From positions 248,001 through 312,000 of the forward strand of contig CANMOV010000002.1 in assembly GCA_947499565.1 (NCBI GenBank): a DNA stretch of 64,000 bases, given 5' to 3'. Numbering within the stretch: the stretch's first letter is position 1; the number at the start of each line of letters is the position of its first letter. This document shows positions 1 to 64,000 of this stretch, piece by piece. The DNA is from an uncultured Croceitalea sp. GTDB lineage: Bacteria > Bacteroidota > Bacteroidia > Flavobacteriales > Flavobacteriaceae. The notes beneath the pieces are model-generated. The model made no database searches. It worked only from the letters and a program-made list of their open reading frames with translations, and had not been told where the DNA came from. The position numbers and the translations under genes are program-made.

Positions 1-15
1 TTCTTTTTTCATAAT

Positions 16-453
16 TCATTTTTTTGCGGGCAACCATAGCGGACCTACAAAAGATAATAAAACAAGTATATTCCAAACTGCATTAGACGCATGTCCACCA
101 GCTATGGAGCCTGAACTGTCCAGAATAAACCAAGAGCACAAACCGATTAATACACATTTTCTGACCATTTCTGGGGCCTTATCGTAAACAAATACAGAAA
201 GGCACCAAATCGTTACACCATAACCTAATAGAAAACCACCTAATAGTGCGGATAATAGGCGAGCGGTACCATCATTTAGAGATTCCCTATCATCCAATGG
301 CCAACTGAGTATATCAAGAGTCCATCTTGCCATTTCAGCAGTTTCTGGTATAGTCCCAAAAAAGCAAATGGGACCAAAAAGAGCGACAAGGAACCCCGTA
401 ACTTTTAAATACTTTTTATGAAATTTATGGGTTCTATATCTTGGAATTTTCAT
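16..453 (-). CDS. Hypothetical four-helix membrane protein
   Basis: A 145-residue protein I do not recognise. The N terminus is basic, then come about four hydrophobic segments (near residues 17-35, 64-88, 98-112 and 125-142), which suggests an inner-membrane protein with four spans. No catalytic motif is visible. It stands alone on the minus strand at the window edge, followed by about 800 bases without a convincing gene. It probably belongs to the ICE, but nothing in the sequence ties it to transfer. Confidence 0.6.
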   Translation of the reverse strand: MKIPRYRTHKFHKKYLKVTGFLVALFGPICFFGTIPETAEMARWTLDILSWPLDDRESLNDGTARLLSALLGGFLLGYGVTIWCLSVFVYDKAPEMVRKCVLIGLCSWFILDSSGSIAGGHASNAVWNILVLLSFVGPLWLPAKK

Positions 454-1270
454 GTATAACCACCTGATTAAATAGCTCTAAATTAAGTTAGAATCATGAG
501 AGATTCTGGACGTTACCGTACAATGGATTTAGAGTAGTCCTATTTTTTTAGCATTGGATTTTTCAAAATGCGAATAAAACTATAAGGTGTTGAATCGTAG
601 CTTATAAATCAAATCTCTATCCGATTTATGCTACTTATCAACTCTGAAATCCATCAATTTTGGATATTAGAATAGCAGTTTCCTAAAACAGTTATTTTAT
701 GGGACTATTTCGTTCAAGGACTTGATAACTAATACTTTCTTGAATCTCCCTATAACTCGTTTGCCTTGTTCAACGTTTTATTCCCCTTTTTAAAGCGGCC
801 TTAAGATTCTTCTTTTCTTAGTCTTCCTTACAATTGGGGTATCTTCTTGGTTCTCCTCAATCTAGCTGTCCAGATTCTTGAATGACATCATTTTGGATGG
901 CTCTTTTCATAAAGCCTTTGGACTTCCTCTTGAAAATATCTATATGTAAGATATGCTTCATTAATGTTCTTTTAAATGCCCTCAATTATTGAGATAGCTA
1001 TGTATTTTTTGAAGTGTAGGTAAAAATTATCCTTACATTACATTTTCTTCCACTTCCTTGATTTAGAATTTCACAAAAACTATTTTCTAATTCACCTATC
1101 ACCCAAACACAGTTCCCTTTTTTTCGAAAGCAAAACAACAACATCCGTTCATGGACAACGGCATAAACCAGGACCCCGCGCAATGCCGGGCTCTCTTATT
1201 TATACGTCTTACCAAGCCCAGATATTGTGACCCGTACAGCATCAAAAAAAGGGTAACAGCGATAGGCACT
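454..1270. other. Gene-poor stretch, no supported feature
   Basis: About 800 bases without an ORF I would defend. Short open frames exist on both strands, for example a 34-codon minus-strand frame at 857-961, but none shows a family motif or credible context. The region may be decayed ICE DNA; no insertion-sequence ends were recognised. Confidence 0.4.
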
Positions 1271-1435
1271 ATGGGAAGTAAATCAAAAACAGAAATCATG
1301 AAATCATACAAAATCAACAAAAAGAAATTGGAAAAAAGGTTAAAAAAACAAAAAAGGGAAAACGCTCAGGATATAATAAGTAAATCACTTCTAAAGGCTG
1401 TTCGAGGGTCGGACAGCGCAATATTAAATTTTTAA
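1271..1435 (+). CDS. Small basic protein upstream of ssb
   Basis: A 54-residue, lysine-rich ORF starting MGSKSKTE and ending 11 bases before ssb. The frame is open further upstream, but that part reads unlike protein and lacks a good start, so the ATG at 1271 is preferred. The middle (KKKLEKRLKKQKR) would be strongly charged and helical. Function unknown. Short length and unusual composition make it a tentative call, supported mainly by its tight spacing to ssb. Confidence 0.35.
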   Translation: MGSKSKTEIMKSYKINKKKLEKRLKKQKRENAQDIISKSLLKAVRGSDSAILNF

Positions 1436-1446
1436 ACAATTGAGTT

Positions 1447-1800
1447 ATGAGTCATCTAAGAAACAAAGTGCAATTAATCGGAAATGTAGGAAACGAACCA
1501 GAGATCACAATTCTGGAAAATGGTAAAAAAGTCATCCGTTTTTCATTGGCAACAAACGAGACCTACAAAAATGCCAAGGGCGAAAAAATTCAAAGCACCG
1601 ACTGGCACAATATGGTCGCATGGAACAAGACCGCAGAAATTATCGAAATGTATGCAGCGAAGGGAAAGGAGATTGCCGTAGAGGGAAAACTGACCACAAG
1701 AAGCTATGAAACTAAAGAAGGCGAAAAAAAGTATATCACCGAAGTAATTATAAACGAGGTGCTTCTTTTAGGGAACAAGAACGAAAACAAAGCAGCGTAA
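1447..1800 (+). CDS. ssb: Single-stranded DNA-binding protein
   Basis: A 117-residue OB-fold protein of the SSB family. It opens with the usual MSHLRNKVQLIGNVG beta strand and has the conserved DWHNMVAWNKTAEI segment near residues 50-63. The C-terminal tail is short and lacks the acidic DDDIPF tip of chromosomal SSB, as in many element-borne SSBs. It probably coats the transferred strand after entry. It leads the left-arm gene set and is followed by a strong intrinsic terminator at 1821. Confidence 0.93.
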   Translation: MSHLRNKVQLIGNVGNEPEITILENGKKVIRFSLATNETYKNAKGEKIQSTDWHNMVAWNKTAEIIEMYAAKGKEIAVEGKLTTRSYETKEGEKKYITEVIINEVLLLGNKNENKAA

Positions 1801-1820
1801 TTGTAGATGTAAACAAAAAG

Positions 1821-1860
1821 AAAGAGGGCGCACACTAACCACAGTATAGCCCTCTTTTTT
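1821..1860 (+). terminator. Intrinsic terminator after ssb
   Basis: Perfect 9-bp stem AAAGAGGGC (1821-1829) with GCCCTCTTT (1849-1857), a 19-nt loop and a T run. It lies 21 bases after the ssb stop. Confidence 0.75.
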
Positions 1861-1884
1861 CATTATCACTAAACTTATAAATCA

Positions 1885-2340
1885 ATGAAAATGAAAAACA
1901 AAGTTAATGAAATACAGGTTCGCTATAAAGAACAAATTCCTGCTTGTTTTTGGGAACAGATAAGCTCTTCTAAAGATGCGGCCGAACTCCTTTTTAAAAC
2001 ATGGGACAAAGGCACTATCGGATTTCAGGAATCCTTTAAAATATTGTTATTGAACAATAGCAATAAAGTAAAAGGTATCTATCAAATTTCACAGGGTGGA
2101 ATTACGGGAACCTTGGTCGATATCAGAATCCTTTTTGCCGTCATTTTAAAGAGTCTTACCGTAGGAATTATTCTGACCCACAACCATCCAAGCGGAAAAC
2201 TACAAGCTAGTCAATGTGATAAACAGATTACAGATAAAATCAAGGAAGCTGCTAAAGTTTTTGATGTGAAACTTTTAGATCATATTATCATGACCCCCAA
2301 TGGTAAGTATTACAGTTTTGCCGATGAAGGTCTGCTATAA
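1885..2340 (+). CDS. radC: RadC-like JAB/JAMM-domain protein
   Basis: A 151-residue JAB-domain protein equal to the C-terminal part of RadC; the helix-hairpin-helix part of long RadC is absent, as is usual for element-borne copies. The metal-binding JAMM pattern is intact: H99-x-H101 in HNHPSG, followed at the correct spacing by D112. JAMM proteins bind zinc and can be isopeptidases, but the role of RadC is unsettled; in mobile elements an anti-defence or DNA-processing job is inferred. It sits between ssb and the mobilization genes, as in many Bacteroidota ICEs. Confidence 0.9.
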   Translation: MKMKNKVNEIQVRYKEQIPACFWEQISSSKDAAELLFKTWDKGTIGFQESFKILLLNNSNKVKGIYQISQGGITGTLVDIRILFAVILKSLTVGIILTHNHPSGKLQASQCDKQITDKIKEAAKVFDVKLLDHIIMTPNGKYYSFADEGLL

Positions 2341-2351
2341 ATTCAATTCGT

Positions 2352-2570
2352 ATGGACATCAATATCGATATACCGTTCCGTTTGAATTTTAATCATCTGG
2401 ACGCAGAAACACAGGATAAACTTATGAAGCAATCCAAGAAAGAAGTAGAACGGAAATGCGGTACAGAAATGAAAGCATACGCCAAAGAAAACCATCTGGA
2501 TTATCAGGAAATTTTAGAAGAAGAAGCCATCAAGAATCTCTACCACTACAAATTCAAGTTCGATTTCTAA
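2352..2570 (+). CDS. Small conserved-type ICE protein
   Basis: A 72-residue soluble protein, 11 bases after the RadC-like gene on the same strand, ended by a hairpin terminator at 2593. It is acidic and helical, with a Phe/Tyr-rich tail. I do not recognise a domain. Co-orientation and close spacing with radC support a real gene. Confidence 0.55.
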   Translation: MDINIDIPFRLNFNHLDAETQDKLMKQSKKEVERKCGTEMKAYAKENHLDYQEILEEEAIKNLYHYKFKFDF

Positions 2571-2592
2571 AGAAAGAAGGTTTTGACAAATG

Positions 2593-2619
2593 GGGCGACT
2601 TGTAAAAGTTGCCCTTTTT
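2593..2619 (+). terminator. Intrinsic terminator of the radC pair
   Basis: Stem GGGCGACTT (2593-2601) with AAGTTGCCC (2606-2614), one G-U pair, GTAA loop and a five-T run. It lies 22 bases after the preceding stop codon. Confidence 0.75.
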
Positions 2620-2639
2620 CTTTTCCAAGAAAGTGCAAC

Positions 2640-2951
2640 AGCTTTAAAGATTCGATAAGGAATCCTCAAAAATAACTTATCCAGTTTCTTAAAATCATTG
2701 AATGCATCTGTATTGGAAACAAGAGCCTTTACCTTGAAGTAAAGGTATTCTGGATTCGCCCTGCGGGGCGAAACGGAATAGCAAGAGGATAACACGCTAA
2801 AGCGGTGTTATGCGATTTGATTTTAATCTCAATTAATTGAAAATAAAAGGATTACGTAATATTTGAAAGGTCCATTATGTAAATAGACGCTTCAATTTTT
2901 ACAGTAAAAGCCTCCAAACCACCTGAATTGATTGAAAAATTTTACAGTAAA
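2640..2951. other. Hairpin-rich candidate oriT region
   Basis: No gene is seen in this stretch directly before the mobilization operon. It holds inverted repeat GATAAG/CTTATC around 2654-2682; stem CCTTTAC/GTAAAGG near 2729-2748; stem TTCGCCC/GGGCGAA with a TGCG loop near 2756-2773; and stem ATAACAC/GTGTTAT near 2791-2813. A 16-bp word AAGGAATCCTCAAAAA (2657-2672) recurs in reverse at 24260-24275, before the tra operon. Clustered inverted repeats next to an accessory protein and relaxase gene are typical of an origin of transfer. No nick site can be assigned from sequence alone. Confidence 0.45.
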
Positions 2952-3521
2952 ATGGAACGTAAAAAGACCTATTCATACCAATATGACAATATCACTTTAA
3001 AAACTAAAGTGGGTATCAGGTTCAGACGTTTTTCAAAGAAAATAGCCCGTAACCATTCGGATACCATCAACACAATTTTAGACTTTTTTGAATGGCATAA
3101 CTATTCCCCACACCAACGTTTTGCCAAGGATATCAATGCCAGTGTCGAACTTAACCGCAAGCGTATCGAGGCACATATCGCCATTTCAAAGTCCATCGAG
3201 AAGGCCCACAATATTCCCTTGACCACTATTGAAACTATGCTCAAATCCCTCTTTCAAGAGGAGCTCAAAATGGATGAAATTCCCCTTAAAGATTTAGAAG
3301 TAATCCAACCAAATGACAGTAAGTCCAAAAAGGAAAAGACCACCGTTTCAAAAATCAAACACGATAGAACCCAACGAAAATTGAACGAGGTCAAAGAACG
3401 ATTGCACTATGTGCTGAACCAAATTGAACCGGTCAGCAATCGCTTCGGAAAGGACTTCCTCAAAATAGAAATTACAAGAGAAGAATGGGCGCGATTCAAA
3501 CAATTAGCAAAAGAACAATAA
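2952..3521 (+). CDS. Mobilization accessory protein, BfmA/BtgA-like
   Basis: A 189-residue basic protein upstream of the relaxase gene, ending one base before it. The N-terminal third (KTKVGIRFRRFSKKIARNHS region) looks like the DNA-binding part of BfmA/BtgA accessory proteins, which bind oriT and help load the relaxase. The middle and C-terminal parts are predicted helical. The frame is open to a TTG at 2928, but the ATG at 2952 (MERKKTYS) is the better start. Family assignment rests on size, charge and position more than on a diagnostic motif. Confidence 0.7.
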   Translation: MERKKTYSYQYDNITLKTKVGIRFRRFSKKIARNHSDTINTILDFFEWHNYSPHQRFAKDINASVELNRKRIEAHIAISKSIEKAHNIPLTTIETMLKSLFQEELKMDEIPLKDLEVIQPNDSKSKKEKTTVSKIKHDRTQRKLNEVKERLHYVLNQIEPVSNRFGKDFLKIEITREEWARFKQLAKEQ

Positions 3522-3522
3522 T

Positions 3523-4542
3523 ATGTATATCACCATCACACCACAAAAATTAGGACAGACCTATTCGAACAGCGTAACGGATTATGTCGATTATTTGGAG
3601 AAAGAAAATGAAGGTTTGGAACCTACAGACCAAGAACATTTTTTTAACCAATCCGAGGATCAGGTTTCTAAAGAGAAAGTCATTGCTGAAATCGATAATA
3701 ATACGGCCAAACTGAAAAAATCAGAACCTAAATTTTATTCAATCATCGTAAGCCCTAGCCAACGGGAACTCAAAAAAATAGCCAATAAACATGATGCCCT
3801 TAAGAAGTATACCCGAGAACTGATGAAAGCTTATGCGGCATCCTTCCATCGTGAACAACCTATTACCGTAGACCAGATTAAATACTTTGCTAAGATTGAA
3901 CGCGAACGCACCTATCGCGGGTTTGAAAAAGAGGTGTTGGAAAACGCACCTTACCGAAAACGCATTGCCAAATTGGAGAACGATATCCGAAAGGTCATGC
4001 GAGGGGAATTGGAAGGGAACATCAAGGACATTCAAGCAGAAATCAAAAAACTGCAAAAGGAAGCACCCCACCAAATCGATGGTCAACTCATCACAGTTGG
4101 GATGAGGAAAGCGGGAAATCAATCGCATATCCATATTATCGTCAGCCGTAAAGATGCCACCAATACCTTTAGCCTTTCCCCAGGATCAAAATACAAATCT
4201 TCTGAAGTGGAACTACACGGCAAAAAAGTAAAGCGGGGTTTCAATCGAGACCAATTCTACGAAAAATCAGAACAGACATTTGACAAACTTTTCAACTATA
4301 ACCGAAACTTTGTGGAAACCTATAAGGGCAAAAAGACCTTCGTCAAAAACCCCATATTGTTTCGAATATTGTTGGGTAATCTGCCTACCAGTGAAAAGGC
4401 AGTTGCTTTAAAACTATTATCCAAAACAGGAATACGTATTCCGTCTATTCCAACCAATAGTGCACAAATAGCACTTAAAACCTTTCATCGATTGCGAAGG
4501 GGAATGAAACGAGCCATAGAAGCTGGCTCAATAGGAATCTAA
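3523..4542 (+). CDS. mobB: Relaxase, MobB/DUF5712 type
   Basis: A 339-residue protein starting MYITITPQ, like DUF5712 relaxases of Bacteroidota elements. Motif III is visible as H202-x-H204 in HIHIIVSRKD, the metal-binding pair of the HUH-like fold. Candidate catalytic tyrosines are Y14, Y21 and Y24 near the N terminus. Residues 130-185 are charged and probably coiled coil. It would nick oriT, stay bound to the 5' end and be exported with the strand. It sits between the accessory protein (1-base gap) and the coupling ATPase (10-base gap), so the three probably form one operon. Confidence 0.85.
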   Translation: MYITITPQKLGQTYSNSVTDYVDYLEKENEGLEPTDQEHFFNQSEDQVSKEKVIAEIDNNTAKLKKSEPKFYSIIVSPSQRELKKIANKHDALKKYTRELMKAYAASFHREQPITVDQIKYFAKIERERTYRGFEKEVLENAPYRKRIAKLENDIRKVMRGELEGNIKDIQAEIKKLQKEAPHQIDGQLITVGMRKAGNQSHIHIIVSRKDATNTFSLSPGSKYKSSEVELHGKKVKRGFNRDQFYEKSEQTFDKLFNYNRNFVETYKGKKTFVKNPILFRILLGNLPTSEKAVALKLLSKTGIRIPSIPTNSAQIALKTFHRLRRGMKRAIEAGSIGI

Positions 4543-4552
4543 AAATAGAATC

Positions 4553-6148
4553 ATGGAGCAGTTAAATCATATTACGATCATAGGAATCTTACTTCTGGGA
4601 AGTGGGTTAAGTTTTGCTTTAGTACGTCTTCTCAAATCCGGCTTTTATCTTAACATATTTTGGATTGTAGTGGGATTGTTTTGGCTTTGGATAAACTCCC
4701 ATAACATAAAACAATTTGTTTATTTTCTCTTAATCCTTGGTTTGCCTTTACTATTTGTCAATATCATTTGGTTTGTCTTTTTTCCTAAGGGTGAAAATCA
4801 AAATACTGGAAACCGTTACAGCGTTCTAATGCAAGTCACCAAAGGCAAGCTGCTTTTGAAAAATATCCGTCGTGGAATTGCCATCATCGGGGCTGCAGGG
4901 AGTGGTAAAACAGAAAGTGTGGTCTATCCGTTATTGGGTCACTTTAGCCAATGGAACTTTAGTGGAATCATCTACGATTATAAAGACTTTGAAATTACAG
5001 AGATGGCATATCCCCTATTCAGTAAAGGCAATATTCCCTTTCGAATTATTTCCTTTGATAAGATTTATTCTAAGGTCAATCCCATTGCACCAAGATACCT
5101 CCCCGATGAAGAAAGTGTCAACGAAGTTTCTCGGGTGCTTGTAGAAAACCTATTGGAGCAAAAAGATAATAGTATGAATGCTACTACACGCTTTTTTAAT
5201 GATGTGGTGGAAGGTTTAATTGGCGGAATGATTTGGCGGTTGAAAGCAGATTTTGAAGACTATTGCACCTTACCCCATTTGATTGCAATCTATCAATATT
5301 TGGATACCAAAGGCTTAATCAAGTTCTTATCGGCAAATACCACCTCTAAAGCGATGGCGGATGCATTCATTAGTGGTACAGGCTCGGAACGGCAAACAGC
5401 GGGAGTCAAAAGTACTCTGGCCAATGCCTTTAAAAAGATTAGCACCCAACGCATCTTTATGGCCTTGTCCAAAGATGAAATCAATTTGAATATTAACCAC
5501 CCCGAAAGCCTGGGCGTAATCGCTGTGGTTAATAACCCTAAAATTGAAACCTCATTGTCTCCTGTAATTGCAACAATCATTCATACGATTACCAAACAAA
5601 TGAGTATCCGAAACCGAAATCCTTCTTTTCTGTTAATGGAAGAAGCAGCTACGCTACGATTGCTAAACATGCATCGGATACCAGCCACCTTAAGGAGTTA
5701 TGATATTGCCACCGTTTATGTGTTGCAGGACAAGATTCAAAATGACATGATGTATGGACCAATGGCAAGTAAAGCGATTCTGAGTAATCTCTCCTATCAG
5801 TTCTTTGGAAAAGCAAATGACCCCGATACCGCAAAGTATTATGAACGCTTTTTTGAAATTGTCAAAAAGGAAACCCTTAGTGTGAACAAAGGATACAACC
5901 TCAATTTTGATACCCGAGTTACGAAAGGGGAACGGGAGGTTGCAAAAACACGTGCGGAAGTTTTTTACAGATTACCACAAGGTGGTTTTGTGGTATTGGC
6001 AGATGGTAAGGATAAAAAGGTGCAGTTCAGAACTCCTCAGATTGTAAGACAATTGCCATTACCAAAAGAAAATTCAAAGAAAGAACTGCAAGAGAATTTT
6101 GAGCGAATTCATAAAGAAGCTATAGAGCTCATTAGTATAATAAGTTAA
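4553..6148 (+). CDS. mobC: Type IV coupling ATPase (MobC/TraG-TraD type)
   Basis: A 531-residue VirD4-type coupling protein. Two or three membrane segments lie in residues 5-80. Walker A is GAAGSGKT at 113-120; Walker B is the LLMEEAA segment near residue 362. It links the relaxosome to the mating-pore proteins encoded by the tra operon. It follows the relaxase gene directly on the same strand. Length and motif order are normal for Bacteroidota MobC-type proteins. Confidence 0.92.
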   Translation: MEQLNHITIIGILLLGSGLSFALVRLLKSGFYLNIFWIVVGLFWLWINSHNIKQFVYFLLILGLPLLFVNIIWFVFFPKGENQNTGNRYSVLMQVTKGKLLLKNIRRGIAIIGAAGSGKTESVVYPLLGHFSQWNFSGIIYDYKDFEITEMAYPLFSKGNIPFRIISFDKIYSKVNPIAPRYLPDEESVNEVSRVLVENLLEQKDNSMNATTRFFNDVVEGLIGGMIWRLKADFEDYCTLPHLIAIYQYLDTKGLIKFLSANTTSKAMADAFISGTGSERQTAGVKSTLANAFKKISTQRIFMALSKDEINLNINHPESLGVIAVVNNPKIETSLSPVIATIIHTITKQMSIRNRNPSFLLMEEAATLRLLNMHRIPATLRSYDIATVYVLQDKIQNDMMYGPMASKAILSNLSYQFFGKANDPDTAKYYERFFEIVKKETLSVNKGYNLNFDTRVTKGEREVAKTRAEVFYRLPQGGFVVLADGKDKKVQFRTPQIVRQLPLPKENSKKELQENFERIHKEAIELISIIS

Positions 6149-6193
6149 GTAACGAATCCTATCTCTAAATGGTAATTTTAAAGAGGCAAGTCG

Positions 6194-6511
6194 TTAGTAC
6201 TTTTTGCGATTGTTGTTTTCGAATACCGCCTTTCTAACTATTTCAGCTTTTTCTTTATCAATATTAGTAAGATTTACAGCTTTACTTTCAACGAAGTCTT
6301 TTGATAAAACATCAACATCACTTTGAGTTAAATAATTCTTGTCTTTTAACTTCCGAAGAATGGATGAATAGCGATTAGATATAAAATCTTTATCTAACAT
6401 TTTTGATTGATTCTTTGATTTGGTCCGTCTAATATAATACAAACTTTTTACGCTTCCATAGAAAGTGATAAAGTTCATATTAGAATTGATTTTTATCGGT
6501 TTGGTTGGCAT
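6194..6511 (-). CDS. Hypothetical protein next to ParDE
   Basis: A 105-residue ORF, 43 bases downstream of parE on the same strand, so it may be the third gene of the toxin-antitoxin transcript. It is lysine-rich and helical after residue 37 (MLDKDFISNRYSSILRKLKD); a start at that inner methionine is possible. No known domain recognised. Convergent with the coupling ATPase gene. Confidence 0.4.
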   Translation of the reverse strand: MPTKPIKINSNMNFITFYGSVKSLYYIRRTKSKNQSKMLDKDFISNRYSSILRKLKDKNYLTQSDVDVLSKDFVESKAVNLTNIDKEKAEIVRKAVFENNNRKKY

Positions 6512-6554
6512 TTAATCGTTTAATTATGCTTCTGGGGTAACGTTTATTCAAACC

Positions 6555-6857
6555 TTATTTTAAATGTTTGGGGAAATCCATTTTACCTCCCAAAACTCGG
6601 ACGATAAAAATTCCATCTTGAATTATATAGTAGAATATTACATGTGACTTAAACCTAAAACGAAGTAGCATTTGATTCTTTATGGCTACATATCTTCTTC
6701 CTAAGTCAGGATTATCGGCCAGTTCGCTTAAAATTTTCTTTAAACCATCGGCATACTTTAAAGATTGACTTACCCCAAAATTCTCAATAGTGTATAAAGC
6801 AATAGACTTTATATCACCTTTAGCTTTGGCACTAATTACATACTTACTTTTCGCCAT
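6555..6857 (-). CDS. parE: ParE-family toxin
   Basis: A 100-residue RelE/ParE-superfamily toxin. Typical features are the helical start with KAKGDIKSIALYTIENFG, the middle NPDLGRRY segment and a beta-rich C terminus containing HVIFYYI and VRVLGGKMD. ParE toxins usually poison DNA gyrase; this target is inferred from the family. Its start overlaps the parD stop by 14 bases, the usual antitoxin-toxin arrangement. It would stabilise the ICE by post-segregational killing. Confidence 0.9.
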   Translation of the reverse strand: MAKSKYVISAKAKGDIKSIALYTIENFGVSQSLKYADGLKKILSELADNPDLGRRYVAIKNQMLLRFRFKSHVIFYYIIQDGIFIVRVLGGKMDFPKHLK

Positions 6858-7095
6858 CGTGTTGGCTTATGGCTTCTTCCCAAATACTGTCTATGGTCGC
6901 ATCAGAAGGGCCACTTTCAATGCCATCAATCAATGCTTCGTTTAAGTCAACAATACGTTTTCTTCGTTCTTGATCTTTTCGAATAATATCCCTGACGTAT
7001 TCGCTATCGTTAGTGTAGAAGCCTTGCTCTATCAAGCTTTTGACATAAGCATCTTGCTGTTCCGTAAAGGTTATGGATTTTCTTATTACCGCCAT
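6844..7095 (-). CDS. parD: ParD-family antitoxin
   Basis: An 83-residue antitoxin with an N-terminal ribbon-helix-helix (KSITFTEQQDAYVKSLIEQG, then YTNDSEYVRDIIR) and an acidic, disordered C-terminal half that would wrap the toxin. It is the first gene of the pair and is preceded by a 25-bp palindrome that fits autoregulation. Confidence 0.92.
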   Translation of the reverse strand: MAVIRKSITFTEQQDAYVKSLIEQGFYTNDSEYVRDIIRKDQERRKRIVDLNEALIDGIESGPSDATIDSIWEEAISQHDGEK

Positions 7096-7098
7096 AAT

Positions 7099-7123
7099 GA
7101 ACCAATATTATTAATAATGGTTC
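7099..7123. promoter_or_regulatory. ParD operator candidate
   Basis: A 25-bp palindrome, four bases before the parD start codon. The outer arms are GAACCA and TGGTTC and the centre is TATTATTAATA; all but one position pair. Ribbon-helix-helix antitoxins bind such sites to repress their own operon. Confidence 0.6.
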
Positions 7124-7162
7124 AATTTAAACAATAAATAGGAATAAAACAACCATCATTTA

Positions 7163-7194
7163 ACTCTTTACTAAAGGTGCAATTTGTAAAGAGT
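7163..7194. repeat. Left attachment site of the nested element
   Basis: ACTCTTTACTAAA, core GGTGCA, ATTTGTAAAGAGT. The arms are inverted repeats with one mismatch. The layout (13-6-13) equals that of the site at 17126-17157. Confidence 0.72.
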
Positions 7195-7374
7195 GTAAGT
7201 TTTTGTGAATCTTATATAAAAATGACATATGCAGATTTACAGTTTACTATATTAAATACGTATTATTCTAAAGGCTGTTTTAAATCTGCTAATACAGATG
7301 TGTTTTTCTGAATAAAACAACTCATAAATGACTATTTTGGTTTATAAAAAAATGGACTTACAAACATTTAAAAA

Positions 7375-8178
7375 ATGACCTTAATAATATCTTGGATTGG
7401 AGTAGATGATAAAAAAGAAGGTAAAAAACCGGCGTCTCTATATATTGCTTCAGATAGCAGATATAGTTGGGGAACTTCCACTAAATATGATTATGGAATT
7501 AAAGTTTTCGGTTCTTCTCGATTTCCTGAGATTTTTGGATTTTGTGGAGATGTCTTACTCCCAAGTATCATCTTGGGACAACTATTGCCGCAAATTGATT
7601 CAGGTATAATTCTGAATGATGCAGATAAAGGAATTGAAAAAAATGATAAAATATTCGATTTTATTTCCACATCAATTGAAAATTACCCGAAAGAACAATC
7701 AACTGGGTCATTTACAATTTTGCACGGAACAAGAAGTGGTAAGGAATTCTCTTGTTTTAAAACAATTTTCAATAAGGTTAATGGTTTAAAAAATGAACAG
7801 ATTGACCTTCCCAAAATTTCCACTAAGATTTGCAGCGAAGGTTCTGGAAAAAAGGAGTTCGATAATCATTTTCAGGAATGGGAAAAGGAACGTCATAACA
7901 ATTACCGGACAAGTAGAGGGGTTTTTCATTGCTTAAGTAGAACATTAAAAACCATTAAAGACCCAATGACGGGTGGCTTACCCCAAATTGTAGGTCTTTA
8001 TAGAATTGATAATTCTAGACTATTTGGAATTGTTGAGAACAATAAAAAGTATATTTATGGTAAGGAAAGTTCAGAAGATATTAATTCGAACCGAATTGAA
8101 TGGAGAAATGAAAATTTTGAACGAATGAATCCTGAAACACTTAAAATATTATCTGGAGCCCAAAGGCAACCAATATAA
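7375..8178 (+). CDS. Proteasome-beta-like Ntn hydrolase
   Basis: A 267-residue protein that reads like a proteasome beta/HslV/Anbu-type Ntn hydrolase. Thr2 would become the N-terminal nucleophile after methionine removal. Asp27 lies in an ASDSR segment that matches the beta-subunit (A/S)D(T/S)R motif, and Lys43 follows exactly 16 residues later, the Asp17-Lys33 spacing of proteasome subunits. A 9-residue insertion (11-19) precedes the Asp strand. The FGFCGDVLLP segment (56-65) fits the following strand and helix. No ATPase partner of HslU or ARC/Mpa type is nearby. It lies inside the nested element, transcribed toward the defence genes. Substrate unknown; a role in defence is inferred from location only. 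Confidence 0.68.
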   Translation: MTLIISWIGVDDKKEGKKPASLYIASDSRYSWGTSTKYDYGIKVFGSSRFPEIFGFCGDVLLPSIILGQLLPQIDSGIILNDADKGIEKNDKIFDFISTSIENYPKEQSTGSFTILHGTRSGKEFSCFKTIFNKVNGLKNEQIDLPKISTKICSEGSGKKEFDNHFQEWEKERHNNYRTSRGVFHCLSRTLKTIKDPMTGGLPQIVGLYRIDNSRLFGIVENNKKYIYGKESSEDINSNRIEWRNENFERMNPETLKILSGAQRQPI

Positions 8179-8234
8179 GAAGCAACTCCCTAACTCTCCA
8201 CTAATTTGAATACATTAAAATGGGAGGGCGAGGT

Positions 8235-8347
8235 GCCTGGTAACTTGGCAGGAATGCCAAGTTTACCATTAGGGTTTTAGAATCCACCGTGGTGTAAATA
8301 GATAGCACACTCATATCGAAATGAGAGGCCCTGGGGCAGAGCCAGGC
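8235..8347 (+). ncRNA. Candidate structured RNA in the defence element
   Basis: The 257-base gap between two convergent genes is locally GC-rich and full of pairing. Arms GGTAACTTGGC and GCCAAGTTTACC (8239-8267) pair with one bulge around an AGGAAT loop; CTCAT/ATGAG (8310-8325) and CCTGG/CCAGG (8330-8346) form small hairpins. GCCTGG (8235-8240) can also close the whole unit by pairing with CCAGGC (8342-8347), in competition with the last hairpin. Strand is unproven. Terminator activity for the convergent genes is a simpler reading, but the complexity exceeds that of a terminator. No reverse transcriptase is nearby, so a retron is unlikely. Confidence 0.42.
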
Positions 8348-8435
8348 GGATTTTAAAAAGTAACGTTGGCGATTACCTATATTAAATATAAAAAGTTAGT
8401 AAACAGATAAGAATATAGAAACTTGACGAAGTCAA

Positions 8436-9323
8436 TTAATTTATTATTTCATTATTTAACATTGACAATTCCAAAAAGATTACAAAGCTCTCGAATAACT
8501 CTTTAATATTGGATTCTTCATCGTAAGTATCGACCAATTTAGGAAGATTTCCAACGAAGTAGTATAAGCTTCCAAAACTGTTAATGCTGTTTATTTTGCC
8601 AAGAGTAGCATTATAAAGAATATGTTTTAGGTTTTTAGCTACGGTTTCTGTTGAATATAATTTGAAGATATCCAAATCTTCAAGAGCGGCATAGTTCCCG
8701 TTTAAATGCCCTGAGACTTCGACTACGCTTAATTTTTTTTCAATTATCAATTCTTTATCACTTGAGTCTAACATACCATGTTTGTACCTATAATCACTTG
8801 AATTTGACTTGTGGACATCTTCTTCGTAAGGCAAGATAGTTATGGCACATTTTTTTAACTTCTTCAGTTCCTCTGCATCCTTAGAAATACGGATTTTATA
8901 TTTGAAAAATTTCAGGTCATCTAATAACTCCTCCCACCTTGAGGAATAAAAAACATTTGCAATGTCTTTAAAGTCCACTTCTTTATTAAATCTATTATGC
9001 TTCCACAATGTGTTTACAGCATAATTGAATACCCTTTCAGGGAAAGCACTTATATGTTTCGGAGGTAAATTAAACCATATGATATTCAAATCATCCAGAT
9101 CAAAATACTTCATTACTTTATCAATTATAGAGGGAGAATGAATGCTTATGTAATCAGCTAATAAATGTCTAATTCCTTTTTCTGACATATTTTGAGTAAA
9201 GACAACTCTTTTAATTGCTGTTTCCTCATCGATTAATCCATTTTCCTCAAATACTTTTAAGGCAACATGCATATTGATAACTGTATAGTCTTTTCTGCGA
9301 TAGTACATGCTCCAACAGTCCAA
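8436..9323 (-). pseudogene. C-terminal part of the nuclease-STAND protein (frameshifted)
   Basis: A 295-codon frame overlapping the end of the 810-residue STAND gene by 77 bases. Its first residues read poorly, while the sequence from DYTVINMHVALKVFEENG onward continues the helical repeats of the STAND protein. Removing one A from the AAAA run at 9291-9294 (minus strand) joins the frames as QKD and gives one protein of about 1,080 residues. The region is probably the sensor end of the NTPase. It could be a separate overlapping gene, a pseudogene, a sequencing error or a programmed +1 shift. Confidence 0.6.
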
Positions 9324-11679
9324 TACTTTCGATATCTGTTTTTATTTCTTTTTCTAACGATAGACGTAAATAATTCAAAATATTTACCGACATGTCAAAA
9401 GAACCAATTGAACTATTCTCTTTTACATAGTTTTTTAAATTGAGATTGAGATATGGATTTTTTTCAGGAAGTCTACCCAATGCTAATAAATTCTTCTTTA
9501 CATCATTCAACACCCAATGGGGGTATCGCCGTTCAGAACTTTGCCTATGTAATATTATTTCCAACGCCCTTATTCCCTCATTTTCATCAACATTTATAAA
9601 TGTATCTATACAGTTTTGTAACTCTAATAATGATTCATCTGATGTTTTATATATATACAAATTGGTAAGAATATGAGTTAAATATTCTCTCCAATTGAAA
9701 TCATCTTTTAAGTAATAGTCTATTGAGTTATTTAATTTTACAGGCTTTGCATGTTTTAAGAAAAAATGCTTTTCGGTATAAACATCTTTTTTTAATCCTT
9801 CTAAGAAACGAGTTGTACTATAAAGTGAGTCACTTGTTATATTGTAAAGCAAAGAAGGGTCATTTTCGAGAATGTAGTTAAACATTCCAAACAAGTACTC
9901 AGAGCTCGTTACATCTTCAGTTGTGTATCCGTTATAGAATAAGCATTTCGAGTATGTATACAAAAATTGGTTTTGAGTTGATATATGGTCTCTAATAACA
10001 ATATTGATTATCAAGGATAAATCGTAATAGTCAATGACTTCTAATTCTGAGTGTGGAACATCATTTAAAGCTTCTCTAATTTGGGTGTAGAAAGCTCTTA
10101 AAGCTTCAAAATCGATACAATCTTTAACTATCTCCTTAAAAACTTTTATCGAAGAAAACTGTTTAATAACCTCTAACTTCATTTCGACCTCAAGGTCAAA
10201 AAAAGAGAACCTTGACATAAATCTTTTTTCTTTCCTAGCAAGGGAATTATAAACCAGATTATTTACACTTTCTTTCCTTTTAGAAAAATTAATGTTTTGT
10301 TCTTTTAAATACTTATTCAAACTATCATGGAATAGGGAAATTCTGTTTAGCCGCTTCTCAAATAAATATGGATAAGCTGCAATGAATTCATTTAGGCAAT
10401 CAAAAAGTTCATCTGATAAAAACAGATTTAATTCTGATTCCATGAAAAAGCTTTGAGAGGTTAGGAATAAAGTAAGTGCCGTTTTAGTATTTACATTTAT
10501 AAGTATTTGGTCGTAGTAATCCTCAACCCCTTTTAACTTTTCAATATTTGGAACATTCTTAAAAGTTTTAAAGTGTTCTCCAATAAACCTAACTAATATG
10601 GGGTATCCGTCAGTTATATTGTAAATGTTACTGCAAATCGTATATTTTTCAATATGGTAAAGTTCATTAAGAACTTTTCTGGTTTCCTCCTCGTTCCAGT
10701 TTGTTAGAACCTGTTTTTTCCAACTTAAATTAAATTTTAAGGGTCTTGATAAAACTATCACTTTACATTCGATAGCAAGTTTATTTAAAAATTCAATAAA
10801 ATGCTTTAAATCAGTATTATTATAGTTTTCTACATGGTCTAACCCATCCAGTATAAATAGCTGTTTATTACTCTTTATTTTACTAATTATTTCAATTTCA
10901 TTTCTGTATACATAATCATTGAAAAGCTTTTTTGAAATATCAGATATAAAGTTTGAATATATCAACCTTGCTTTATAATCTTTATCTTGATTTGATAACC
11001 AGAATCGATAAACAAAGCTGTTTTTATAAATAGAGGATAAGGTATTGACATAGTGGCTTTTTCCAACACCCGGTTTTCCTTCGATGTGAAGGATATTTGA
11101 AAACTCTAAATGTCGTTTGCCGACGTTAATCGTTTCTTCTAAAAGCTTAGTATCAAAAACCTTTATTATTGGTAGGTCTTCTCTTTTAATCGATAGTACT
11201 CTATTATCAAGACATTTTTTAAAGAATTTGTCAATTATAATTTTTCTTATTTTATTGCTTTCATACAATTTATCAATTACTTCATCAGCTTCTATTCTTG
11301 ATAATGATATTATATAGAGGTCATCTGTCTTGCGAGCTGAAAGTCCTAAGAATTTACAATTAGATTCAATATCAATCTTCTTAAAAACAAGGACATTGAA
11401 ACCACTATCAGATAATTTATGTTTTCTGCCTTTTATAAATACTTCGTTTTTGGATATCTCCAAATCATTTAAGGCGATTTTATCAAAATCTTTAATTTGA
11501 CAAAAGATTAGATTTCCTTCACTTAAAATCCTAACGTCGTCGAAATTATGATTTACATCAGCTTCAATATCCAATGATTTGAACTTTCTTTCAACGTCCA
11601 TCATTACTAAAAACAAAAAGGTAATTTGTTCCTGATAAGTGTATCCAGTAAGCGCATTTTTCGATGGTCTCATTTTCAT
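9247..11679 (-). CDS. Nuclease-STAND NTPase, Avs-like (N-terminal part)
   Basis: An 810-residue protein. The N terminus fits a PD-(D/E)xK dsDNA nuclease of the Cap4/DUF4297 kind: E17 in GYTYQEQ, D47-D48 in DDVRI and Q61-x-K63 in CQIKD. A STAND-type NTPase follows: Walker A GKPGVGKS (201-208), Walker B ILDGLDHVE (276-284) and sensor strand VIVLSRP (307-313). The rest is helical repeat. This layout is that of Avs antiviral proteins, which oligomerise on sensing a phage protein and activate the nuclease. The gene starts 10 bases after a 357-residue partner and ends early through a frameshift near 9291, losing about 284 residues. Confidence 0.75.
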   Translation of the reverse strand: MKMRPSKNALTGYTYQEQITFLFLVMMDVERKFKSLDIEADVNHNFDDVRILSEGNLIFCQIKDFDKIALNDLEISKNEVFIKGRKHKLSDSGFNVLVFKKIDIESNCKFLGLSARKTDDLYIISLSRIEADEVIDKLYESNKIRKIIIDKFFKKCLDNRVLSIKREDLPIIKVFDTKLLEETINVGKRHLEFSNILHIEGKPGVGKSHYVNTLSSIYKNSFVYRFWLSNQDKDYKARLIYSNFISDISKKLFNDYVYRNEIEIISKIKSNKQLFILDGLDHVENYNNTDLKHFIEFLNKLAIECKVIVLSRPLKFNLSWKKQVLTNWNEEETRKVLNELYHIEKYTICSNIYNITDGYPILVRFIGEHFKTFKNVPNIEKLKGVEDYYDQILINVNTKTALTLFLTSQSFFMESELNLFLSDELFDCLNEFIAAYPYLFEKRLNRISLFHDSLNKYLKEQNINFSKRKESVNNLVYNSLARKEKRFMSRFSFFDLEVEMKLEVIKQFSSIKVFKEIVKDCIDFEALRAFYTQIREALNDVPHSELEVIDYYDLSLIINIVIRDHISTQNQFLYTYSKCLFYNGYTTEDVTSSEYLFGMFNYILENDPSLLYNITSDSLYSTTRFLEGLKKDVYTEKHFFLKHAKPVKLNNSIDYYLKDDFNWREYLTHILTNLYIYKTSDESLLELQNCIDTFINVDENEGIRALEIILHRQSSERRYPHWVLNDVKKNLLALGRLPEKNPYLNLNLKNYVKENSSIGSFDMSVNILNYLRLSLEKEIKTDIESIGLLEHVLSQKRLYSYQYACCLKSI

Positions 11680-11689
11680 AATTGGAGCT

Positions 11690-12763
11690 TTACTTTTTAG
11701 TACTTAGGCCATGGATTATGCGACTTACAATCGTTTTTGAACTTGCCGAATTCTCTGTTCTTAAAAATTTTCCATAACCAAGCCATCGAAGCCATTTAAT
11801 TAATCTATTTATCCCCCTATTATTTCTTAGACTATAAATAGCATTAATAATCCTCCATGGTTTAGAAACAAATACCCATCTACCATTTACAAAACACCAA
11901 ACACTAAAAGAGACCCCACCAACATTTACAGAATAAAAACTAACGTTTTTTTGAAAACAATCAAATTCCTTAAAGGCCATCGACATTCCACCAGGAAGTT
12001 GATCAACTTCTTTTTCAATATCATCAACCGATGAAACACAGACCTTAATAGCACCACTTATTTTTTTTGGAGTTGCGATGCCATTCGAATTAAACGTTTC
12101 GCCGTGTAACAGATTATAAAAGTCACTTACTTCCCTGTATATATCATTGCTGAAGATTTTTCTAAAATCATGAAGATTAGGTTGAGCATGAAAAAAAATC
12201 ATTTGTTGATCAATCTCGGGGTCATTAAATTGATTAAAAAAAGCGTTTATTTCGGCCTTGGTCGGTTCTCTATCTAAATAAGCGTTATGACTTCTAAATA
12301 CTTCAGCAGAATAGTACTTTTTTCCGATTTGAGGATACTTTAACATGAAACTTAGAATTTCAGAATGGCCCCAATGCTTGACTTTCATATCTATTTTAAG
12401 GGAGACTTCTTCCAACCAGGACATTCCGTGTCTTGTGAAATTATCCGGAGTAACCAAAATCCATTCATCCATGTCTGAAAAACTCTCAACGGCTTTAATC
12501 AAAGATTTCTTTATATTTATTTTTTCTTTTTTAGGATTCCCTTCAAAGAACCTGTATTGTAGGCCAATTTTCTTCAAACCCCTTTCCATTATTGCATCGA
12601 CGCCTTTGAAATCTCCTGCTGAATCAGAGTATGATTGAAAGTGATAATCATATAGCTGAGAATCTTCAAATAATAATTGATTCATAGCTCTTGCAAATTC
12701 TTGACCTCCCTCACTCCCATGATGGATAATTTTAGAAAGAGACGGTATATTTGGAATTGACAT
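11690..12763 (-). CDS. Nuclease-like partner of the STAND protein
   Basis: A 357-residue protein I cannot name. Residues 15-130 resemble the restriction-endonuclease-like domain found at the N terminus of several defence STAND proteins: E22, then D55 in FKGVDAI, then Q69-Y70-R71 where an active enzyme would have Q-x-K. Next come a kinked helical segment with WILVTPDNFT and a tail rich in Trp and Phe. The arginine may mean loss of nuclease activity and conversion to a binding domain. The 10-base spacing to the STAND gene suggests a two-gene system. Coding is sure, function inferred. Confidence 0.6.
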   Translation of the reverse strand: MSIPNIPSLSKIIHHGSEGGQEFARAMNQLLFEDSQLYDYHFQSYSDSAGDFKGVDAIMERGLKKIGLQYRFFEGNPKKEKINIKKSLIKAVESFSDMDEWILVTPDNFTRHGMSWLEEVSLKIDMKVKHWGHSEILSFMLKYPQIGKKYYSAEVFRSHNAYLDREPTKAEINAFFNQFNDPEIDQQMIFFHAQPNLHDFRKIFSNDIYREVSDFYNLLHGETFNSNGIATPKKISGAIKVCVSSVDDIEKEVDQLPGGMSMAFKEFDCFQKNVSFYSVNVGGVSFSVWCFVNGRWVFVSKPWRIINAIYSLRNNRGINRLIKWLRWLGYGKFLRTENSASSKTIVSRIIHGLSTKK

Positions 12764-12844
12764 TGAATTTTATTTTTTGATAACCTACTTAGTTTTCAAA
12801 TAAGATAAACCAGAACAATTTTTGTGTTAAGTCAGTATGAAATG

Positions 12845-15800
12845 CTAACTAAAAAAATTCGTCCGCTTTATTTCGTTGAAAGAATAAATTGGTAAATCCG
12901 TTTCATTTAAAAATTTAATGGGTAGCTGATATGATGATATTATCATTGATACCACCCTATAAACCTTCTTCCTTAGTCCAAATTTTTCTATCACTTTATC
13001 TTGGTTTTCGCTGAGCCATGAATGACGCCGAATATGTTTTGGCACCTGAAGTGTCACATAGTTTTTTAAATCTCTTTGAAAATCATACATGATTTTGGCA
13101 TGCCTTGTGTTTTTGCACTCTAATGAATAAATTATTCTTTTATCCTCATCAAAAGCAAGAATATCTATATCACCGTAGTTTTTATCCGCTGTCAAGGTGC
13201 CTTTTGGTTCTATTTTAACTTCAAAAGGAACGATCTCAAGACTAGTATTTTCGTTCAGCCATTTGAAAACAGAGTTTCTATAATTCCGCCCCTTGATATT
13301 ATTTCTTTTGGCGATTAAATTCAAAACACCATAATGTTCCGGATCAGTTCTTAAACTTGCATTTGAAAATTGGTAAAATAAATTTCCCGCAGATTTTATC
13401 ATGAAACGGGCACCCCATAAAAACTTTGTTCCTTCATTAGGAATATCAATTTTAATCAATGGCTTTCGTAAAAGGGATAGTTTTCTGTTATATCTCCAAG
13501 GGAAAATCTCTGGCATCTGATATCCTTTAGGAGCCTTATCGATTTTCCCTCTACTAGTTAATGTCACAACTTTTAAATAGGCCTTAATCTTTTCTTCTGT
13601 GAATGAGGTTTCCTTATTGATTAAATCAATGAATTCTTTTTCGGCTAAAAAGCAGAAGGACTTTTCATGAGACAAACAATACTCGGCCAAAAAATGTGAG
13701 ATAGAATAGATCTCCGGTAACGCTATTCCCCACTCTGTAGAGAAAACTTCATCGACGTTGTCATAATATGTTGAACTGGCTGAATCCGTTTCAGCATCAT
13801 ATTTTACAGAGAAGTTGTCTTCGAAATTATTCACATAATCCAATAGTTCATCTTGATTATTCGCGGTATTGTAGTTAGTCAAAACATTCGTGTAGAACTC
13901 CTTGTTTATTCCCAATCGGCCAGATGGCAATAACCCTATCTTTGGATCATCAATATCAAATCGAATGGAATCTTGGACGGTTCCGAAATATATCATCTCC
14001 TGGACAAGAGCTAGAAGATAATCCACGTCATCATTGTTAGGTCGTTTACTTCCATAGTATGGTTCTGCAACAGCAAACTCGATTAAACACCTTAATGATA
14101 ATCCAACGTTGACAATATCCGCTTCGGTCTCCTTATATTCCTCATTAATATCTTTATACTTCTCAAAACAGGCAATCCTCGCTGGTATGTACAATTTTCT
14201 GTACTCCTGGTGCTGCACTATTGCTTCGTGTTTAAACAATAAAAACTTGAGGAGCTCAAATGTATCATACTTTTTTAATTCCTTTCTTATTTCTTTGATT
14301 ATTGCATTTACACAGTCTACAAGCATTTTAATCTTGCTCTCTTTGCCCTCGATTTCCTCTGGTATTGAGTCATCACTAGAGACCCACCCCAAAACGTTCT
14401 CCAAAACGTAAGAACAATCTGATTTAGAAATATATCTGACATTTGGAATATTTCTATTATCAATTAACAGGTTGTTCTCTGAAATTGCAGTAAGTATCAT
14501 TTTAGCTGGACCAAGTGGTATTGAATCATTAATACCCAATAAAATCTCTTCTTCATCAATAAATGGCTTTTTATAAATTTCCATGATTCTAGAAATACTT
14601 TCCAGAATTACTTTCATTAACTCTCTCTCTCCATGATTATCCTGTCGATGCAACAACTTATGGAACGAATCTGGGATATTGATGATTATTTTACCAATTT
14701 CCGTTTTGAGTTCGTATTCAATATTGTTATTCTCGTTGGATTCATTTTTTTTCTGATGTTCCAAACTGAAGAATTCCTCACTTATCGAAATTGATATTTC
14801 AATAGGGCCATCAAATTCATACGAAATATTCTTAGATTGAGAAAGCTCGTTTAACCAGAAAGCAACCGCATCGACAAAATGCTTGGAGTGGGGGTTACTT
14901 TTATCATTTTCTATTATCCAAACTGGAAATCCAAAACCCTTAAATATTTTTTTGTATTCCCCAAGAAATAGCTCTTTTGATAGATAAATCGGGCCGTAGG
15001 TATCTGTTTTGAATACGGGAGTATATCCGAAGCCTCTTCCCTCCATGTACCTAAGCACCCCATGTTTGTCCGTTTTAATATTGTCATCGATGATAATATT
15101 ACCTTGAATAGAAAAATCGAAAAACACACCACCATATGCCTCATCACTTGAAAAAAAAGAACCATGGTTATATTCATAATGAGAGTAGTATGTCAGTATT
15201 GAATAACCCGGGCCTATGCTTAGACCCTTGTCTAATGCAGCTTTAAAACTTTTTGCATATTTCCATAATGATAACTTATCAAGCTTCCACTTACTTGTAA
15301 TTCTTTCTAAATCGAGATTACCAGTCACAATAACATTATCAGCCTCCTTGATGTCTGTTAGTCCTAAATACTGCGGTTCTAGAGTAGTGTAGGTGGACAT
15401 AATGAAAATTGCAAAATACCGATAATCATCATCCTTTATAGCATCTTTTACCACCGATAAAACTTCGTTTGCTCGATCTTCCAACTCAATACCATCATCT
15501 CTATTGGGAAGTACATTGACGTAAGCAATTTTGTTTTCGTCAAATTGCCAAAACGATTCTCCTTTTAGAACCTTGATTTTGGAACTTATTTTTTTGTCCA
15601 GATCAGTTCTCGACCATCCCATTTTGACCAGTTGAATTTTTGTGTCCCTAATAACATCCGAATCAAATAGATTCACTATTTCATGTAAACAATTACTGCT
15701 CTTTAGAGTGTTAATGATAAAATTGTCAAGCGCATACATTTGTGAGGTTGGCATTGCCAGATAGTATCTATCCTCATATTTGATAAATGGTTTAAATAAA

Positions 15801-16453
15801 AGTGGGTTTTTGTCATAGTTTTCAATGTCAATAGTGTTGTTCTCCCAGTCAAATAGGAATTCATTTATGACATCATTCTCGATTTTTAATTTGTCGTAAG
15901 TTGTCTGTATTTCATGGGCGGAAAATGAAATAGCGCTTTTCCCTTCCTTAAAGGCGGCTTCTTCTGGAAAATATAGTTCCTCCCCTTCCCAAACAGGTTT
16001 CATATATCTTTCCAAACCGTTCTCCGTTGCAATTTGATTATAGATATCTAACATGAAGAACATTGCAGTGCCAATATTTTTTTTTGCCTTTTTAGGGACT
16101 TTGTTATTTTCAAGCAGGACTATACTTGATATTTTTTCCACTATTGCAGTACTATCTATTACGATTCCTGGGAACACAATATTGTTGCCATTCATGAAGA
16201 GAAAATTCTCTGTGAAAGATGTCTCGGGTGGGTCTTCTCTATGATCGTTTGGGAAAAACTCTCTTATGGCATTTACGGTTCCATCGTAGTTTATTTCATC
16301 TTCAATCTTATTTAAGTTATTGATTATATGACTTTGTATAATTTCTAACCTTAGATTTTTGCTATGATTTTCAGGAAAAAGTTGACTAAAGGAAATTAGT
16401 TCCAATAATTCTATTGTGTTCTTTTTCTTGAGGTATTGTATGAATTCTTTCAC
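12845..16453 (-). CDS. Large protein with C-terminal PD-(D/E)xK nuclease motif
   Basis: A 1,202-residue protein without a recognised overall family. Near residues 1091-1113 it has GDIDILAF followed by SLECKNT, a well-formed PD-(D/E)xK active site (D about 1093, E-x-K about 1111-1113). No P-loop, helicase or methylase motif was found. The first 1,080 residues are acidic, mixed alpha/beta, with several Trp/Tyr-rich segments. It lies 31 bases after the recombinase gene on the same strand and 81 bases before the 357-residue gene. The setting points to an antiphage nuclease, possibly a single-gene system. Function is inferred. Confidence 0.62.
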   Translation of the reverse strand: MKEFIQYLKKKNTIELLELISFSQLFPENHSKNLRLEIIQSHIINNLNKIEDEINYDGTVNAIREFFPNDHREDPPETSFTENFLFMNGNNIVFPGIVIDSTAIVEKISSIVLLENNKVPKKAKKNIGTAMFFMLDIYNQIATENGLERYMKPVWEGEELYFPEEAAFKEGKSAISFSAHEIQTTYDKLKIENDVINEFLFDWENNTIDIENYDKNPLLFKPFIKYEDRYYLAMPTSQMYALDNFIINTLKSSNCLHEIVNLFDSDVIRDTKIQLVKMGWSRTDLDKKISSKIKVLKGESFWQFDENKIAYVNVLPNRDDGIELEDRANEVLSVVKDAIKDDDYRYFAIFIMSTYTTLEPQYLGLTDIKEADNVIVTGNLDLERITSKWKLDKLSLWKYAKSFKAALDKGLSIGPGYSILTYYSHYEYNHGSFFSSDEAYGGVFFDFSIQGNIIIDDNIKTDKHGVLRYMEGRGFGYTPVFKTDTYGPIYLSKELFLGEYKKIFKGFGFPVWIIENDKSNPHSKHFVDAVAFWLNELSQSKNISYEFDGPIEISISISEEFFSLEHQKKNESNENNNIEYELKTEIGKIIINIPDSFHKLLHRQDNHGERELMKVILESISRIMEIYKKPFIDEEEILLGINDSIPLGPAKMILTAISENNLLIDNRNIPNVRYISKSDCSYVLENVLGWVSSDDSIPEEIEGKESKIKMLVDCVNAIIKEIRKELKKYDTFELLKFLLFKHEAIVQHQEYRKLYIPARIACFEKYKDINEEYKETEADIVNVGLSLRCLIEFAVAEPYYGSKRPNNDDVDYLLALVQEMIYFGTVQDSIRFDIDDPKIGLLPSGRLGINKEFYTNVLTNYNTANNQDELLDYVNNFEDNFSVKYDAETDSASSTYYDNVDEVFSTEWGIALPEIYSISHFLAEYCLSHEKSFCFLAEKEFIDLINKETSFTEEKIKAYLKVVTLTSRGKIDKAPKGYQMPEIFPWRYNRKLSLLRKPLIKIDIPNEGTKFLWGARFMIKSAGNLFYQFSNASLRTDPEHYGVLNLIAKRNNIKGRNYRNSVFKWLNENTSLEIVPFEVKIEPKGTLTADKNYGDIDILAFDEDKRIIYSLECKNTRHAKIMYDFQRDLKNYVTLQVPKHIRRHSWLSENQDKVIEKFGLRKKVYRVVSMIISSYQLPIKFLNETDLPIYSFNEIKRTNFFS

Positions 16454-16484
16454 GAATCTAAGATACTATACCTTGGTAAATAAA

Positions 16485-17075
16485 TTAGTCCCACAATCTT
16501 TCAAAGCGTTTACTAGCCACACGAGTATATTGAGCGGTATGTTTAGGATCTCGATGGCCAAGGTAATCTTGAATCAAGCGAAGGTCATAACCCAAATTGG
16601 CCAAATAAAACCCACAAGAATGACGAAGGGTATGTGGATGTACATTATCAATTTTTGCGTTTACTCCTACTGCACTCACAATATATGACACTGCTTGACG
16701 GGTCAGAGGTAATCCTCTTTCGCTCACAAACAACCATGGTAATTTATCTTTTCGAGAATTTAGATAACGCTTAATCGCTCTAAGCTCATCTCCAGAAATT
16801 GGATGCTCGGTAGACAACCCACCTTTCAATCTGTTTATCCATACTCTAGAATCTTTTAAGTTGACATCTGATTTCTTCAGTGCAACTGCTTCACTAACTC
16901 GAAGACCGTGATGGTACATCATCAACAGTAAAAGATAATTCCGCTTTGGGTATCTTGTCTTTTTTGAAGCTTTTAGAAAAATTTTGATTTCGGAATCACT
17001 TAAGTAGTTCTTACTCTTCTCATGGAAATTTGTGGTCTCTTTTTGAGAACTCTTTACATTACGCCTTTTAGTCAT
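16485..17075 (-). CDS. Catalytic-domain-only tyrosine recombinase
   Basis: A 196-residue tyrosine recombinase that lacks the N-terminal core-binding domain of XerC/XerD and phage integrases and is about the size of FimB/FimE. The active site is complete: Arg59 in GLRVSEA, Lys in RLKGG, HTLRHS, LGHRD and the Tyr in AQYTRV. It starts 51 bases inside the right 32-bp site and is the first gene of a leftward run with the nuclease gene 31 bases behind it. It probably recombines the sites at 7163 and 17126 to move the element. A FimB-like inversion role is less likely, as no invertible promoter is seen. Confidence 0.88.
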   Translation of the reverse strand: MTKRRNVKSSQKETTNFHEKSKNYLSDSEIKIFLKASKKTRYPKRNYLLLLMMYHHGLRVSEAVALKKSDVNLKDSRVWINRLKGGLSTEHPISGDELRAIKRYLNSRKDKLPWLFVSERGLPLTRQAVSYIVSAVGVNAKIDNVHPHTLRHSCGFYLANLGYDLRLIQDYLGHRDPKHTAQYTRVASKRFERLWD

Positions 17076-17125
17076 AGTAATAGAATTAGGGTTAAACTCC
17101 CTAAATTATAATCAAAAAAAGCAGT

Positions 17126-17157
17126 ACTCTTTACAAAATCCGCTTTTTGTAAAGAGT
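17126..17157. repeat. Right attachment site, overlapping the tra terminator
   Basis: ACTCTTTACAAAA, core TCCGCT, TTTTGTAAAGAGT: perfect 13-bp inverted arms. Read leftward it begins 10 bases after the traN stop and, a few bases beyond the hairpin, a seven-T run follows, so the site also looks like the intrinsic terminator of the tra operon. Confidence 0.72.
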
Positions 17158-17167
17158 TACAAAGTGT

Positions 17168-17992
17168 TTATGGCCTTCTTTTCAGTATTAACTCCCTATT
17201 CCCATGCAATTCTTTAAGGTTCAATTGCAATTTTTCATCATCCGCTAACGTAAACTTAGAAATCACATAAACAAACCTCGAAGTTTGGGAGTGTTTGGTT
17301 TTGTCTGGCATTTTATGGATATAAACTGGCGTAAGTGGTACGGATTGATAAGAAGCTTTAAGTTTACTATTGCCACTAACTATAGCTACTTTTAGATAGT
17401 CAACATCGAAATCAATTCCTGATTTATTTTTGACCTCCAATTGTAAAAACACCAAATCTTCATAATAGACCATATTCGTAATACCAAGGGATAGTTCATT
17501 TTTTCGTTTGACCATATTCTTACGCTCCGGTTGTTCCAATAGTTTGGTACAAGAAGCTTCTAAAAACGAAGTATCGTATTTCTTCTTTAATACTTTTTTG
17601 ACCTTTGGCTGAATACTATCCTGAACAATGGGCTTTTCCCTCTTATGTTCATGACCAATACTTTCAGTTATGGTAACAAATCGGTTCAGTTCTATCAAAG
17701 CATCTGAGTATTTGATGATATAAGAATAGACTTTGCCATCAGTGGTCACTACCAAAAGATTGCTTGGCTCACCTTTCGTAGCTTTTAATAATCCTAGGGG
17801 TTGCCCCAGCTCCCGACTATAGGTAAAAATAAAGTTATCAGAACCAACAATCCCCTGACGGATATTGTTTGGAAAAAAAAGTGCCAAGTTCATTTTTTCA
17901 TTGGCATAGATGGTATCCAATTTTTTGTTTTTCCGTGCGTACGCGGCAAGAACGGTCAATGTAAATGCTAGTGTCAGTATTCGAGTTTTCAT
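17168..17992 (-). CDS. traN: Conjugative transposon protein TraN
   Basis: A 274-residue DUF4138-type TraN, last gene of the tra operon. It has a signal peptide (MKTRILTLAFTLTVLAAYA), a beta-rich N-terminal part ending near residue 105, a lysine-rich linker and a beta-rich C-terminal part. TraN is thought to be a VirB9-like outer part of the mating pore. The next upstream gene, traM, ends 28 bases before its start. Downstream traO to traQ are not present, and the right site of the nested element begins right after the stop. Confidence 0.88.
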   Translation of the reverse strand: MKTRILTLAFTLTVLAAYARKNKKLDTIYANEKMNLALFFPNNIRQGIVGSDNFIFTYSRELGQPLGLLKATKGEPSNLLVVTTDGKVYSYIIKYSDALIELNRFVTITESIGHEHKREKPIVQDSIQPKVKKVLKKKYDTSFLEASCTKLLEQPERKNMVKRKNELSLGITNMVYYEDLVFLQLEVKNKSGIDFDVDYLKVAIVSGNSKLKASYQSVPLTPVYIHKMPDKTKHSQTSRFVYVISKFTLADDEKLQLNLKELHGNRELILKRRP

Positions 17993-18019
17993 AGTCCAAT
18001 TTTTTAAGATTAATACTTG

Positions 18020-18952
18020 CTACTGCTTTGGTTTTAAAATAAGCCTGTAGTTATTGTTTATGGTAACCTTCACATTACGGTTATTACGCTGGAACACCCT
18101 TTTGATCCCACTTACCTGTGGTACTCCAGGGATATTGATGTCTTGAACGGCATCGCCCAAAACTTGATTAACCGCATCACCTCTAAAACTGTTTTTGATA
18201 AAGATGCCTTCCAAACCGTCCGCAATGTCATAAGCTATAAGTTCTACTGGATTGCCTTCGATTGAGCTCACCACTAAAACCACGCGATTAGGCTTAAATT
18301 TCACGATACCGTAAAGCACCGTATTCTTTTTGATTTTAATTTCCTGTAGGACTGCCTGGCTTGTAACCCGCATTTGTAATCGGTCATTTGCTTTTACCGT
18401 CTGTTCCCCATCAATTTCAACTTTTAATGACTCACCTGTTTCCTCCGCCGATAACTTTGGACTTACCGCAAAGAACAGTTGATGTTCAAGACTCATTTCC
18501 AATAAATTGGGTATCTCTTCTATTTTTGAGGTTTTCTTTCTTTTTTTTCTCGCCTTGGATATGGGTTTAGCCCTATTGGGTAGAGAATCACTAGCGTATT
18601 TGATACGCCCTAAACGATAAATACTATCTATCATCCGCTGTTTCTTTTTATCCAGAAGCCCATCATCATAAACTCCCGTTTCATCCAATAAGCGTTCATC
18701 ATAAATACTTGGGGCTATCCTTTCCTTTTCCTCTTTTATGGCATCTACTGCCACTTTTTTAGAGGAATATAGTTCTTCCGTTTCCACCAGTTCAGGTACT
18801 TGGGTCTGTTGGAGTTCATCCGTTTTTTCATCGTCACCTAGTACTAGTATACTATAGCCAATGATGAAGACCACGACCAATCCAATAACCGAGACGAACA
18901 CTACTTTTTTCTTATCCATTTTCATAACCAATTCATTTTGAGTTTTATTCAT
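18020..18952 (-). CDS. traM: Conjugative transposon protein TraM
   Basis: A 310-residue VirB10-like protein: short cytoplasmic start, one membrane span (about residues 16-38), a charged, probably extended periplasmic linker (40-160) and a folded C-terminal domain. It would span the envelope as part of the pore core. The start overlaps the traK stop in an ATGA, which argues for translational coupling. A second in-frame start at Met10 is possible. Confidence 0.9.
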   Translation of the reverse strand: MNKTQNELVMKMDKKKVVFVSVIGLVVVFIIGYSILVLGDDEKTDELQQTQVPELVETEELYSSKKVAVDAIKEEKERIAPSIYDERLLDETGVYDDGLLDKKKQRMIDSIYRLGRIKYASDSLPNRAKPISKARKKRKKTSKIEEIPNLLEMSLEHQLFFAVSPKLSAEETGESLKVEIDGEQTVKANDRLQMRVTSQAVLQEIKIKKNTVLYGIVKFKPNRVVLVVSSIEGNPVELIAYDIADGLEGIFIKNSFRGDAVNQVLGDAVQDINIPGVPQVSGIKRVFQRNNRNVKVTINNNYRLILKPKQ

Positions 18953-19563
18953 TCTTTTATCACTACCTTTTTTAAAGAGTTTTCGAAATAATCCGTGATT
19001 AACAGCCCATGGGTGTTTTTTGGATAGCTCCTATCTATCGTAATCAAAGCTCCTGTAGAAATAAGTTCATAATGATCCATAACGGCACCTCTTTTTATTT
19101 CAAAAGTCGTCACTGTTTTAAACCGATAGGGTTCGATATTCAAATCCAGTTGTGATTCCACATTTACTACCCTTTGCACCAAGGAATACTGCAGAATCCT
19201 ATTATAGACCCCTTCCGCCTTTTTTTGACGATAGACATTATCCACAGAACTATTGTCCAGCCAAAGGGCTTTCTCCAAATTGCTTTCGTAATTACTACCA
19301 TCGATTCCATAGAAGTAATTATGGAACAAGGAAAGATGCGCCATGGCCTCTACTTCCAAGTTCTCTTTATGGGATACCAATTTTAAAGGAATGACCGAGC
19401 CATCCGTGTTGACCGCAAAAGCACTGTTCATCGCTTTTTGGTACATATTAAAGACCATGACCACAGCGAACGTACTTGAAAGTAATGCGGTTACCGTGAC
19501 TGTAATCGTAATGTAACGGTTCAATTTTAGAATATCATAAATGTTCTTATAGGGTAATTTCAT
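18949..19563 (-). CDS. traK: Conjugative transposon protein TraK
   Basis: A 204-residue VirB8-like inner-membrane protein. One span (about residues 17-39) is followed by a periplasmic domain. It opens MKLPYKNIYDILKLNRY, typical of CTn TraK, and ends with VVIKE overlapping traM by four bases. VirB8 relatives hold the pore together and contact VirB9- and VirB10-like proteins. Confidence 0.9.
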   Translation of the reverse strand: MKLPYKNIYDILKLNRYITITVTVTALLSSTFAVVMVFNMYQKAMNSAFAVNTDGSVIPLKLVSHKENLEVEAMAHLSLFHNYFYGIDGSNYESNLEKALWLDNSSVDNVYRQKKAEGVYNRILQYSLVQRVVNVESQLDLNIEPYRFKTVTTFEIKRGAVMDHYELISTGALITIDRSYPKNTHGLLITDYFENSLKKVVIKE

Positions 19564-19614
19564 GTGTTTTCTCTTTAAATAATTAACATCATTTATAAAC
19601 TTTGCTAATAGGTA

Positions 19615-20457
19615 TTAGCCGCTGAACAGTCTTAGTGTAAAGGTGATAGCACGTTTATACAGCTTGAACTTTAAGAAGACTATAAAACCAATGGTTGCAG
19701 CTTCCACAAGTATCTTAATGGTATTGTTATCAGTTGGACCACCCCAAAGGTTTGCCCAGAAGTTCGCATTGATTTCCGCATAGAGCTGGTTTACAAAAAT
19801 GTTGACCAAAAAGAAGGCGGGCACCAGCATATAGACCGCAGCATATAACTTAAAGAAGTTATAGGCCATGTTTCGAAACTTCTCAAATACTGCCAAGCTA
19901 ATAACCAATGGAAAGAAGACCTGCATGATTCCCAACAGAAAATACCGCTCTGCAAGAAATAGGGGATAGATAAACAGGTCTATTATCCAAAGTACCAGGC
20001 CTACAAAAAAGCTAAGCATTTTAATCCCGAACACGGGGGTCACCAGAGCCTCATATAGCAATGCCCAAGCCTTTCTGGCGGCATCAAAAGCACCTACATC
20101 CTCTTCAATAGGAATGTCCTGTAACTGCAGAGGAATCAATGCAGGGGCAGTGCCTCGATATTGCCCTTCCACTGCAACCAATATCCCATCAAAGAACCCC
20201 AATATTTGGGTAGAGAAGATGACCAACAGGACAATTGCAAAATTCTTGGCCAATTCTCCAGGCGAGATTCCCCAAGAGTAACCTTCCCTGTCGGCAACGC
20301 CCTCATTATATTTCTTAAGAACATTTATCAAAAAGAAAAGTACGGCAAGCACCTTTATTCCATTAATAGTAAAGGTCGCGAAGTCGGTTGCTTTGATTGT
20401 CTCAAAGACCGCATCCACATATTCAAGGCCAATGCCCAAGGGAATCATCAAATTCAT
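19615..20457 (-). CDS. traJ: Conjugative transposon protein TraJ
   Basis: A 280-residue polytopic membrane protein with about six hydrophobic segments, matching VirB6-like TraJ of CTn systems. It would form part of the inner-membrane channel. It starts three bases after the traI stop, and 51 bases separate it from traK. Confidence 0.9.
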   Translation of the reverse strand: MNLMIPLGIGLEYVDAVFETIKATDFATFTINGIKVLAVLFFLINVLKKYNEGVADREGYSWGISPGELAKNFAIVLLVIFSTQILGFFDGILVAVEGQYRGTAPALIPLQLQDIPIEEDVGAFDAARKAWALLYEALVTPVFGIKMLSFFVGLVLWIIDLFIYPLFLAERYFLLGIMQVFFPLVISLAVFEKFRNMAYNFFKLYAAVYMLVPAFFLVNIFVNQLYAEINANFWANLWGGPTDNNTIKILVEAATIGFIVFLKFKLYKRAITFTLRLFSG

Positions 20458-20460
20458 TTT

Positions 20461-21042
20461 TTAGTAATTTGTTTCTCTATTGTTGATTCTGTTCTGCATT
20501 TCCCGAAATGCAATGATATCATTATAGCGTTGTGTCTTACGCTCAATTTCCATGACCATTTCAATAGATTCTTTTTCCCGTTCTTGGATGACTTCCATTC
20601 GCTCTGAATCTGTTAATTTCAAGTGACCACTTGATAAAATCTCATTGATAAACTCAATATCCGCCATGGAGTTTTCGATAATACTATTGAAGGACTCAGA
20701 TACCCGTTCTACTTCTTCAGGTCTGATATAGGGTGAGTTTAGAATATTCCTTAAATCTTGACGCACCATAATATACAGGCGTTCATTGTTCCGAATGATA
20801 TCCCGTACCGCTTTGAGTTGGCGCACTACATTACTGACCTCCTCGATACGTTCCTTTTGTTCTTTTAAAAACTCCACGGTCTTTAACAGCTCTGAGGTCT
20901 GTTTAGCAGATTCCAAAAGGCTTTTTGCCATGGAGACAAAATTGGTGTTATCATAAACCGGCATCCCCTGGGCCGCAGCGCGGCCGGGCAGAAAAAAACC
21001 GATACTTGCGATTGTGATAATTATCAGGATTCTTGTTTTCAT
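20461..21042 (-). CDS. traI: Conjugative transposon protein TraI (VirB5-like)
   Basis: A 193-residue exported protein with a clear signal peptide ending near GRAAAQ (residue 25). The mature part is nearly all helix with long charged heptads, as in P-type VirB5/TraI (DUF4141) proteins, which sit at the pilus tip or act as periplasmic chaperones. It lies between traG and traJ, the CTn order. Confidence 0.82.
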   Translation of the reverse strand: MKTRILIIITIASIGFFLPGRAAAQGMPVYDNTNFVSMAKSLLESAKQTSELLKTVEFLKEQKERIEEVSNVVRQLKAVRDIIRNNERLYIMVRQDLRNILNSPYIRPEEVERVSESFNSIIENSMADIEFINEILSSGHLKLTDSERMEVIQEREKESIEMVMEIERKTQRYNDIIAFREMQNRINNRETNY

Positions 21043-21090
21043 GATTCTTAAATTTTATGATGTCAAAAGCTGACATTTTGTGAAACTTCT

Positions 21091-23508
21091 TTATTTATTT
21101 TTGGCGGCCTTTCCCATTAAGAATTCCTTGATGGCGACCTCCATATTTTGGTGTTTTTTAAAAAGGGCCATTATGGCCTCGTTGTCGGAGCCATCGGTGA
21201 GGTATGCCGCGAATACTTCCGGAGGGACTTCCAAACGGTAGATGTTGCTCTCCTTACCTATTTTGATGAACATCTCCGTGTATTTTCGTTTTCCTGCAAG
21301 GTCATTCCGTATGGATTTCAATTGGTTCAGGTCATGGCTGGACAGGTTCAACCGTTTGACCAGTTCATCATAGCCCTTTTCATTGTTCAAACTATAAATC
21401 ACCTGGGTGTTTTCCAGAATGCTCGCAGAGGTCGAATTATCGGGAAGCTGGTTGATGGACTGTAAGATGATACCAATGGCCCCTTCTTGTTTCCGAATGG
21501 CCTGATAATAGAATTCCACGCTCTCCAGTACGTTTGGAAATTTTAATTGCTTGGCAAACTCATCAAAAAGGATGATGCCCTTTTCCTCCTTGTTTCTCCA
21601 AATAGTGCGTTGGATGGCCGTTTTGATGAGCTTGAGCATGACCGAAAGGATTTCCTTATTGTCCTTTACCTCGTCCAATTCAAAAACAATCAATCGCTTA
21701 TCCTCGATTTTGTAGGACTGGTCCTCACTGGTCTCAAAAAGGAAACTGTACAGGCCGCCCTCGACATATTCCGAAAGGATATGCAGGAAATTGGTGATAT
21801 TGAAGTAAGGGGCATCAATACCCAATTTTTGCAAAAGATGCTCCCTGTCACTTTTTAAAAATTGATAGAAGCTTTCCAAAGAATGGTTTTCGGAAACTGA
21901 CTTGTAATAGTACTGCAATATCTTTTTTAGGGAAACCGACTGTGCCTTGGTCACTTTTAGGTCGGATGCCATAAGCTCAAAGAGGAACACGGACAGGTCC
22001 TCCAATTCTTCGGGACCCATATTCTGGGAGTCCGTTGTAAAGAAGGGATTGATACCGAGGTTCTTCCCACTTTCATAGCGCAGTACGGCATATTGTTCGG
22101 GATACAGCTGTGCGAACTTGGTATACGAACCCCCAAGGTCAATGATGACCAAGCGGACACCCATTTCAAAATATTGTCTTAGGATATTATTGGCCAAGAA
22201 GGATTTCCCTTCCCCCGTTGGGGCGAAAATGGCAAAGTTTCTGGCCTTTATCCGTTTCTTCTTTTCATCCCAGACATCTTTGAGGACGGGAATGTTATGC
22301 TCACGGTCATTGAAGATGATACCGGTATTATCGGACTGGTAATTGGTGTTGTTGATGAGCAGGCAAAGGGCATGCTTGATATCGGTAACATAAAGGTCCT
22401 CGTTCGAAAGGTTAGAGGCAAAGCCGAAGTACCCGTTCAAAAAATAGTTCTTCCGTTCTTCGCTGCTTGGGTAATAGGGAACGATATCGAGTTCCTTGAA
22501 CTCCGTTTTTATATTGGCAGCGATTTTCTCCAGTTGTTTTTCCTCCCGGTTCCAATAGAGAATATTTAAATGCCCCCTAATGATCATAGAGCTGTCGTCA
22601 TTGTTGATCTGGTCTTGGATATGTTGTATTTTCTTTAGGATGACCTTGTTCTGTGAACCGAAGTTGGAACTCTTGTTGAGCTCCTCTATTTTCTTGTCCA
22701 ATAGTTTTCTCCATTTTTGTTTGTCATCCAAATAGATGATTTGGTTGACGATATGGTTTTCGTTCAACGAAAGCCCAAGTCCATCAATAAAGCCCTGGTG
22801 GAAACTAAAATCATCTGAAGTGAAGCGTTCATTGGTCTTACTCGTCTGAACCTTTTCCCCGAAACAGCTTTCACTGTTGACGGCCAGCACATCAAAATGA
22901 TGTTCTCCAATCTGGATGTTCTGTTTTCCGAGTTCAATGGCCGTATCAAAACCTTCATTATGCCCATTGAAATAACTTTGGGTCAAATCCATGATCTCAT
23001 CGGGAATCAACGGAATTAAGGAAACCTTTCTGCTATTATTAATAAAGGAAACCGCATCATTGACGGCCGCTTTGAACTGTCTAAGGTTTTCCGGGAGTAC
23101 CTCTGGAACTTTGGCATCAACTTTACAGAAGGGATTGACGTACTTGGCGTTGTTGAGCTGCTTGTTCTTGGTCAGGGTAAAGAATAGATACCCATGGTGC
23201 TCCATATATTCCTTTCCCTTGAAATACCTATTGGTCGCCTTGGACAAAAAGGTGTCATTGGGCAGGTTATCTGCCGTAAAGGCCTTTTTGAAATACTCGT
23301 CTTGCTTGTGGACGACCGTACCTACAGGTAGGGTTTTGAAAGCTTGGAACCAGGTATTGTGCAAATCCTCAAAGTCCTTTTCCGATAGGGAATAGATTTC
23401 GGGAAGCTGCACTTTATAACATGCCACGACATTCCCGTTGTTACAAAACAATAGGTGTTCCTTGATATCGGCTATGGGATGGTATTTAGAGATATTGATC
23501 TTCGACAT
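21091..23508 (-). CDS. traG: Conjugation ATPase TraG (VirB4-like)
   Basis: An 805-residue VirB4-family ATPase that powers pore assembly and substrate transfer. Walker A is APTGEGKS near residue 430-437; Walker B is IILFDEF near residue 643. The N-terminal 400 residues match the TraG_N/VirB4 N domain. Its first 23 bases overlap the end of traF. Length is normal for CTn TraG. Confidence 0.94.
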   Translation of the reverse strand: MSKINISKYHPIADIKEHLLFCNNGNVVACYKVQLPEIYSLSEKDFEDLHNTWFQAFKTLPVGTVVHKQDEYFKKAFTADNLPNDTFLSKATNRYFKGKEYMEHHGYLFFTLTKNKQLNNAKYVNPFCKVDAKVPEVLPENLRQFKAAVNDAVSFINNSRKVSLIPLIPDEIMDLTQSYFNGHNEGFDTAIELGKQNIQIGEHHFDVLAVNSESCFGEKVQTSKTNERFTSDDFSFHQGFIDGLGLSLNENHIVNQIIYLDDKQKWRKLLDKKIEELNKSSNFGSQNKVILKKIQHIQDQINNDDSSMIIRGHLNILYWNREEKQLEKIAANIKTEFKELDIVPYYPSSEERKNYFLNGYFGFASNLSNEDLYVTDIKHALCLLINNTNYQSDNTGIIFNDREHNIPVLKDVWDEKKKRIKARNFAIFAPTGEGKSFLANNILRQYFEMGVRLVIIDLGGSYTKFAQLYPEQYAVLRYESGKNLGINPFFTTDSQNMGPEELEDLSVFLFELMASDLKVTKAQSVSLKKILQYYYKSVSENHSLESFYQFLKSDREHLLQKLGIDAPYFNITNFLHILSEYVEGGLYSFLFETSEDQSYKIEDKRLIVFELDEVKDNKEILSVMLKLIKTAIQRTIWRNKEEKGIILFDEFAKQLKFPNVLESVEFYYQAIRKQEGAIGIILQSINQLPDNSTSASILENTQVIYSLNNEKGYDELVKRLNLSSHDLNQLKSIRNDLAGKRKYTEMFIKIGKESNIYRLEVPPEVFAAYLTDGSDNEAIMALFKKHQNMEVAIKEFLMGKAAKNK

Positions 23509-23779
23509 GGTTCAGGATATTATCTTTTTTATTACTGATGCTTTTTGGGAACTTACTCTGTAGGACGATGTTCTTGATACCCCTGTTCATTTTGTTGAGC
23601 CCAATGAACAGAGCGGCATTCCAAATAAAGAGTGCCAGTACCATAAACAGACTGAAAGAGAAAATGATGATGAGCAATGAGGCGACAACGGACACCATCA
23701 AAAGGGCAAAGAGCGATATGGGTAGTCCCCATATCAATGCCCCCTTACGGATATTCCTATATACCTCGTACTTTTTCAT
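23486..23779 (-). CDS. traF: Conjugative transposon protein TraF
   Basis: A 97-residue DUF4133-type protein with two hydrophobic spans in residues 12-58 and a basic cytoplasmic tail; VirB3-like. It lies between traE and traG, as expected, and its end overlaps the traG start, which suggests coupled translation. Confidence 0.88.
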   Translation of the reverse strand: MKKYEVYRNIRKGALIWGLPISLFALLMVSVVASLLIIIFSFSLFMVLALFIWNAALFIGLNKMNRGIKNIVLQSKFPKSISNKKDNILNHVEDQYL

Positions 23780-23813
23780 TGAATCTACTTTTTTAAAATG
23801 GCCACTGTGAGGC

Positions 23814-24101
23814 TTACACTACGATTGAAATGAGATAGCTGAAGATGCCTACAACGGCACCGGCGATGAGTACGAAAACAAGCACCCTTGTAATTCCTTT
23901 TTTGAGGTCGGCGTTCTCCCCAAAGAAGTGTCCCGCGTTGAACAGAAAACCAATCAAGAAGATGACCCCGAGAATTATGGGAAAAATGGTACGGATGGTA
24001 TCCGAGACATCGTTTACGGAATCCTCGATTCCCCCAATCTGGGCGTAGGCCCCCATGCTTGAAAGTAATAGGGTAAGTGTAAGTTTTTTGACTTTTTTCA
24101 T
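23814..24101 (-). CDS. traE: Conjugative transposon protein TraE
   Basis: A 95-residue DUF4134-type protein, VirB2-like (pilin class). It has a signal peptide ending after GAYAQ, then two hydrophobic spans (about residues 35-56 and 68-92). It is the first gene seen of the tra operon, so the promoter should lie in the 212-base gap shared with the divergent amidase gene. Confidence 0.88.
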   Translation of the reverse strand: MKKVKKLTLTLLLSSMGAYAQIGGIEDSVNDVSDTIRTIFPIILGVIFLIGFLFNAGHFFGENADLKKGITRVLVFVLIAGAVVGIFSYLISIVV

Positions 24102-24212
24102 AATGATAGAATTTGTGGTGACGCTGTTATGGCCACCGGGTTCAATAATTCAATGTCCGTTTGGACCTGTTATCGAATATAGAAGCGGATGGTGCTTTTT
24201 GGGAGAGGATTC

Positions 24213-24275
24213 TCAAAAATTAACTTGGAACAGCGTTAATTTTTGATGGAAGTTTATGGTTTTTGAGGATTCCTT
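24213..24275. promoter_or_regulatory. Inverted repeats in the traE-amidase divergent promoter
   Basis: The gap 24102-24313 holds a perfect 12-bp stem TCAAAAATTAAC (24213-24224) with GTTAATTTTTGA (24235-24246). After it comes TTTTTGAGGATTCCTT (24260-24275), whose exact reverse complement occurs at 2657-2672 in the candidate oriT region. The site could be an operator that controls both divergent units, or an attenuator. Confidence 0.45.
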
Positions 24276-24313
24276 GAATATTGCGCAATGGACAATTACA
24301 ATAGGGATAAGCC

Positions 24314-24934
24314 ATGAAAACATTTATCAATACCATCATAATCATATCCGTTCTATGCGGTATGGTAGTTTTTGCTCAAAATGATGACACCCTTCAAAAG
24401 GTACTGGTTATCGATGCTGGTCATGGGGGAATCGATTCCGGGGGAATCGCCAAGAATGGCATTCTGGAAAAAGATGTGGTACTGGACATAGCAATAGCTA
24501 TGGAACACTGGAACAAAGAACTGTTGGATTCCAAATATAATATCTATCTGACCAGAAGCAGTGATACACTGATATCCTTATCGGATAGGACCAAAATGGC
24601 CAAACATATCAAACCGGATATTTTTATTTCCCTGCACTGTAATCACGCACCAAATAAAAAAGCGAATGGAGTAGAGGTCTATACCTATGGTAACGAAAAT
24701 ATATCGCTTGAACATGGACATCATATATTGACGCAGTTAAGTTCTAAACTTGGTTTTAAGATGAGGGAACCTAAACGAGGAAATTTTCAAGTGCTCAGAG
24801 AAGCACATGGAAAGTATCCCGCCCTGCTTTTGGAGCTTGGTTATCTGTCCAATATGGATGAATCCGGTTATCTAATCGATAGGAAGAATAGGAAAATATT
24901 GGCACTGGCTATTCTGATGGCTATAAAAATCTAA
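24314..24934 (+). CDS. N-acetylmuramoyl-L-alanine amidase
   Basis: A 206-residue secreted Amidase_3 enzyme with a signal peptide ending near VVFAQ. Zinc-site motifs are visible: DAGHGGIDSGG with its His, a Glu in the ILEKDVVLD segment, HCNH, and the catalytic Glu in LLLELGYLSN. It cuts the amide between muramic acid and the stem peptide. In this place it probably opens peptidoglycan for the mating pore. Divergent from traE. Confidence 0.9.
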   Translation: MKTFINTIIIISVLCGMVVFAQNDDTLQKVLVIDAGHGGIDSGGIAKNGILEKDVVLDIAIAMEHWNKELLDSKYNIYLTRSSDTLISLSDRTKMAKHIKPDIFISLHCNHAPNKKANGVEVYTYGNENISLEHGHHILTQLSSKLGFKMREPKRGNFQVLREAHGKYPALLLELGYLSNMDESGYLIDRKNRKILALAILMAIKI

Positions 24935-24937
24935 ACA

Positions 24938-25042
24938 ATGAAAGAGCTTTTGATTGAAATTGTAAAGAGTGTAGCAAGTATTGTTTTCGTAGTATTCAAT
25001 GCAATGAAGGATTTCTTGATTAGAGATTGGAAAGTAAAATAG
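24938..25042 (+). CDS. Small hydrophobic ORF after the amidase
   Basis: A 34-residue frame starting three bases after the amidase stop (MKELLIEIVKSVASIVFVVF..., ending WKVK). It has one hydrophobic helix with charged ends, like small membrane proteins or type I toxins. The tight spacing supports translation. No family is recognised. Confidence 0.35.
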   Translation: MKELLIEIVKSVASIVFVVFNAMKDFLIRDWKVK

Positions 25043-25313
25043 TTTAGTATATAAGTTGCCAAAATATTAATTATAGGTGAGATTTGGCGAGTTATAAAAG
25101 ATTGTATCTACAAGTATTTCATCAACTATTTATAGTTCTTCTACTAAAAAATTGTACCCCATAATGTATCTCATAAAACGTCAATAAAGGGGACTACAAA
25201 AAAAGACCACGAATAGGACTCCCACTAAAAAAGTTTTTTATGAAACATGTTAAATATTATTATGAAAATAAAAATAGTGCTAACTTAAATGGAGTAATTA
25301 ATTAAGGAAACAA

Positions 25314-25877
25314 ATGACCTTTTTAACGTTTTATAATGCTGTTTTAAGTGAAGTAAATTCTTCTGCCGATTTACCTTTTCCAATTGAAAAGGCATTGTAC
25401 AATAAAGGCGATATCATTACAAATTATCACGAAATAGAAGATTCTGTCTACTTTATTAACAAGGGAATAGTAGAATTGAGTATCAAAAGTTATATGACCG
25501 AAAAAATTATTGATTTCTTTTTTGAGAAAGAAATGGTGGCTAGCCTAACTTCTTTTTTGATTCAGGCTGAAAGTGATGTAAGATTGACCGCATTAATTGA
25601 TTGTGAACTGGAAATGGTAAAATACCAAGATTTAATGCAGGCCTATAAACATGATTTAAGCATCAATAAATTTGGCAGAAAGATTATGGAAGGGGCCTAC
25701 ATCAGAAAATCTAACCGTGAAAAGGCCTTATTGACTAAAACTGCTGAGGAGATTTATGCCGAAATGTTTAAAACCCATGCACGCTATATTTCACAGATTC
25801 CCGTGAACAAAATTGCCAAGTATTTGGGGATACACCCAGAGAGTTTGAGCAGAATTCGCAAAAAAATAAATTCCTAA
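25314..25877 (+). CDS. Crp/Fnr-family transcription regulator
   Basis: A 187-residue regulator with an N-terminal cyclic-nucleotide-binding-like beta barrel (the NKGDIITNYHEIEDSVYFINKGIVEL part) and a C-terminal winged HTH containing VNKIAKYLGIHPESLSRIRKK. No iron-sulfur cysteines are seen, so it is not an Fnr oxygen sensor. Such proteins are frequent in Bacteroidota beside the gene they control; here that could be the sterol desaturase-like gene 76 bases downstream. Confidence 0.88.
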   Translation: MTFLTFYNAVLSEVNSSADLPFPIEKALYNKGDIITNYHEIEDSVYFINKGIVELSIKSYMTEKIIDFFFEKEMVASLTSFLIQAESDVRLTALIDCELEMVKYQDLMQAYKHDLSINKFGRKIMEGAYIRKSNREKALLTKTAEEIYAEMFKTHARYISQIPVNKIAKYLGIHPESLSRIRKKINS

Positions 25878-25953
25878 CATAGGTCAAGTCCATTTTTTAA
25901 TATAAGATTTCATGTGTAACTAGTTTTGCATCAGATTTTTAAAAACTAGAAAT

Positions 25954-26733
25954 ATGGAAAATTTCATCAATCAACTGCCCACACCGTGGGTTATTTTATC
26001 AGACCCAATCTCCATAATAGTGTACTTTATTTTTGGAGGATTATTTTTGTGGGAAACGTTGTTTCCTGCAAGAGAACTGCCCAAAATCCATTTTTGGAAG
26101 CTAAAAGGGCTATTATTTTTTTTAGCCTATATGCTTTTCACGACTTACATCCCGCTTTTATGGGATGGGTTTCTTGCACCATACCAATTACTAGACTTAA
26201 GCTTTTTAAGCCTAGCAATACAAGTAGTTTTAGGTATCTTACTTTTTGAACTGGTACAATATGGTTGGCACATAAGCATGCACAAATCCGACTTTTTGTT
26301 TCGGGTATCTCATCAAATGCACCATAGTGCTGAGCGTTTGGACGTGCCAAGCGCATTTATGTTCAGCATTAACGATATGATTGGTTTGTCATTGGTCGGT
26401 TCCATTAGTTTTACTTTGGTAATGGGATTATCGCCACAAGCCATTACAATAATCATACTCTCTTTAACTTTTTTAGGTGTTTTCCAGCATGCAAATATCA
26501 AAACACCAAGATGGTTAGGATACATTATTCAAAGACCAGAAAGCCATTCTTTGCACCATGCTAAAGGAGTACATCGCTATAATTACACCGACTTGCCCAT
26601 TATTGATATGCTTTTCGGAACGTTTAAAAACCCAAATTCTTTTCAAGAAGAAACGGGATATTATTTAGGAGCATCAAAAAGAATACTAGACATGTTGATG
26701 CTTAAAGATGTTACTTCAAAACCAAAAAAGTGA
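25954..26733 (+). CDS. Sterol desaturase / fatty acid hydroxylase family protein
   Basis: A 259-residue membrane di-iron protein. Several hydrophobic spans carry the three histidine boxes: H106xxxH110 (HISMH), H120xxHH (HQMHH) and a C-terminal HSLHH near 198-202. The family puts hydroxyl groups or double bonds into lipids using oxygen; the substrate here is unknown. It overlaps the following protease gene by four bases (ATGA), so they are probably cotranscribed. Confidence 0.9.
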   Translation: MENFINQLPTPWVILSDPISIIVYFIFGGLFLWETLFPARELPKIHFWKLKGLLFFLAYMLFTTYIPLLWDGFLAPYQLLDLSFLSLAIQVVLGILLFELVQYGWHISMHKSDFLFRVSHQMHHSAERLDVPSAFMFSINDMIGLSLVGSISFTLVMGLSPQAITIIILSLTFLGVFQHANIKTPRWLGYIIQRPESHSLHHAKGVHRYNYTDLPIIDMLFGTFKNPNSFQEETGYYLGASKRILDMLMLKDVTSKPKK

Positions 26734-27647
26734 TGAAATATCAAGGCAAAACAAACTGTTTTTTGGTTGTGCTCATTTTATGCCTACTAGCGCTTTCATG
26801 CAATAAAGAAGAAGATATCTCAAAACCTAGAGAAGATACTATTTTCTATCTACCCTTAATAGTTCATGTGTTACACAATGGTGAGCCTATTGGTAAGGGC
26901 TCAAACTTATCAAATACTAGGATTAATCATCAGATAACCTTACTCAATAATGATTTTAGAAGGAAAATAGGCACAAGGGGTTACAATGAACATCCAGACG
27001 GGGGAGATTCTAAAATTGAATTTGTCTTAGCTAAAAAGGACCCTAACGGTAAAGCTATTGACGGAATCAATAGAATAAATATGACCTTAATGGAAGTGGA
27101 ACCAATTGGATACAATCAAAATCATTATGCGCAGTATGCATATTGGAATTCCAATGAGTACATAAATGTCTGGCTTACTCCTTTACCAACTGAATTAGAT
27201 TGTGTAGTACTAGGGATTTCTTCAGGGCCCGATACTGATTTGCCAGGGACAGAGTTTTTATCCATACCAAAAGAAGGTGATGCTGAAGGGATACTAATAA
27301 ACACAGTACATTTTGGCGAATCAGATTTAAACTGTCATGCAAATTTAGGAAGAACATTAACTCATGAAATGGGCCATTATTTAGGTTTATTACATACATG
27401 GGGGAATGGTGTTTGTGAAACTAATGACTTTTGTGAGGATACTCCAGCAGAGAATAGTGCAGTTTTTGGCAGAAATTCATTTTTGGGTTGTGATGGTGAA
27501 GAGATTATGATTTCTAACTATATGAATTTTAGTGATGATGCGGTCATGAATATTTTCACTAATGACCAAATTAAAAGAATGCATTACGTTTTAAATAATC
27601 ATGAAGGTAGGCATGCTTTATTATCTAGAAGTGTTATCGGGGAGTGA
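26730..27647 (+). CDS. M43 (pappalysin-like) zinc metalloprotease, lipoprotein
   Basis: A 305-residue exported protease. The N terminus ends in a lipobox (LLALSC, Cys about 28), so it is a lipoprotein. The metzincin motif is complete: H212-E213-x-x-H216-x-x-G-x-x-H222 in HEMGHYLGLLH; the Met-turn lies in SNYMNF. Two cysteine pairs in the CETNDFCEDTP region fit M43 enzymes. It probably degrades extracellular protein. Confidence 0.9.
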   Translation: MMKYQGKTNCFLVVLILCLLALSCNKEEDISKPREDTIFYLPLIVHVLHNGEPIGKGSNLSNTRINHQITLLNNDFRRKIGTRGYNEHPDGGDSKIEFVLAKKDPNGKAIDGINRINMTLMEVEPIGYNQNHYAQYAYWNSNEYINVWLTPLPTELDCVVLGISSGPDTDLPGTEFLSIPKEGDAEGILINTVHFGESDLNCHANLGRTLTHEMGHYLGLLHTWGNGVCETNDFCEDTPAENSAVFGRNSFLGCDGEEIMISNYMNFSDDAVMNIFTNDQIKRMHYVLNNHEGRHALLSRSVIGE

Positions 27648-27754
27648 GTCTTAATATGAAATTTATCTAAAGGAATTAAAGGTCATGTAATAGTATTATG
27701 CCACTTCTATAAAATTTTATCGTCTTTAAAAATCATCATCAAAAAACCTTATAA

Positions 27755-29251
27755 ATGAAATTAAAATCAACTATAGTAGTGCTGTTATTTCTGTTGACAA
27801 CACTGATTAGTAATGCTCAAAATATCGAAAACAAAATTGACAGTTTTATTGAAGAAACTTTAAACCAGTTTAGCGAAATACCTAGCTTATCAATTACTGT
27901 TGTTAAAGACAATCAACCAATTTTCACAAAAACCTATGGATATACGGATGTAGATAACAGGATAAAATCAACAACTGAATCAGCTTACTATATTGCTTCT
28001 GCAACTAAGTCTTTTGTTGGACTGGTAGCTGCACAATTAGAAGAAGAAGGTGTCTTAGATTTAAATACATCAATATCCCAATTTGCTCCAATTAAAAATT
28101 TTAAAGACACCTCTCTTTTTGAGGGGGTAACCATCACTGATTTGCTATCACATACCAGTGGAATTAGAAATGGACTTTTTACATGGCGATACGCTAGCAT
28201 TGGAGATTACACAACCCAGGATATGATTCAAATTCTGGAGGAAAAAACGATATCTCTTAAAAATGACAAATCATACCGCTATGACAACTTTGGATACAAT
28301 TTACTAGACCTTATTTTATCTCAAGAATATGGTTTGGCCTGGAAAGAATTATTAAAAGACAAGATATTTAAAGCCCTTGATATGCCAAATACTACTGCTT
28401 ATATCTCAAAGGCTAAGAAAGAACGATGGAATATTGCACTTCCGTATACATCAATCAATGATAAGAGGAAACCTCAATTAGCATTAACACAAAAAAATGA
28501 TATGACTTTTCAAGCTGCCGGTGGAATGCTTATGTCTATTAAAGATGCTCAAAAATGGTTGCTAATGAATATGAATAGGGGGCAATTAAATGGCACTCAA
28601 TTCTTCTCTGAAACTGTTGTGAAGAAGTCACATGCTATAATTGCAGATTCAAAAAGTAACGGGGATATTTTTACTAATGAAGGATATGGTTTAGGATGGA
28701 ACAATGCTAAATTTAAAGACCAAAAAGTACTATACCATTTTGGGGGGTTTGATGGTTATTTTGCTCATATTTCTTTTTTACCTGAATCGAATATCGGAAT
28801 TGCTGTTTTTGCCAACGAAAGCCATTTTGGTGATAATGTATCAAATTTGATCGCAGCCTATATCTATGACCTACTTCTAGGGAATGTGACCCAACTATCA
28901 GATTATGAAAATGAAATTGAAAAAGTAGTAAATAGGGTTGAAGATATACAAAAGAATTTTGAGCAGGACAGACTAAACAGGGCCAATCGAAAATGGACAT
29001 TGTTGCATGATTTGGAAAACTATGTTGGTAAATATGGAAACAAATATGCAGGGAGTATAAATGTTGAAACTTTTGATGAATCGTTAAAGGTAAACTTAGG
29101 TATTTCAACAGCTATTGCGAGTCCATCAACTAAAGATGATTCCATAAGGGTAGAATTTAGAAATGGCCACGGGTCGGATATTTTGTTTATTTCAGATAAT
29201 AATGGGACCATGGCATTAGTATATGGGGGCAATGTTTATTTAAAAGAGTAA
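27755..29251 (+). CDS. Class C beta-lactamase-like serine hydrolase
   Basis: A 498-residue exported protein with a signal peptide ending at SNAQ. The serine hydrolase triad is seen as S82-A-T-K85, Y176-D-N178 and H328-F-G330 in place of KTG. The first 360 residues are the catalytic domain, and about 100 more form a C-terminal lipocalin-like extension. Enzymes of this group are mostly D-amino peptidases or esterases; resistance to beta-lactams should not be assumed. Confidence 0.88.
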   Translation: MKLKSTIVVLLFLLTTLISNAQNIENKIDSFIEETLNQFSEIPSLSITVVKDNQPIFTKTYGYTDVDNRIKSTTESAYYIASATKSFVGLVAAQLEEEGVLDLNTSISQFAPIKNFKDTSLFEGVTITDLLSHTSGIRNGLFTWRYASIGDYTTQDMIQILEEKTISLKNDKSYRYDNFGYNLLDLILSQEYGLAWKELLKDKIFKALDMPNTTAYISKAKKERWNIALPYTSINDKRKPQLALTQKNDMTFQAAGGMLMSIKDAQKWLLMNMNRGQLNGTQFFSETVVKKSHAIIADSKSNGDIFTNEGYGLGWNNAKFKDQKVLYHFGGFDGYFAHISFLPESNIGIAVFANESHFGDNVSNLIAAYIYDLLLGNVTQLSDYENEIEKVVNRVEDIQKNFEQDRLNRANRKWTLLHDLENYVGKYGNKYAGSINVETFDESLKVNLGISTAIASPSTKDDSIRVEFRNGHGSDILFISDNNGTMALVYGGNVYLKE

Positions 29252-29460
29252 TATTATTATGAAATCAAAAATCTATTTTGAAAAATAATAAAAGGATGAA
29301 AAAATTATTCTTTGTATCATCGTTCTTGTGCGTCAGCTTTGTTTTTGATAAATCTGAGCATAGTCCTATTTTTGAAAAATCTGAAAGGTTTAATAAAAAA
29401 GCGTTAGAATATTGGATTGCGTTAACAATTGGCAAAATCGCTAAAAAGAAAGTTCAAATA

Positions 29461-30405
29461 ATGAAAAGATTCCGCCTTAATATAAATAGTCTTTGGGTCA
29501 TTGGGTTAATGCTGTTGAATTTCTTTTGTATAGGGTGCAAGAGTAATATTCAGCCTCTAAGACTTGCAACATATACGTATTCTACAAACAATAGAATAAG
29601 CAATCTAAAACCACTTTCAAGAGAATTGGAAAAGGTTTTGGAAAGACCGGTTCAAATAAAAAGTTATCCAGATGTTATATCGTTTATTGAAGGAATAAAA
29701 TCTGATGAAGTTGATATTGGTATGATAAATACTTTAGGATATTTACTTTTTTCTTTAGACAATAAAAATATGAAACCAATAACCACTTTAAAAGTTAGAA
29801 ATAATGCTATCGATAATTACAAAACTGTCCTATTAGCCAATAATGAAGTTGTTGAAGATTTAGAAACTCTAATGGAAAATCATAGTAATTTGTCCATGAT
29901 GTTTGTTGCAGAAGGTTCGACTTCTGGCAATCTTGTTCCTAGATTACTTTTAAGTTCATTGGGCATTAAATCTCCTGAAAATCAATTTAAAGAGGTAAAA
30001 TATGGAGGTAACCATACTACTACCTTTAATAAATTGATAGCAGGAGAAACTGATATTTGCGCTTTTGGCAGCAACGAATACTATAAACAAATTCAAGCAG
30101 ATTCAACTCTTTTAAACACTCATAAGTTGTTATGGGTTTCAGAGGAGATTCCTTTAGGCCCGGTGTTATTGAATAATAACATTAATCAATTGGATAAAAA
30201 AAAGATTACAAATTTATTTTTGAATTTGCATAAAGATAATTTTGCTGCATTACAGTCTATAAAAGAAGGTTGGTCTGAAGCAAAACAAGCCGAAAAGTTC
30301 TATCCAATTTCAGATGGGTATTACGATGATTTTAGAATGATTAATGGTAATAAAACGGACCTACTAGAAGTTTTAGATTTTTTCCAAAAAGCCAACAATG
30401 ACTAG
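29461..30405 (+). CDS. PhnD-like substrate-binding lipoprotein
   Basis: A 314-residue phosphate/phosphonate-type periplasmic binding protein. With the ATG at 29461 the N terminus is a proper lipoprotein signal (MLLNFFCIGC, lipobox Cys). The frame is open upstream to 29278, but that extension would bury the signal. Conserved parts include the LATYTYS start strand, the DVIS/FIEGIKSDEVDIGMINT segment and FVAEGSTSGN. No permease or ATPase gene follows, so it is an orphan binding protein; a sensory role is possible. Confidence 0.82.
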   Translation: MKRFRLNINSLWVIGLMLLNFFCIGCKSNIQPLRLATYTYSTNNRISNLKPLSRELEKVLERPVQIKSYPDVISFIEGIKSDEVDIGMINTLGYLLFSLDNKNMKPITTLKVRNNAIDNYKTVLLANNEVVEDLETLMENHSNLSMMFVAEGSTSGNLVPRLLLSSLGIKSPENQFKEVKYGGNHTTTFNKLIAGETDICAFGSNEYYKQIQADSTLLNTHKLLWVSEEIPLGPVLLNNNINQLDKKKITNLFLNLHKDNFAALQSIKEGWSEAKQAEKFYPISDGYYDDFRMINGNKTDLLEVLDFFQKANND

Positions 30406-30534
30406 TGCTTTCAGGAAGCAATGGTCATAATGTACATTTTTACAATTATTTTACGACTTTCTTTAGAGACCTTGAAAAGGAACCTTTTAAAAGACTTTTA
30501 TTTCTTTAGCTTGGTTTTTACTTTGGATTTTAAA

Positions 30535-31680
30535 TCAAGCACTCTTTTTAAAGAGGTTCTGCACAGTTTTTGGTTTAAAATTGGCCCAGAGCAAAGGATG
30601 TTCACTTGCCGCATCTCTTTCGTTCCGCATACTATCATAAGTATCCCATTGTGGCCTTTTCAGTGGCCACAAAGCCTTTCGGTTCATGCCGCAATTGTTG
30701 ATGTTCCCAAAAAGGCTTGGTGATGCCATTAGGTAGTCCCGTTGTTTAATGTTCACACCCATTCGGTAGGCACCCATTCTAAAATAGCTCGAATCCGAAC
30801 CAGAATCTGGAAGTACATCAAAAGAACCATGCTTTACAATATCCATTGCCTCTGTATCCATAATCGGAGAAATAATCTTGGAATAAGATGCCGCATTAAA
30901 GGTGCCGGCGATAACAATGTGGTTGAATCCCTTGGCTTTTAGCCCTTCATAAATCTTGGCCACAAATTCGGCCTGTTTACGGAGATTTATATCAGTTCGA
31001 TGTTCATTGGAAAACTGACAGTTCAATAGGTATAATGTCCTATTTTCTGGGGTCTTGATTTTATACTTGATAAAATCAGTATCAAAAACTAGATTTCCAT
31101 TGGCATCTCTTTCATTGGCATAAGATTTTATATTGACTAAACGATAGTCCTTTTTTAATAGCAGACCCATTCCAAGGTTCAATGTACCATTTCCCTGTAG
31201 ATGGATGATTTCATGATAACATGGTTCGGGTGTATCCTTGAACATATGGTCGTGGAACTGTAAAAGGGAAGCCCTGTTCTCCACCTGTTGCAACAGCAGG
31301 ATATCCGGGTCGGTCTCCAAAATTACCTTGGCTTTGTTGATAATGGATTCCTTGTTGATGGGCACGGAATTCAATCTTGTCCAACCGTTCCAATCGGTCC
31401 TATAGGATGCCCTTGTTTCCATTACTTTTATGGTCGACCTCGCATGAAGGCTCCCGTCCATATTGGACATCGACAATTGTGTTCCGTTCCTTGAATCATG
31501 AAAACCTAAAAGGTCTGCAAGTTCACGCAATCGCCTAAGATGGTCAGGAGTCTTTTTGGCTTTGAAGAACAGCTTCTCAAATTCTTCGCTCCAAATTTCA
31601 CATTTGGTCCCATGCTCGAGTTTCAATAGTTCCGTCGAACGATGGAAAAGGTTCTGGATGTTATAGGTCGCTATTTTCAT
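30535..31680 (-). CDS. Endonuclease/exonuclease/phosphatase family protein
   Basis: A 381-residue EEP-fold protein starting MKIATYNIQNLF, the standard Asn-containing first strand. Later pieces fit the fold: ILLLQQVENRASLLQF at the Glu position, VIAGTFNAASYS where GDFN is usual, and a C-terminal HPLLW for the catalytic His. It has no signal peptide. It overlaps the preceding HTH gene by four bases, so its transcription is tied to the rteC-HTH unit. Such genes recur near the ends of Bacteroidota ICEs; the substrate is unknown. Confidence 0.82.
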   Translation of the reverse strand: MKIATYNIQNLFHRSTELLKLEHGTKCEIWSEEFEKLFFKAKKTPDHLRRLRELADLLGFHDSRNGTQLSMSNMDGSLHARSTIKVMETRASYRTDWNGWTRLNSVPINKESIINKAKVILETDPDILLLQQVENRASLLQFHDHMFKDTPEPCYHEIIHLQGNGTLNLGMGLLLKKDYRLVNIKSYANERDANGNLVFDTDFIKYKIKTPENRTLYLLNCQFSNEHRTDINLRKQAEFVAKIYEGLKAKGFNHIVIAGTFNAASYSKIISPIMDTEAMDIVKHGSFDVLPDSGSDSSYFRMGAYRMGVNIKQRDYLMASPSLFGNINNCGMNRKALWPLKRPQWDTYDSMRNERDAASEHPLLWANFKPKTVQNLFKKSA

Positions 31681-31964
31681 GCCGCCCTTCTTTTAAAGTC
31701 CAGTTCATTGCTTTCCAAGATTTCGTTTATCTTTTCCTGGTCATAATAGATAATACCGCCAAGTTTGGAATAGGGGATGGTGCCATTTATTCTAAAGTTC
31801 TGTAACGTGCCCGGACTGATTTCAAGTTTATTCATCACCTGCGCCGATTTAATCCAATGGTCGATACCCACTTTTCCATCTGTGATTAGAATATCCTTTA
31901 TCTCCTTTAGAAGTTTGGTTCTAAATTCTTCGAGGTCCTCTGTGGTAATAATGTTCGCTGCCAT
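31677..31964 (-). CDS. Helix-turn-helix (excisionase-like) protein
   Basis: A 95-residue protein with a C-terminal winged HTH of the MerR/excisionase class: SAQVMNKLEISPGTLQNFR, then IPYSKLGGIIYY. The ATG at 31964 (MAANIITTED) is preferred; the frame also holds an ATG at 31985. In CTn elements such proteins direct excision or control tra genes. It sits between rteC and the EEP gene, overlapping the latter by four bases. Confidence 0.85.
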   Translation of the reverse strand: MAANIITTEDLEEFRTKLLKEIKDILITDGKVGIDHWIKSAQVMNKLEISPGTLQNFRINGTIPYSKLGGIIYYDQEKINEILESNELDFKRRAA

Positions 31965-32119
31965 AATCCATTTGTTTAAGTTCAAAAGGTGTTTATTGTT
32001 TTACAATGCACCAGTTTGAATCGTTTTGAACAAATGTGGCCAATCATTTCAGAAATAATTCACCAGTAGACCCGACCTCCGGTCAAAATTTAACATCTAC
32101 AGGTAAATTTTATGAAACC

Positions 32120-32950
32120 TCAAGCATCTGAATCGTTCATCCTATCCTCCAATCCTTTGGAAAGGTCTTCCATGAACTTTGTCCTGCTTTTTTTTCTACG
32201 TCGGATTTCCGAATAGATTTTATAAACGTCACCAGGGTTATGGTTGAATGCCTGTCGAAGTACTTTGTCGATAGCTGATATTTCAGCCTTTCCATAATTG
32301 ACGGCACCAACACTTGCCAGGGCATAAACAAGCTCTACATATGCCGTATTGGACAGTGTCCACTCTAGATTGCTTTCTGAAAAATCATAACAAGGGTTAT
32401 TTTTAGAATCAATATTGATTAAACGCTTTTTTAAATAACCAATCAATCTTTTATTGGCAAACAACTTGGCAAGTAATAAATCATGTGATGTACAAAAATC
32501 CCTATCACGATAATAATGTCTAGAATATGTAATATTCACATCTTTAAAATAAGCTCTGGTAAAATAATTTTCATCCAAGTGTGTTTTATCCTGTTCAATG
32601 TATTGAACAAAATCAAGGTTATATCTAAAGAACCTATTGATCTTGTCCATCTTTTTTTGGATATAGGCCTTCTGAACTTTTTGATTACCCAATGGAAACT
32701 GAATCTCAAAAGAGCGCAGTTCCGAATAGTAGACCAAATTGGATAAAGGAACTTGTTTTATCGTTTTGAAAAATTCAATTCCCTCTTCTATGTTATGAAA
32801 AGCGTGGTTTGAAATTTTCTTTTTGAAATGATAGATAACCTCACGGCATTTGGATAATGATAAGTCGCACATTTTAATGACATGCGAATTTTCTAATCTG
32901 ATGGTTTCCAATTCTTTTAATAGATTTTGAGATAGTAGTTTTAATTCCAT
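32120..32950 (-). CDS. rteC: RteC-type regulator
   Basis: A 276-residue protein matching RteC of tetracycline-inducible Bacteroides conjugative transposons, where RteC activates excision. The mid-part with SRHYYRDRDFCTSHDLLLAKLFANKRL and the C-terminal IYSEIRRRKKSRTKF segment are characteristic. RteA/RteB and tetQ are not visible here, so its own control must differ from CTnDOT. It is the right-most element gene before the tRNA. Confidence 0.88.
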   Translation of the reverse strand: MELKLLSQNLLKELETIRLENSHVIKMCDLSLSKCREVIYHFKKKISNHAFHNIEEGIEFFKTIKQVPLSNLVYYSELRSFEIQFPLGNQKVQKAYIQKKMDKINRFFRYNLDFVQYIEQDKTHLDENYFTRAYFKDVNITYSRHYYRDRDFCTSHDLLLAKLFANKRLIGYLKKRLINIDSKNNPCYDFSESNLEWTLSNTAYVELVYALASVGAVNYGKAEISAIDKVLRQAFNHNPGDVYKIYSEIRRRKKSRTKFMEDLSKGLEDRMNDSDA

Positions 32951-33265
32951 AAGCTGACCTTTTTAACACTGCATACATCAGGTTAGCTACTTATAGACTG
33001 GGGCTCTTCAATCTTATTTATTAAATCAGGTCACTTCTATAAAATTTATAACAATAATTATGCCTTCTTTTTATTGATTATTAAGATACCCTTCTATTGT
33101 AGTCATATCAAATGATAATGAGTAGAGCATAGACATGAGTTAGTAAAAGTCTCTTAATAGGTGGTTTTTAATATTAAATATGTGAAAATGGTGTAATTCG
33201 AAGGTCGAAATGTTAAATTTTCCATTTTAACAAAAAAGATCGCAAAAAGTCTGCAATTGTTTGAA
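32951..33265. other. Gene-free stretch holding the probable ICE right border
   Basis: No gene is visible between rteC and the tRNA-Asp terminator. A 16-bp word CACTTCTATAAAATTT at 33032-33047 repeats in the same orientation at 27702-27717. The exact junction cannot be placed without a comparison genome. Confidence 0.4.
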
Positions 33266-33297
33266 TAAAAAAAGCCCCCACATCTGTGAAGGCCTTT
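33266..33297 (-). terminator. Terminator of tRNA-Asp
   Basis: On the minus strand AAAGGCCTTCACA pairs with TGTGGGGGCTTT around a GA loop, with G-U pairs, and a run of Ts follows. It starts about 10 bases after the tRNA 3' end, so the tRNA transcription unit has not been split by the ICE. Confidence 0.65.
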
Positions 33298-33307
33298 GTT
33301 TACTGAG

Positions 33308-33381
33308 CGGTCTGGACGGGACTCGAACCCGCGACCCCCTGCGTGACAGGCAGGTATTCTAACCAACTGAACTACCAGACC
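33308..33381 (-). tRNA. tRNA-Asp (GTC)
   Basis: 74 bases fold as a cloverleaf: acceptor GGTCTGG with CCAGACC, discriminator G, anticodon stem CCTGC/GCAGG around loop CTGTCAC giving anticodon GTC, and TTCGAGT in the T loop. CCA is not encoded. It marks the start of chromosomal core sequence. Confidence 0.96.
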
Positions 33382-33500
33382 AATGATTTTATCTTTACGA
33401 CTCCTGCAACAGCGGGATTCAAATCTTGTTCAAATTGCTTCTCTCAAAGCGAGGGCAAATATACACTCACTTTTTCTTTTGAACAAACAAAATTTTCAAT

Positions 33501-34430
33501 TCAATTGAATTTTTGTCGTTCCGTCATGAATGTATTCATGATTTTTGAGAAACCTGAGCGTACATCAACCTCCACATACTTGATTTTATATTGCGAACAT
33601 TTTAATTTTAAATTATTTAAATAACTCTTTACTTTATTTGAATAAGCGTGCTTAATGTTTTCCGCATAAACATCTATATGCTTGCCAGTTTCAACATCAA
33701 CAAAGCGTTTAGGAGAATTATCAAAGTCAAAGTCTAATTCGTGTTCGCTATCTAAAAGATGAAATAAAACCACCTCGTGTTTGTTGTACTTTAAATGGCG
33801 AAGTGCTTCAAACAATTGTTCTTCTTCCACTTCATTTTGAAACATATCTGAAAACAGAAAAATTAAACTTCTTCTATGAAGTTTTTCAGCTATTTGGTTT
33901 AGATAGTGGTATGTTTTGGTTTCTTTAGCTGGATTTGAATCAAGGGCAATCGAGTTTAGTTTATCTAGCAACATCTGAAAATGACGTTCACTACTTTTCT
34001 CATTAACATAAAAATTGTAATTATCAGAATAGCTACTTAAGCCTACAGCATCTCGTTGCTTTTTTAGAATATTCATAAGGGCAGCAATGGCCATTACCCC
34101 AAAACCTATTTTATTTAAATTATCTAGAGATAAATTTTTAATTTCTGGATAATACATAGAAGCAGAATTATCCAGAATCATATGGCATCGTAAATTGGTT
34201 TCTTCCTCGTAGCGTTTTGTATACAGCTTATCTGTTCTTGCAAACAGCTTCCAGTCTATATGCTTAGTACTTTCGCCAGTGTTGTAAATTTTATGTTCGG
34301 CAAATTCAGCTGAAAAACCATGAAATGGACTTTTATGGATACCACTAATAAAACCTTCTACCACCTGTTTGGCCATAAGCTCAAGGTTGTTAAATAGCTT
34401 TGCTTTATTTAGTTCTGATTTAATGTCCAT
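33501..34430 (-). CDS. DUF58 domain protein
   Basis: A 309-residue DUF58 protein with a von Willebrand-A-like core. Typical parts: the FSAEFAEHKIYNTGESTKHIDWKLFARTDKLYTKRYEEET opening block (split here by function, not sequence) and MILDNSASM, a MIDAS-like DxSxS. Such proteins pair with MoxR ATPases, and in Bacteroidetes the batA-like cluster; no MoxR gene is in the window. It lies downstream of trxA, separated by a strong terminator. Confidence 0.88.
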   Translation of the reverse strand: MDIKSELNKAKLFNNLELMAKQVVEGFISGIHKSPFHGFSAEFAEHKIYNTGESTKHIDWKLFARTDKLYTKRYEEETNLRCHMILDNSASMYYPEIKNLSLDNLNKIGFGVMAIAALMNILKKQRDAVGLSSYSDNYNFYVNEKSSERHFQMLLDKLNSIALDSNPAKETKTYHYLNQIAEKLHRRSLIFLFSDMFQNEVEEEQLFEALRHLKYNKHEVVLFHLLDSEHELDFDFDNSPKRFVDVETGKHIDVYAENIKHAYSNKVKSYLNNLKLKCSQYKIKYVEVDVRSGFSKIMNTFMTERQKFN

Positions 34431-34450
34431 TGGAAATCTAAGATAAAATA

Positions 34451-34478
34451 AAAAGGTCTGGCAATTGCCAGACCTTTT
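34451..34478 (-). terminator. Intrinsic terminator of trxA
   Basis: A perfect palindrome with AAAAGGTCTGGC pairing GCCAGACCTTTT around AATT. On the minus strand it is followed by a T-rich tract, and it lies 24 bases after the trxA stop. Confidence 0.8.
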
Positions 34479-34502
34479 CTAAAATTTAACGATTACTAGT
34501 GA

Positions 34503-34820
34503 CTACAATAAAGCATCAATAGCATCTGTATAGACTTTCTTTGGTGATACACCTACTTGGCGACTTACAATTTCACCACCTTTAAATACTAATACCGTAG
34601 GGATATTACGCACACCGTATTTAGCTGCAAATTGCTGATTAGCATCTACGTCTACTTTACCTACAACGGCTTTGCCATCATACTCCGTACTTACCTCGTC
34701 TATGATTGGACCAACCATGCGGCAAGGGCCACACCAAGCTGCCCAAAAATCTACTACTACGGGTTTATCACTTTTTAAAACAACTTCATCAAAAGTTGCA
34801 TCTGTTATTTCTAGTGCCAT
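34503..34820 (-). CDS. trxA: Thioredoxin
   Basis: A 105-residue classical thioredoxin with active site W-C30-G-P-C33 and the cis-proline strand NIPTVLVF. Reduces cytoplasmic disulfides with NADPH and thioredoxin reductase. Single-gene unit: own promoter at 34843 and own terminator at 34451. Confidence 0.97.
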   Translation of the reverse strand: MALEITDATFDEVVLKSDKPVVVDFWAAWCGPCRMVGPIIDEVSTEYDGKAVVGKVDVDANQQFAAKYGVRNIPTVLVFKGGEIVSRQVGVSPKKVYTDAIDALL

Positions 34821-34842
34821 GTTTTATCTATTTTCTATTATG

Positions 34843-34850
34843 CAAAGTTA
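34843..34850 (-). promoter_or_regulatory. trxA promoter -7 box
   Basis: TAACTTTG on the minus strand matches the Bacteroidota -7 consensus TAnnTTTG, about 23 bases before the trxA start. No clear -33 TTG was found at the ideal distance. Confidence 0.5.
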
Positions 34851-34921
34851 GTCAAATATACTCCTGTTTCCTTACGGGGTAAGCATTCGTTTTCATTATT
34901 AATGTATTAGTAAAACTTATA

Positions 34922-37900
34922 CTAATTGAGCTTATAATGAACCTCTTGCTCTTCTAGCGTATGTAATAATTCGCTGGTGATGTTCACTTTTTGTTTTCTG
35001 CTGGATAAACTCAGCTTTATTTCTTCTTCCATTTCATAAACTACAAAATTCAAAGGATGACTTCCTTTATGCGAACGAATGGTATCCTTTAAAGCCATGA
35101 TGCGTTTTTCTTGCAATGCAGAAATATCCAATTTAATGGTTAATTTCTTGGCATAAGAGTCCATTACATCTTGTAATTGCTTAAAATCATTATACTGCAA
35201 GCGCGGGTCTCCTTTTTTGCCAGTTTCTCTATTGGTCCACCCTTCACGAATAAAAACTTTGATGTAGGCAAAGGAATTAATCATTAAAAAGTGTCTAAAC
35301 TTTAAGTATTCCTCGCCAAATATGCGAAACTCATGGGTGTCCGTATAATCCTCTAAAGTGAATGCCGCCCAACCTTTTCCGTTTTTAGAAATGCGATGTT
35401 GCACGTCTGTAATAACACCTGCAAAAGAAAGCTCACGATTTACATAGCCGTTTAAATCATCTTTAAAAACAGATACACTAGTATTGCAAAAGGCTGTGAT
35501 TTCTTTTTTGAAATCATCCAAGGGGTGACCGGAAAGGTAAATACCAACAACTTCTTTCTCACGACGTAGTTTTTCCATAGTGCCCCAATCTTCACAGGGT
35601 GGAACAACAGGTTCCGGAATTTGCACCTCACTAGAATCTCCAAATAAACTTACCTGAGAAGAATTCTCGTTTTCTTGAAATTTAGCACCGTACTTAATTA
35701 CTTTTTCTAAGAAAGAAACCCCTTCACCTTCATCATGAAAGTATTGTGCTCTTAGGGTGTCTCCAAAAGAATCGAATCCTCCGGCAACTGCCAGATTTTC
35801 AAAGGCTTTTTTATTCGCTGCGCGTAAATCGATTCGTTTTGCCATATCAAAAACAGATTTGAAATGGCCATTTTCTTTTCGCTCTTCTACAATAGACTGC
35901 ACTGCAGAACGCCCCACTCCCTTTATTGCACCCATACCAAAACGCACGGCATAGTCTTTATTAACTGCGAATTTGTAGAAAGATTCGTTTACATCTGGTC
36001 CCAATACATCTAAGCCCATTCGTTTACATTCTTCCATGAAAAAGGTTACCTGTTTAATATCGCTCATATTGTTAGACAATACCGCGGCCATATATTCGGC
36101 AGGGTAGTGGGCTTTTAAATATGCAGTCTGATAAGCAATGTAGGCGTAACATGTAGAATGACTTTTATTAAATGCATACGACGCGAAGGCTTCCCAGTCT
36201 TTCCAAATTTTCTCCAAAATTTCTCTTGGATGGCCATTCTTTTCGCCACCGTCCAAAAACTGTGGTTTTAATTTTTGGAGTAAGGCAAATATCTTTTTAC
36301 CCATGGCCTTTCTTAAAACGTCTGCATCACCTTTAGAGAAACCAGCAATTTTCTGAGACAAGCGCATCACTTGCTCTTGATAAACGGTAATACCGTAGGT
36401 GTCTTTAAGGTATTCCTCCATTTCTGGAAGGTCATAGGTAATTTCTTCGTCTCCATGTTTACGGGCAATAAAACTTGGAATGTATTCCATTGGACCTGGA
36501 CGATACAGCGCATTCATGGCAATAAGATCATCAAAAACAGATGGTTTGAGATTTTTCATATGCTTCTGCATCCCCGGTGATTCATACTGAAATATCCCTA
36601 CCGTATCACCTCGTTGGAAAAGTTCATAGGTTTTTTCATCGTCCAAGGGGAAATCATCTGGCACCAATTCCTCACCCGTTCTTGCCTTCACAATTTTTAC
36701 AGTGTCTTTTATAAGGGTTAAGGTTTTTAATCCCAAGAAGTCCATCTTTAACAATCCAGCATTTTCAACAACGGAATTATCAAATTGGGTTACATATAAA
36801 TCGGAATCTTTGGCTGTAGCTACGGGTACAAAATTGGTAATATCATCGGGGGTGATAATTACCCCACACGCATGTATTCCCGTGTTTCTTAGTGAACCTT
36901 CCAACACCCGAGCCATGTTTACAGTTCTGCCTTCTAAATCATCACTTTCAGAAATGTTTAGAAGCTCGTTTACTTTTACCAAATCATCAGCTCTGAATTT
37001 CTTTTTTAAATCTGCATCAGATTGTCCAAAGATTTTACCCAGTTTGGACATGGTAGGAATCAACTTTGCAATACGATCAGCATCGTTAAGGGGCAAGTCT
37101 AATACTCGTGCGGTATCTCTAATAGAAGACTTGGCAGCCATAGTGCCGTAAGTGATAATTTGCGCAACTTGGTTAGCACCATACTTATTAATTACATAAT
37201 CCATGACACGACCACGCCCTTCATCATCAAAATCAATATCAATATCGGGCATGGAAACCCTGTCTGGATTTAAAAACCGCTCAAAAAGTAAATCGTATTT
37301 AAGCGGGTCGATGTTGGTGATTTTTAAACAGTAGGCGACAACCGAACCTGCTGCAGAACCACGACCTGGACCAACAGAAACATCCATATTTCTCGCTTCC
37401 CGTATAAAATCTTCAACAATTAAAAAATAACCTGGATACCCGGAATTTTCAATGGTTTTTAACTCGAAATCGATACGTTCTCTAATCTCCTCAGTTATTT
37501 CTCCATAGCGCTCTTCCGCACCTTTGTAAGTTATGTGTTTTAAATAGGCGTTTTCCCCTCGTTTACCTCCATCAGTACCATCTTCTTCAACTATAAATTC
37601 TGCTGGAATATCAAATTCTGGAAGTAACACATCTCTAGCTAAATCAAAAGGTTCCACTTTAGCAACCACTTCGTTTAAGTTGGTAATTGCACTAGGAATA
37701 TCTTTAAATAAAGCCTTCATTTCATCAGAAGACTTAAAATAATATTCTTGATTAGGCAAACCGTAGCGATAGCCACGACCGCGGCCTATTGGTGTTGTTT
37801 GCTTTTCCCCATCTTTAACACAAAGTAAAATATCATGTGCTTCTGCATCTTCCTTATTGCCGTAGTAGGTGTTGTTGCTAGCTACTAACTTTACTTCATG

Positions 37901-39310
37901 TTTTTTAGCGAATTCTAATAGCACTTTGTTAACACGGTCTTCATCTTCTTGTCCGTGCCGCATTATTTCTAGGTAGAAATCGTCACCAAATTCTTCTTTC
38001 CACCATAGCAAAGCTTCTTCTGCTTGTTTTTCGCCTACATTTAAAATTTTACCGGGAACTTCTCCATAAAGATTTCCAGAAAGTACAATAACATCTTCTT
38101 TGTACTGTTGAATTACTTTTTTATCTATTCTGGGAACATAGTAGAACCCATCTGTATAAGCAATAGAGGACATTTTGGCCAGATTGTGATAGCCGTTTTT
38201 GTTTTTTGCCAACAATACAATCTGATATCCGTAATCCTTTACATTCTTATTGGTATGATCATCACATACAAAAAATTCACAGCCTAAAATGGGAGTAATT
38301 TCTTTTGCAACTTCTGGTTCCCCTTTTTCTAAAGCTTCTTTATTCTTTTCTTTGACTGCTTTATTATGTGCTTTTACTTCTTTTACAAAATGAAAGGCGC
38401 CCATCATATTCGCATGATCCGTTAAGGCAACAGCAGGCATTTTAGCATCTGCAGTTTGCTTTATCAGTTCTTTCATGGACATGGTAGACTGTAAAACAGA
38501 AAACTGGGAATGATTGTGTAAATGCACAAATTCAGCCGCTGCTAGGTCTTTTATGTTTTCATCTAGTTCTTGCTCCGAAATTTCTCCGGTATCCTTTTCC
38601 CAAAGGGAATCAGCAATTTTTTTAGAAGCTTTTTTTAGATTTATGTGCTTTAAGCCAATTAATGTTATCTCCGCTGGATTTGCTTCTGAAAAATTCTCGA
38701 AGTAATCTGGCTGGACATCCAGCTGTTCCTTGGTGTATTGCTTTCTGCGGATAAGCTCTAAGAAACAACGTGTGGTAGCTTCAACATCCGCAGTGGCATT
38801 GTGAGCTTCTCCAAAAGCTTCTCCAAAAAGATACTCATGAAGTTCTGTAAGTGTAGGGAGTTTAAACTTTCCACCCCTACCTCCAGGTATTTGACATAGC
38901 TGTGCTGTAAGTTCTGTACAAGTGTCTAAAACAGGTAATTCTTGCAGAGAATTCTCAACACTTTCTCTATGGAATTCTGCTCCCATAATGTTAACATCAA
39001 AACCTACATTTTGCCCTACTACGAATTTTGCTTTGGAAAGCGCATTATTAAATCGTTCCAAAACTTCATTTAAAGGAATCCCTTCCTCCTCAGCAAGGGC
39101 GGTAGAAATGCCATGTATTTGTTCAGCTTCAAAAGGGATGTTGAAACCTTCTGGTTGTACCAAATAATCTTGATGTTCTATAAGGTTGCCCAGTTCATCA
39201 TGCAATTGCCATGCAATTTGGATACAACGAGGCCAGTTGTCTGAATCAGTAATAGGAGCATCCCAGCGTTTTGGTAGCCCCGTAGTTTCAGTATCAAAGA
39301 TGAGGTACAT
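34922..39310 (-). CDS. dnaE: DNA polymerase III alpha subunit with fused DnaQ-like exonuclease
   Basis: A 1,462-residue replicative polymerase. Residues 1-190 are a DEDDh proofreading exonuclease (FD6TE8TTG, then a late HNATADVEAT block), giving epsilon-like editing on the same chain; this fusion is known in Bacteroidota. A PHP domain follows from about residue 265 (HLHNHSQFSVLQ), then the polymerase core with PDIDIDFDDEGRGRV, and C-terminal HhH, OB and tau-binding parts. It is a leftward single gene, convergent with none. A second alpha subunit lies at 48901. Confidence 0.96.
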   Translation of the reverse strand: MYLIFDTETTGLPKRWDAPITDSDNWPRCIQIAWQLHDELGNLIEHQDYLVQPEGFNIPFEAEQIHGISTALAEEEGIPLNEVLERFNNALSKAKFVVGQNVGFDVNIMGAEFHRESVENSLQELPVLDTCTELTAQLCQIPGGRGGKFKLPTLTELHEYLFGEAFGEAHNATADVEATTRCFLELIRRKQYTKEQLDVQPDYFENFSEANPAEITLIGLKHINLKKASKKIADSLWEKDTGEISEQELDENIKDLAAAEFVHLHNHSQFSVLQSTMSMKELIKQTADAKMPAVALTDHANMMGAFHFVKEVKAHNKAVKEKNKEALEKGEPEVAKEITPILGCEFFVCDDHTNKNVKDYGYQIVLLAKNKNGYHNLAKMSSIAYTDGFYYVPRIDKKVIQQYKEDVIVLSGNLYGEVPGKILNVGEKQAEEALLWWKEEFGDDFYLEIMRHGQEDEDRVNKVLLEFAKKHEVKLVASNNTYYGNKEDAEAHDILLCVKDGEKQTTPIGRGRGYRYGLPNQEYYFKSSDEMKALFKDIPSAITNLNEVVAKVEPFDLARDVLLPEFDIPAEFIVEEDGTDGGKRGENAYLKHITYKGAEERYGEITEEIRERIDFELKTIENSGYPGYFLIVEDFIREARNMDVSVGPGRGSAAGSVVAYCLKITNIDPLKYDLLFERFLNPDRVSMPDIDIDFDDEGRGRVMDYVINKYGANQVAQIITYGTMAAKSSIRDTARVLDLPLNDADRIAKLIPTMSKLGKIFGQSDADLKKKFRADDLVKVNELLNISESDDLEGRTVNMARVLEGSLRNTGIHACGVIITPDDITNFVPVATAKDSDLYVTQFDNSVVENAGLLKMDFLGLKTLTLIKDTVKIVKARTGEELVPDDFPLDDEKTYELFQRGDTVGIFQYESPGMQKHMKNLKPSVFDDLIAMNALYRPGPMEYIPSFIARKHGDEEITYDLPEMEEYLKDTYGITVYQEQVMRLSQKIAGFSKGDADVLRKAMGKKIFALLQKLKPQFLDGGEKNGHPREILEKIWKDWEAFASYAFNKSHSTCYAYIAYQTAYLKAHYPAEYMAAVLSNNMSDIKQVTFFMEECKRMGLDVLGPDVNESFYKFAVNKDYAVRFGMGAIKGVGRSAVQSIVEERKENGHFKSVFDMAKRIDLRAANKKAFENLAVAGGFDSFGDTLRAQYFHDEGEGVSFLEKVIKYGAKFQENENSSQVSLFGDSSEVQIPEPVVPPCEDWGTMEKLRREKEVVGIYLSGHPLDDFKKEITAFCNTSVSVFKDDLNGYVNRELSFAGVITDVQHRISKNGKGWAAFTLEDYTDTHEFRIFGEEYLKFRHFLMINSFAYIKVFIREGWTNRETGKKGDPRLQYNDFKQLQDVMDSYAKKLTIKLDISALQEKRIMALKDTIRSHKGSHPLNFVVYEMEEEIKLSLSSRKQKVNITSELLHTLEEQEVHYKLN

Positions 39311-39542
39311 AAATTATATCATTTTAAAAACCACCAATTCGAGTGATTTTGAATAATCAAAATTATATTGAGAATAGGTCCAGTAAAGTAGGTTCCCTAT
39401 ACATTCCAAATCAAGTTCAGAACACTTTAACTCACGTTAATTTTACTTGCTAATAAGCAAGGATTAAAAATACCTAAAATGCCTATTTTGGAAAAACAGA
39501 GTTGTAAGGAGTTATTAACGAATAAAAAATAACGAATTGGTA

Positions 39543-39572
39543 TTGTAGAATTCAGGTTTTAATGTATTTTTG
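39543..39572 (+). promoter_or_regulatory. rpsP promoter
   Basis: TTG at 39543-39545 and TATTTTTG at 39565-39572, 19 bases apart, match the -33 TTG and -7 TAnnTTTG boxes of Bacteroidota. Transcription would start near 39579, leaving a leader of about 100 nt. Confidence 0.6.
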
Positions 39573-39586
39573 CACCCACTTTAGAT

Positions 39587-39663
39587 ACGAATGAGTTCGT
39601 TTTGAGCAATAAAGAGATTCCCACTTCCGTGGGAATGTATTAATAATCAGGGTCGGGCACCCT
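39587..39663 (+). promoter_or_regulatory. rpsP leader with three hairpins
   Basis: The leader holds three short stems in a row: ACGAA/TTCGT (39587-39600), ATTCCCAC/GTGGGAAT with a TTCC loop (39617-39636), and AGGGT/ACCCT (39649-39663), 16 bases before the start codon. This suits autoregulation by S16 or a related protein binding its own mRNA. Leader motifs for ribosomal proteins have been proposed in flavobacteria; whether this one is among them I cannot confirm. Confidence 0.5.
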
Positions 39664-39678
39664 ACAAATTAATGTGAT

Positions 39679-40323
39679 ATGCCAGTAAAAATTAGATTGC
39701 AACGCCACGGTAAAAAAGGAAAACCATTCTATTGGATAGTTGCTGCAGATTCCCGCGCTAAAAGAGACGGTAAATTTTTGGAGAAGTTAGGTACCTATAA
39801 CCCTAACACTAACCCAGCTACGATTAATCTAAATGTTGATGGTTCTGTACAATGGTTAAGCAATGGAGCACAACCTACAGATACAGCTAGAGCAATCTTG
39901 TCTTATAAAGGTGTTATGATGAAGCATCACTTATTAGGTGGTGTTCGTAAAGGAGCTTTTACTGAGGAGCAGGCTGAAGAAAAATTTAATGCTTGGTTAG
40001 CGGAAAAAGAGAAATCTATTGCGGCTAAAGTAGATGGTTTAGACAAGGCTCAGGCAACGGCAAAAGCAAAAGCGCTAGAGGCTGAAAAAGAATTTAGTGA
40101 TAAAAGAGCTGCTGCTGCATTACCAGAGGTTGAAGAGGCTGCAGAAGAAGTAATTGAAGAAAGCGCACCAGTTGTAGAGGAAGTTGCTGCTGAAGCTGCA
40201 GAAGCAGTTGAGGAAGTAAAAGAAGAAGCTGTTGAAGCTGCTGCTGAGGTTAAAGAAGAAGCTCCTGCTGAAACAGAAGTTAAAGCTGATGAGGCTGCTC
40301 AAGAAGCGAAAGAAGAAGAATAA
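39679..40323 (+). CDS. rpsP: 30S ribosomal protein bS16
   Basis: A 214-residue bS16. The family domain is the first 80-100 residues ([21 protein letters not shown] start, then [15 protein letters not shown]); the remaining part is a long Ala/Glu/Val-rich tail from about residue 130, repetitive and probably disordered. Such tails occur in Bacteroidota S16 proteins. The first gene of an rpsP-rimM unit, with a three-base gap. Confidence 0.96.
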
Positions 40324-40326
40324 AAG

Positions 40327-40863
40327 TTGCCGACAATGCAAAAGGAAGATTGTTTCTACCTAGGCAGAGTCGTTTCAAAATATAGTTTCAAAGGGGAGGT
40401 ATTAGTTAAAATTGATACCGATGAGCCAGAGATATACGAAAACATGGAATCAGTTTTTGTTTCAATAGGAAACAATCTGGTTCCATTTTTTATTGATAGA
40501 TGTCGTCTTCATAAATCAACATTGCTGCGTATCGATTTTGAAGAAGTAAAGGACGAGTCTGCAGCTGACAGAATTTTAGGTTCAGAATTATACCTTCCGC
40601 TAACAATGTTACCTCCACTAAGCGGCAATAAATTCTATTTTCATGAAGTAATTGGTTTTACTTTAATGGATGAAGTTCACGGAGATATTGGAACTATTCA
40701 ATCCATCAATGATTCTGCTTCCCAAATACTTTTCGAAGCCAAGAAAGATGAAAAAGAACTATTGATTCCTATGACAGATGATATAATCACCAAAGTTGAC
40801 AGAGAAACGAAGACTATTCATGTTAACTGTCCGGAAGGTTTGGTGGATTTATACTTAGGATAA
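40327..40863 (+). CDS. rimM: Ribosome maturation factor RimM
   Basis: A 178-residue RimM with an N-terminal beta barrel (LGRVVSKYSFKGEVLVKIDTD) and a C-terminal PRC-barrel (FYFHEVIGFTLMDEVHGDIG). It assists 30S head assembly by binding uS19. The conserved rpsP-rimM pairing supports it; trmD, often next, is absent, and a four-helix-bundle gene sits there instead. Confidence 0.95.
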   Translation: MPTMQKEDCFYLGRVVSKYSFKGEVLVKIDTDEPEIYENMESVFVSIGNNLVPFFIDRCRLHKSTLLRIDFEEVKDESAADRILGSELYLPLTMLPPLSGNKFYFHEVIGFTLMDEVHGDIGTIQSINDSASQILFEAKKDEKELLIPMTDDIITKVDRETKTIHVNCPEGLVDLYLG

Positions 40864-40883
40864 AATATCAAATCTTAAAATCC

Positions 40884-40892
40884 AAATTCCAA
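40884..40892 (+). repeat. Left inverted repeat of the four-helix-bundle cassette
   Basis: AAATTCCAA, 12 bases before the cassette gene. Its reverse complement TTGGAATTT occurs twice on the other side, at 41258-41266 and 41279-41287. Confidence 0.4.
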
Positions 40893-40903
40893 AAAGTTTA
40901 GCT

Positions 40904-41257
40904 ATGGCGAATGAAAAAGTTTATGATTTAGAGGAGAGAACTTATTTGTTTGCAAAATCTTGTCGCTTACTAATTAAAAAATTGCCTAGTACAATTTCAA
41001 ATATAGAAGATGGAAAACAACTGGTTCGTTCATCAGGTTCTGTAGGAGCAAATTATATAGAAGCTAATGAAAAAGTGGGCGATAAAGATTTTAAGTATCG
41101 CTTAAAGATTGCTAGAAAAGAAGCAAAAGAATCTAGATATTGGCTTAGGTTGTTGAAAGGATGTAATGAAAAGTTTGATAAGGAACTAATACTTTTGATT
41201 CAAGAAGTTGAGGAGTTACGTAAAATCCTTTCCTCAATAATCATTAAAACAAAATAG
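40904..41257 (+). CDS. Four-helix-bundle (S23/IVS-type) protein
   Basis: A 117-residue all-helical protein of the four-helix-bundle family first met as the ORF of 23S rRNA intervening sequences. Typical parts: LVRSSGSVGANYIEA and FKYRLKIARKEAKESRYWLRLL. Function unknown; it may bind RNA. It interrupts the rimM-trmN order and is bracketed by AAATTCCAA/TTGGAATTT repeats, so it looks like an inserted cassette. Confidence 0.88.
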   Translation: MANEKVYDLEERTYLFAKSCRLLIKKLPSTISNIEDGKQLVRSSGSVGANYIEANEKVGDKDFKYRLKIARKEAKESRYWLRLLKGCNEKFDKELILLIQEVEELRKILSSIIIKTK

Positions 41258-41287
41258 TTGGAATTTAGAATTTAGTTATTGGAATTT
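41258..41287 (+). repeat. Right inverted repeats of the cassette, over the trmN start
   Basis: TTGGAATTT at 41258-41266 begins right after the cassette stop codon, and a second copy at 41279-41287 supplies the TTG used as trmN start. Confidence 0.4.
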
Positions 41288-42001
41288 GTGAATAAGCAAT
41301 TTCGTTTTAAACAGTTTATAATTCAACAAGATCGGTGCGCTATGAAAGTTGGCACGGATGGTGTTTTGCTTGGCGCTTGGGTATCCATAAAGGATACACC
41401 TAATTCTATTTTAGATATTGGTGCAGGGACTGGGTTAATAGCTTTACAAATGGCCCAGCGCTCCTATGCAGAAACCGTTGATGCAATAGAACTAGATGAT
41501 GAGGCCTATGAGCAATGTGTTGAGAATTTTGAAGCTTCGCAATGGTCAGACAGACTTTTTTGCTACCACGCAAGTTTGCAGGAGTTTACAGAAGAACTAG
41601 AGGAGACCTATGATTTGATAGTTTCAAACCCACCTTTTTACATAGAAAATGTTACTAGTGGTGATAAATCGCGTGATAAAGCGAGACAAAATTTATCGCT
41701 TCCCTTTAAAGAGCTTTTAGATGGCGTTAAAAAATTACTTTCCAACGAAGGAGACTTTGCTGTCATAATTCCTTTTAAAGAGGAGAAAAATTTTCTTAAA
41801 CAGGCAATTACGTTCGGTTTGTATGTTAACCGAATTACACATGTAAAAGGAAATCCAGATTCCGAAATTAAAAGAAGTTTATTGCAATTTTCATTTTATG
41901 AGACTACTATTCAAAAAGATGAATTGGTAATCGAAATAGAAAGACATCAGTATACAAAAGCGTATCAAGAATTAACTGCCCCTTTCTATTTGAAAATGTA
42001 A
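41279..42001 (+). CDS. trmN6: tRNA1(Val) (adenine(37)-N6)-methyltransferase
   Basis: A 240-residue SAM-dependent methyltransferase of the TrmN6/YfiC group. The DRCAMKVGTDGVLLGAW opening, SAM loop DIGAGTGLIALQMAQR and catalytic NPPFY are all present. It modifies A37 of tRNA-Val. No ATG precedes the conserved start; TTG at 41279 or GTG at 41288 must be used. The TTG lies inside a repeat copy from the upstream cassette. Confidence 0.93.
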   Translation: MEFVNKQFRFKQFIIQQDRCAMKVGTDGVLLGAWVSIKDTPNSILDIGAGTGLIALQMAQRSYAETVDAIELDDEAYEQCVENFEASQWSDRLFCYHASLQEFTEELEETYDLIVSNPPFYIENVTSGDKSRDKARQNLSLPFKELLDGVKKLLSNEGDFAVIIPFKEEKNFLKQAITFGLYVNRITHVKGNPDSEIKRSLLQFSFYETTIQKDELVIEIERHQYTKAYQELTAPFYLKM

Positions 42002-42033
42002 CAATCGCAATTCGAAATGTTACATATCATTAG

Positions 42034-42041
42034 TACCTTTG
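42034..42041 (+). promoter_or_regulatory. Promoter -7 box for the acyl-CoA dehydrogenase gene
   Basis: TACCTTTG matches TAnnTTTG, 15 bases before the start codon. The -33 box is weak. Confidence 0.4.
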
Positions 42042-42056
42042 GTAAAATTTTTTTGA

Positions 42057-43235
42057 ATGAAACCAGATTTATTTGAAGCTCCTGATTATTACAATCTAGA
42101 TGATTTACTTTCTGAAGAACATAAATTGGTTCGCGATGCGGCGCGCCAATGGGTAAAGCGTGATGTTTCTCCAATTATTGAGGACTTTGCACAAAAAGCA
42201 GAATTTCCAAACGAAATTATAGGAGGACTTGCTGAAATAGGTGCTTTTGGTCCGTATATTCCAGAGGAATATGGAGGAGCAGGTTTAGATCAGATAAGCT
42301 ATGGTTTAATAATGCAAGAAATAGAACGTGGGGATAGCGGTGTTAGATCCACGGCTTCTGTGCAATCTTCCCTAGTGATGTATCCTATTTTTACTTATGG
42401 TACAGAGGAGCAACGCAAAAAATATTTGCCAAAATTGGCTACTGGAGAATGGATGGGTTGTTTTGGTTTAACCGAGCCTAATCATGGATCAAACCCTGGT
42501 GGTATGGAAACCAAGTATAAAGATATGGGGGATCATTATTTGCTAAATGGCGCTAAACTTTGGATTTCAAATTCTCCCTTTGCAGATGTAGCTGTAGTAT
42601 GGGCTAAAAATGAAGAAGGGAGAATACATGGTCTTATCGTAGAACGTGGTATGGAAGGTTTTTCTACTCCAGAAACTCATAATAAATGGTCTTTGCGCGC
42701 ATCCGCTACTGGAGAACTTATTTTTGACAATGTAAAAGTGCCTAAAGAAAATTTACTTCCTAATAAATCTGGTTTAGGTGCGCCTTTAGGGTGTTTAGAT
42801 TCTGCACGTTATGGAATCGCTTGGGGTGCAATTGGTGCTGCTATGGATTGTTATGATACAGCACTTAGATATGCTAAAGAACGTATTCAATTTGGTAAGC
42901 CAATAGCTGCATTTCAATTACAACAAAAAAAATTGGCGGAGATGATTACCGAAATCACAAAAGCACAACTACTGGCTTTTCGTTTAGGGCAATTAAAGAA
43001 TGAAGGTCGTGCAACCACAGCGCAAATCTCTATGGCTAAACGGAATAATGTTGATATGGCTATTACCATTGCTCGTGAAGCAAGACAAATGCTTGGAGGA
43101 ATGGGTATCACAGGGGAGTACAGTATTATGCGCCATATGATGAATCTGGAAAGTGTAATAACCTATGAAGGCACTCACGATATTCATTTGTTAATTACTG
43201 GAGCGGATATTACTGGACATCAAGCATTTAAATAA
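42057..43235 (+). CDS. gcdH: Glutaryl-CoA dehydrogenase-type acyl-CoA dehydrogenase
   Basis: A 392-residue FAD enzyme. Family blocks: ERGDSGVRSTASVQSSLVMYPI, CFGLTEPNHGSNPGGM, KLWISNSPFADV, and the catalytic Glu in ESVITYEGTHDIH, the glutaryl-CoA dehydrogenase arrangement. It oxidises and decarboxylates glutaryl-CoA to crotonyl-CoA in lysine/tryptophan breakdown. It ends 12 bases before the trehalase gene, though a shared pathway is not apparent. Confidence 0.92.
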   Translation: MKPDLFEAPDYYNLDDLLSEEHKLVRDAARQWVKRDVSPIIEDFAQKAEFPNEIIGGLAEIGAFGPYIPEEYGGAGLDQISYGLIMQEIERGDSGVRSTASVQSSLVMYPIFTYGTEEQRKKYLPKLATGEWMGCFGLTEPNHGSNPGGMETKYKDMGDHYLLNGAKLWISNSPFADVAVVWAKNEEGRIHGLIVERGMEGFSTPETHNKWSLRASATGELIFDNVKVPKENLLPNKSGLGAPLGCLDSARYGIAWGAIGAAMDCYDTALRYAKERIQFGKPIAAFQLQQKKLAEMITEITKAQLLAFRLGQLKNEGRATTAQISMAKRNNVDMAITIAREARQMLGGMGITGEYSIMRHMMNLESVITYEGTHDIHLLITGADITGHQAFK

Positions 43236-43247
43236 AAACAATTCCAA

Positions 43248-44849
43248 ATGAGAAATTACTGGTTTCTATTACTTTTTATCTTCATTTTTTCTTGCAAAAC
43301 AGATGGTACTAAAGAATCTAAATTACATGTAAACAACGGAACCAGTAAAATTGACAGTAGGCAAAGTTTTATTGGTATAGAAGAAAGATTAGGCCAATTA
43401 TTTGTAGATATTCAATTGAGTGAGGTTTTTGAAGACAGTAAAACTTTTGTTGATTGTACCGCAAAGTTCCCTTATGATACTATTATTTCAAAATATCAAA
43501 AAGAGAAGAAATTTCCAGATTTTAATCTTAAGAGTTTTGTTCTCGAAAATTTTGATGTTCCAGTTTCCATAAGTTCAAATTTTAAATCTGATGCTTCACG
43601 AACACCAACGGAACATGTAGCGGCTTTGTGGCCAGTTTTAGAAAGAGCTTCTGATACCGTTTTAGCGGGAAGTACTTTAATACCTATGCCGAAACCTTAT
43701 ATAGTTCCTGGGGGTAGGTTTAGAGAGGTTTATTATTGGGATAGCTACTTTACCATGCTAGGGTTGGTAGAAAGTGGAAGATTGGATATTATAGAGGATA
43801 TGTTAGATAATTTTTCTCATTTAATAGAAGAAGTTGGTCATATTCCTAATGGAAATAGAACCTATTATATAACACGTTCTCAACCACCGTTCTTTTCTCA
43901 AATGGTAAAATTAATGGCTGAGCAAAAGGGAGATATTATCTATGAAAAATACAAAAAGGCGCTTAAGAAAGAATATGAGTTTTGGATGAAAGGAAATGAT
44001 ACTAATGAGCATGCCAGTTATCATTGTGTAAAGACTTCTGAAGGAATTGTTAACCGTTATTATGATTTAGGAAATACACCAAGACAAGAATCATATAGAG
44101 AAGATTATTTACAAGTTCAGGATACAGATGGGGGAGAGAAAATGTATAGAGATTTGCGCTCGGGTGCAGAATCCGGTTGGGATTATTCTACAAGATGGTT
44201 TGCAGATGCTTCTACTATTGAAACTATTGAAACCACAGACATTATTCCTGTTGATCTTAATGCTTTATTGTTTGGACTTGAAGACATATTGCTTAAATGC
44301 TATCCAAACGACAAAGATTTTAGTGATCGCTTAACAAGCAGTATGCAATCTAGAAAACAATTTTTAGATGTTTCTTGTTGGAATGTTGTAGATGGGGTGT
44401 ATGAAGATTACAATTGGAAAAAGAAAAAACAGACTAAGGTTAAATCCTTAGCGATGGCATATCCTTTATTTTTTAAAATGGCATCACAAGAACAAGCGGA
44501 TGCTGTTGCAACATATCTTAAAAAGCATTTTTTAAAACCTGGCGGAGTTACTACAACATTAAACCATTCTGGTCAGCAATGGGATGCACCTAATGGTTGG
44601 GCTCCTTTACAATGGATTACGATACAGGGTCTAGAAAATTACGGACATAGTGATTTAGCAAAAACTATAGCAGAAAGATGGGTTACCGTAAATGAACGAG
44701 TGTATGCCAATACAGGTAAGTTTGTAGAAAAATACAATGTAGAAGATATGACCTTAAAAGCTGGTGGTGGAGAATACCCAGTACAAGATGGTTTTGGCTG
44801 GAGTAATGGCGTGTACTTAGCTTTAAAAGCCTACTTAGTTAAGAAGTAG
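43248..44849 (+). CDS. treA: Alpha,alpha-trehalase, predicted lipoprotein
   Basis: A 533-residue GH37 trehalase. Both signatures are intact: PGGRFREVYYWDSYF (near residues 155-170) and QQWDAPNGWAPLQW (near 443-456). The N terminus is a lipoprotein signal (FIFIFSC), so the enzyme is outside the cytoplasm, hydrolysing trehalose to glucose. Cotranscription with the upstream dehydrogenase is likely from the 12-base gap. Confidence 0.94.
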   Translation: MRNYWFLLLFIFIFSCKTDGTKESKLHVNNGTSKIDSRQSFIGIEERLGQLFVDIQLSEVFEDSKTFVDCTAKFPYDTIISKYQKEKKFPDFNLKSFVLENFDVPVSISSNFKSDASRTPTEHVAALWPVLERASDTVLAGSTLIPMPKPYIVPGGRFREVYYWDSYFTMLGLVESGRLDIIEDMLDNFSHLIEEVGHIPNGNRTYYITRSQPPFFSQMVKLMAEQKGDIIYEKYKKALKKEYEFWMKGNDTNEHASYHCVKTSEGIVNRYYDLGNTPRQESYREDYLQVQDTDGGEKMYRDLRSGAESGWDYSTRWFADASTIETIETTDIIPVDLNALLFGLEDILLKCYPNDKDFSDRLTSSMQSRKQFLDVSCWNVVDGVYEDYNWKKKKQTKVKSLAMAYPLFFKMASQEQADAVATYLKKHFLKPGGVTTTLNHSGQQWDAPNGWAPLQWITIQGLENYGHSDLAKTIAERWVTVNERVYANTGKFVEKYNVEDMTLKAGGGEYPVQDGFGWSNGVYLALKAYLVKK

Positions 44850-44907
44850 TTTTTTAAAAGTTACCTTTTCCGGATTTTAGGTGTTTTGTTTTTAAAATAG
44901 AGGATAT

Positions 44908-46182
44908 ATGACAGCTAAAAATCGAAGAACTTTTTTAAAACGTTTAGGTCAAGGCGCTTTAGGCTCAATGACATTGCCAGCTTTTGGAAATACGCTTTTA
45001 GAAAGTTGGAAAACAGAAGGACTTTCTACTGGGAACACGAATTCTGAGGCATATTGGGAACTCGTAAAGTCGCAATTCAATATTGCAGAGGGTCTTTCCT
45101 ACTTTAATAATGGGTCTTTAGGAGCATCATCAACAAAAATTCAGCAAGAAACACAAGGATTTAGAAATTTATTGGATGGCTTTCCTTCTAAATATATGTG
45201 GGGAGGCTGGGCAGATGAAAAAGAATCTGTTCGTGAAAAGGTTGCGGATTTATTTGCCGTTAGTAGTGAAGAAATAGCATTAGTTCATAATACCACGGAG
45301 AGTATGAATCTAATTGCACGAAGTTTTGATTTGCAACCTGGGGATGAAGTAATTTTGGGAAATCATGAACATGCTAGTGGCACTATTCCTTGGGAGGTAT
45401 GGCAGGAAAGTAAAGGAATAAAATTGGTTAGACCAGAACTACCTATTTTACCAAAGAGTGTGGCTGAGTTGACTTTGGCTTACGAAAAGGCAATCACGTC
45501 AAAAACCAAAGTAATATCTATGTGTCATTTGGTTAATACAAATGGAATGCTACTGCCAGTAAAAGAAGTATCGAAAATGGCACATGAAAAAGGTGTTTTG
45601 GTTGCTGTTGATGGTGCGCAATCTGCGGGTATGTTTACTATTGATTTAAAGGATTTAGAGTGCGATTTTTATGCTGCCAGCTCGCATAAATGGTTGTTTT
45701 CTCCGAAAGGGGTTGGTGTTTTTTATGCAAAGCAAGAAAGCCAGCAATATCTTAAACCATTGATGGTCGCCCGTGGATATAAAGACAAGAGCATACGGCG
45801 TCTAGAAAATTATAACACACGAAACTTACCGGAAGTTTTAGGCTTGGGAGCATCTATAGATTTTCATAATACAATTGGTGATGCAGTGATACATCAACGA
45901 AGTTTTGAACTAAAATCTTACTTCCGTTCCAAAATAGAGAACGATAAGCGTTTTACATTAAAAAGCCCAGCCTCGGATTCGCTTTCTGCAGCAATTCAAG
46001 TTGTGGAGGTTAATGGAAAAGAAGTTAAAGCGGTTAAACAGAAACTTTGGGATGATTATGGAATTGATTGTAGGCCTATGTCTAGCCATGGCTTAAATGC
46101 ACTTCGTTTATCTTTTGCAATTTATATTACTAAAAAAGACATCGATTATTTGGTAAGTGCCTTAAAGGAAGTGGCGGTATAG
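44908..46182 (+). CDS. Tat-exported class V aminotransferase-fold protein
   Basis: A 424-residue PLP enzyme of the class V (isopenicillin N epimerase/cysteine desulfurase) fold. The leader NRRTFLKRLGQ is a twin-arginine signal, so the folded holoenzyme is exported. The PLP lysine is K261 in SSHKWLF, and VDGAQSAGM carries the PLP-binding Asp. Substrate not predictable. Convergent with the molybdoenzyme gene, with a five-base gap. Confidence 0.88.
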   Translation: MTAKNRRTFLKRLGQGALGSMTLPAFGNTLLESWKTEGLSTGNTNSEAYWELVKSQFNIAEGLSYFNNGSLGASSTKIQQETQGFRNLLDGFPSKYMWGGWADEKESVREKVADLFAVSSEEIALVHNTTESMNLIARSFDLQPGDEVILGNHEHASGTIPWEVWQESKGIKLVRPELPILPKSVAELTLAYEKAITSKTKVISMCHLVNTNGMLLPVKEVSKMAHEKGVLVAVDGAQSAGMFTIDLKDLECDFYAASSHKWLFSPKGVGVFYAKQESQQYLKPLMVARGYKDKSIRRLENYNTRNLPEVLGLGASIDFHNTIGDAVIHQRSFELKSYFRSKIENDKRFTLKSPASDSLSAAIQVVEVNGKEVKAVKQKLWDDYGIDCRPMSSHGLNALRLSFAIYITKKDIDYLVSALKEVAV

Positions 46183-46187
46183 TCGTA

Positions 46188-48491
46188 TTAAGACTTTACT
46201 TTTTCAACTTTTACTTTAATAGATTTGCTAATCGGCGTTTTACTTCTATCCGCAAAGTGATTGTAGGGTACTAAAACATTAGTTTCTGGAAAGTAAGCAC
46301 CCAAATTTCCTCTTGGAATATTATAAGGGACAATCAGAAAATTACGAGCCACTCGTATTGTGTTGTCATAATTACTAGTGATGTTTACTACATCAAGCTT
46401 TTTTAAATGAAGCTGTTTCATATCATCTTCATTTACAAACAATACTCTACGTTCATTGTAGACTCCTCTGTATCTATCATCTAAACCATAAATAGTGGTG
46501 TTAAATTGGTCATGGGAACGAATGGTCATCAGCATAAACTCATCGTCTTTTAAATCATGATGCGGTACCTTGTTTATGGTCAATTGTGCTTTGCCATTTG
46601 GTAATTTGCTAAAATCTAACTCTCTAACATTATTTGGCAAATAATAGCCAGCTCCAGAAGAACGTTCCTCTGTTTTATCAAAACCTTTAACAACTTTGTC
46701 AATATATTCCCGGATTAAGCTATAATCGTCTCCTAAGGTTTTCCAATCCATAGCATGTTTGCCATCAAAATACGTATGAGCCAGCCTTGCGATAATTTCC
46801 GGCTCACTCATTAAATTATCTGAAGCAGGTTTTAAAATACCTCTGGATTGGGTAACCCTGCCCATACTATTTTCAACGGTGAATTTTCGTTGCACACCGT
46901 TTTTCATGTCTTTTTCAGAACGCCCAATAGTTGGAAGTAGTAATGCTGTTTTTCCAGTTACTAAATGTGTTCTGTTTAACTTGGTACTCACCTGCACCGT
47001 AAGTTCGCAATTTTGTATCCCTTTTGCTGTATATGTTGTATCTGATGCTGCCATTAAAAAGTTCCCTCCTAGGCACATAAAGACTTTGGCTTTTCCTTTA
47101 TGCATAGCTTTCATGGCTCCTACGGTATCAACCCCTTCTTCACTTGGGGGAGTAAAACCAAGATGTTCCTTTATTCGCTTGTTCAAGTCTTTATTAACAA
47201 AATGCTGAATACCTACAGACCGGTCTCCTTGCACATTGCTATGACCACGCACGGGACATGTTCCGGCGTTAGGTTTTCCTATTGCCCCTTTTAAAAGCAA
47301 TAAATTAATATATTCTCTAATGTTTTCTACACCGTTTTTATGTTGTGTAAGTCCCATTGCCCAGCATACTACTATTTTAGATTTTTTAGCTAAGAGCTTA
47401 ATGGTTTTATTAATTTCTTCTTCGGATATGCCACTTTGGGATAAAAGTTTGGCTTCATCATATTTTTCTAAATCTTGCAGCAATGCATCATATCCGTCTA
47501 CGTATTTTCTGATAAATTCATGGTCAAAAACGTCGCTAGTTATAGTGTCTAGCGCTGCTAATCGTTTTAAGATTAATTTTATTAATGGGATATCTTGATT
47601 AATATTTACCTGTAGATGAATATCAGCAATATCCTCACCACCGTTTACTAGTCCTTTAATATTTTGGGGGTTTCTAAAGTTGACCAAGCCAGTTTCTTCC
47701 AAAGGATTTATGCTGATGACCTTTCCACCATTTCGTTTGCATTTTTCTAAAGCCGAAAGCATTCGAGGATGATTGGTGCCTGGATTTTGACCGGCTACTA
47801 TTACAACTTCCGCTTCATATAAGTCTTCTAACTTTATAGAACCTTTTCCAATCCCTAAAGTTTCACTCAGTGCAACGCCACTGCTTTCATGACACATATT
47901 GGAGCAATCTGGCATATTATTGGTTCCAAAGGCGCGCGCGAACATCCCATATAAGAAAGCTGCTTCATTACTGGAACGACCAGAAGTATAAAAAATAGCT
48001 TCATCTGGAGAATCTAGCTTCTTTAATTCTGTAGCAATAAGTTTAAAAGCTTCTTGCCAGGTAATTGGTTCATAATTGATACTGTCTGGTTTAAGAACCA
48101 AAGGTTCAACAAGTCTTCCAAATTTATTTAGTTCGTAGTCGGTAAGTAGCGAAAGTTCCTCTACAGAATATTTTTGAAAGAAACTTGCATCTGCTTTTGT
48201 AGTGGTTGCTTCATCTGCTAATGCTTTGGCTCCATTCTCGCAATACTCACCAATTTTTGAGGGTTTTTCTGGATCTGGCCAGGCACAACTAGGACAGTCG
48301 AAACCGTCTTTTTGATTCATTTCCAATAAAGCTTTCATGGAACGAGTAATCCCCATTTCTTTAAAACCATGTCGTAAAGCTTCTTTAATTCCTAATAGGC
48401 CAGCAGCATGTGCCACAGGTTTATCTAACCTGATTTTTAGTAATTCTTCTGACCCATGTACAGATATATTTCTCTTGAACTCTGCTGACAT
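46188..48491 (-). CDS. FdhF/YdeP-type molybdopterin oxidoreductase
   Basis: A 767-residue molybdopterin enzyme of the YdeP group. N-terminal cysteines in FDCPSCAWPDP hold a partial iron-sulfur site; molybdopterin-binding parts include AGQNPGTNHPRML and CPVRGHSNVQGDRSVGI. YdeP-like proteins are related to formate dehydrogenase H but their reaction is unclear (acid resistance in E. coli). It follows the DUF7009 gene by two bases on the same strand. Confidence 0.9.
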   Translation of the reverse strand: MSAEFKRNISVHGSEELLKIRLDKPVAHAAGLLGIKEALRHGFKEMGITRSMKALLEMNQKDGFDCPSCAWPDPEKPSKIGEYCENGAKALADEATTTKADASFFQKYSVEELSLLTDYELNKFGRLVEPLVLKPDSINYEPITWQEAFKLIATELKKLDSPDEAIFYTSGRSSNEAAFLYGMFARAFGTNNMPDCSNMCHESSGVALSETLGIGKGSIKLEDLYEAEVVIVAGQNPGTNHPRMLSALEKCKRNGGKVISINPLEETGLVNFRNPQNIKGLVNGGEDIADIHLQVNINQDIPLIKLILKRLAALDTITSDVFDHEFIRKYVDGYDALLQDLEKYDEAKLLSQSGISEEEINKTIKLLAKKSKIVVCWAMGLTQHKNGVENIREYINLLLLKGAIGKPNAGTCPVRGHSNVQGDRSVGIQHFVNKDLNKRIKEHLGFTPPSEEGVDTVGAMKAMHKGKAKVFMCLGGNFLMAASDTTYTAKGIQNCELTVQVSTKLNRTHLVTGKTALLLPTIGRSEKDMKNGVQRKFTVENSMGRVTQSRGILKPASDNLMSEPEIIARLAHTYFDGKHAMDWKTLGDDYSLIREYIDKVVKGFDKTEERSSGAGYYLPNNVRELDFSKLPNGKAQLTINKVPHHDLKDDEFMLMTIRSHDQFNTTIYGLDDRYRGVYNERRVLFVNEDDMKQLHLKKLDVVNITSNYDNTIRVARNFLIVPYNIPRGNLGAYFPETNVLVPYNHFADRSKTPISKSIKVKVEKVKS

Positions 48492-48493
48492 TT

Positions 48494-48862
48494 TTAATTA
48501 TGAATCTTTGGATTAGGATAATTATCCGACTGGTCTTCAATGGTGTTATCTAAACATGTAAAATCTTTTTCCAATAGCAGAGAGAGTGTGTTGCCGGAAG
48601 AGAGCTTTTGAATATGTTCAAAGCCAACAATGGCATTGGTATACCAACCTTCAATTTTATTTTTTGGAATATGGAGTCTTATTTCGCCTTCAGAAAATAT
48701 TGCATTCATCTGCTTATGGTAAGAACTAACTTCAATTGCATATTTAAAACTGTTAGATTCAAAACACGTATATTCTTCTATAGCCCCCTTTTCTGTAAGG
48801 TTTTTAACCTCGGTTTGAGTAAGCCGAAAACGAATGGAGTTTCCTTTAATGCGAATTTTCAT
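48494..48862 (-). CDS. DUF7009 family protein
   Basis: A 122-residue small protein starting MKIRIKGNSIRFRLTQTEV, the usual DUF7009 opening. It is beta-rich and soluble. It is found next to FdhF/YdeP genes in Bacteroidota and could help cofactor insertion or act as a chaperone. The two-base gap to the molybdoenzyme gene supports an operon. Confidence 0.82.
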   Translation of the reverse strand: MKIRIKGNSIRFRLTQTEVKNLTEKGAIEEYTCFESNSFKYAIEVSSYHKQMNAIFSEGEIRLHIPKNKIEGWYTNAIVGFEHIQKLSSGNTLSLLLEKDFTCLDNTIEDQSDNYPNPKIHN

Positions 48863-48900
48863 TAGGTATATTAAACAATTACCATTCTAAGGTAATGGAT

Positions 48901-51900
48901 TCAATTTAAATTTTTTGAATCAAAAACTTTTTTACTTGTTTTCATATCCGCATAACGTGGATCTTGGATATAATTTTCTTTTTGCATTTTAATGACTTCA
49001 ATACTTAGAAATCCAAATTCACTAACTACCTTTCCGTAAAAACGATAAATTCCCTTGCCTCTAAATTTATATTTTGCAGCAACTGGAGGAAAAAGAACGG
49101 TATCAAAGACTTCCCCATTTTGGTCCAATAACGTTGCAAAATGCATTCGTTTGCCTGTATGTGTACTTGTGTTTTTTACAGTAATTAAGTACCCATAAAT
49201 ATCAATCTTGTTGTTTAGATAGTCTGGTAAGTTTTTTTGCCCATTATTATTTTTTGGAGTTTCTACCAATAGCTTAAATGGACTGCATAGTGGAAAACCC
49301 AGAAGCTCCCATTGTTCAAAAGCGGTTTCTAGATAGGTTGTGTCTAATGGGGGGATTTTAAATTTCCCGTTCCTAGCGGGAAATAGTTTTGGATGCTCTA
49401 TTCTTTTTTTCTTACCTAGCATTAGATATGCTTTCCATAGCATTTGATGCTTATTAATTCTAGTGAACCGGAAGGCATTAATCCGTACTAAAATACTTAA
49501 TTGCTCCACAGAGAGAATTACTCTATCAACAAAATCTTCTAAGGATTTAAATTTCCCATTAGTCTGCCGTTCTTTAAGAATACGTTGTATTACTCGTTCC
49601 TCTAAATCACGCAAATACATAAATCCTAGGTATATATTTTTATGATGAATTATGTTAGCGCCATAGCTTTGATTAATACATGGTGGGTGTATAGTTGCTC
49701 CTTGCATACGGGCTTCATGAATGTAAAATTCAGGACGATAAAACCCGCCTCCATTATTAAGTACAGCTACCATATATTCTAAAGGAAAGTAGGTTCTAAG
49801 AAATAAACTTTGATAGCTTTCTACAGCATAAGAAGCGGAGTGTCCTTTGGCAAAAGCATAACCTGCAAAACTGGCAACTTGATACCATATTTCATCAACC
49901 GTTTTTTCTGGATATCCTTTTTTGATACAATTTGCTCTAAATTTTTCTTTAACCTTTTCAAATTCCGCACGTGACCTAAACTTACCGCTCATACCACGCC
50001 TTAATACATCTGCTTCTCCTAAATCTAAATCTGCAAAATGGTGGGCAACCTTAATCACATCTTCTTGGTAGACCATTACTCCATAAGTATCTGGCATAAT
50101 GTCTAATAATACAGGATGTGCTTTTTCTTGAGCTCTACCTGGATTTCGATGACGTAAAATATATTCACGCATCATACCGCTTTTTGAAACTCCAGGTCTA
50201 ATTATAGAACTGGCAGCAACCAGCCCTAAATAGTTATCTACTTCCAGTTTTTTTAGCAACATGCGCATGGCAGGAGATTCTACATAAAAACATCCCATGC
50301 ATTGCGCAGTCTTAACTAAGTTATTAATATTAGGGTCTTTGTAGAACTTATTTACATCATGGATATCAAAATTTGCTTTATTTGGTTGATTGTATGCTAC
50401 AATTTCTAAGGTGTCTTTTATTTTTCCAAGCCCCCGTTGTGCTAGAATATCAAATTTGTATAGTCCAACATCTTCTGCGATAATCATGTCAAATTGAATG
50501 GTTTCGAAACCTTTTGGAGGCATAAAGGTTGCTGAAAACCAGTTTAATGGTTGTTCGCTGATAAGAATACCACTGGCATGAACACTTACATAATTAGGTA
50601 TTCCATGTATAAGGTTTCCATACTTTAAAACCAATGCGGCTACTTTGTCCAATTTTGACGATTGAAATTGACCATTGCTCAATGCATCAATTTCTTCCTT
50701 TGGAAGCCCAAATACTTTTCCTAGTTCTCTAATTGCTCCTTTTTGTTTAAATGTTACATAAGTGCCAACTAAAGCAACATTTTTAAATCTACTAAAAATG
50801 TATTGCGTCATATGTTCTCTATCACGCCAAGAAAAATCAATGTCAAAATCTGGCGGGTTAGCTCTATACAGATTAATAAATCTTTCAAAATACAGGTCTA
50901 GTTGCATAGGGTCAACATCAGTAATGCGCAACAAATAAGCCACAATACTGTTGGCACCACTTCCCCTCCCTACATAGAAAAACCCTTGTTCTCTGGCATA
51001 ACTTACTATGTCCCAATTAATTAAAAAATAAGAGACAAAGCCCATCTTCTTGATCAGGTGCAATTCTTTGGCCAAGCGTTTTTTAATGTCTTGTGTTATT
51101 TTGGGGTAGCGATAAGAAAGTCCATCTCTACAAAGCTTTTCAAGAAGCTCCTGGTCTTCTTTTTGAGAATTTCTATAATACCGCAAATTTTGAGGTTGTC
51201 GGTCTTTAGAAAAATCAAAATGTATTGTACATTGATTAAGTAAATGGATAGTGTTCTCTAGAATAAATGGGAATTCGGAAAATGCCTTCGCTAAATTTTC
51301 AACAGCGTACATTTTTTCTTCTTCATCTGCTTCTTCATTTTTATTTAGTTTGCTAAGTAAAACATTGTTATCTATTGCGCGCAATAGACGATGGGCATTA
51401 AAATCGCGTTTATTTCTAAATGTTACGGGCTGCTGTACCACTAGTTTTTCATCTAACTTTTTTAGTCTGGAAAAAGGCAAACGGCGCAAATCTTTTATTG
51501 AAATACCAATGAATTCATGATTCAAAAATTCATTTTGTTCATTGAGCAATACTTTTTCGAAAGGATAAATGATAAAAGCATCTTTAAAAATGGGTGCCCG
51601 TTGCGGAATTTTAGTTTTATGGTGGAGATGATGAGATAAAAACCTATTCAATTCTTCATATCCTTTATTATTTTTTGCAATACCAATAAAACATTGGTCA
51701 GCACCATTTCTAAAGTCAATCCCCACAGCAGGTTTAATATCATGTTCATAAGCCTTTCTAACAAAGTTTAAACAGGCTGAGGTGTTATTTATATCTGTGA
51801 GCACCAACTGTTTCACATCATTTTCTTGAGCAAGTTGTAAGAGTTCTATTTCGGAGAAAGTTCCAAAACGAAGACTATAATATGTGTGACAGTTTAAATA

Positions 51901-51903
51901 CAT
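48901..51903 (-). CDS. dnaE2: Error-prone DNA polymerase, DnaE2/ImuC type
   Basis: A 1,000-residue second alpha subunit without the exonuclease domain. The PHP domain starts at residue 1 and its first His motif is altered (NCHTYYSLRFG instead of HLHTHYS), so metal binding is probably lost. The polymerase triad region PPDFDIDFSWRD is kept. It begins directly after the dinB stop (adjacent bases), so the two are one operon for mutagenic lesion bypass, as in imuBC cassettes. Confidence 0.9.
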   Translation of the reverse strand: MYLNCHTYYSLRFGTFSEIELLQLAQENDVKQLVLTDINNTSACLNFVRKAYEHDIKPAVGIDFRNGADQCFIGIAKNNKGYEELNRFLSHHLHHKTKIPQRAPIFKDAFIIYPFEKVLLNEQNEFLNHEFIGISIKDLRRLPFSRLKKLDEKLVVQQPVTFRNKRDFNAHRLLRAIDNNVLLSKLNKNEEADEEEKMYAVENLAKAFSEFPFILENTIHLLNQCTIHFDFSKDRQPQNLRYYRNSQKEDQELLEKLCRDGLSYRYPKITQDIKKRLAKELHLIKKMGFVSYFLINWDIVSYAREQGFFYVGRGSGANSIVAYLLRITDVDPMQLDLYFERFINLYRANPPDFDIDFSWRDREHMTQYIFSRFKNVALVGTYVTFKQKGAIRELGKVFGLPKEEIDALSNGQFQSSKLDKVAALVLKYGNLIHGIPNYVSVHASGILISEQPLNWFSATFMPPKGFETIQFDMIIAEDVGLYKFDILAQRGLGKIKDTLEIVAYNQPNKANFDIHDVNKFYKDPNINNLVKTAQCMGCFYVESPAMRMLLKKLEVDNYLGLVAASSIIRPGVSKSGMMREYILRHRNPGRAQEKAHPVLLDIMPDTYGVMVYQEDVIKVAHHFADLDLGEADVLRRGMSGKFRSRAEFEKVKEKFRANCIKKGYPEKTVDEIWYQVASFAGYAFAKGHSASYAVESYQSLFLRTYFPLEYMVAVLNNGGGFYRPEFYIHEARMQGATIHPPCINQSYGANIIHHKNIYLGFMYLRDLEERVIQRILKERQTNGKFKSLEDFVDRVILSVEQLSILVRINAFRFTRINKHQMLWKAYLMLGKKKRIEHPKLFPARNGKFKIPPLDTTYLETAFEQWELLGFPLCSPFKLLVETPKNNNGQKNLPDYLNNKIDIYGYLITVKNTSTHTGKRMHFATLLDQNGEVFDTVLFPPVAAKYKFRGKGIYRFYGKVVSEFGFLSIEVIKMQKENYIQDPRYADMKTSKKVFDSKNLN

Positions 51904-53118
51904 TTATTGTTTGCGATGTGCTAATACTACAGGGGGTTGACCATTAAAAGGATTATGCATTCTGCCAATAGTTTTGGCACCCATGGCTGAAGCACGGAGT
52001 ACGCAGCGCTCACCAAAACGATTACGTACGTAATCCATAGCTTGGTATAGGTTTAAAGCTTCTTGCGTATCTTCAAAAAGATTTATTTGATAATTGCCAG
52101 ATACTAAATGGCTAAAACGAATTCCAATTAACCGCACTAGCATTCTTTTGTTATACAATGTCTTAAACATGTCCAAAATCTTTGGAATTAGAATATGATC
52201 TGCACTGGTATATGGAATTCGTAATTGTTTTGAATACGTATTGAAATCAGAATACCTAATCTTTACTGCGATACATGCCGTTAATTTATCACCACGTCTT
52301 AATTGATAAGCTAAATTTTCGGTCATTGCCATTAGAATTCCCTTTAGTTTTATAACATCAATAGTATCCCTGTCAAAAGTGCGCTCTGTTGAAATCGATT
52401 TTCTGTCGCAAAATGGAACAACTGGCGTATGGTCGATGCCGTTAGCACGTTTCCATATAACTTGTCCATTAGCGCCCAAAACACGTTGCATAATATCCAT
52501 AGGCATTTCTTGTACAGTTTTTACTTGTCTAATACCTAAATTTCTGAGGGTTTGATAGGTTTTGTCTCCTACCATAGGAATTTTTTTAATGGAGAGTGGA
52601 GCCAAGAATGGTTTTTCCAAGCCAAAGTCAATTTTTAGTTGATTGTTTGGTTTTGCTTCATTAGTAGCAACTTTGGAAACAACCTTATTTACAGATAATC
52701 CAAATGAGATGGGAAGACCGGTTTCTTTTATAATCTTTTGTCGTAACTCACTTGCGTATTTGTAGGAGCCAAAAAATTTGTCCATTCCAGATAAATCGGC
52801 ATAAAACTCATCAATGCTTGATTTTTCGAAAACGGGAACTTTTTCTTTGATGATTTCCGTTACCACATCAGAATGTTTGCTGTAAGTACCAGCATTACCG
52901 CGAATGACTACTGCTTCTGGACAAAGTTCTTTAGCCATACGCATTGGCATACCAGAATGTACTCCAAACCCTCTAGTCTCGTAACTACATGCAGCTACTA
53001 CGCCTCTATCGCTAGTGCCACCTACTAAAAGTGGCTTGTTTTTAAGTTCTGTATTGATAAGACGTTCTACAGAAACATAAAAAGTATCTAAGTCTAGATG
53101 TAAAATTGTTTTTTTCAT
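51904..53118 (-). CDS. dinB: Y-family DNA polymerase (DinB)
   Basis: A 404-residue Y-family polymerase. The catalytic residues are intact: D9-x-D11 in LHLDLDTFYVSVE and the DE pair in KSSIDEFYADLSG. It is therefore an active polymerase rather than an ImuB-type inactive one. It heads the dinB-dnaE2 operon. A double palindrome at 53145-53174 is the likely damage-response operator, and the start codon sits in a small hairpin. Confidence 0.92.
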   Translation of the reverse strand: MKKTILHLDLDTFYVSVERLINTELKNKPLLVGGTSDRGVVAACSYETRGFGVHSGMPMRMAKELCPEAVVIRGNAGTYSKHSDVVTEIIKEKVPVFEKSSIDEFYADLSGMDKFFGSYKYASELRQKIIKETGLPISFGLSVNKVVSKVATNEAKPNNQLKIDFGLEKPFLAPLSIKKIPMVGDKTYQTLRNLGIRQVKTVQEMPMDIMQRVLGANGQVIWKRANGIDHTPVVPFCDRKSISTERTFDRDTIDVIKLKGILMAMTENLAYQLRRGDKLTACIAVKIRYSDFNTYSKQLRIPYTSADHILIPKILDMFKTLYNKRMLVRLIGIRFSHLVSGNYQINLFEDTQEALNLYQAMDYVRNRFGERCVLRASAMGAKTIGRMHNPFNGQPPVVLAHRKQ

Positions 53119-53140
53119 TAGCTAAAAAAGGATAGCTAAT
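53117..53140 (-). promoter_or_regulatory. Hairpin at the dinB start codon
   Basis: ATTAGCTA (53133-53140 on the minus strand) pairs perfectly with TAGCTAAT (53117-53124) around an 8-nt loop. The last two bases of the stem are the A and U of the start codon, which could limit initiation. Confidence 0.4.
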
Positions 53141-53144
53141 TTAT

Positions 53145-53174
53145 GGAATAATTCCTATAAAATGGAATAATTCC
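53145..53174. promoter_or_regulatory. Double palindromic operator of dinB-dnaE2
   Basis: Two perfect 11-bp palindromes GGAATAATTCC at 53145-53155 and 53164-53174, centres 19 bp apart, about two helical turns, 27 bases before the dinB start. This fits cooperative binding of a dimeric repressor such as a LexA-like S24 peptidase. No such gene is in the window. Confidence 0.6.
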
Positions 53175-53232
53175 AATTATATGTATTTGATAATATTGTT
53201 TTTTGGAAGTCCTGTTCTATAATTATATTCTC

Positions 53233-53362
53233 TTGGTAGAATATTAAAAGCTTTAGTATCTTTGTCTTGTTGTGTTGTGTTTCAATTCAACATTGAATTG
53301 AAACTAGGTATTGCATTATAATGCAAACCAATGAAAGGCTTTCCTTATGGGAGGCTTTTTTT
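53233..53362 (+). ncRNA. Candidate small RNA with promoter and terminator
   Basis: A full small transcription unit without an ORF. Promoter: TTGG at 53233 and TATCTTTG at 53257-53264, 20 bases apart. Predicted RNA from about 53270: inverted repeat TTTCAATTCAA/TTGAATTGAAA (53280-53303), a 16-bp perfect palindrome TTGCATTATAATGCAA (53311-53326), then an intrinsic terminator AAAGGCTTTCC/GGGAGGCTTT with a TTAT loop (53334-53359) and U run to 53362. Size about 93 nt. 6S-Flavo or another known family cannot be excluded without a covariance search. Confidence 0.52.
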
Positions 53363-53499
53363 GTGCGTAATTTTTCACTTTAAGCAACTGCTACTTCAAT
53401 TGGAATCGAAAAGCCTTAAAAGTTTCATTTTTTAAATGGGTCTCGACTTCCTAGCTGTATAGTGATAGACTAATGCTCAACCTAACTTAAAAATAAAGA

Positions 53500-54870
53500 T
53501 TATCTATTCTTTAGCTTATATAGCGTTTTTGCAAATTCCGTTTTAATGTTATGATACTTTTGAGGGTTTAAACTCATTTTTCCATAAGCAATGCTGCCTA
53601 GTTGCATTGTGGCATCGGTAGCATAAACAATGGTTGAGGTTAAGTTTTTTAGAGAAGTAGTACTTAATAAAGGAGCAGAAGCGTCTATAATACATGCGTT
53701 TAGATATTCACCTACTTTAAAGAATGCTGTATTGTAATTATTCATAGCTTTTCTGCCAGTTATAGTCGCCATTTCTATAGCATATGAACCGCTATCTTGT
53801 TGTTCATTAGAATAATAGGTGTTTCTTTTATGAGTAATAAGGCGTTGGCCATAATCCAAAATACGTAGTTCTTCTAATGGATTAATTCCTATGTGACTGT
53901 CTGTACCAATACTCCATTTTCCGTTAGCGTTTTGGAATTTAGATAGCGAGAATAATCCATCTCCTAAATTCCCTTCGGTACTTGGACATAATACTACATT
54001 AGCTTTATGCTTTGCGATTCCTAGCAATTCTTTTTCATTAAGATGGGTAGCGTGTACTAAGTGAAAGCGGTCATTTAAATCTATATTTTCTATGAGCCAT
54101 TCCACAGGTCTTTTTCCTAAATAAGCTATTGAGTCATCTATTTCTTTAAGTTGTTCGGAAACATGAATATGAAACGGCATATTTTGTGGTCCTGACTTTG
54201 CAATTTCCGCAATATTAGATGGTGCGACACCACGCATAGAATGAATACCAATTCCAATATTTGCATGTTTATATGCTTTGCAGGCAATTTCACTTGCCTC
54301 TAACAATTTTTGGTATTCATCAATTGTTGATGAAATAAATCTACGTTGTCTTTTATTAGGTTCTTGTCCAAATCCTCCTTTTTGGTAAAAAATGGGGATT
54401 AAGGTAATACCAATACCTACTGTTTCTGCAGCAGCAATTAATCTACTACCCATTTCTGCAAGATTCGTATATGGTATTCCATTTTTATCATGATGTACAT
54501 AATGAAATTCTGCCACATTAGTATATCCATGTCTAGCCATTTCTGCATATAGCATCGTAGCAATAGCTTGCATTTGGTCAGGATTAATAGTTAGTGCTAA
54601 TTGATACATGGCTTCTCTCCAGCTCCAAAAATCATCTGGGCTCGTGCCATTACCTATATGTTTTTCAGTAAGACCAGCCATTCCATATTGAAATGCATGG
54701 GAATGTGCGTTTTGAAAACCTGGAAGCGCAAAACCATTAATTTCTGTAACATCTTCTAAAGGTTTATCTTGAGAGATATTCGTGATAATACCGTTAGCGT
54801 TTATGCTTATATAGGCGTTTTCTAACCATCCCGTATTTAGAAGTATCGCTTTAAATTGATATGTCTTCAT
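53500..54870 (-). CDS. hutF: Formimidoylglutamate deiminase
   Basis: A 456-residue amidohydrolase. Metal ligands are seen in FQNAHSHAFQ, FHIHVSEQ and GTDSHIG. The FWSWREAMY and GMAGLTEKH segments are typical of HutF, which turns N-formimidoyl-L-glutamate into N-formylglutamate and ammonia. It is the last gene of the hut operon and overlaps hutG by four bases. Confidence 0.92.
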   Translation of the reverse strand: MKTYQFKAILLNTGWLENAYISINANGIITNISQDKPLEDVTEINGFALPGFQNAHSHAFQYGMAGLTEKHIGNGTSPDDFWSWREAMYQLALTINPDQMQAIATMLYAEMARHGYTNVAEFHYVHHDKNGIPYTNLAEMGSRLIAAAETVGIGITLIPIFYQKGGFGQEPNKRQRRFISSTIDEYQKLLEASEIACKAYKHANIGIGIHSMRGVAPSNIAEIAKSGPQNMPFHIHVSEQLKEIDDSIAYLGKRPVEWLIENIDLNDRFHLVHATHLNEKELLGIAKHKANVVLCPSTEGNLGDGLFSLSKFQNANGKWSIGTDSHIGINPLEELRILDYGQRLITHKRNTYYSNEQQDSGSYAIEMATITGRKAMNNYNTAFFKVGEYLNACIIDASAPLLSTTSLKNLTSTIVYATDATMQLGSIAYGKMSLNPQKYHNIKTEFAKTLYKLKNR

Positions 54871-55676
54871 AATGCAGATTGCATGGTTTTAATTAGGTTT
54901 TTAAAAGTGGTTTCTAATACAACTTGCACCTTTGAAGCTCTTTCCCTATTATAAGTGATTTCGTTATCATCCATGTATAGAATTTTGTTCATTTCTAACT
55001 GTAGTGTATGGATATTGTTACTAGGGTTGCCAAAGTATCGGGTGATATGCCCTCCCTTAAAAGGAGTATTATGATTAACGTTAAAATCACTAGACTTTAA
55101 TTGGCTTAAAGCAGCATCAATTAGCACTGAATTTGCGGTTTTAGTATCATTATTTCCCAAAATCATATCAGGGAAAGGCTCTTTTTGAATTGTACTTACT
55201 TTATGGCGAATGGAATGTGCATCCCATAATAAGACATGCCCAAATTGTTTTTTGCGAGCTGTAATCAATGCTTCTACTTTATTGTAATAGGGCCAGTAGT
55301 ATTCTTTTAAGCGTCTGTTTTTTTCATCTTCATTAGGTTCTAAATCTTGTGATTTATAAATCTTGTTTCCAAAGAAATCTGTTGTAGGGGTATTGGAGGT
55401 TATAAGTCTATTGTCATTGTAAAGAGGAACACTCTCAGGGTCTCTATTTAAATCTATAACCCATCTGCTTAAATTTGCTTTAATAAGTGTAATGCCAAGC
55501 GAAGGTGCAAAATCATATAGCTTATGAACAAACCAATCTGTGTCATCCAGATGTTTTTGGAGTCTTTTATTGTAATGTTTTTTAATGGTCTTGGGAAATT
55601 TAGTTCCCGCGTGTGGAACACTAATAATAATTGGGACTGGAGTTGTAGTAGGTTTCGTTATTTTATATAGTTTCAT
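54867..55676 (-). CDS. hutG: N-formylglutamate amidohydrolase
   Basis: A 269-residue FGase-family enzyme: PIIISVPHAGTKFP start, WVIDLNRDP and LLWDAHSIRH carry the zinc ligands. It releases formate and glutamate from N-formylglutamate, completing the route with HutF. Its end overlaps hutF in ATGA, and hutU ends 12 bases before its start. Confidence 0.92.
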   Translation of the reverse strand: MKLYKITKPTTTPVPIIISVPHAGTKFPKTIKKHYNKRLQKHLDDTDWFVHKLYDFAPSLGITLIKANLSRWVIDLNRDPESVPLYNDNRLITSNTPTTDFFGNKIYKSQDLEPNEDEKNRRLKEYYWPYYNKVEALITARKKQFGHVLLWDAHSIRHKVSTIQKEPFPDMILGNNDTKTANSVLIDAALSQLKSSDFNVNHNTPFKGGHITRYFGNPSNNIHTLQLEMNKILYMDDNEITYNRERASKVQVVLETTFKNLIKTMQSAL

Positions 55677-55688
55677 ACGAAGGAGTTA

Positions 55689-57707
55689 TTAAATTAAATT
55701 ATTTAATAACTCATCTTCTACCAAATTAGGCAGGGTGACTTTTAACTGTGGTGTTCGCTCCATTTCCCTCTTAATAGCAAATATGGCCTCTTTATTACGT
55801 GCCCAACTTCTGCGAGAAATACCATTGTTTACATCATAAAAGAGCATATTTTTTAGTCTCCTACTAGCTTCTTCTGAACCATCTAATAACATTCCAAATC
55901 CGCCATTTATTACTTCACCCCAACCAACACCGCCACCATTATGAATGGACACCCATGTTGCTCCTCTAAAACTATCGCCGATTACGTTATGTATGGCCAT
56001 GTCTGCAGTAAATTTACTGCCATCATAAATATTACTAGTTTCCCTAAATGGAGAATCTGTTCCACTAACGTCATGGTGGTCACGACCCAAAACTACAGGG
56101 GCAGAAATAGTTCCATTTTCAATAGCATGGTTAAAAGCTTCTGCAATCTTTATTCGGCCTTCTGCATCCGCGTATAAGATTCGCGCTTGTGAGCCTACGA
56201 CCAATTTATTTTGTTCGGCTTCCTTAATCCAAGTAATATTGTCTTGCATTTGCTGCTGAATTTCTTCAGGAGCAGTTGCTTTTATTTGCTCCATTACTTG
56301 AAGCGCAATGGCATCAGTCTTTTTTAGGTCTTCAGAATCTCCTGAGGTGCATACCCAACGGAAGGGGCCAAAACCATAATCAAAACACATAGGGCCCAAT
56401 ATATCTTGAACATAAGAAGGATATTTAAAATCAATCCCGTTTTCTGCCATTACTTTGCCACCTGCGCGGGATGATTCTAATAAAAATGCATTTCCATAGT
56501 CAAAAAAGTAAGTTCCCTTTTCACTATGCCTATTTATGGCATCTACTTGTCTTCGTAATGATGCTTGAACTTTCTCTTTATATGCTTCAGGGTTTTCAAC
56601 CATCATGATATTTGCTTCCTCAAAGGAGAGTTCAATTGGATAATAACCACCTGCCCATGGATTGTGCAATGAGGTTTGGTCAGAACCTAAATGGATATAA
56701 ATAGCTGACTCGTAAAATTGTTCCCAAACAGTAACAACATTACCAATAAAAGCAATGGAAACAACCTCATTGTTATGAATTGCTTTTTGGGTTCTTTTAA
56801 TAAGTTCATCTATATCAGAAATGAGTTCATCTACCCATCCTTGCTCATATCTTTTAATTGCAGCCGAAGGATTTACCTCTGCACATATGGTGATGCATCC
56901 TGCTATATTCCCAGCTTTTGGTTGAGCGCCACTCATACCACCAAGGCCGGCTGTTAAAAATACTTTACCATTAGGAGAATCTCCTTTATCTAAAACTTTT
57001 CGAAAAGCATTCATGACGGTGATTGCGGTGCCATGAACAATACCTTGAGGACCTATATACATATAGGAGCCTGCTGTCATTTGTCCATATTGGGTAACTC
57101 CTAAAGCATTATATTTTTCCCAGTCATCGGGTTTGGAGTAATTAGGAATCATCATACCATTAGTGACGACGACTCTTGGGGCTTCCTTTGATGATGGAAA
57201 AAGTCCCATTGGATGCCCAGAGTACATATGTAATGTTTGTTCATGGGTCATTTCTGCCAAGTACTTCATCGTTAGTAGGTACTGTGCCCAGTTTTGAAAA
57301 ACTGCCCCATTGCCCCCATAGGTAATTAATTCTTCAGGGTGTTGCGCTACAGCCGGGTCTAGATTATTTTGAATCATAAGCATGATAGCTGCACCTTCCT
57401 TAGTCTTCGCAGGATATTCTAGTATTGGTCTTGCATAAATTGCATAGTGTGGTTTAAACCGATGCATATATATTCTGCCATAGGTCTTTAATTCGTCTGC
57501 AAAATCAACGCCCAACTCCTGATGCCACGCTTTTGGGAAGTAACGTAAAGCATTTTTAATTGCTAGTTTTTTTTCTTCAACAGATAGAATCTCTTTTCTT
57601 TTTGGAGCAGGGTTTCCATCTTTGGGATATGTCTTTTTTTCTGGAAGCTGACCAGGAATTCCTTGTAAAATCTGATCTTTAAAGCTATTTTCTAAAACGG
57701 TTCCCAT
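55689..57707 (-). CDS. hutU: Urocanate hydratase
   Basis: A 672-residue urocanase that adds water to urocanate using bound NAD. Typical blocks: YGGNGAVFQNWAQYL, MYSGHPMGLFPS, TAGLGGMSGAQPKAG (split family motif), and RDHHDVSGTDSPFRET near the C terminus. The start at 57707 (MGTVLENSFKDQ) is preferred because it begins just after the hutI stop; longer forms from 57728 or 57743 overlap hutI. Confidence 0.96.
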   Translation of the reverse strand: MGTVLENSFKDQILQGIPGQLPEKKTYPKDGNPAPKRKEILSVEEKKLAIKNALRYFPKAWHQELGVDFADELKTYGRIYMHRFKPHYAIYARPILEYPAKTKEGAAIMLMIQNNLDPAVAQHPEELITYGGNGAVFQNWAQYLLTMKYLAEMTHEQTLHMYSGHPMGLFPSSKEAPRVVVTNGMMIPNYSKPDDWEKYNALGVTQYGQMTAGSYMYIGPQGIVHGTAITVMNAFRKVLDKGDSPNGKVFLTAGLGGMSGAQPKAGNIAGCITICAEVNPSAAIKRYEQGWVDELISDIDELIKRTQKAIHNNEVVSIAFIGNVVTVWEQFYESAIYIHLGSDQTSLHNPWAGGYYPIELSFEEANIMMVENPEAYKEKVQASLRRQVDAINRHSEKGTYFFDYGNAFLLESSRAGGKVMAENGIDFKYPSYVQDILGPMCFDYGFGPFRWVCTSGDSEDLKKTDAIALQVMEQIKATAPEEIQQQMQDNITWIKEAEQNKLVVGSQARILYADAEGRIKIAEAFNHAIENGTISAPVVLGRDHHDVSGTDSPFRETSNIYDGSKFTADMAIHNVIGDSFRGATWVSIHNGGGVGWGEVINGGFGMLLDGSEEASRRLKNMLFYDVNNGISRRSWARNKEAIFAIKREMERTPQLKVTLPNLVEDELLNNLI

Positions 57708-57711
57708 CTTA

Positions 57712-58938
57712 CTATATTTTAGTTCCATTCTTCCAAACGGCATTTGGTTTTAATTGTCCTTGATGGTATGTAATTTCTTTGTAGTCTGCTACTGGGAAAG
57801 TGATGAAATCCGCAATTTTCCCTTCTTCCAAAGCACCTCTATCTTTTAGTTCTAGTGCCGCTGCTGCGCGATACGTAATACCTGCCAACACTTCTGCATT
57901 AGACAGTTTTTCAAACGTACCAAGTATAGTTGCCTGGGTTAACAAATCACCCATAGGTGCTGAACCTGGATTGTGGTCACTTGCAATCGCTAATGCTCCA
58001 CCGGCATCTAGTAGCTTTCGTGCGGGAGTAAAATCACACCCCAGTCCAATTGATGCCCCAGGCAAGGCAACGGAAATGGTATTGCTTTTTGCTAAGAATG
58101 CAATCTCATTTTCTGAGCTTGCCTCTAAATGGTCTGCGCTAACAGCATTGTAATGTATAGCTGTTTCACTACCTCCTACAGAAAACTGATCGGCATGAAC
58201 TGTTATACTAAACCCCATAGCCCTTGCTTTTTGGAAATAGGGGGCAATATCTAAAGGAGAGAAAGCACTTTCTTCAATAAAGGCATCAATCCTATTAGTT
58301 AGATTTTCAGACTTTAAAATGGGGAATAGTTTTGAGCTTATTTCTAAAAGATAATCTGATGCCGTACCTTCCCAATCTTTGGGTTTCATATGTGCTGCTA
58401 AACAAGTACTTATTAAATCAGATTGGGTTTTAGTGTTAGCTTCTTTAATAGCGTTAAGCATTTTTAATTCTTCAGCTACGGTAAGGCCATAGCCACTTTT
58501 TACTTCTATTGTAGTAATGCCAGATTTTAAATGTCTTTCTGCACGCCTAATAATTCCAGTAACCAATTCCTTTTGAGTAGCTTTCCGTGTTTTGGTAACA
58601 GTATCCCAAATTCCTCCTCCAGCTTTTGCAATTTCTAAGTATGATTTTCCAGAATTACGCATTGCATAATCGTTTGCTCTTGAACCTGCAAAGCAGATAT
58701 GAGTATGGGCATCTATGAATCCAGGAATACAAACAGTTGCACTCGGAATATGTTCTATTTCAATATCATCTGATTTTAGGTCATCAAATTTTCCAATAGC
58801 ATTTATTTTTCCATCTAAGACTAAAATTCCTGCATCTTCAATGACTGTAAGCTCTTCATCAGCTAAGGCACCTTTTTGGGGCATACCAGCCATGGAAAGT
58901 AATTGCGAAAATGGTCCTACTAATGTTGGTTTTTTCAT
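57712..58938 (-). CDS. hutI: Imidazolonepropionase
   Basis: A 408-residue amidohydrolase. PGFIDAHTHICFAGSR, the ligand-bearing VHADQFSVGGSE and SDHNPGSAP mark HutI, which opens the imidazolone ring to give formimidoylglutamate. The ATG at 58938 avoids overlap with the hutH stop at 58940; a start at 58953 would add five residues. Confidence 0.95.
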   Translation of the reverse strand: MKKPTLVGPFSQLLSMAGMPQKGALADEELTVIEDAGILVLDGKINAIGKFDDLKSDDIEIEHIPSATVCIPGFIDAHTHICFAGSRANDYAMRNSGKSYLEIAKAGGGIWDTVTKTRKATQKELVTGIIRRAERHLKSGITTIEVKSGYGLTVAEELKMLNAIKEANTKTQSDLISTCLAAHMKPKDWEGTASDYLLEISSKLFPILKSENLTNRIDAFIEESAFSPLDIAPYFQKARAMGFSITVHADQFSVGGSETAIHYNAVSADHLEASSENEIAFLAKSNTISVALPGASIGLGCDFTPARKLLDAGGALAIASDHNPGSAPMGDLLTQATILGTFEKLSNAEVLAGITYRAAAALELKDRGALEEGKIADFITFPVADYKEITYHQGQLKPNAVWKNGTKI

Positions 58939-58939
58939 A

Positions 58940-60520
58940 TTAGAAAATTTCAAATTGTTCTTGGTGCTTAGTTTCCCAAGTTATGTTGTTTTCTTGTATC
59001 GTAGCTTCGACTAGTTGCGTAATATGCCCATTTTTAACAATGTTAATGGCAATTTCAATATCATCTGCAAATACGCGGTCTTTTTTAGCAAAGCTGACTT
59101 TAGTTCTTACAAATTGATGGATTTTATCCAATAAAACACCAGATTTTAATGGTTTTCTAAACTCGAATGCTTGGGCAGCTGTTAGTAATTCTATTGCCAA
59201 TATCTTCTCAACATTTTCCAAGACTTGAAGTGCTTTTCGCCCACTTATGGAGCCCATACTTACATGATCTTCTTGCCCTAAAGAAGTTGGGATGCTATCT
59301 GCACTTGCTGGAAAGCACAAACTTTTATTTTCACTTGCCAAAGCAGCAGTTGTGTACTGTAAAATCATATAACCAGAATTAATTCCGGTATCATCCATTA
59401 GCAGCTTGGGAACTCCTGGGCTATTGCCTTCCAATGCCAAATAGATTCTACGGTCAGAAATATTGCCTAACTCTGAGGCTGCTAAGGTGGCATAATCTAA
59501 AACCATTGCTATGGGCTGTCCGTGAAAGTTACCTCCACTAATCGTTAATTCATTATTGATAATAACAGGATTATCTGTAACGGAATTAAGTTCTGTTTCT
59601 ATTAATTCTTTAAGGTGTAACCAGGTGTTTCTGGATGCGCCATGTACTTGTGGGATACAACGAAGGGAATAAGGATCTTGCACACGTTCACAATCAATAT
59701 GGTCTTCTAGAATTTCGGAACCTTTTAGTAAAGTTCGTATTCTACCGGCAACATGTTGGTTGCCTTTAAAGGGTCTTAATTCATGAAGTTCTTTAAAAAA
59801 AGGTTTGATAGAACCTTGCAGACCTTCTATCATCATCGCGCCAATAATATCAGCTTGTTTTAAACAAGAATTAAGTTTTTCTACCACTAGAACCCCATGA
59901 GTAAGGATAAACTGTGTTCCATTAATTAGCGCAAGACCTTCTTTGGGACCTAATTCTAAAGAACTGAGATTGGTTTTAGCAAAAAGCTCAGAAGTCTCGA
60001 TTTCTTCTCCCTTAAAATATACTTTCCCTAAACCGATTAGGGGCAAAAAAAGGTGTGATAAAGGAGCTAAATCTCCAGATGCACCTACAGAACCTTGCGA
60101 AGGAACTACTGGGATAGCATCATTGTCTATATGCCATAGAATTCGTTTTAGCGTCTTTAATTGAATGCCGGAATATCCTTTTGCCAAAGCATGTATTTTT
60201 AAAATCAACATAACCTTAGATAATTCCTTACTAATAGGTTTGCCTACACCCACGCTATGACTCTGCAAAATATTCGTTTGCAGAGTTTTGGTTTCTTCCT
60301 TGGAGATTTTGGTTGTGCATAAAGGACCAAATCCGGTATTAATGCCATAAACAGGTTCATTCTTTTCTACGATGTCTGCGACAATCTGAGCACTCTTGCT
60401 TACCTTTTCTTGTGTCTTTTTTGATAAAGTCCCTTTAGTTTTGTTACGTGCAATTGCAAGTGTTTTACTCACGGTCAAGTTTTCTTCACCAAATTGGAAA
60501 TTGTTCAATTGCTCTTTCAT
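58940..60520 (-). CDS. hutH: Histidine ammonia-lyase
   Basis: A 526-residue lyase, first gene of the hut operon; removes ammonia from histidine to give urocanate. The self-formed MIO cofactor comes from Ala-Ser-Gly in GSVGASGDLAPLSHL. INTGFGPL and QDPYSLRC segments are also typical. The ATG at 60520 (MKEQLNNFQFGEE) is chosen; the frame runs on upstream to 60577 through sequence that belongs to the promoter. Confidence 0.95.
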   Translation of the reverse strand: MKEQLNNFQFGEENLTVSKTLAIARNKTKGTLSKKTQEKVSKSAQIVADIVEKNEPVYGINTGFGPLCTTKISKEETKTLQTNILQSHSVGVGKPISKELSKVMLILKIHALAKGYSGIQLKTLKRILWHIDNDAIPVVPSQGSVGASGDLAPLSHLFLPLIGLGKVYFKGEEIETSELFAKTNLSSLELGPKEGLALINGTQFILTHGVLVVEKLNSCLKQADIIGAMMIEGLQGSIKPFFKELHELRPFKGNQHVAGRIRTLLKGSEILEDHIDCERVQDPYSLRCIPQVHGASRNTWLHLKELIETELNSVTDNPVIINNELTISGGNFHGQPIAMVLDYATLAASELGNISDRRIYLALEGNSPGVPKLLMDDTGINSGYMILQYTTAALASENKSLCFPASADSIPTSLGQEDHVSMGSISGRKALQVLENVEKILAIELLTAAQAFEFRKPLKSGVLLDKIHQFVRTKVSFAKKDRVFADDIEIAINIVKNGHITQLVEATIQENNITWETKHQEQFEIF

Positions 60521-60540
60521 AAGTAACGTAGGTTTTATTG

Positions 60541-60591
60541 TACTATAAAAGTAAAAGCTATATTTGATAATTACCAATACTATTTTTAGTA
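60541..60591. promoter_or_regulatory. hutH / lysR divergent operator and promoter
   Basis: The 84-base gap has two TACT...AGTA inverted repeats: TACTATAAAAGTA (60541-60553) and TACTATTTTTAGTA (60578-60591). Between them TATATTTG (60559-60566) fits a -7 box for the regulator. Paired T-N-A sites are usual for LysR proteins that control a divergent operon. Confidence 0.5.
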
Positions 60592-60604
60592 CTATTTAAT
60601 AATT

Positions 60605-61489
60605 ATGAGTTATCAAATTGAATTAAGACACTTTAGCTATTTTTTGGCAGTAGCAGAAGAATTACACTATAGAAAAGCTGCGGAAAAGTTGTTTATTTCT
60701 CAGCCAGGGCTAAGTACACAGATTAAACAGATGGAGTCAATTTTGGGGGTAAAACTGTTTGAGAGAGATAAGAAAAAAGTTAGTTTAACTGCCGCTGGTT
60801 CTTTTCTAAAAGGAGAAGTGGAATTTATTATGAACCACTTGAGTCAAACTAAAAGACATTTAAAACTTATTGATGAGGGGCATTTAGGTGAAATACGTAT
60901 TGGGTTTTTAGGTTCTGCAATGCAGAAAGTAATACCAAATCTATTATTAAGTTTAAAAGATAAATCCCCGGAGGTCCATACAAGTTTAGAAGAACTTACC
61001 AATCATGCTCAAATTAGCGCCTTGTTAAAAGATAAATTAGATATCGGTTTTGTGCGATTGGCAAGGGTCCCTAGTGGATTAAATATTAAACCAGTTTTTA
61101 GAGACACCTTTTCACTTGTTGTACCAATTGATTTTCATATTGATGAACGAAATTTTATGGGAATGCATCAACTGGCTAAAAATGACTTTATTTTGTTTTC
61201 TCAAGATTACAGTTCGTTATACTATGATACTATAATGAGCATATGTGAAGATGCAGGCTTTACCCCAAAAGTTTCCCATAAGTCGGTTCATGCACTAACC
61301 ATATTTAAATTGGTAGAGAATAGATTAGGAATATCTATTGTGCCAACTGCCTTACAATATGGTTTTAAAATGAATGTAAAATTTATTGAACTAAAAAAAA
61401 TAAAACAAAAAGCAATCCTTTCCGCCGCATGGAAGTCTGATAATAGAAATCCCGTATTACAGCAATGTCTAAATGCACTTTTTGATTGA
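60605..61489 (+). CDS. LysR-family regulator of the hut operon
   Basis: A 294-residue LysR regulator. The winged HTH is residues 20-60 (YRKAAEKLFISQPGLSTQIKQME, then LGVKLFERDKKKVSLT), and the effector domain follows. It is transcribed divergently from hutH across an 84-base gap with inverted repeats, so it most likely controls histidine degradation, perhaps with urocanate as effector; that ligand is inferred. Confidence 0.9.
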   Translation: MSYQIELRHFSYFLAVAEELHYRKAAEKLFISQPGLSTQIKQMESILGVKLFERDKKKVSLTAAGSFLKGEVEFIMNHLSQTKRHLKLIDEGHLGEIRIGFLGSAMQKVIPNLLLSLKDKSPEVHTSLEELTNHAQISALLKDKLDIGFVRLARVPSGLNIKPVFRDTFSLVVPIDFHIDERNFMGMHQLAKNDFILFSQDYSSLYYDTIMSICEDAGFTPKVSHKSVHALTIFKLVENRLGISIVPTALQYGFKMNVKFIELKKIKQKAILSAAWKSDNRNPVLQQCLNALFD

Positions 61490-61504
61490 AGATAGTGGAA
61501 AACC

Positions 61505-61615
61505 GTCAGTTCGAGTTTTTTGTTAAAAAAGTATCGAGAACAAGGTTTTTAGTTTTGAAATTCTTATTCTCGATACAATTTTCCGCACTTTGCGTGGAAA
61601 ATTACTCGAATTGAC
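61505..61615. repeat. Palindromic intergenic repeat, copy 1
   Basis: 111 bases with outer arms GTCAGTTCGAGT/ACTCGAATTGAC (one mismatch), an inner stem GTATCGAGAA/TTCTCGATAC and a small third stem ATTTTCC/GGAAAAT. The same plan recurs at 62221-62330, on the other side of the nitroreductase gene. Confidence 0.7.
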
Positions 61616-61658
61616 GAATTTCGTCGAGCAATTAATTTTACCGCGATAATAAAGTACT

Positions 61659-62213
61659 ATGATTTTTGACCTCATTAAGAAAAGAAGAAGCGTTTTTCCT
61701 GTCCAATATAATAGTGAACCCATTACTAAAGAAACTATAGAAAAGTTGCTTGAAGCGGCCAATTGGGCTCCAAACCACAAGAAAACGGAACCATGGCGTT
61801 TTAAGGTCTTACTAGGAGATTCTAAGGCCAGATTAGGAGAATTTTTGTCAAGTAAGTATCAAGAAGTTGATGCCAAGCCTAAACAAATAAAAATTAAAAA
61901 ACTACAAGAGAATCCAAAAAAGGCCGGCGCCATTATTGCTATTTGTATGCAGCGCGATCCAAATGTAAGCTTGCCAGAATGGGAAGAAATTGCAGCTACC
62001 GCTATGGCTGTTCAAAACATGTGGTTAGCAGCAACAGAATTAGGAATAGGTTCCTATTGGAGTTCTCCGGGATTAATAAAATATATAGATGAATTCTTTG
62101 ATTTAAACAATGGAGAAAAATGTTTGGGCTTCTTCTATTTGGGCTACTCAGATGAGGAAATCACCCAAGGTGTACGTGAGCCTATCGCAGATAAAGTTGA
62201 GTGGTTTACATAA
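61659..62213 (+). CDS. Nitroreductase family protein
   Basis: A 184-residue FMN-dependent nitroreductase, YdjA-like in size. RRSVFPVQ at the start binds FMN phosphate; AANWAPNHKKTEPWRF and YWSSPG are family blocks. It reduces nitro or quinone compounds with NAD(P)H; true substrate unknown. It is a single gene bracketed by two copies of a palindromic repeat. Confidence 0.92.
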   Translation: MIFDLIKKRRSVFPVQYNSEPITKETIEKLLEAANWAPNHKKTEPWRFKVLLGDSKARLGEFLSSKYQEVDAKPKQIKIKKLQENPKKAGAIIAICMQRDPNVSLPEWEEIAATAMAVQNMWLAATELGIGSYWSSPGLIKYIDEFFDLNNGEKCLGFFYLGYSDEEITQGVREPIADKVEWFT

Positions 62214-62220
62214 TAGCAAT

Positions 62221-62330
62221 GTCACTTCGAGTGAATTTTTAGCGAAGTGATTAAAATTTATATCGAGAAGTCTCTTAGTTCTCGATACATTTTTCTTTTT
62301 TTTCATAAAAAAGAAAATACTCGAACTGAC
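62221..62330. repeat. Palindromic intergenic repeat, copy 2
   Basis: 110 bases with outer arms GTCACTTCGAGT/ACTCGAACTGAC (one mismatch), inner stem TATCGAGAA/TTCTCGATA and an A/T hairpin in place of the third stem of copy 1. Confidence 0.7.
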
Positions 62331-62342
62331 AAAAGTACTTGT

Positions 62343-62855
62343 CTAACCAAACGTAAATAATTCAGGACCATACTCTATAGCTTTCCAAATAAAAATCCCT
62401 AGGTATATAATTGCAATAACGAACTTCATAAAAGTTCCTGTTAAAAATCCTAGGAAAGATCCAAATGCTGCTTTTAGAGCCGTTTTTTGATCTGCCTTAT
62501 TGGATAGTTCTCCAACCAATGCCCCAATAAATGGCCAAATTATTATTCCAAAAGGTCCTAGAACTGGAAAAATTATAGCGACTAGTAAACCTATAATAGT
62601 ACCTATCATACCCGCTTTACTGCCACCAAATTTTTTAGTGCCAACAGCAGGGATTATATAGTCTAAAATAAAAACAGCTATTGCTACCACTAAGGTTATT
62701 CCCAATAACCACCAATCATCTGGTACTGCTTTAGTCAAGTAAAGTAAAAGTAAACCTACCCAGCTAATAGGTGGTCCAGGGAGTACTGGTAAAAAACTAC
62801 CCAAAATGCCAATTAGCATTAACAGGAACCCAATAACAAGTAGTACAACATCCAT
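62343..62855 (-). CDS. DUF456 membrane protein
   Basis: A 170-residue DUF456 protein with glycine-rich membrane helices; the PVLPGPPISWVGLLLLY and GTIIGLLVAIIFPVLGPFG segments are the family marks. Function unknown; a small-molecule or glycine-zipper channel-like role has not been shown. It converges with the nitroreductase gene. Confidence 0.92.
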   Translation of the reverse strand: MDVVLLVIGFLLMLIGILGSFLPVLPGPPISWVGLLLLYLTKAVPDDWWLLGITLVVAIAVFILDYIIPAVGTKKFGGSKAGMIGTIIGLLVAIIFPVLGPFGIIIWPFIGALVGELSNKADQKTALKAAFGSFLGFLTGTFMKFVIAIIYLGIFIWKAIEYGPELFTFG

Positions 62856-63016
62856 AGTATAATTTCTGTCTATTAGACAAATTTACATTGGTTTTGTTAC
62901 AATAGGTAATGACAATCACATCATTTTTGAGCTAAAACAAACAAACATGAAATCCATTTTAACGCAGAGTAAATTCGCTTAAAAATCGTAGTTTTAGCCA
63001 AATTCTAAGGGCTCTC

Positions 63017-63496
63017 ATGCGTAAGTTATTGTTCTTATATCTTCTTGGGTTTTTATCTTCTTGTAACTACTTTCAATCACAAGAAAAACAAACCAATCAA
63101 TTAGTTAACGATAAGTTGTTAGCGATTGACTGGAATGATGTTGATGCATATCCACTATTTGAAGATTGTGATGAGAATGCAATCAAACAAGTGCAGAAAG
63201 ACTGTTTTCAAGAAAACATGTTAAAATACTTTTCTTCTGCATTTGGAGATATGGAGTTTGAGGTTGAAAATGATATTAACGATACCCTTTATATTGATTT
63301 TTTAATAGACGAGCATGGTTTTATGACGGTGCTGGAAATTCAAGAAAAAGACAATGTTAAAAAAGTGCTACCCCAATTAAAGGATGAACTTTCTAAAAGA
63401 TTAAACGATTTAACTACGGTTGCTCCTGCCCTTAAAAGAAGTACGCCAGTAAGTATAAAATTTAGATTACCACTCTTAATAAACACCACAAACTAA
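63017..63496 (+). CDS. Small lipoprotein with TonB-C-like domain
   Basis: A 159-residue lipoprotein (lipobox GFLSSC, Cys about 16). The C-terminal half, with [16 protein letters not shown], then [21 protein letters not shown], resembles the TonB C-terminal fold seen in Bacteroidota lipoproteins. It ends one base before the ruvC start, so the two are likely cotranscribed. Function unknown. Confidence 0.75.
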
Positions 63497-63497
63497 A

Positions 63498-64000
63498 TTG
63501 GCTAAAGAGAGAATCATATTAGGGATAGATCCTGGGACAACCATAATGGGTTTTGGAATCATTAAAGTGGTAAATAAAAAGATGGAGTTTATACAAATGA
63601 ATGAACTGCTTCTTAAAAAGTATAATGACCCTTATACCAAACTTAAACTTATTTTTGAGCGTACTATTGAGTTAATAGACACCTATCACCCAGATGAGAT
63701 TGCAATAGAAGCCCCTTTTTTTGGTAAAAATGTGCAGTCGATGCTTAAGTTAGGGCGTGCACAAGGGGTTGCAATGGCGGCTGGCTTATCTAGACAAATA
63801 CCAATAACGGAATACCTTCCCAAAAAAATAAAAATGGCAATTACAGGTAACGGAAATGCTAGTAAGGAGCAAGTTGCCAAAATGCTACAGGGAATGTTGG
63901 GACTAAAATCATTACCTAAAAATTTAGATAGTACAGATGGGTTAGCAGCTGCCGTTTGTCATTTTTACAATGAAGGTCGCGTTGAGGTTGGTAAATCTTA
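63498..64000 (+). CDS. ruvC: Holliday junction resolvase RuvC (partial, cut by window end)
   Basis: 167 codons are visible from a TTG start at 63498, with no stop before the window ends; about 17 residues are missing by comparison with usual RuvC length. Catalytic acids are in [16 protein letters not shown] and the C-terminal [15 protein letters not shown]. RuvC cuts Holliday junctions symmetrically with RuvAB. The TTG start is directly preceded by the lipoprotein stop. Confidence 0.95.

Follow-up and report, generated by a model that had tools for sequence, protein, structure and literature searches.

What do two 32-bp sites with the same arms but different 6-bp cores do around a group of genes inside an ICE of an uncultured Croceitalea sp.? 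The window, meaning the whole stretch of 64,000 nucleotides that was analysed (contig CANMOV010000002.1, positions 248,001 to 312,000), was found to hold both sites where the initial annotation had placed them, at 7163-7194 and 17126-17157, with a spacing of 9,963 bp start to start. The site at the recombinase end is here called P and the far-end site D, and the features of the region, in coordinates of the window, are as follows.

4553-6148, plus strand: conjugative coupling protein (flank)
6555-7095, minus strand: ParE toxin and ParD antitoxin genes (flank, outside D)
7163-7194, minus strand: D site at the far end, 13-6-13, with minus-strand core TGCACC
7375-8178, plus strand: 267-aa protein of unknown family
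8436-9323, minus strand: 295-aa ORF in a different frame from the NTPase ORF, whose 3' end it overlaps
9247-11679, minus strand: NACHT/STAND-type P-loop NTPase, 810 aa (Pfam)
11690-12763, minus strand: 357-aa protein, weak match (0.0023) to the defence candidate family PDC-M58A
12845-16453, minus strand: Upx-like anti-phage protein (P0002), about 1,200 aa, PADLOC Upx 1.8e-37
16485-17075, minus strand: tyrosine recombinase, catalytic domain only, 196 aa (open frame 206 aa)
17049-17061, minus strand: third half-site, TAATGTAAAGAGT; it overlaps the opening codons of the recombinase gene
17126-17157, minus strand: P site at the recombinase end, 13-6-13, with minus-strand core AGCGGA
17168-17992, minus strand: TraN (DUF4138; flank), stop about 10 bp outside P

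In forward letters, D reads ACTCTTTACTAAA GGTGCA ATTTGTAAAGAGT and P reads ACTCTTTACAAAA TCCGCT TTTTGTAAAGAGT; the arms of P are a perfect 13-bp inverted pair, while those of D pair at 11 of 13 positions. Allowing at most three mismatches, the 32-bp pattern was found twice in the window, compared with no occurrence in 100 dinucleotide shuffles, and is beyond chance; no further copy was present in the whole genome at the same threshold. A lone 13-bp arm is ordinary at two mismatches (17 found, 15 expected). The third half-site at 17049-17061, which the initial annotation did not mention, forms together with the site at 17126-17157 a P complex of about 109 bp.

The surroundings of the element are conjugative, with TraM, a TraG P-loop protein, the coupling protein and DUF4138, and its content supports the earlier idea of a mobile defence carrier bounded by 13-6-13 sites and nested in an ICE. 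The PADLOC match of P0002 covers the C-terminal part of Upx, and the NCBIfam Upx model gave 5e-46, yet far under its cut-off. The STAND NTPase named previously is moderately supported, as NPHP3_N matched at 1e-5, above its cut-off, and NACHT at 0.005, below its own. The 357-aa protein has relatives with 36-37% identity in the elements of genomes G080 and G382. No family match was obtained for the 295-aa ORF in Pfam or PADLOC, nor any significant match for the product of 7375-8178, which the initial annotation had proposed as an Ntn hydrolase, in Pfam, PADLOC, NCBIfam or PDB sequences. On the far side, no D was present in the 110 bp upstream of four parDE homologues elsewhere (L135, L136, L139 and L152).

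The recombinase gene starts 50 bp inside P, and Pfam Phage_integrase spans residues 24-189 of the 196-aa protein, in agreement with the earlier description of an enzyme without a core-binding domain. Arg59, Lys84, His148, Arg151, His174 and Tyr183 are invariant in 12 aligned recombinases, the window's included, and are presumably the catalytic residues. The best NCBIfam match was a tyrosine-type DNA invertase (FimB/FimE-type), an assignment rejected on its score of 179.3 against a cut-off of 221; integron integrase (57.8 bits, cut-off 265) and Gamma-mobile-trio GmtY (44.1 bits, cut-off 340) were rejected likewise. A Croceitalea relative of the recombinase is 93% identical. A class-wide search at E 1e-40 matched 1 of 395 genomes, the source genome itself, and recombinases with 61% identity were found in alphaproteobacterial Tn3 transposons, each preceded by a P-type complex. 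No comparable site adjoined a Piscirickettsia recombinase (53% identical), every best match in 167 phage records was below 60% identity, and viral contigs held no exact 30-base match to P or D. Arenibacter and Flagellimonas plasmid matches to part of the P complex were attributed to chance, with no P/D in the 28 and 19 kb examined.

When the site pair was searched for in other genomes, it recurred in relatives: 13 two-ended elements were found in related bacteria, each end with its own 6-bp core. These are partly non-independent, four lying at one place and two of the four having one cargo. In all 13, the P core was AGCGGA or one change from it and the D core was TGCACC or at most two changes from it, and none of them had a P-like core at D or a D-like core at P. 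P and D keep one relative orientation across elements, the flanks around the end-specific cores mostly differ between elements, and 18 of the 21 P sites have a third half-site at +67 to +69. Mismatches per arm were 0.43 (outer) and 0.52 (inner) at P and 0.82 (outer) and 0.59 (inner) at D; the outer arms are conserved about as well as the inner arms. Site counts exclude G138 (two), G003, the second P-type site of G018 and the duplicates L013 and L057. Single site matches with cores unlike P or D were also seen (G075, G129, G152, G199 and G269).

The initial annotation had likened the differing cores to coupling sequences of the Tn916 type, which vary with the target. A Tn916/CTnDOT-like integrative element, with a mixed-core circle and a target-derived coupling sequence at one end, would account for the same arms, the different cores and the adjoining tyrosine recombinase, but it is contradicted by cores that are end-specific and conserved across mostly differing flanks and by the conserved outer arms, and site-free relatives have no resident site; we regard it as extremely improbable.

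Defence genes recur in the cargo. PADLOC matches of 1e-10 or better were obtained in 11 of 12 two-ended elements scanned. The count covers these elements alone, and in 11 elements it draws on 38 of the 75 ORFs of at least 100 aa. For the G215 element the best match was 1.9e-5, from 9 of its 19 ORFs of at least 100 aa.

The recombinase gene is missing from 8 of the 13 two-ended elements, in which both ends are kept, a situation that the initial annotation had not foreseen. Elsewhere in these eight genomes only recombinase matches of 30-35% identity were found. The third half-site (at most one mismatch) is retained in all eight, and seven have no ATG at the expected place; the missing ATG is no clean sign of decay, because G286, with an intact recombinase ORF, lacks it there too. 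A further 8 loci with P and 4 with D had no convincing partner in the sequence examined. In one of them, G300, tRNA genes start about 250 bp inside P, and this P is therefore a relic or its element is gone. A tRNA beside G104 was not confirmed.

Differing cargo was seen at two docking places. The first has three cargos in four genomes (G215; G347; G382 and G080), cargos being called unrelated when blastp gave no relation at E 1e-6 over 40% of the query. The flanks of G080 match G347 (left 89.2%, right 94.7%), and its cargo matches that of G382 (97.0% over 11,640 bp), whereas the left backbones of G080 and G382 agree at 75-97 matches per 100 bp as far as P, and their outer flanks beyond D are wholly different for about 0.7 kb. 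As read from these alignments, one cargo is present in two more divergent backbones, with the step in similarity at P and D. At the second place, G781 and L011 have two cargos and common outer flanks, which agree on the left as far as P (200 of 226 columns identical) and on the right from D onwards (281 of 301), and no blastn match was found between the G781 cargo examined (4.2 and 2.4 kb) and that of L011. Since the similarity of the two runs through the whole P complex, the left joint can be placed only to that stretch. G781 was considered as a P-complex chimera and dropped on the counts, 99 of 110 columns identical to the window's complex and 93 of 110 to that of L011. A crossover exactly left of the D core was suggested by the first docking place, where the first base of that core goes with the flank (G347 and G080 versus G382 and G215), and contradicted by G781 and L011, where it does not.

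The initial annotation had expected a single site at the junction of cargo-free relatives, and none was found within seven mismatches at the four loci resembling element-free versions (L077, L078, L079 and L083), the last three of which, relatives of the shared integrative element, have 21-24 bp between two homology blocks; no site was seen either in L080, L081 and L082, three further relatives. A traN match was present in 72 of 299 genomes, and a site (at most three mismatches) in 3 of 30 traN loci examined to 1.5 kb either side: the window, G217 and G225. The related ICEs with the closest other traN loci (G184 and G258), in which a single site had likewise been anticipated, have 4.4 and 9.9 kb of other sequence between traG and traN and no site within seven mismatches. 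A pre-existing attB was rejected, as neither the site-free traN loci nor the element-free relatives have a resident site. The flank search of 319 genomes matched 318, mostly at tRNA genes, and gave no sharper empty place.

CTX-phage and integrons are the model for exchange of a single strand. In such P x D excision and integration, one strand would be exchanged at the same core edge of both sites and replication would resolve the junction; the P core would always end up in the circle and the D core in the empty place, so that the fixed ends would come from strand polarity rather than core matching. This scheme likewise predicts fixed end-specific cores, a second exchange would be blocked by core mismatch, and the P complex looks like an att site with an accessory half-site. 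However, among the matches listed (24 of 397 genomes) none was a predicted empty place (P left arm, D core, D right arm), no site is present at any of the four candidate empty loci, and the four unpaired D sites (G225, G011, G347b and G227a) still have, at arm position 13, the T by which the inner D arm is recognised. We consider single-strand exchange unlikely.

Other sequence in a site-free traG-traN interval would also suit ordinary homologous recombination in a cargo hot spot, P and D being passive shared sequence. With about 109 bp of sequence shared in the P complex, homologous recombination through P is conceivable. D, however, is 32 bp with unrelated sequence inside, and outside too in G382/G080, and both sites persist in the eight elements without a recombinase, so that we hold this explanation to be very unlikely.

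The closest recombinases in the plasmid collection, from Rhizobium and Sphingobium, each lie immediately after a Tn3 transposase and have a single P complex, and no second site was found near them in the stretches examined. This arrangement would fit a non-autonomous transposon with its true ends beyond P and D, both internal sites deriving from a Tn3-like ancestor, as would allele L077, from which some 226 bp on the outer side of P and 55 bp on that of D are missing as well, and the outer stretches beside P or D that are common to some loci. Yet cargo steps at P and D and not at outer ends, a resolution site would be single rather than two with different cores, Pfam detected no Tn3 transposase in 36 proteins (6 from the window and 30 from other elements), and in G018, the one element tested in full, inverted similarity outside the two sites fell short of significance (score 23; 95% level of the shuffles 26.5). 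We therefore judge the transposon quite unlikely as an account of the pair, although it may hold for the founding insertion, which is compatible with later cassette exchange.

The reading that we favour is that defence cassettes are exchanged by site-specific recombination at the two heterospecific sites P and D, which on present sequence evidence is somewhat probable. The window's P-to-D stretch would be one member of a defence-cassette family. The small recombinase would bind P (complex, core AGCGGA) and D (simple, core nGCACC) through their near-identical 13-bp arms, and because the cores differ, we propose that P would be productive with P and D with D, and not P with D. When two P...D molecules meet in one cell, e.g. 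after a conjugative element has entered a cell that already has one, recombination at both site pairs would swap the cargo and leave the flanks in place. The recombinase would act in trans, and cassettes may therefore lose its gene and keep only the sites. Founding of new docking places would need another mechanism, and on one occasion some 226 bp beyond P and 55 bp beyond D would have come along. Two end types, the P complex, recombinase-less members, defence cargo, different cargos at one place, and one cargo in different backbones with steps at P and D are all apparent from the sequences. The fuller proposal, a natural immunity cassette exchange in which a small recombinase of the Tn3-resolvase-like type would use two fixed heterospecific sites to swap whole defence systems between conjugative elements at standing docking places, many cassettes being non-autonomous, has in our estimate a nearly even chance of being right.

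If true, this would provide a concrete mechanism for defence-system turnover in ICEs and genomic islands, one anti-phage package being replaceable by another at the same docking place. The P/D pair could also be used as a search tool, by which every gene group that the two sites enclose becomes a candidate defence system, even those in these elements that gave no strong defence match, and a recombinase with two naturally insulated sites could serve as a DNA tool. No description of the site pair was found in the open-licence literature searched, preprints lying outside its scope.

Among known systems, Acinetobacter dif (pdif) modules are exchanged by XerCD at short sites of two arms and a 6-bp spacer. 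The XerC and XerD arms are different, each 11 bp long, the orientation alternates between C/D and D/C, and several spacers occur; recombination takes place between sites with identical or near-identical spacers, and single-module exchange is modelled as cointegrate formation followed by resolution (PMC13141974). Its accessible text names toxin-antitoxin, resistance and other genes, and the words phage, defence and defense are absent from it (PMC13141974). As far as that account goes, the elements described here share with pdif the gene modules between two-arm sites with a 6-bp core, and, as proposed above, a recombinase that acts in trans, as XerC and XerD do on pdif sites; they differ from the alternating 11-6-11 pdif sites in their near-symmetric 13-bp arms, two fixed cores and one relative orientation, and in that some members bring a dedicated recombinase, P has a third half-site and the cargo is mostly defensive. 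The irs site of the tyrosine resolvase TnpI of Tn4430/Tn5401 combines a core inverted repeat with extra binding motifs before the recombinase gene (PMC7157771). The P core inverted repeat and third half-site before the recombinase gene appear similar to that irs layout, whereas, unlike Tn3-family transposons, these elements have no transposase among the cargo proteins scanned and two ends with different cores. The recombinase resembles FimB/FimE-type invertases in its size of about 200 aa, but there is no inverted identical site pair, and unlike Tn916/CTnDOT integrases, with arm-binding, core-binding and catalytic domains, it has the catalytic domain only. Integrons keep their recombinase outside the cassettes and use folded attC sites; a tyrosine recombinase and swappable cassettes are common to both, but here two similar core sites flank a multi-gene unit with the recombinase inside, with no IntI/attI array. 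Engineered recombinase-mediated cassette exchange relies on a pair of heterospecific sites whose arms agree and whose spacers differ, and the cassettes described here resemble these engineers' swaps in their heterospecific site pair, but differ in that the pair is natural and conserved and encloses defence cargo.

Both 32-bp sites proposed in the initial annotation were present, and they were the sole copies in the genome within 3 mismatches. The recombinase that it placed close inside the right-hand site, lacking a core-binding domain, was also confirmed, with a gene start 50 bp inside the site and a catalytic domain alone. The features of the element are as follows.

7163..7194 (-), D, the 13-6-13 site at the far end
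7375..8178, 267-aa protein
8180..8400, non-coding stretch
8436..9323, 295-aa ORF
9247..11679, NACHT/STAND-type NTPase
16485..17075 (-), tyrosine recombinase
17049..17061, third half-site
17126..17157 (-), P, the 13-6-13 site at the recombinase end

With the plus strand defined by the recombinase, the two sites read ACTCTTTACAAAA-AGCGGA-TTTTGTAAAGAGT (P) and ACTCTTTACAAAT-TGCACC-TTTAGTAAAGAGT (D). The non-coding stretch, which adjoins the 267-aa gene within the element, showed better RNA folding than its shuffles (z −2.76; 1 of 200 shuffles equal), and no Rfam family matched in region 6900–17500 at E 0.1; it is possibly an RNA of no known family. The 295-aa ORF and the end of the NTPase ORF overlap in different frames, and the former may be a frameshifted continuation of the latter.

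Close recombinases (E ≤ 1e-30) were present in 5 of 149 family genomes, including that of the window, and at nine public-contig loci, including Croceitalea (93%), Allomuricauda, Pricia and Ulvibacterium; a class-wide search of 395 genomes at 1e-40 returned the window's genome as the sole match. From these relatives, the family is taken to be Flavobacteriaceae. A core-blind site pattern matched in 24 of 397 family genomes, as compared with 3 of 397 for a reversed-pattern control, and 10 of these 24 had a P...D pair. The pair that was to be sought beside this recombinase thus recurs in relatives, some of them without the recombinase, and the 10 family genomes together with loci L009, L011 and L014 gave 13 two-ended elements, 4.4–18.3 kb long (G numbers denote genomes, L numbers loci). 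P or D adjoins traN in the window, L012 and, in opposite orientation, G225, a coupling-protein gene in L009 and G104, and an amidase gene in L014 and G227b, while integrase genes lie near P or D in G215, G347, G382, G080, G350, G018 and L009. For G222, G334 and G011, ARAGORN placed tRNA genes outside a site, within ~0.3 kb of it; in G300, four such genes lie inside P. In G350, a tmRNA gene (L043:12743–13139) lies beyond the integrase that adjoins D, perhaps marking where that integrative element attaches.

Cores were compared at 21 P and 17 D sites, omitting G138 (two), G003, the second P-type site of G018 and the duplicates L013 and L057. The P core was AGCGGA in 13 of 21, the remainder differing by one or a few changes (the most divergent being TCTGTA, in G286), and at 12 of the 17 D sites the core was either TGCACC or CGCACC, with near variants at the remainder. 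In all 13 two-ended elements, the P core was at most one change from AGCGGA and at least four from TGCACC, and the D core at most two from TGCACC and at least three from AGCGGA; the P end of recombinase-free elements was assigned by the third half-site, so that the core plays no part in the assignment. The relative orientation of P and D was invariant. The differing cores had been likened to Tn916-type coupling sequences; since each end keeps its own core and the relative orientation is constant, target-derived coupling sequences are disfavoured. About 53 bp outside D were alike among several of L009, L011, G018, G350, G347, G011 and G227a, with a few pairs above the 99.9% level of shuffles, and we read this stretch as promoter-like.

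A further GTAAAGAGT half-site starts 67 to 69 bp inside P in 18 of the 21 P sites (17 exact, one with 1 mismatch), the exceptions being G018, L017 and the degenerate G227b. In G018 (L013:9978) and L017 (L017:9978) the inner arm of P runs straight into the coding sequence of the recombinase, with the interval before the half-site lost, perhaps through a deletion between P and the half-site. In recombinase-bearing elements the third half-site overlaps the first codons of the gene, and an ATG stood at the expected place in 7 of 8 loci with the gene (absent in G286). Eight of the 13 two-ended elements had no recombinase-like ORF (at least 70 aa, E 1e-3, within the fetched locus), and the best recombinase matches elsewhere in their genomes were just 30–35% identical; all eight kept the third half-site within one mismatch, and the expected ATG was absent in seven (G222 has an ATG one base off). 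G347 retains a stretch resembling the first recombinase codons, and the ORF was broken in 4 of the 9 public-contig loci (L014–L017). The G018 element contains another P-type site (L013:15141). This site is accompanied by a third half-site of its own, and ~109 bp of its outer flank resemble that of the first; the element is perhaps two in tandem.

Cargo was scanned with PADLOC using 50 proteins of other elements or loci and six window ORFs, covering 38 of 75 ORFs of at least 100 aa, mostly picked for size, in the 11 other two-ended elements; G080 was left out because it is 97% identical to G382. A match of 1e-10 or better was obtained in 11 of 12 scanned two-ended elements, a raw count for P...D cargo only. 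PADLOC matches were Upx (window); QatA, QatC and reverse transcriptase UG39 (L009); PDC-M11A and a helicase (L011); a type II methyltransferase and a nuclease (L014); AriA/Old-like and E1-E2 (G018); PifA/KAP (G350); IetA and IetS, with Abi-alpha from Pfam (G104); SIR2-HerA (G347 and G377); Avs2, Ppl and PDC-S39 (G382); and HamA with HamB, nearly the sole content of 4.4 kb (G222). The 18.3-kb G215 element (L041/L042, both ends) gave 1.9e-5 as its best match among 9 of 19 ORFs, and holds either other cargo or unknown defence. One-ended loci carried a type IIG enzyme (L012), LmuA-like and E1-E2/JAB (L017), type I restriction and MkoA (G286) and a weak ZorB alone (L010); the single protein scanned from G334 had no PADLOC match. 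Of 68 genes of at least 150 aa, counting recombinases and both G382 and G080, 58 point from P towards D.

Cargo was then compared at docking places, the loci whose flanks surround P...D. The first, an integrative element with relaxase, small HTH gene and integrase (named from motifs), holds the 18.3-kb cargo in G215, SIR2-HerA in G347 and Avs2 in G382 and G080. The G080 flanks matched G347 (left 89.2%, right 94.7%, 1.5 kb each), and its cargo matched G382 (97.0% over 11,640 bp). Between G382 and G080, the backbone had 75–97 matches per 100 bp on the left up to P and 67–99 on the right beyond D, as compared with at least 97% in 19 of 21 listed cargo windows (minimum 80/100); the cargo-side similarity ended within D, after which the outer flanks differed for ~0.7 kb until the integrase resumed. 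At the second place, G781 and L011 had alike flanks (left 200/226 columns, right 281/301) and P complexes, P plus third half-site, identical in 93/110 columns. The P and D ends of G781 are on two contigs, which were treated as a single place since each flank has its counterpart in L011; the parts of its cargo that were available, 4.2 kb beside P and 2.4 kb beside D, gave no blastn match to that of L011.

We favour, with moderate confidence, cassette exchange at two heterospecific sites, in which cargo would be swapped by recombination at both P and D, leaving the flanks in place. Two-site exchange fits because the fixed cores differ, the arms are near-identical, cargo steps occur at both sites and the sites persist without the enzyme. 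A single-strand reaction between P and D would likewise keep the cores apart, but it predicts empty single sites, and none was found among the matches listed (24 of 397 family genomes), which leaves it rather unlikely; transposon-like, homologous or Tn916-like routes jointly take what probability remains. Relatives lacking the cargo had also been expected to keep one site copy. The L077 allele, from a genome of G781's genus and with flanks 90.3 and 91.5% identical to G781, lacks the element and shows no site; it has 70 bp of other sequence in place of ~226 bp, P...D and 55 bp, and therefore the founding insertion at the G781 place carried more than P...D. Cargo changes appear to break at P and D, unlike that founding insertion, and the initial planting of a P...D pair at a new place would be a step separate from cassette exchange.

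Recombinases 59–61% identical were found in Rhizobium, Sphingobium, Tritonibacter and Pukyongiella, with a P-type site 82–93 bp upstream of the matched start (2–4 mismatches) and, except in Tritonibacter, a third half-site. The Rhizobium and Sphingobium genes lie directly behind a Tn3 transposase gene; none lies directly before the Pukyongiella gene, the Tritonibacter record carries no annotation, and a Piscirickettsia relative (53% identical) had no P-type site beside its recombinase. In L086, L087 and L088, Tn3 transposons of Rhizobium and Sphingobium, a 13-6-13 site accompanies a small FimB-like recombinase. The sections of PMC7157771 consulted name TnpR, TnpI and TnpS+TnpT as Tn3-family resolvase types, and the irs site of TnpI transposons described there is similar in layout to the P complex. 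As for cassette exchange, the nearest described process, in the consulted sections of PMC13141974, is that of pdif modules, which exchange via sites with matching spacers.
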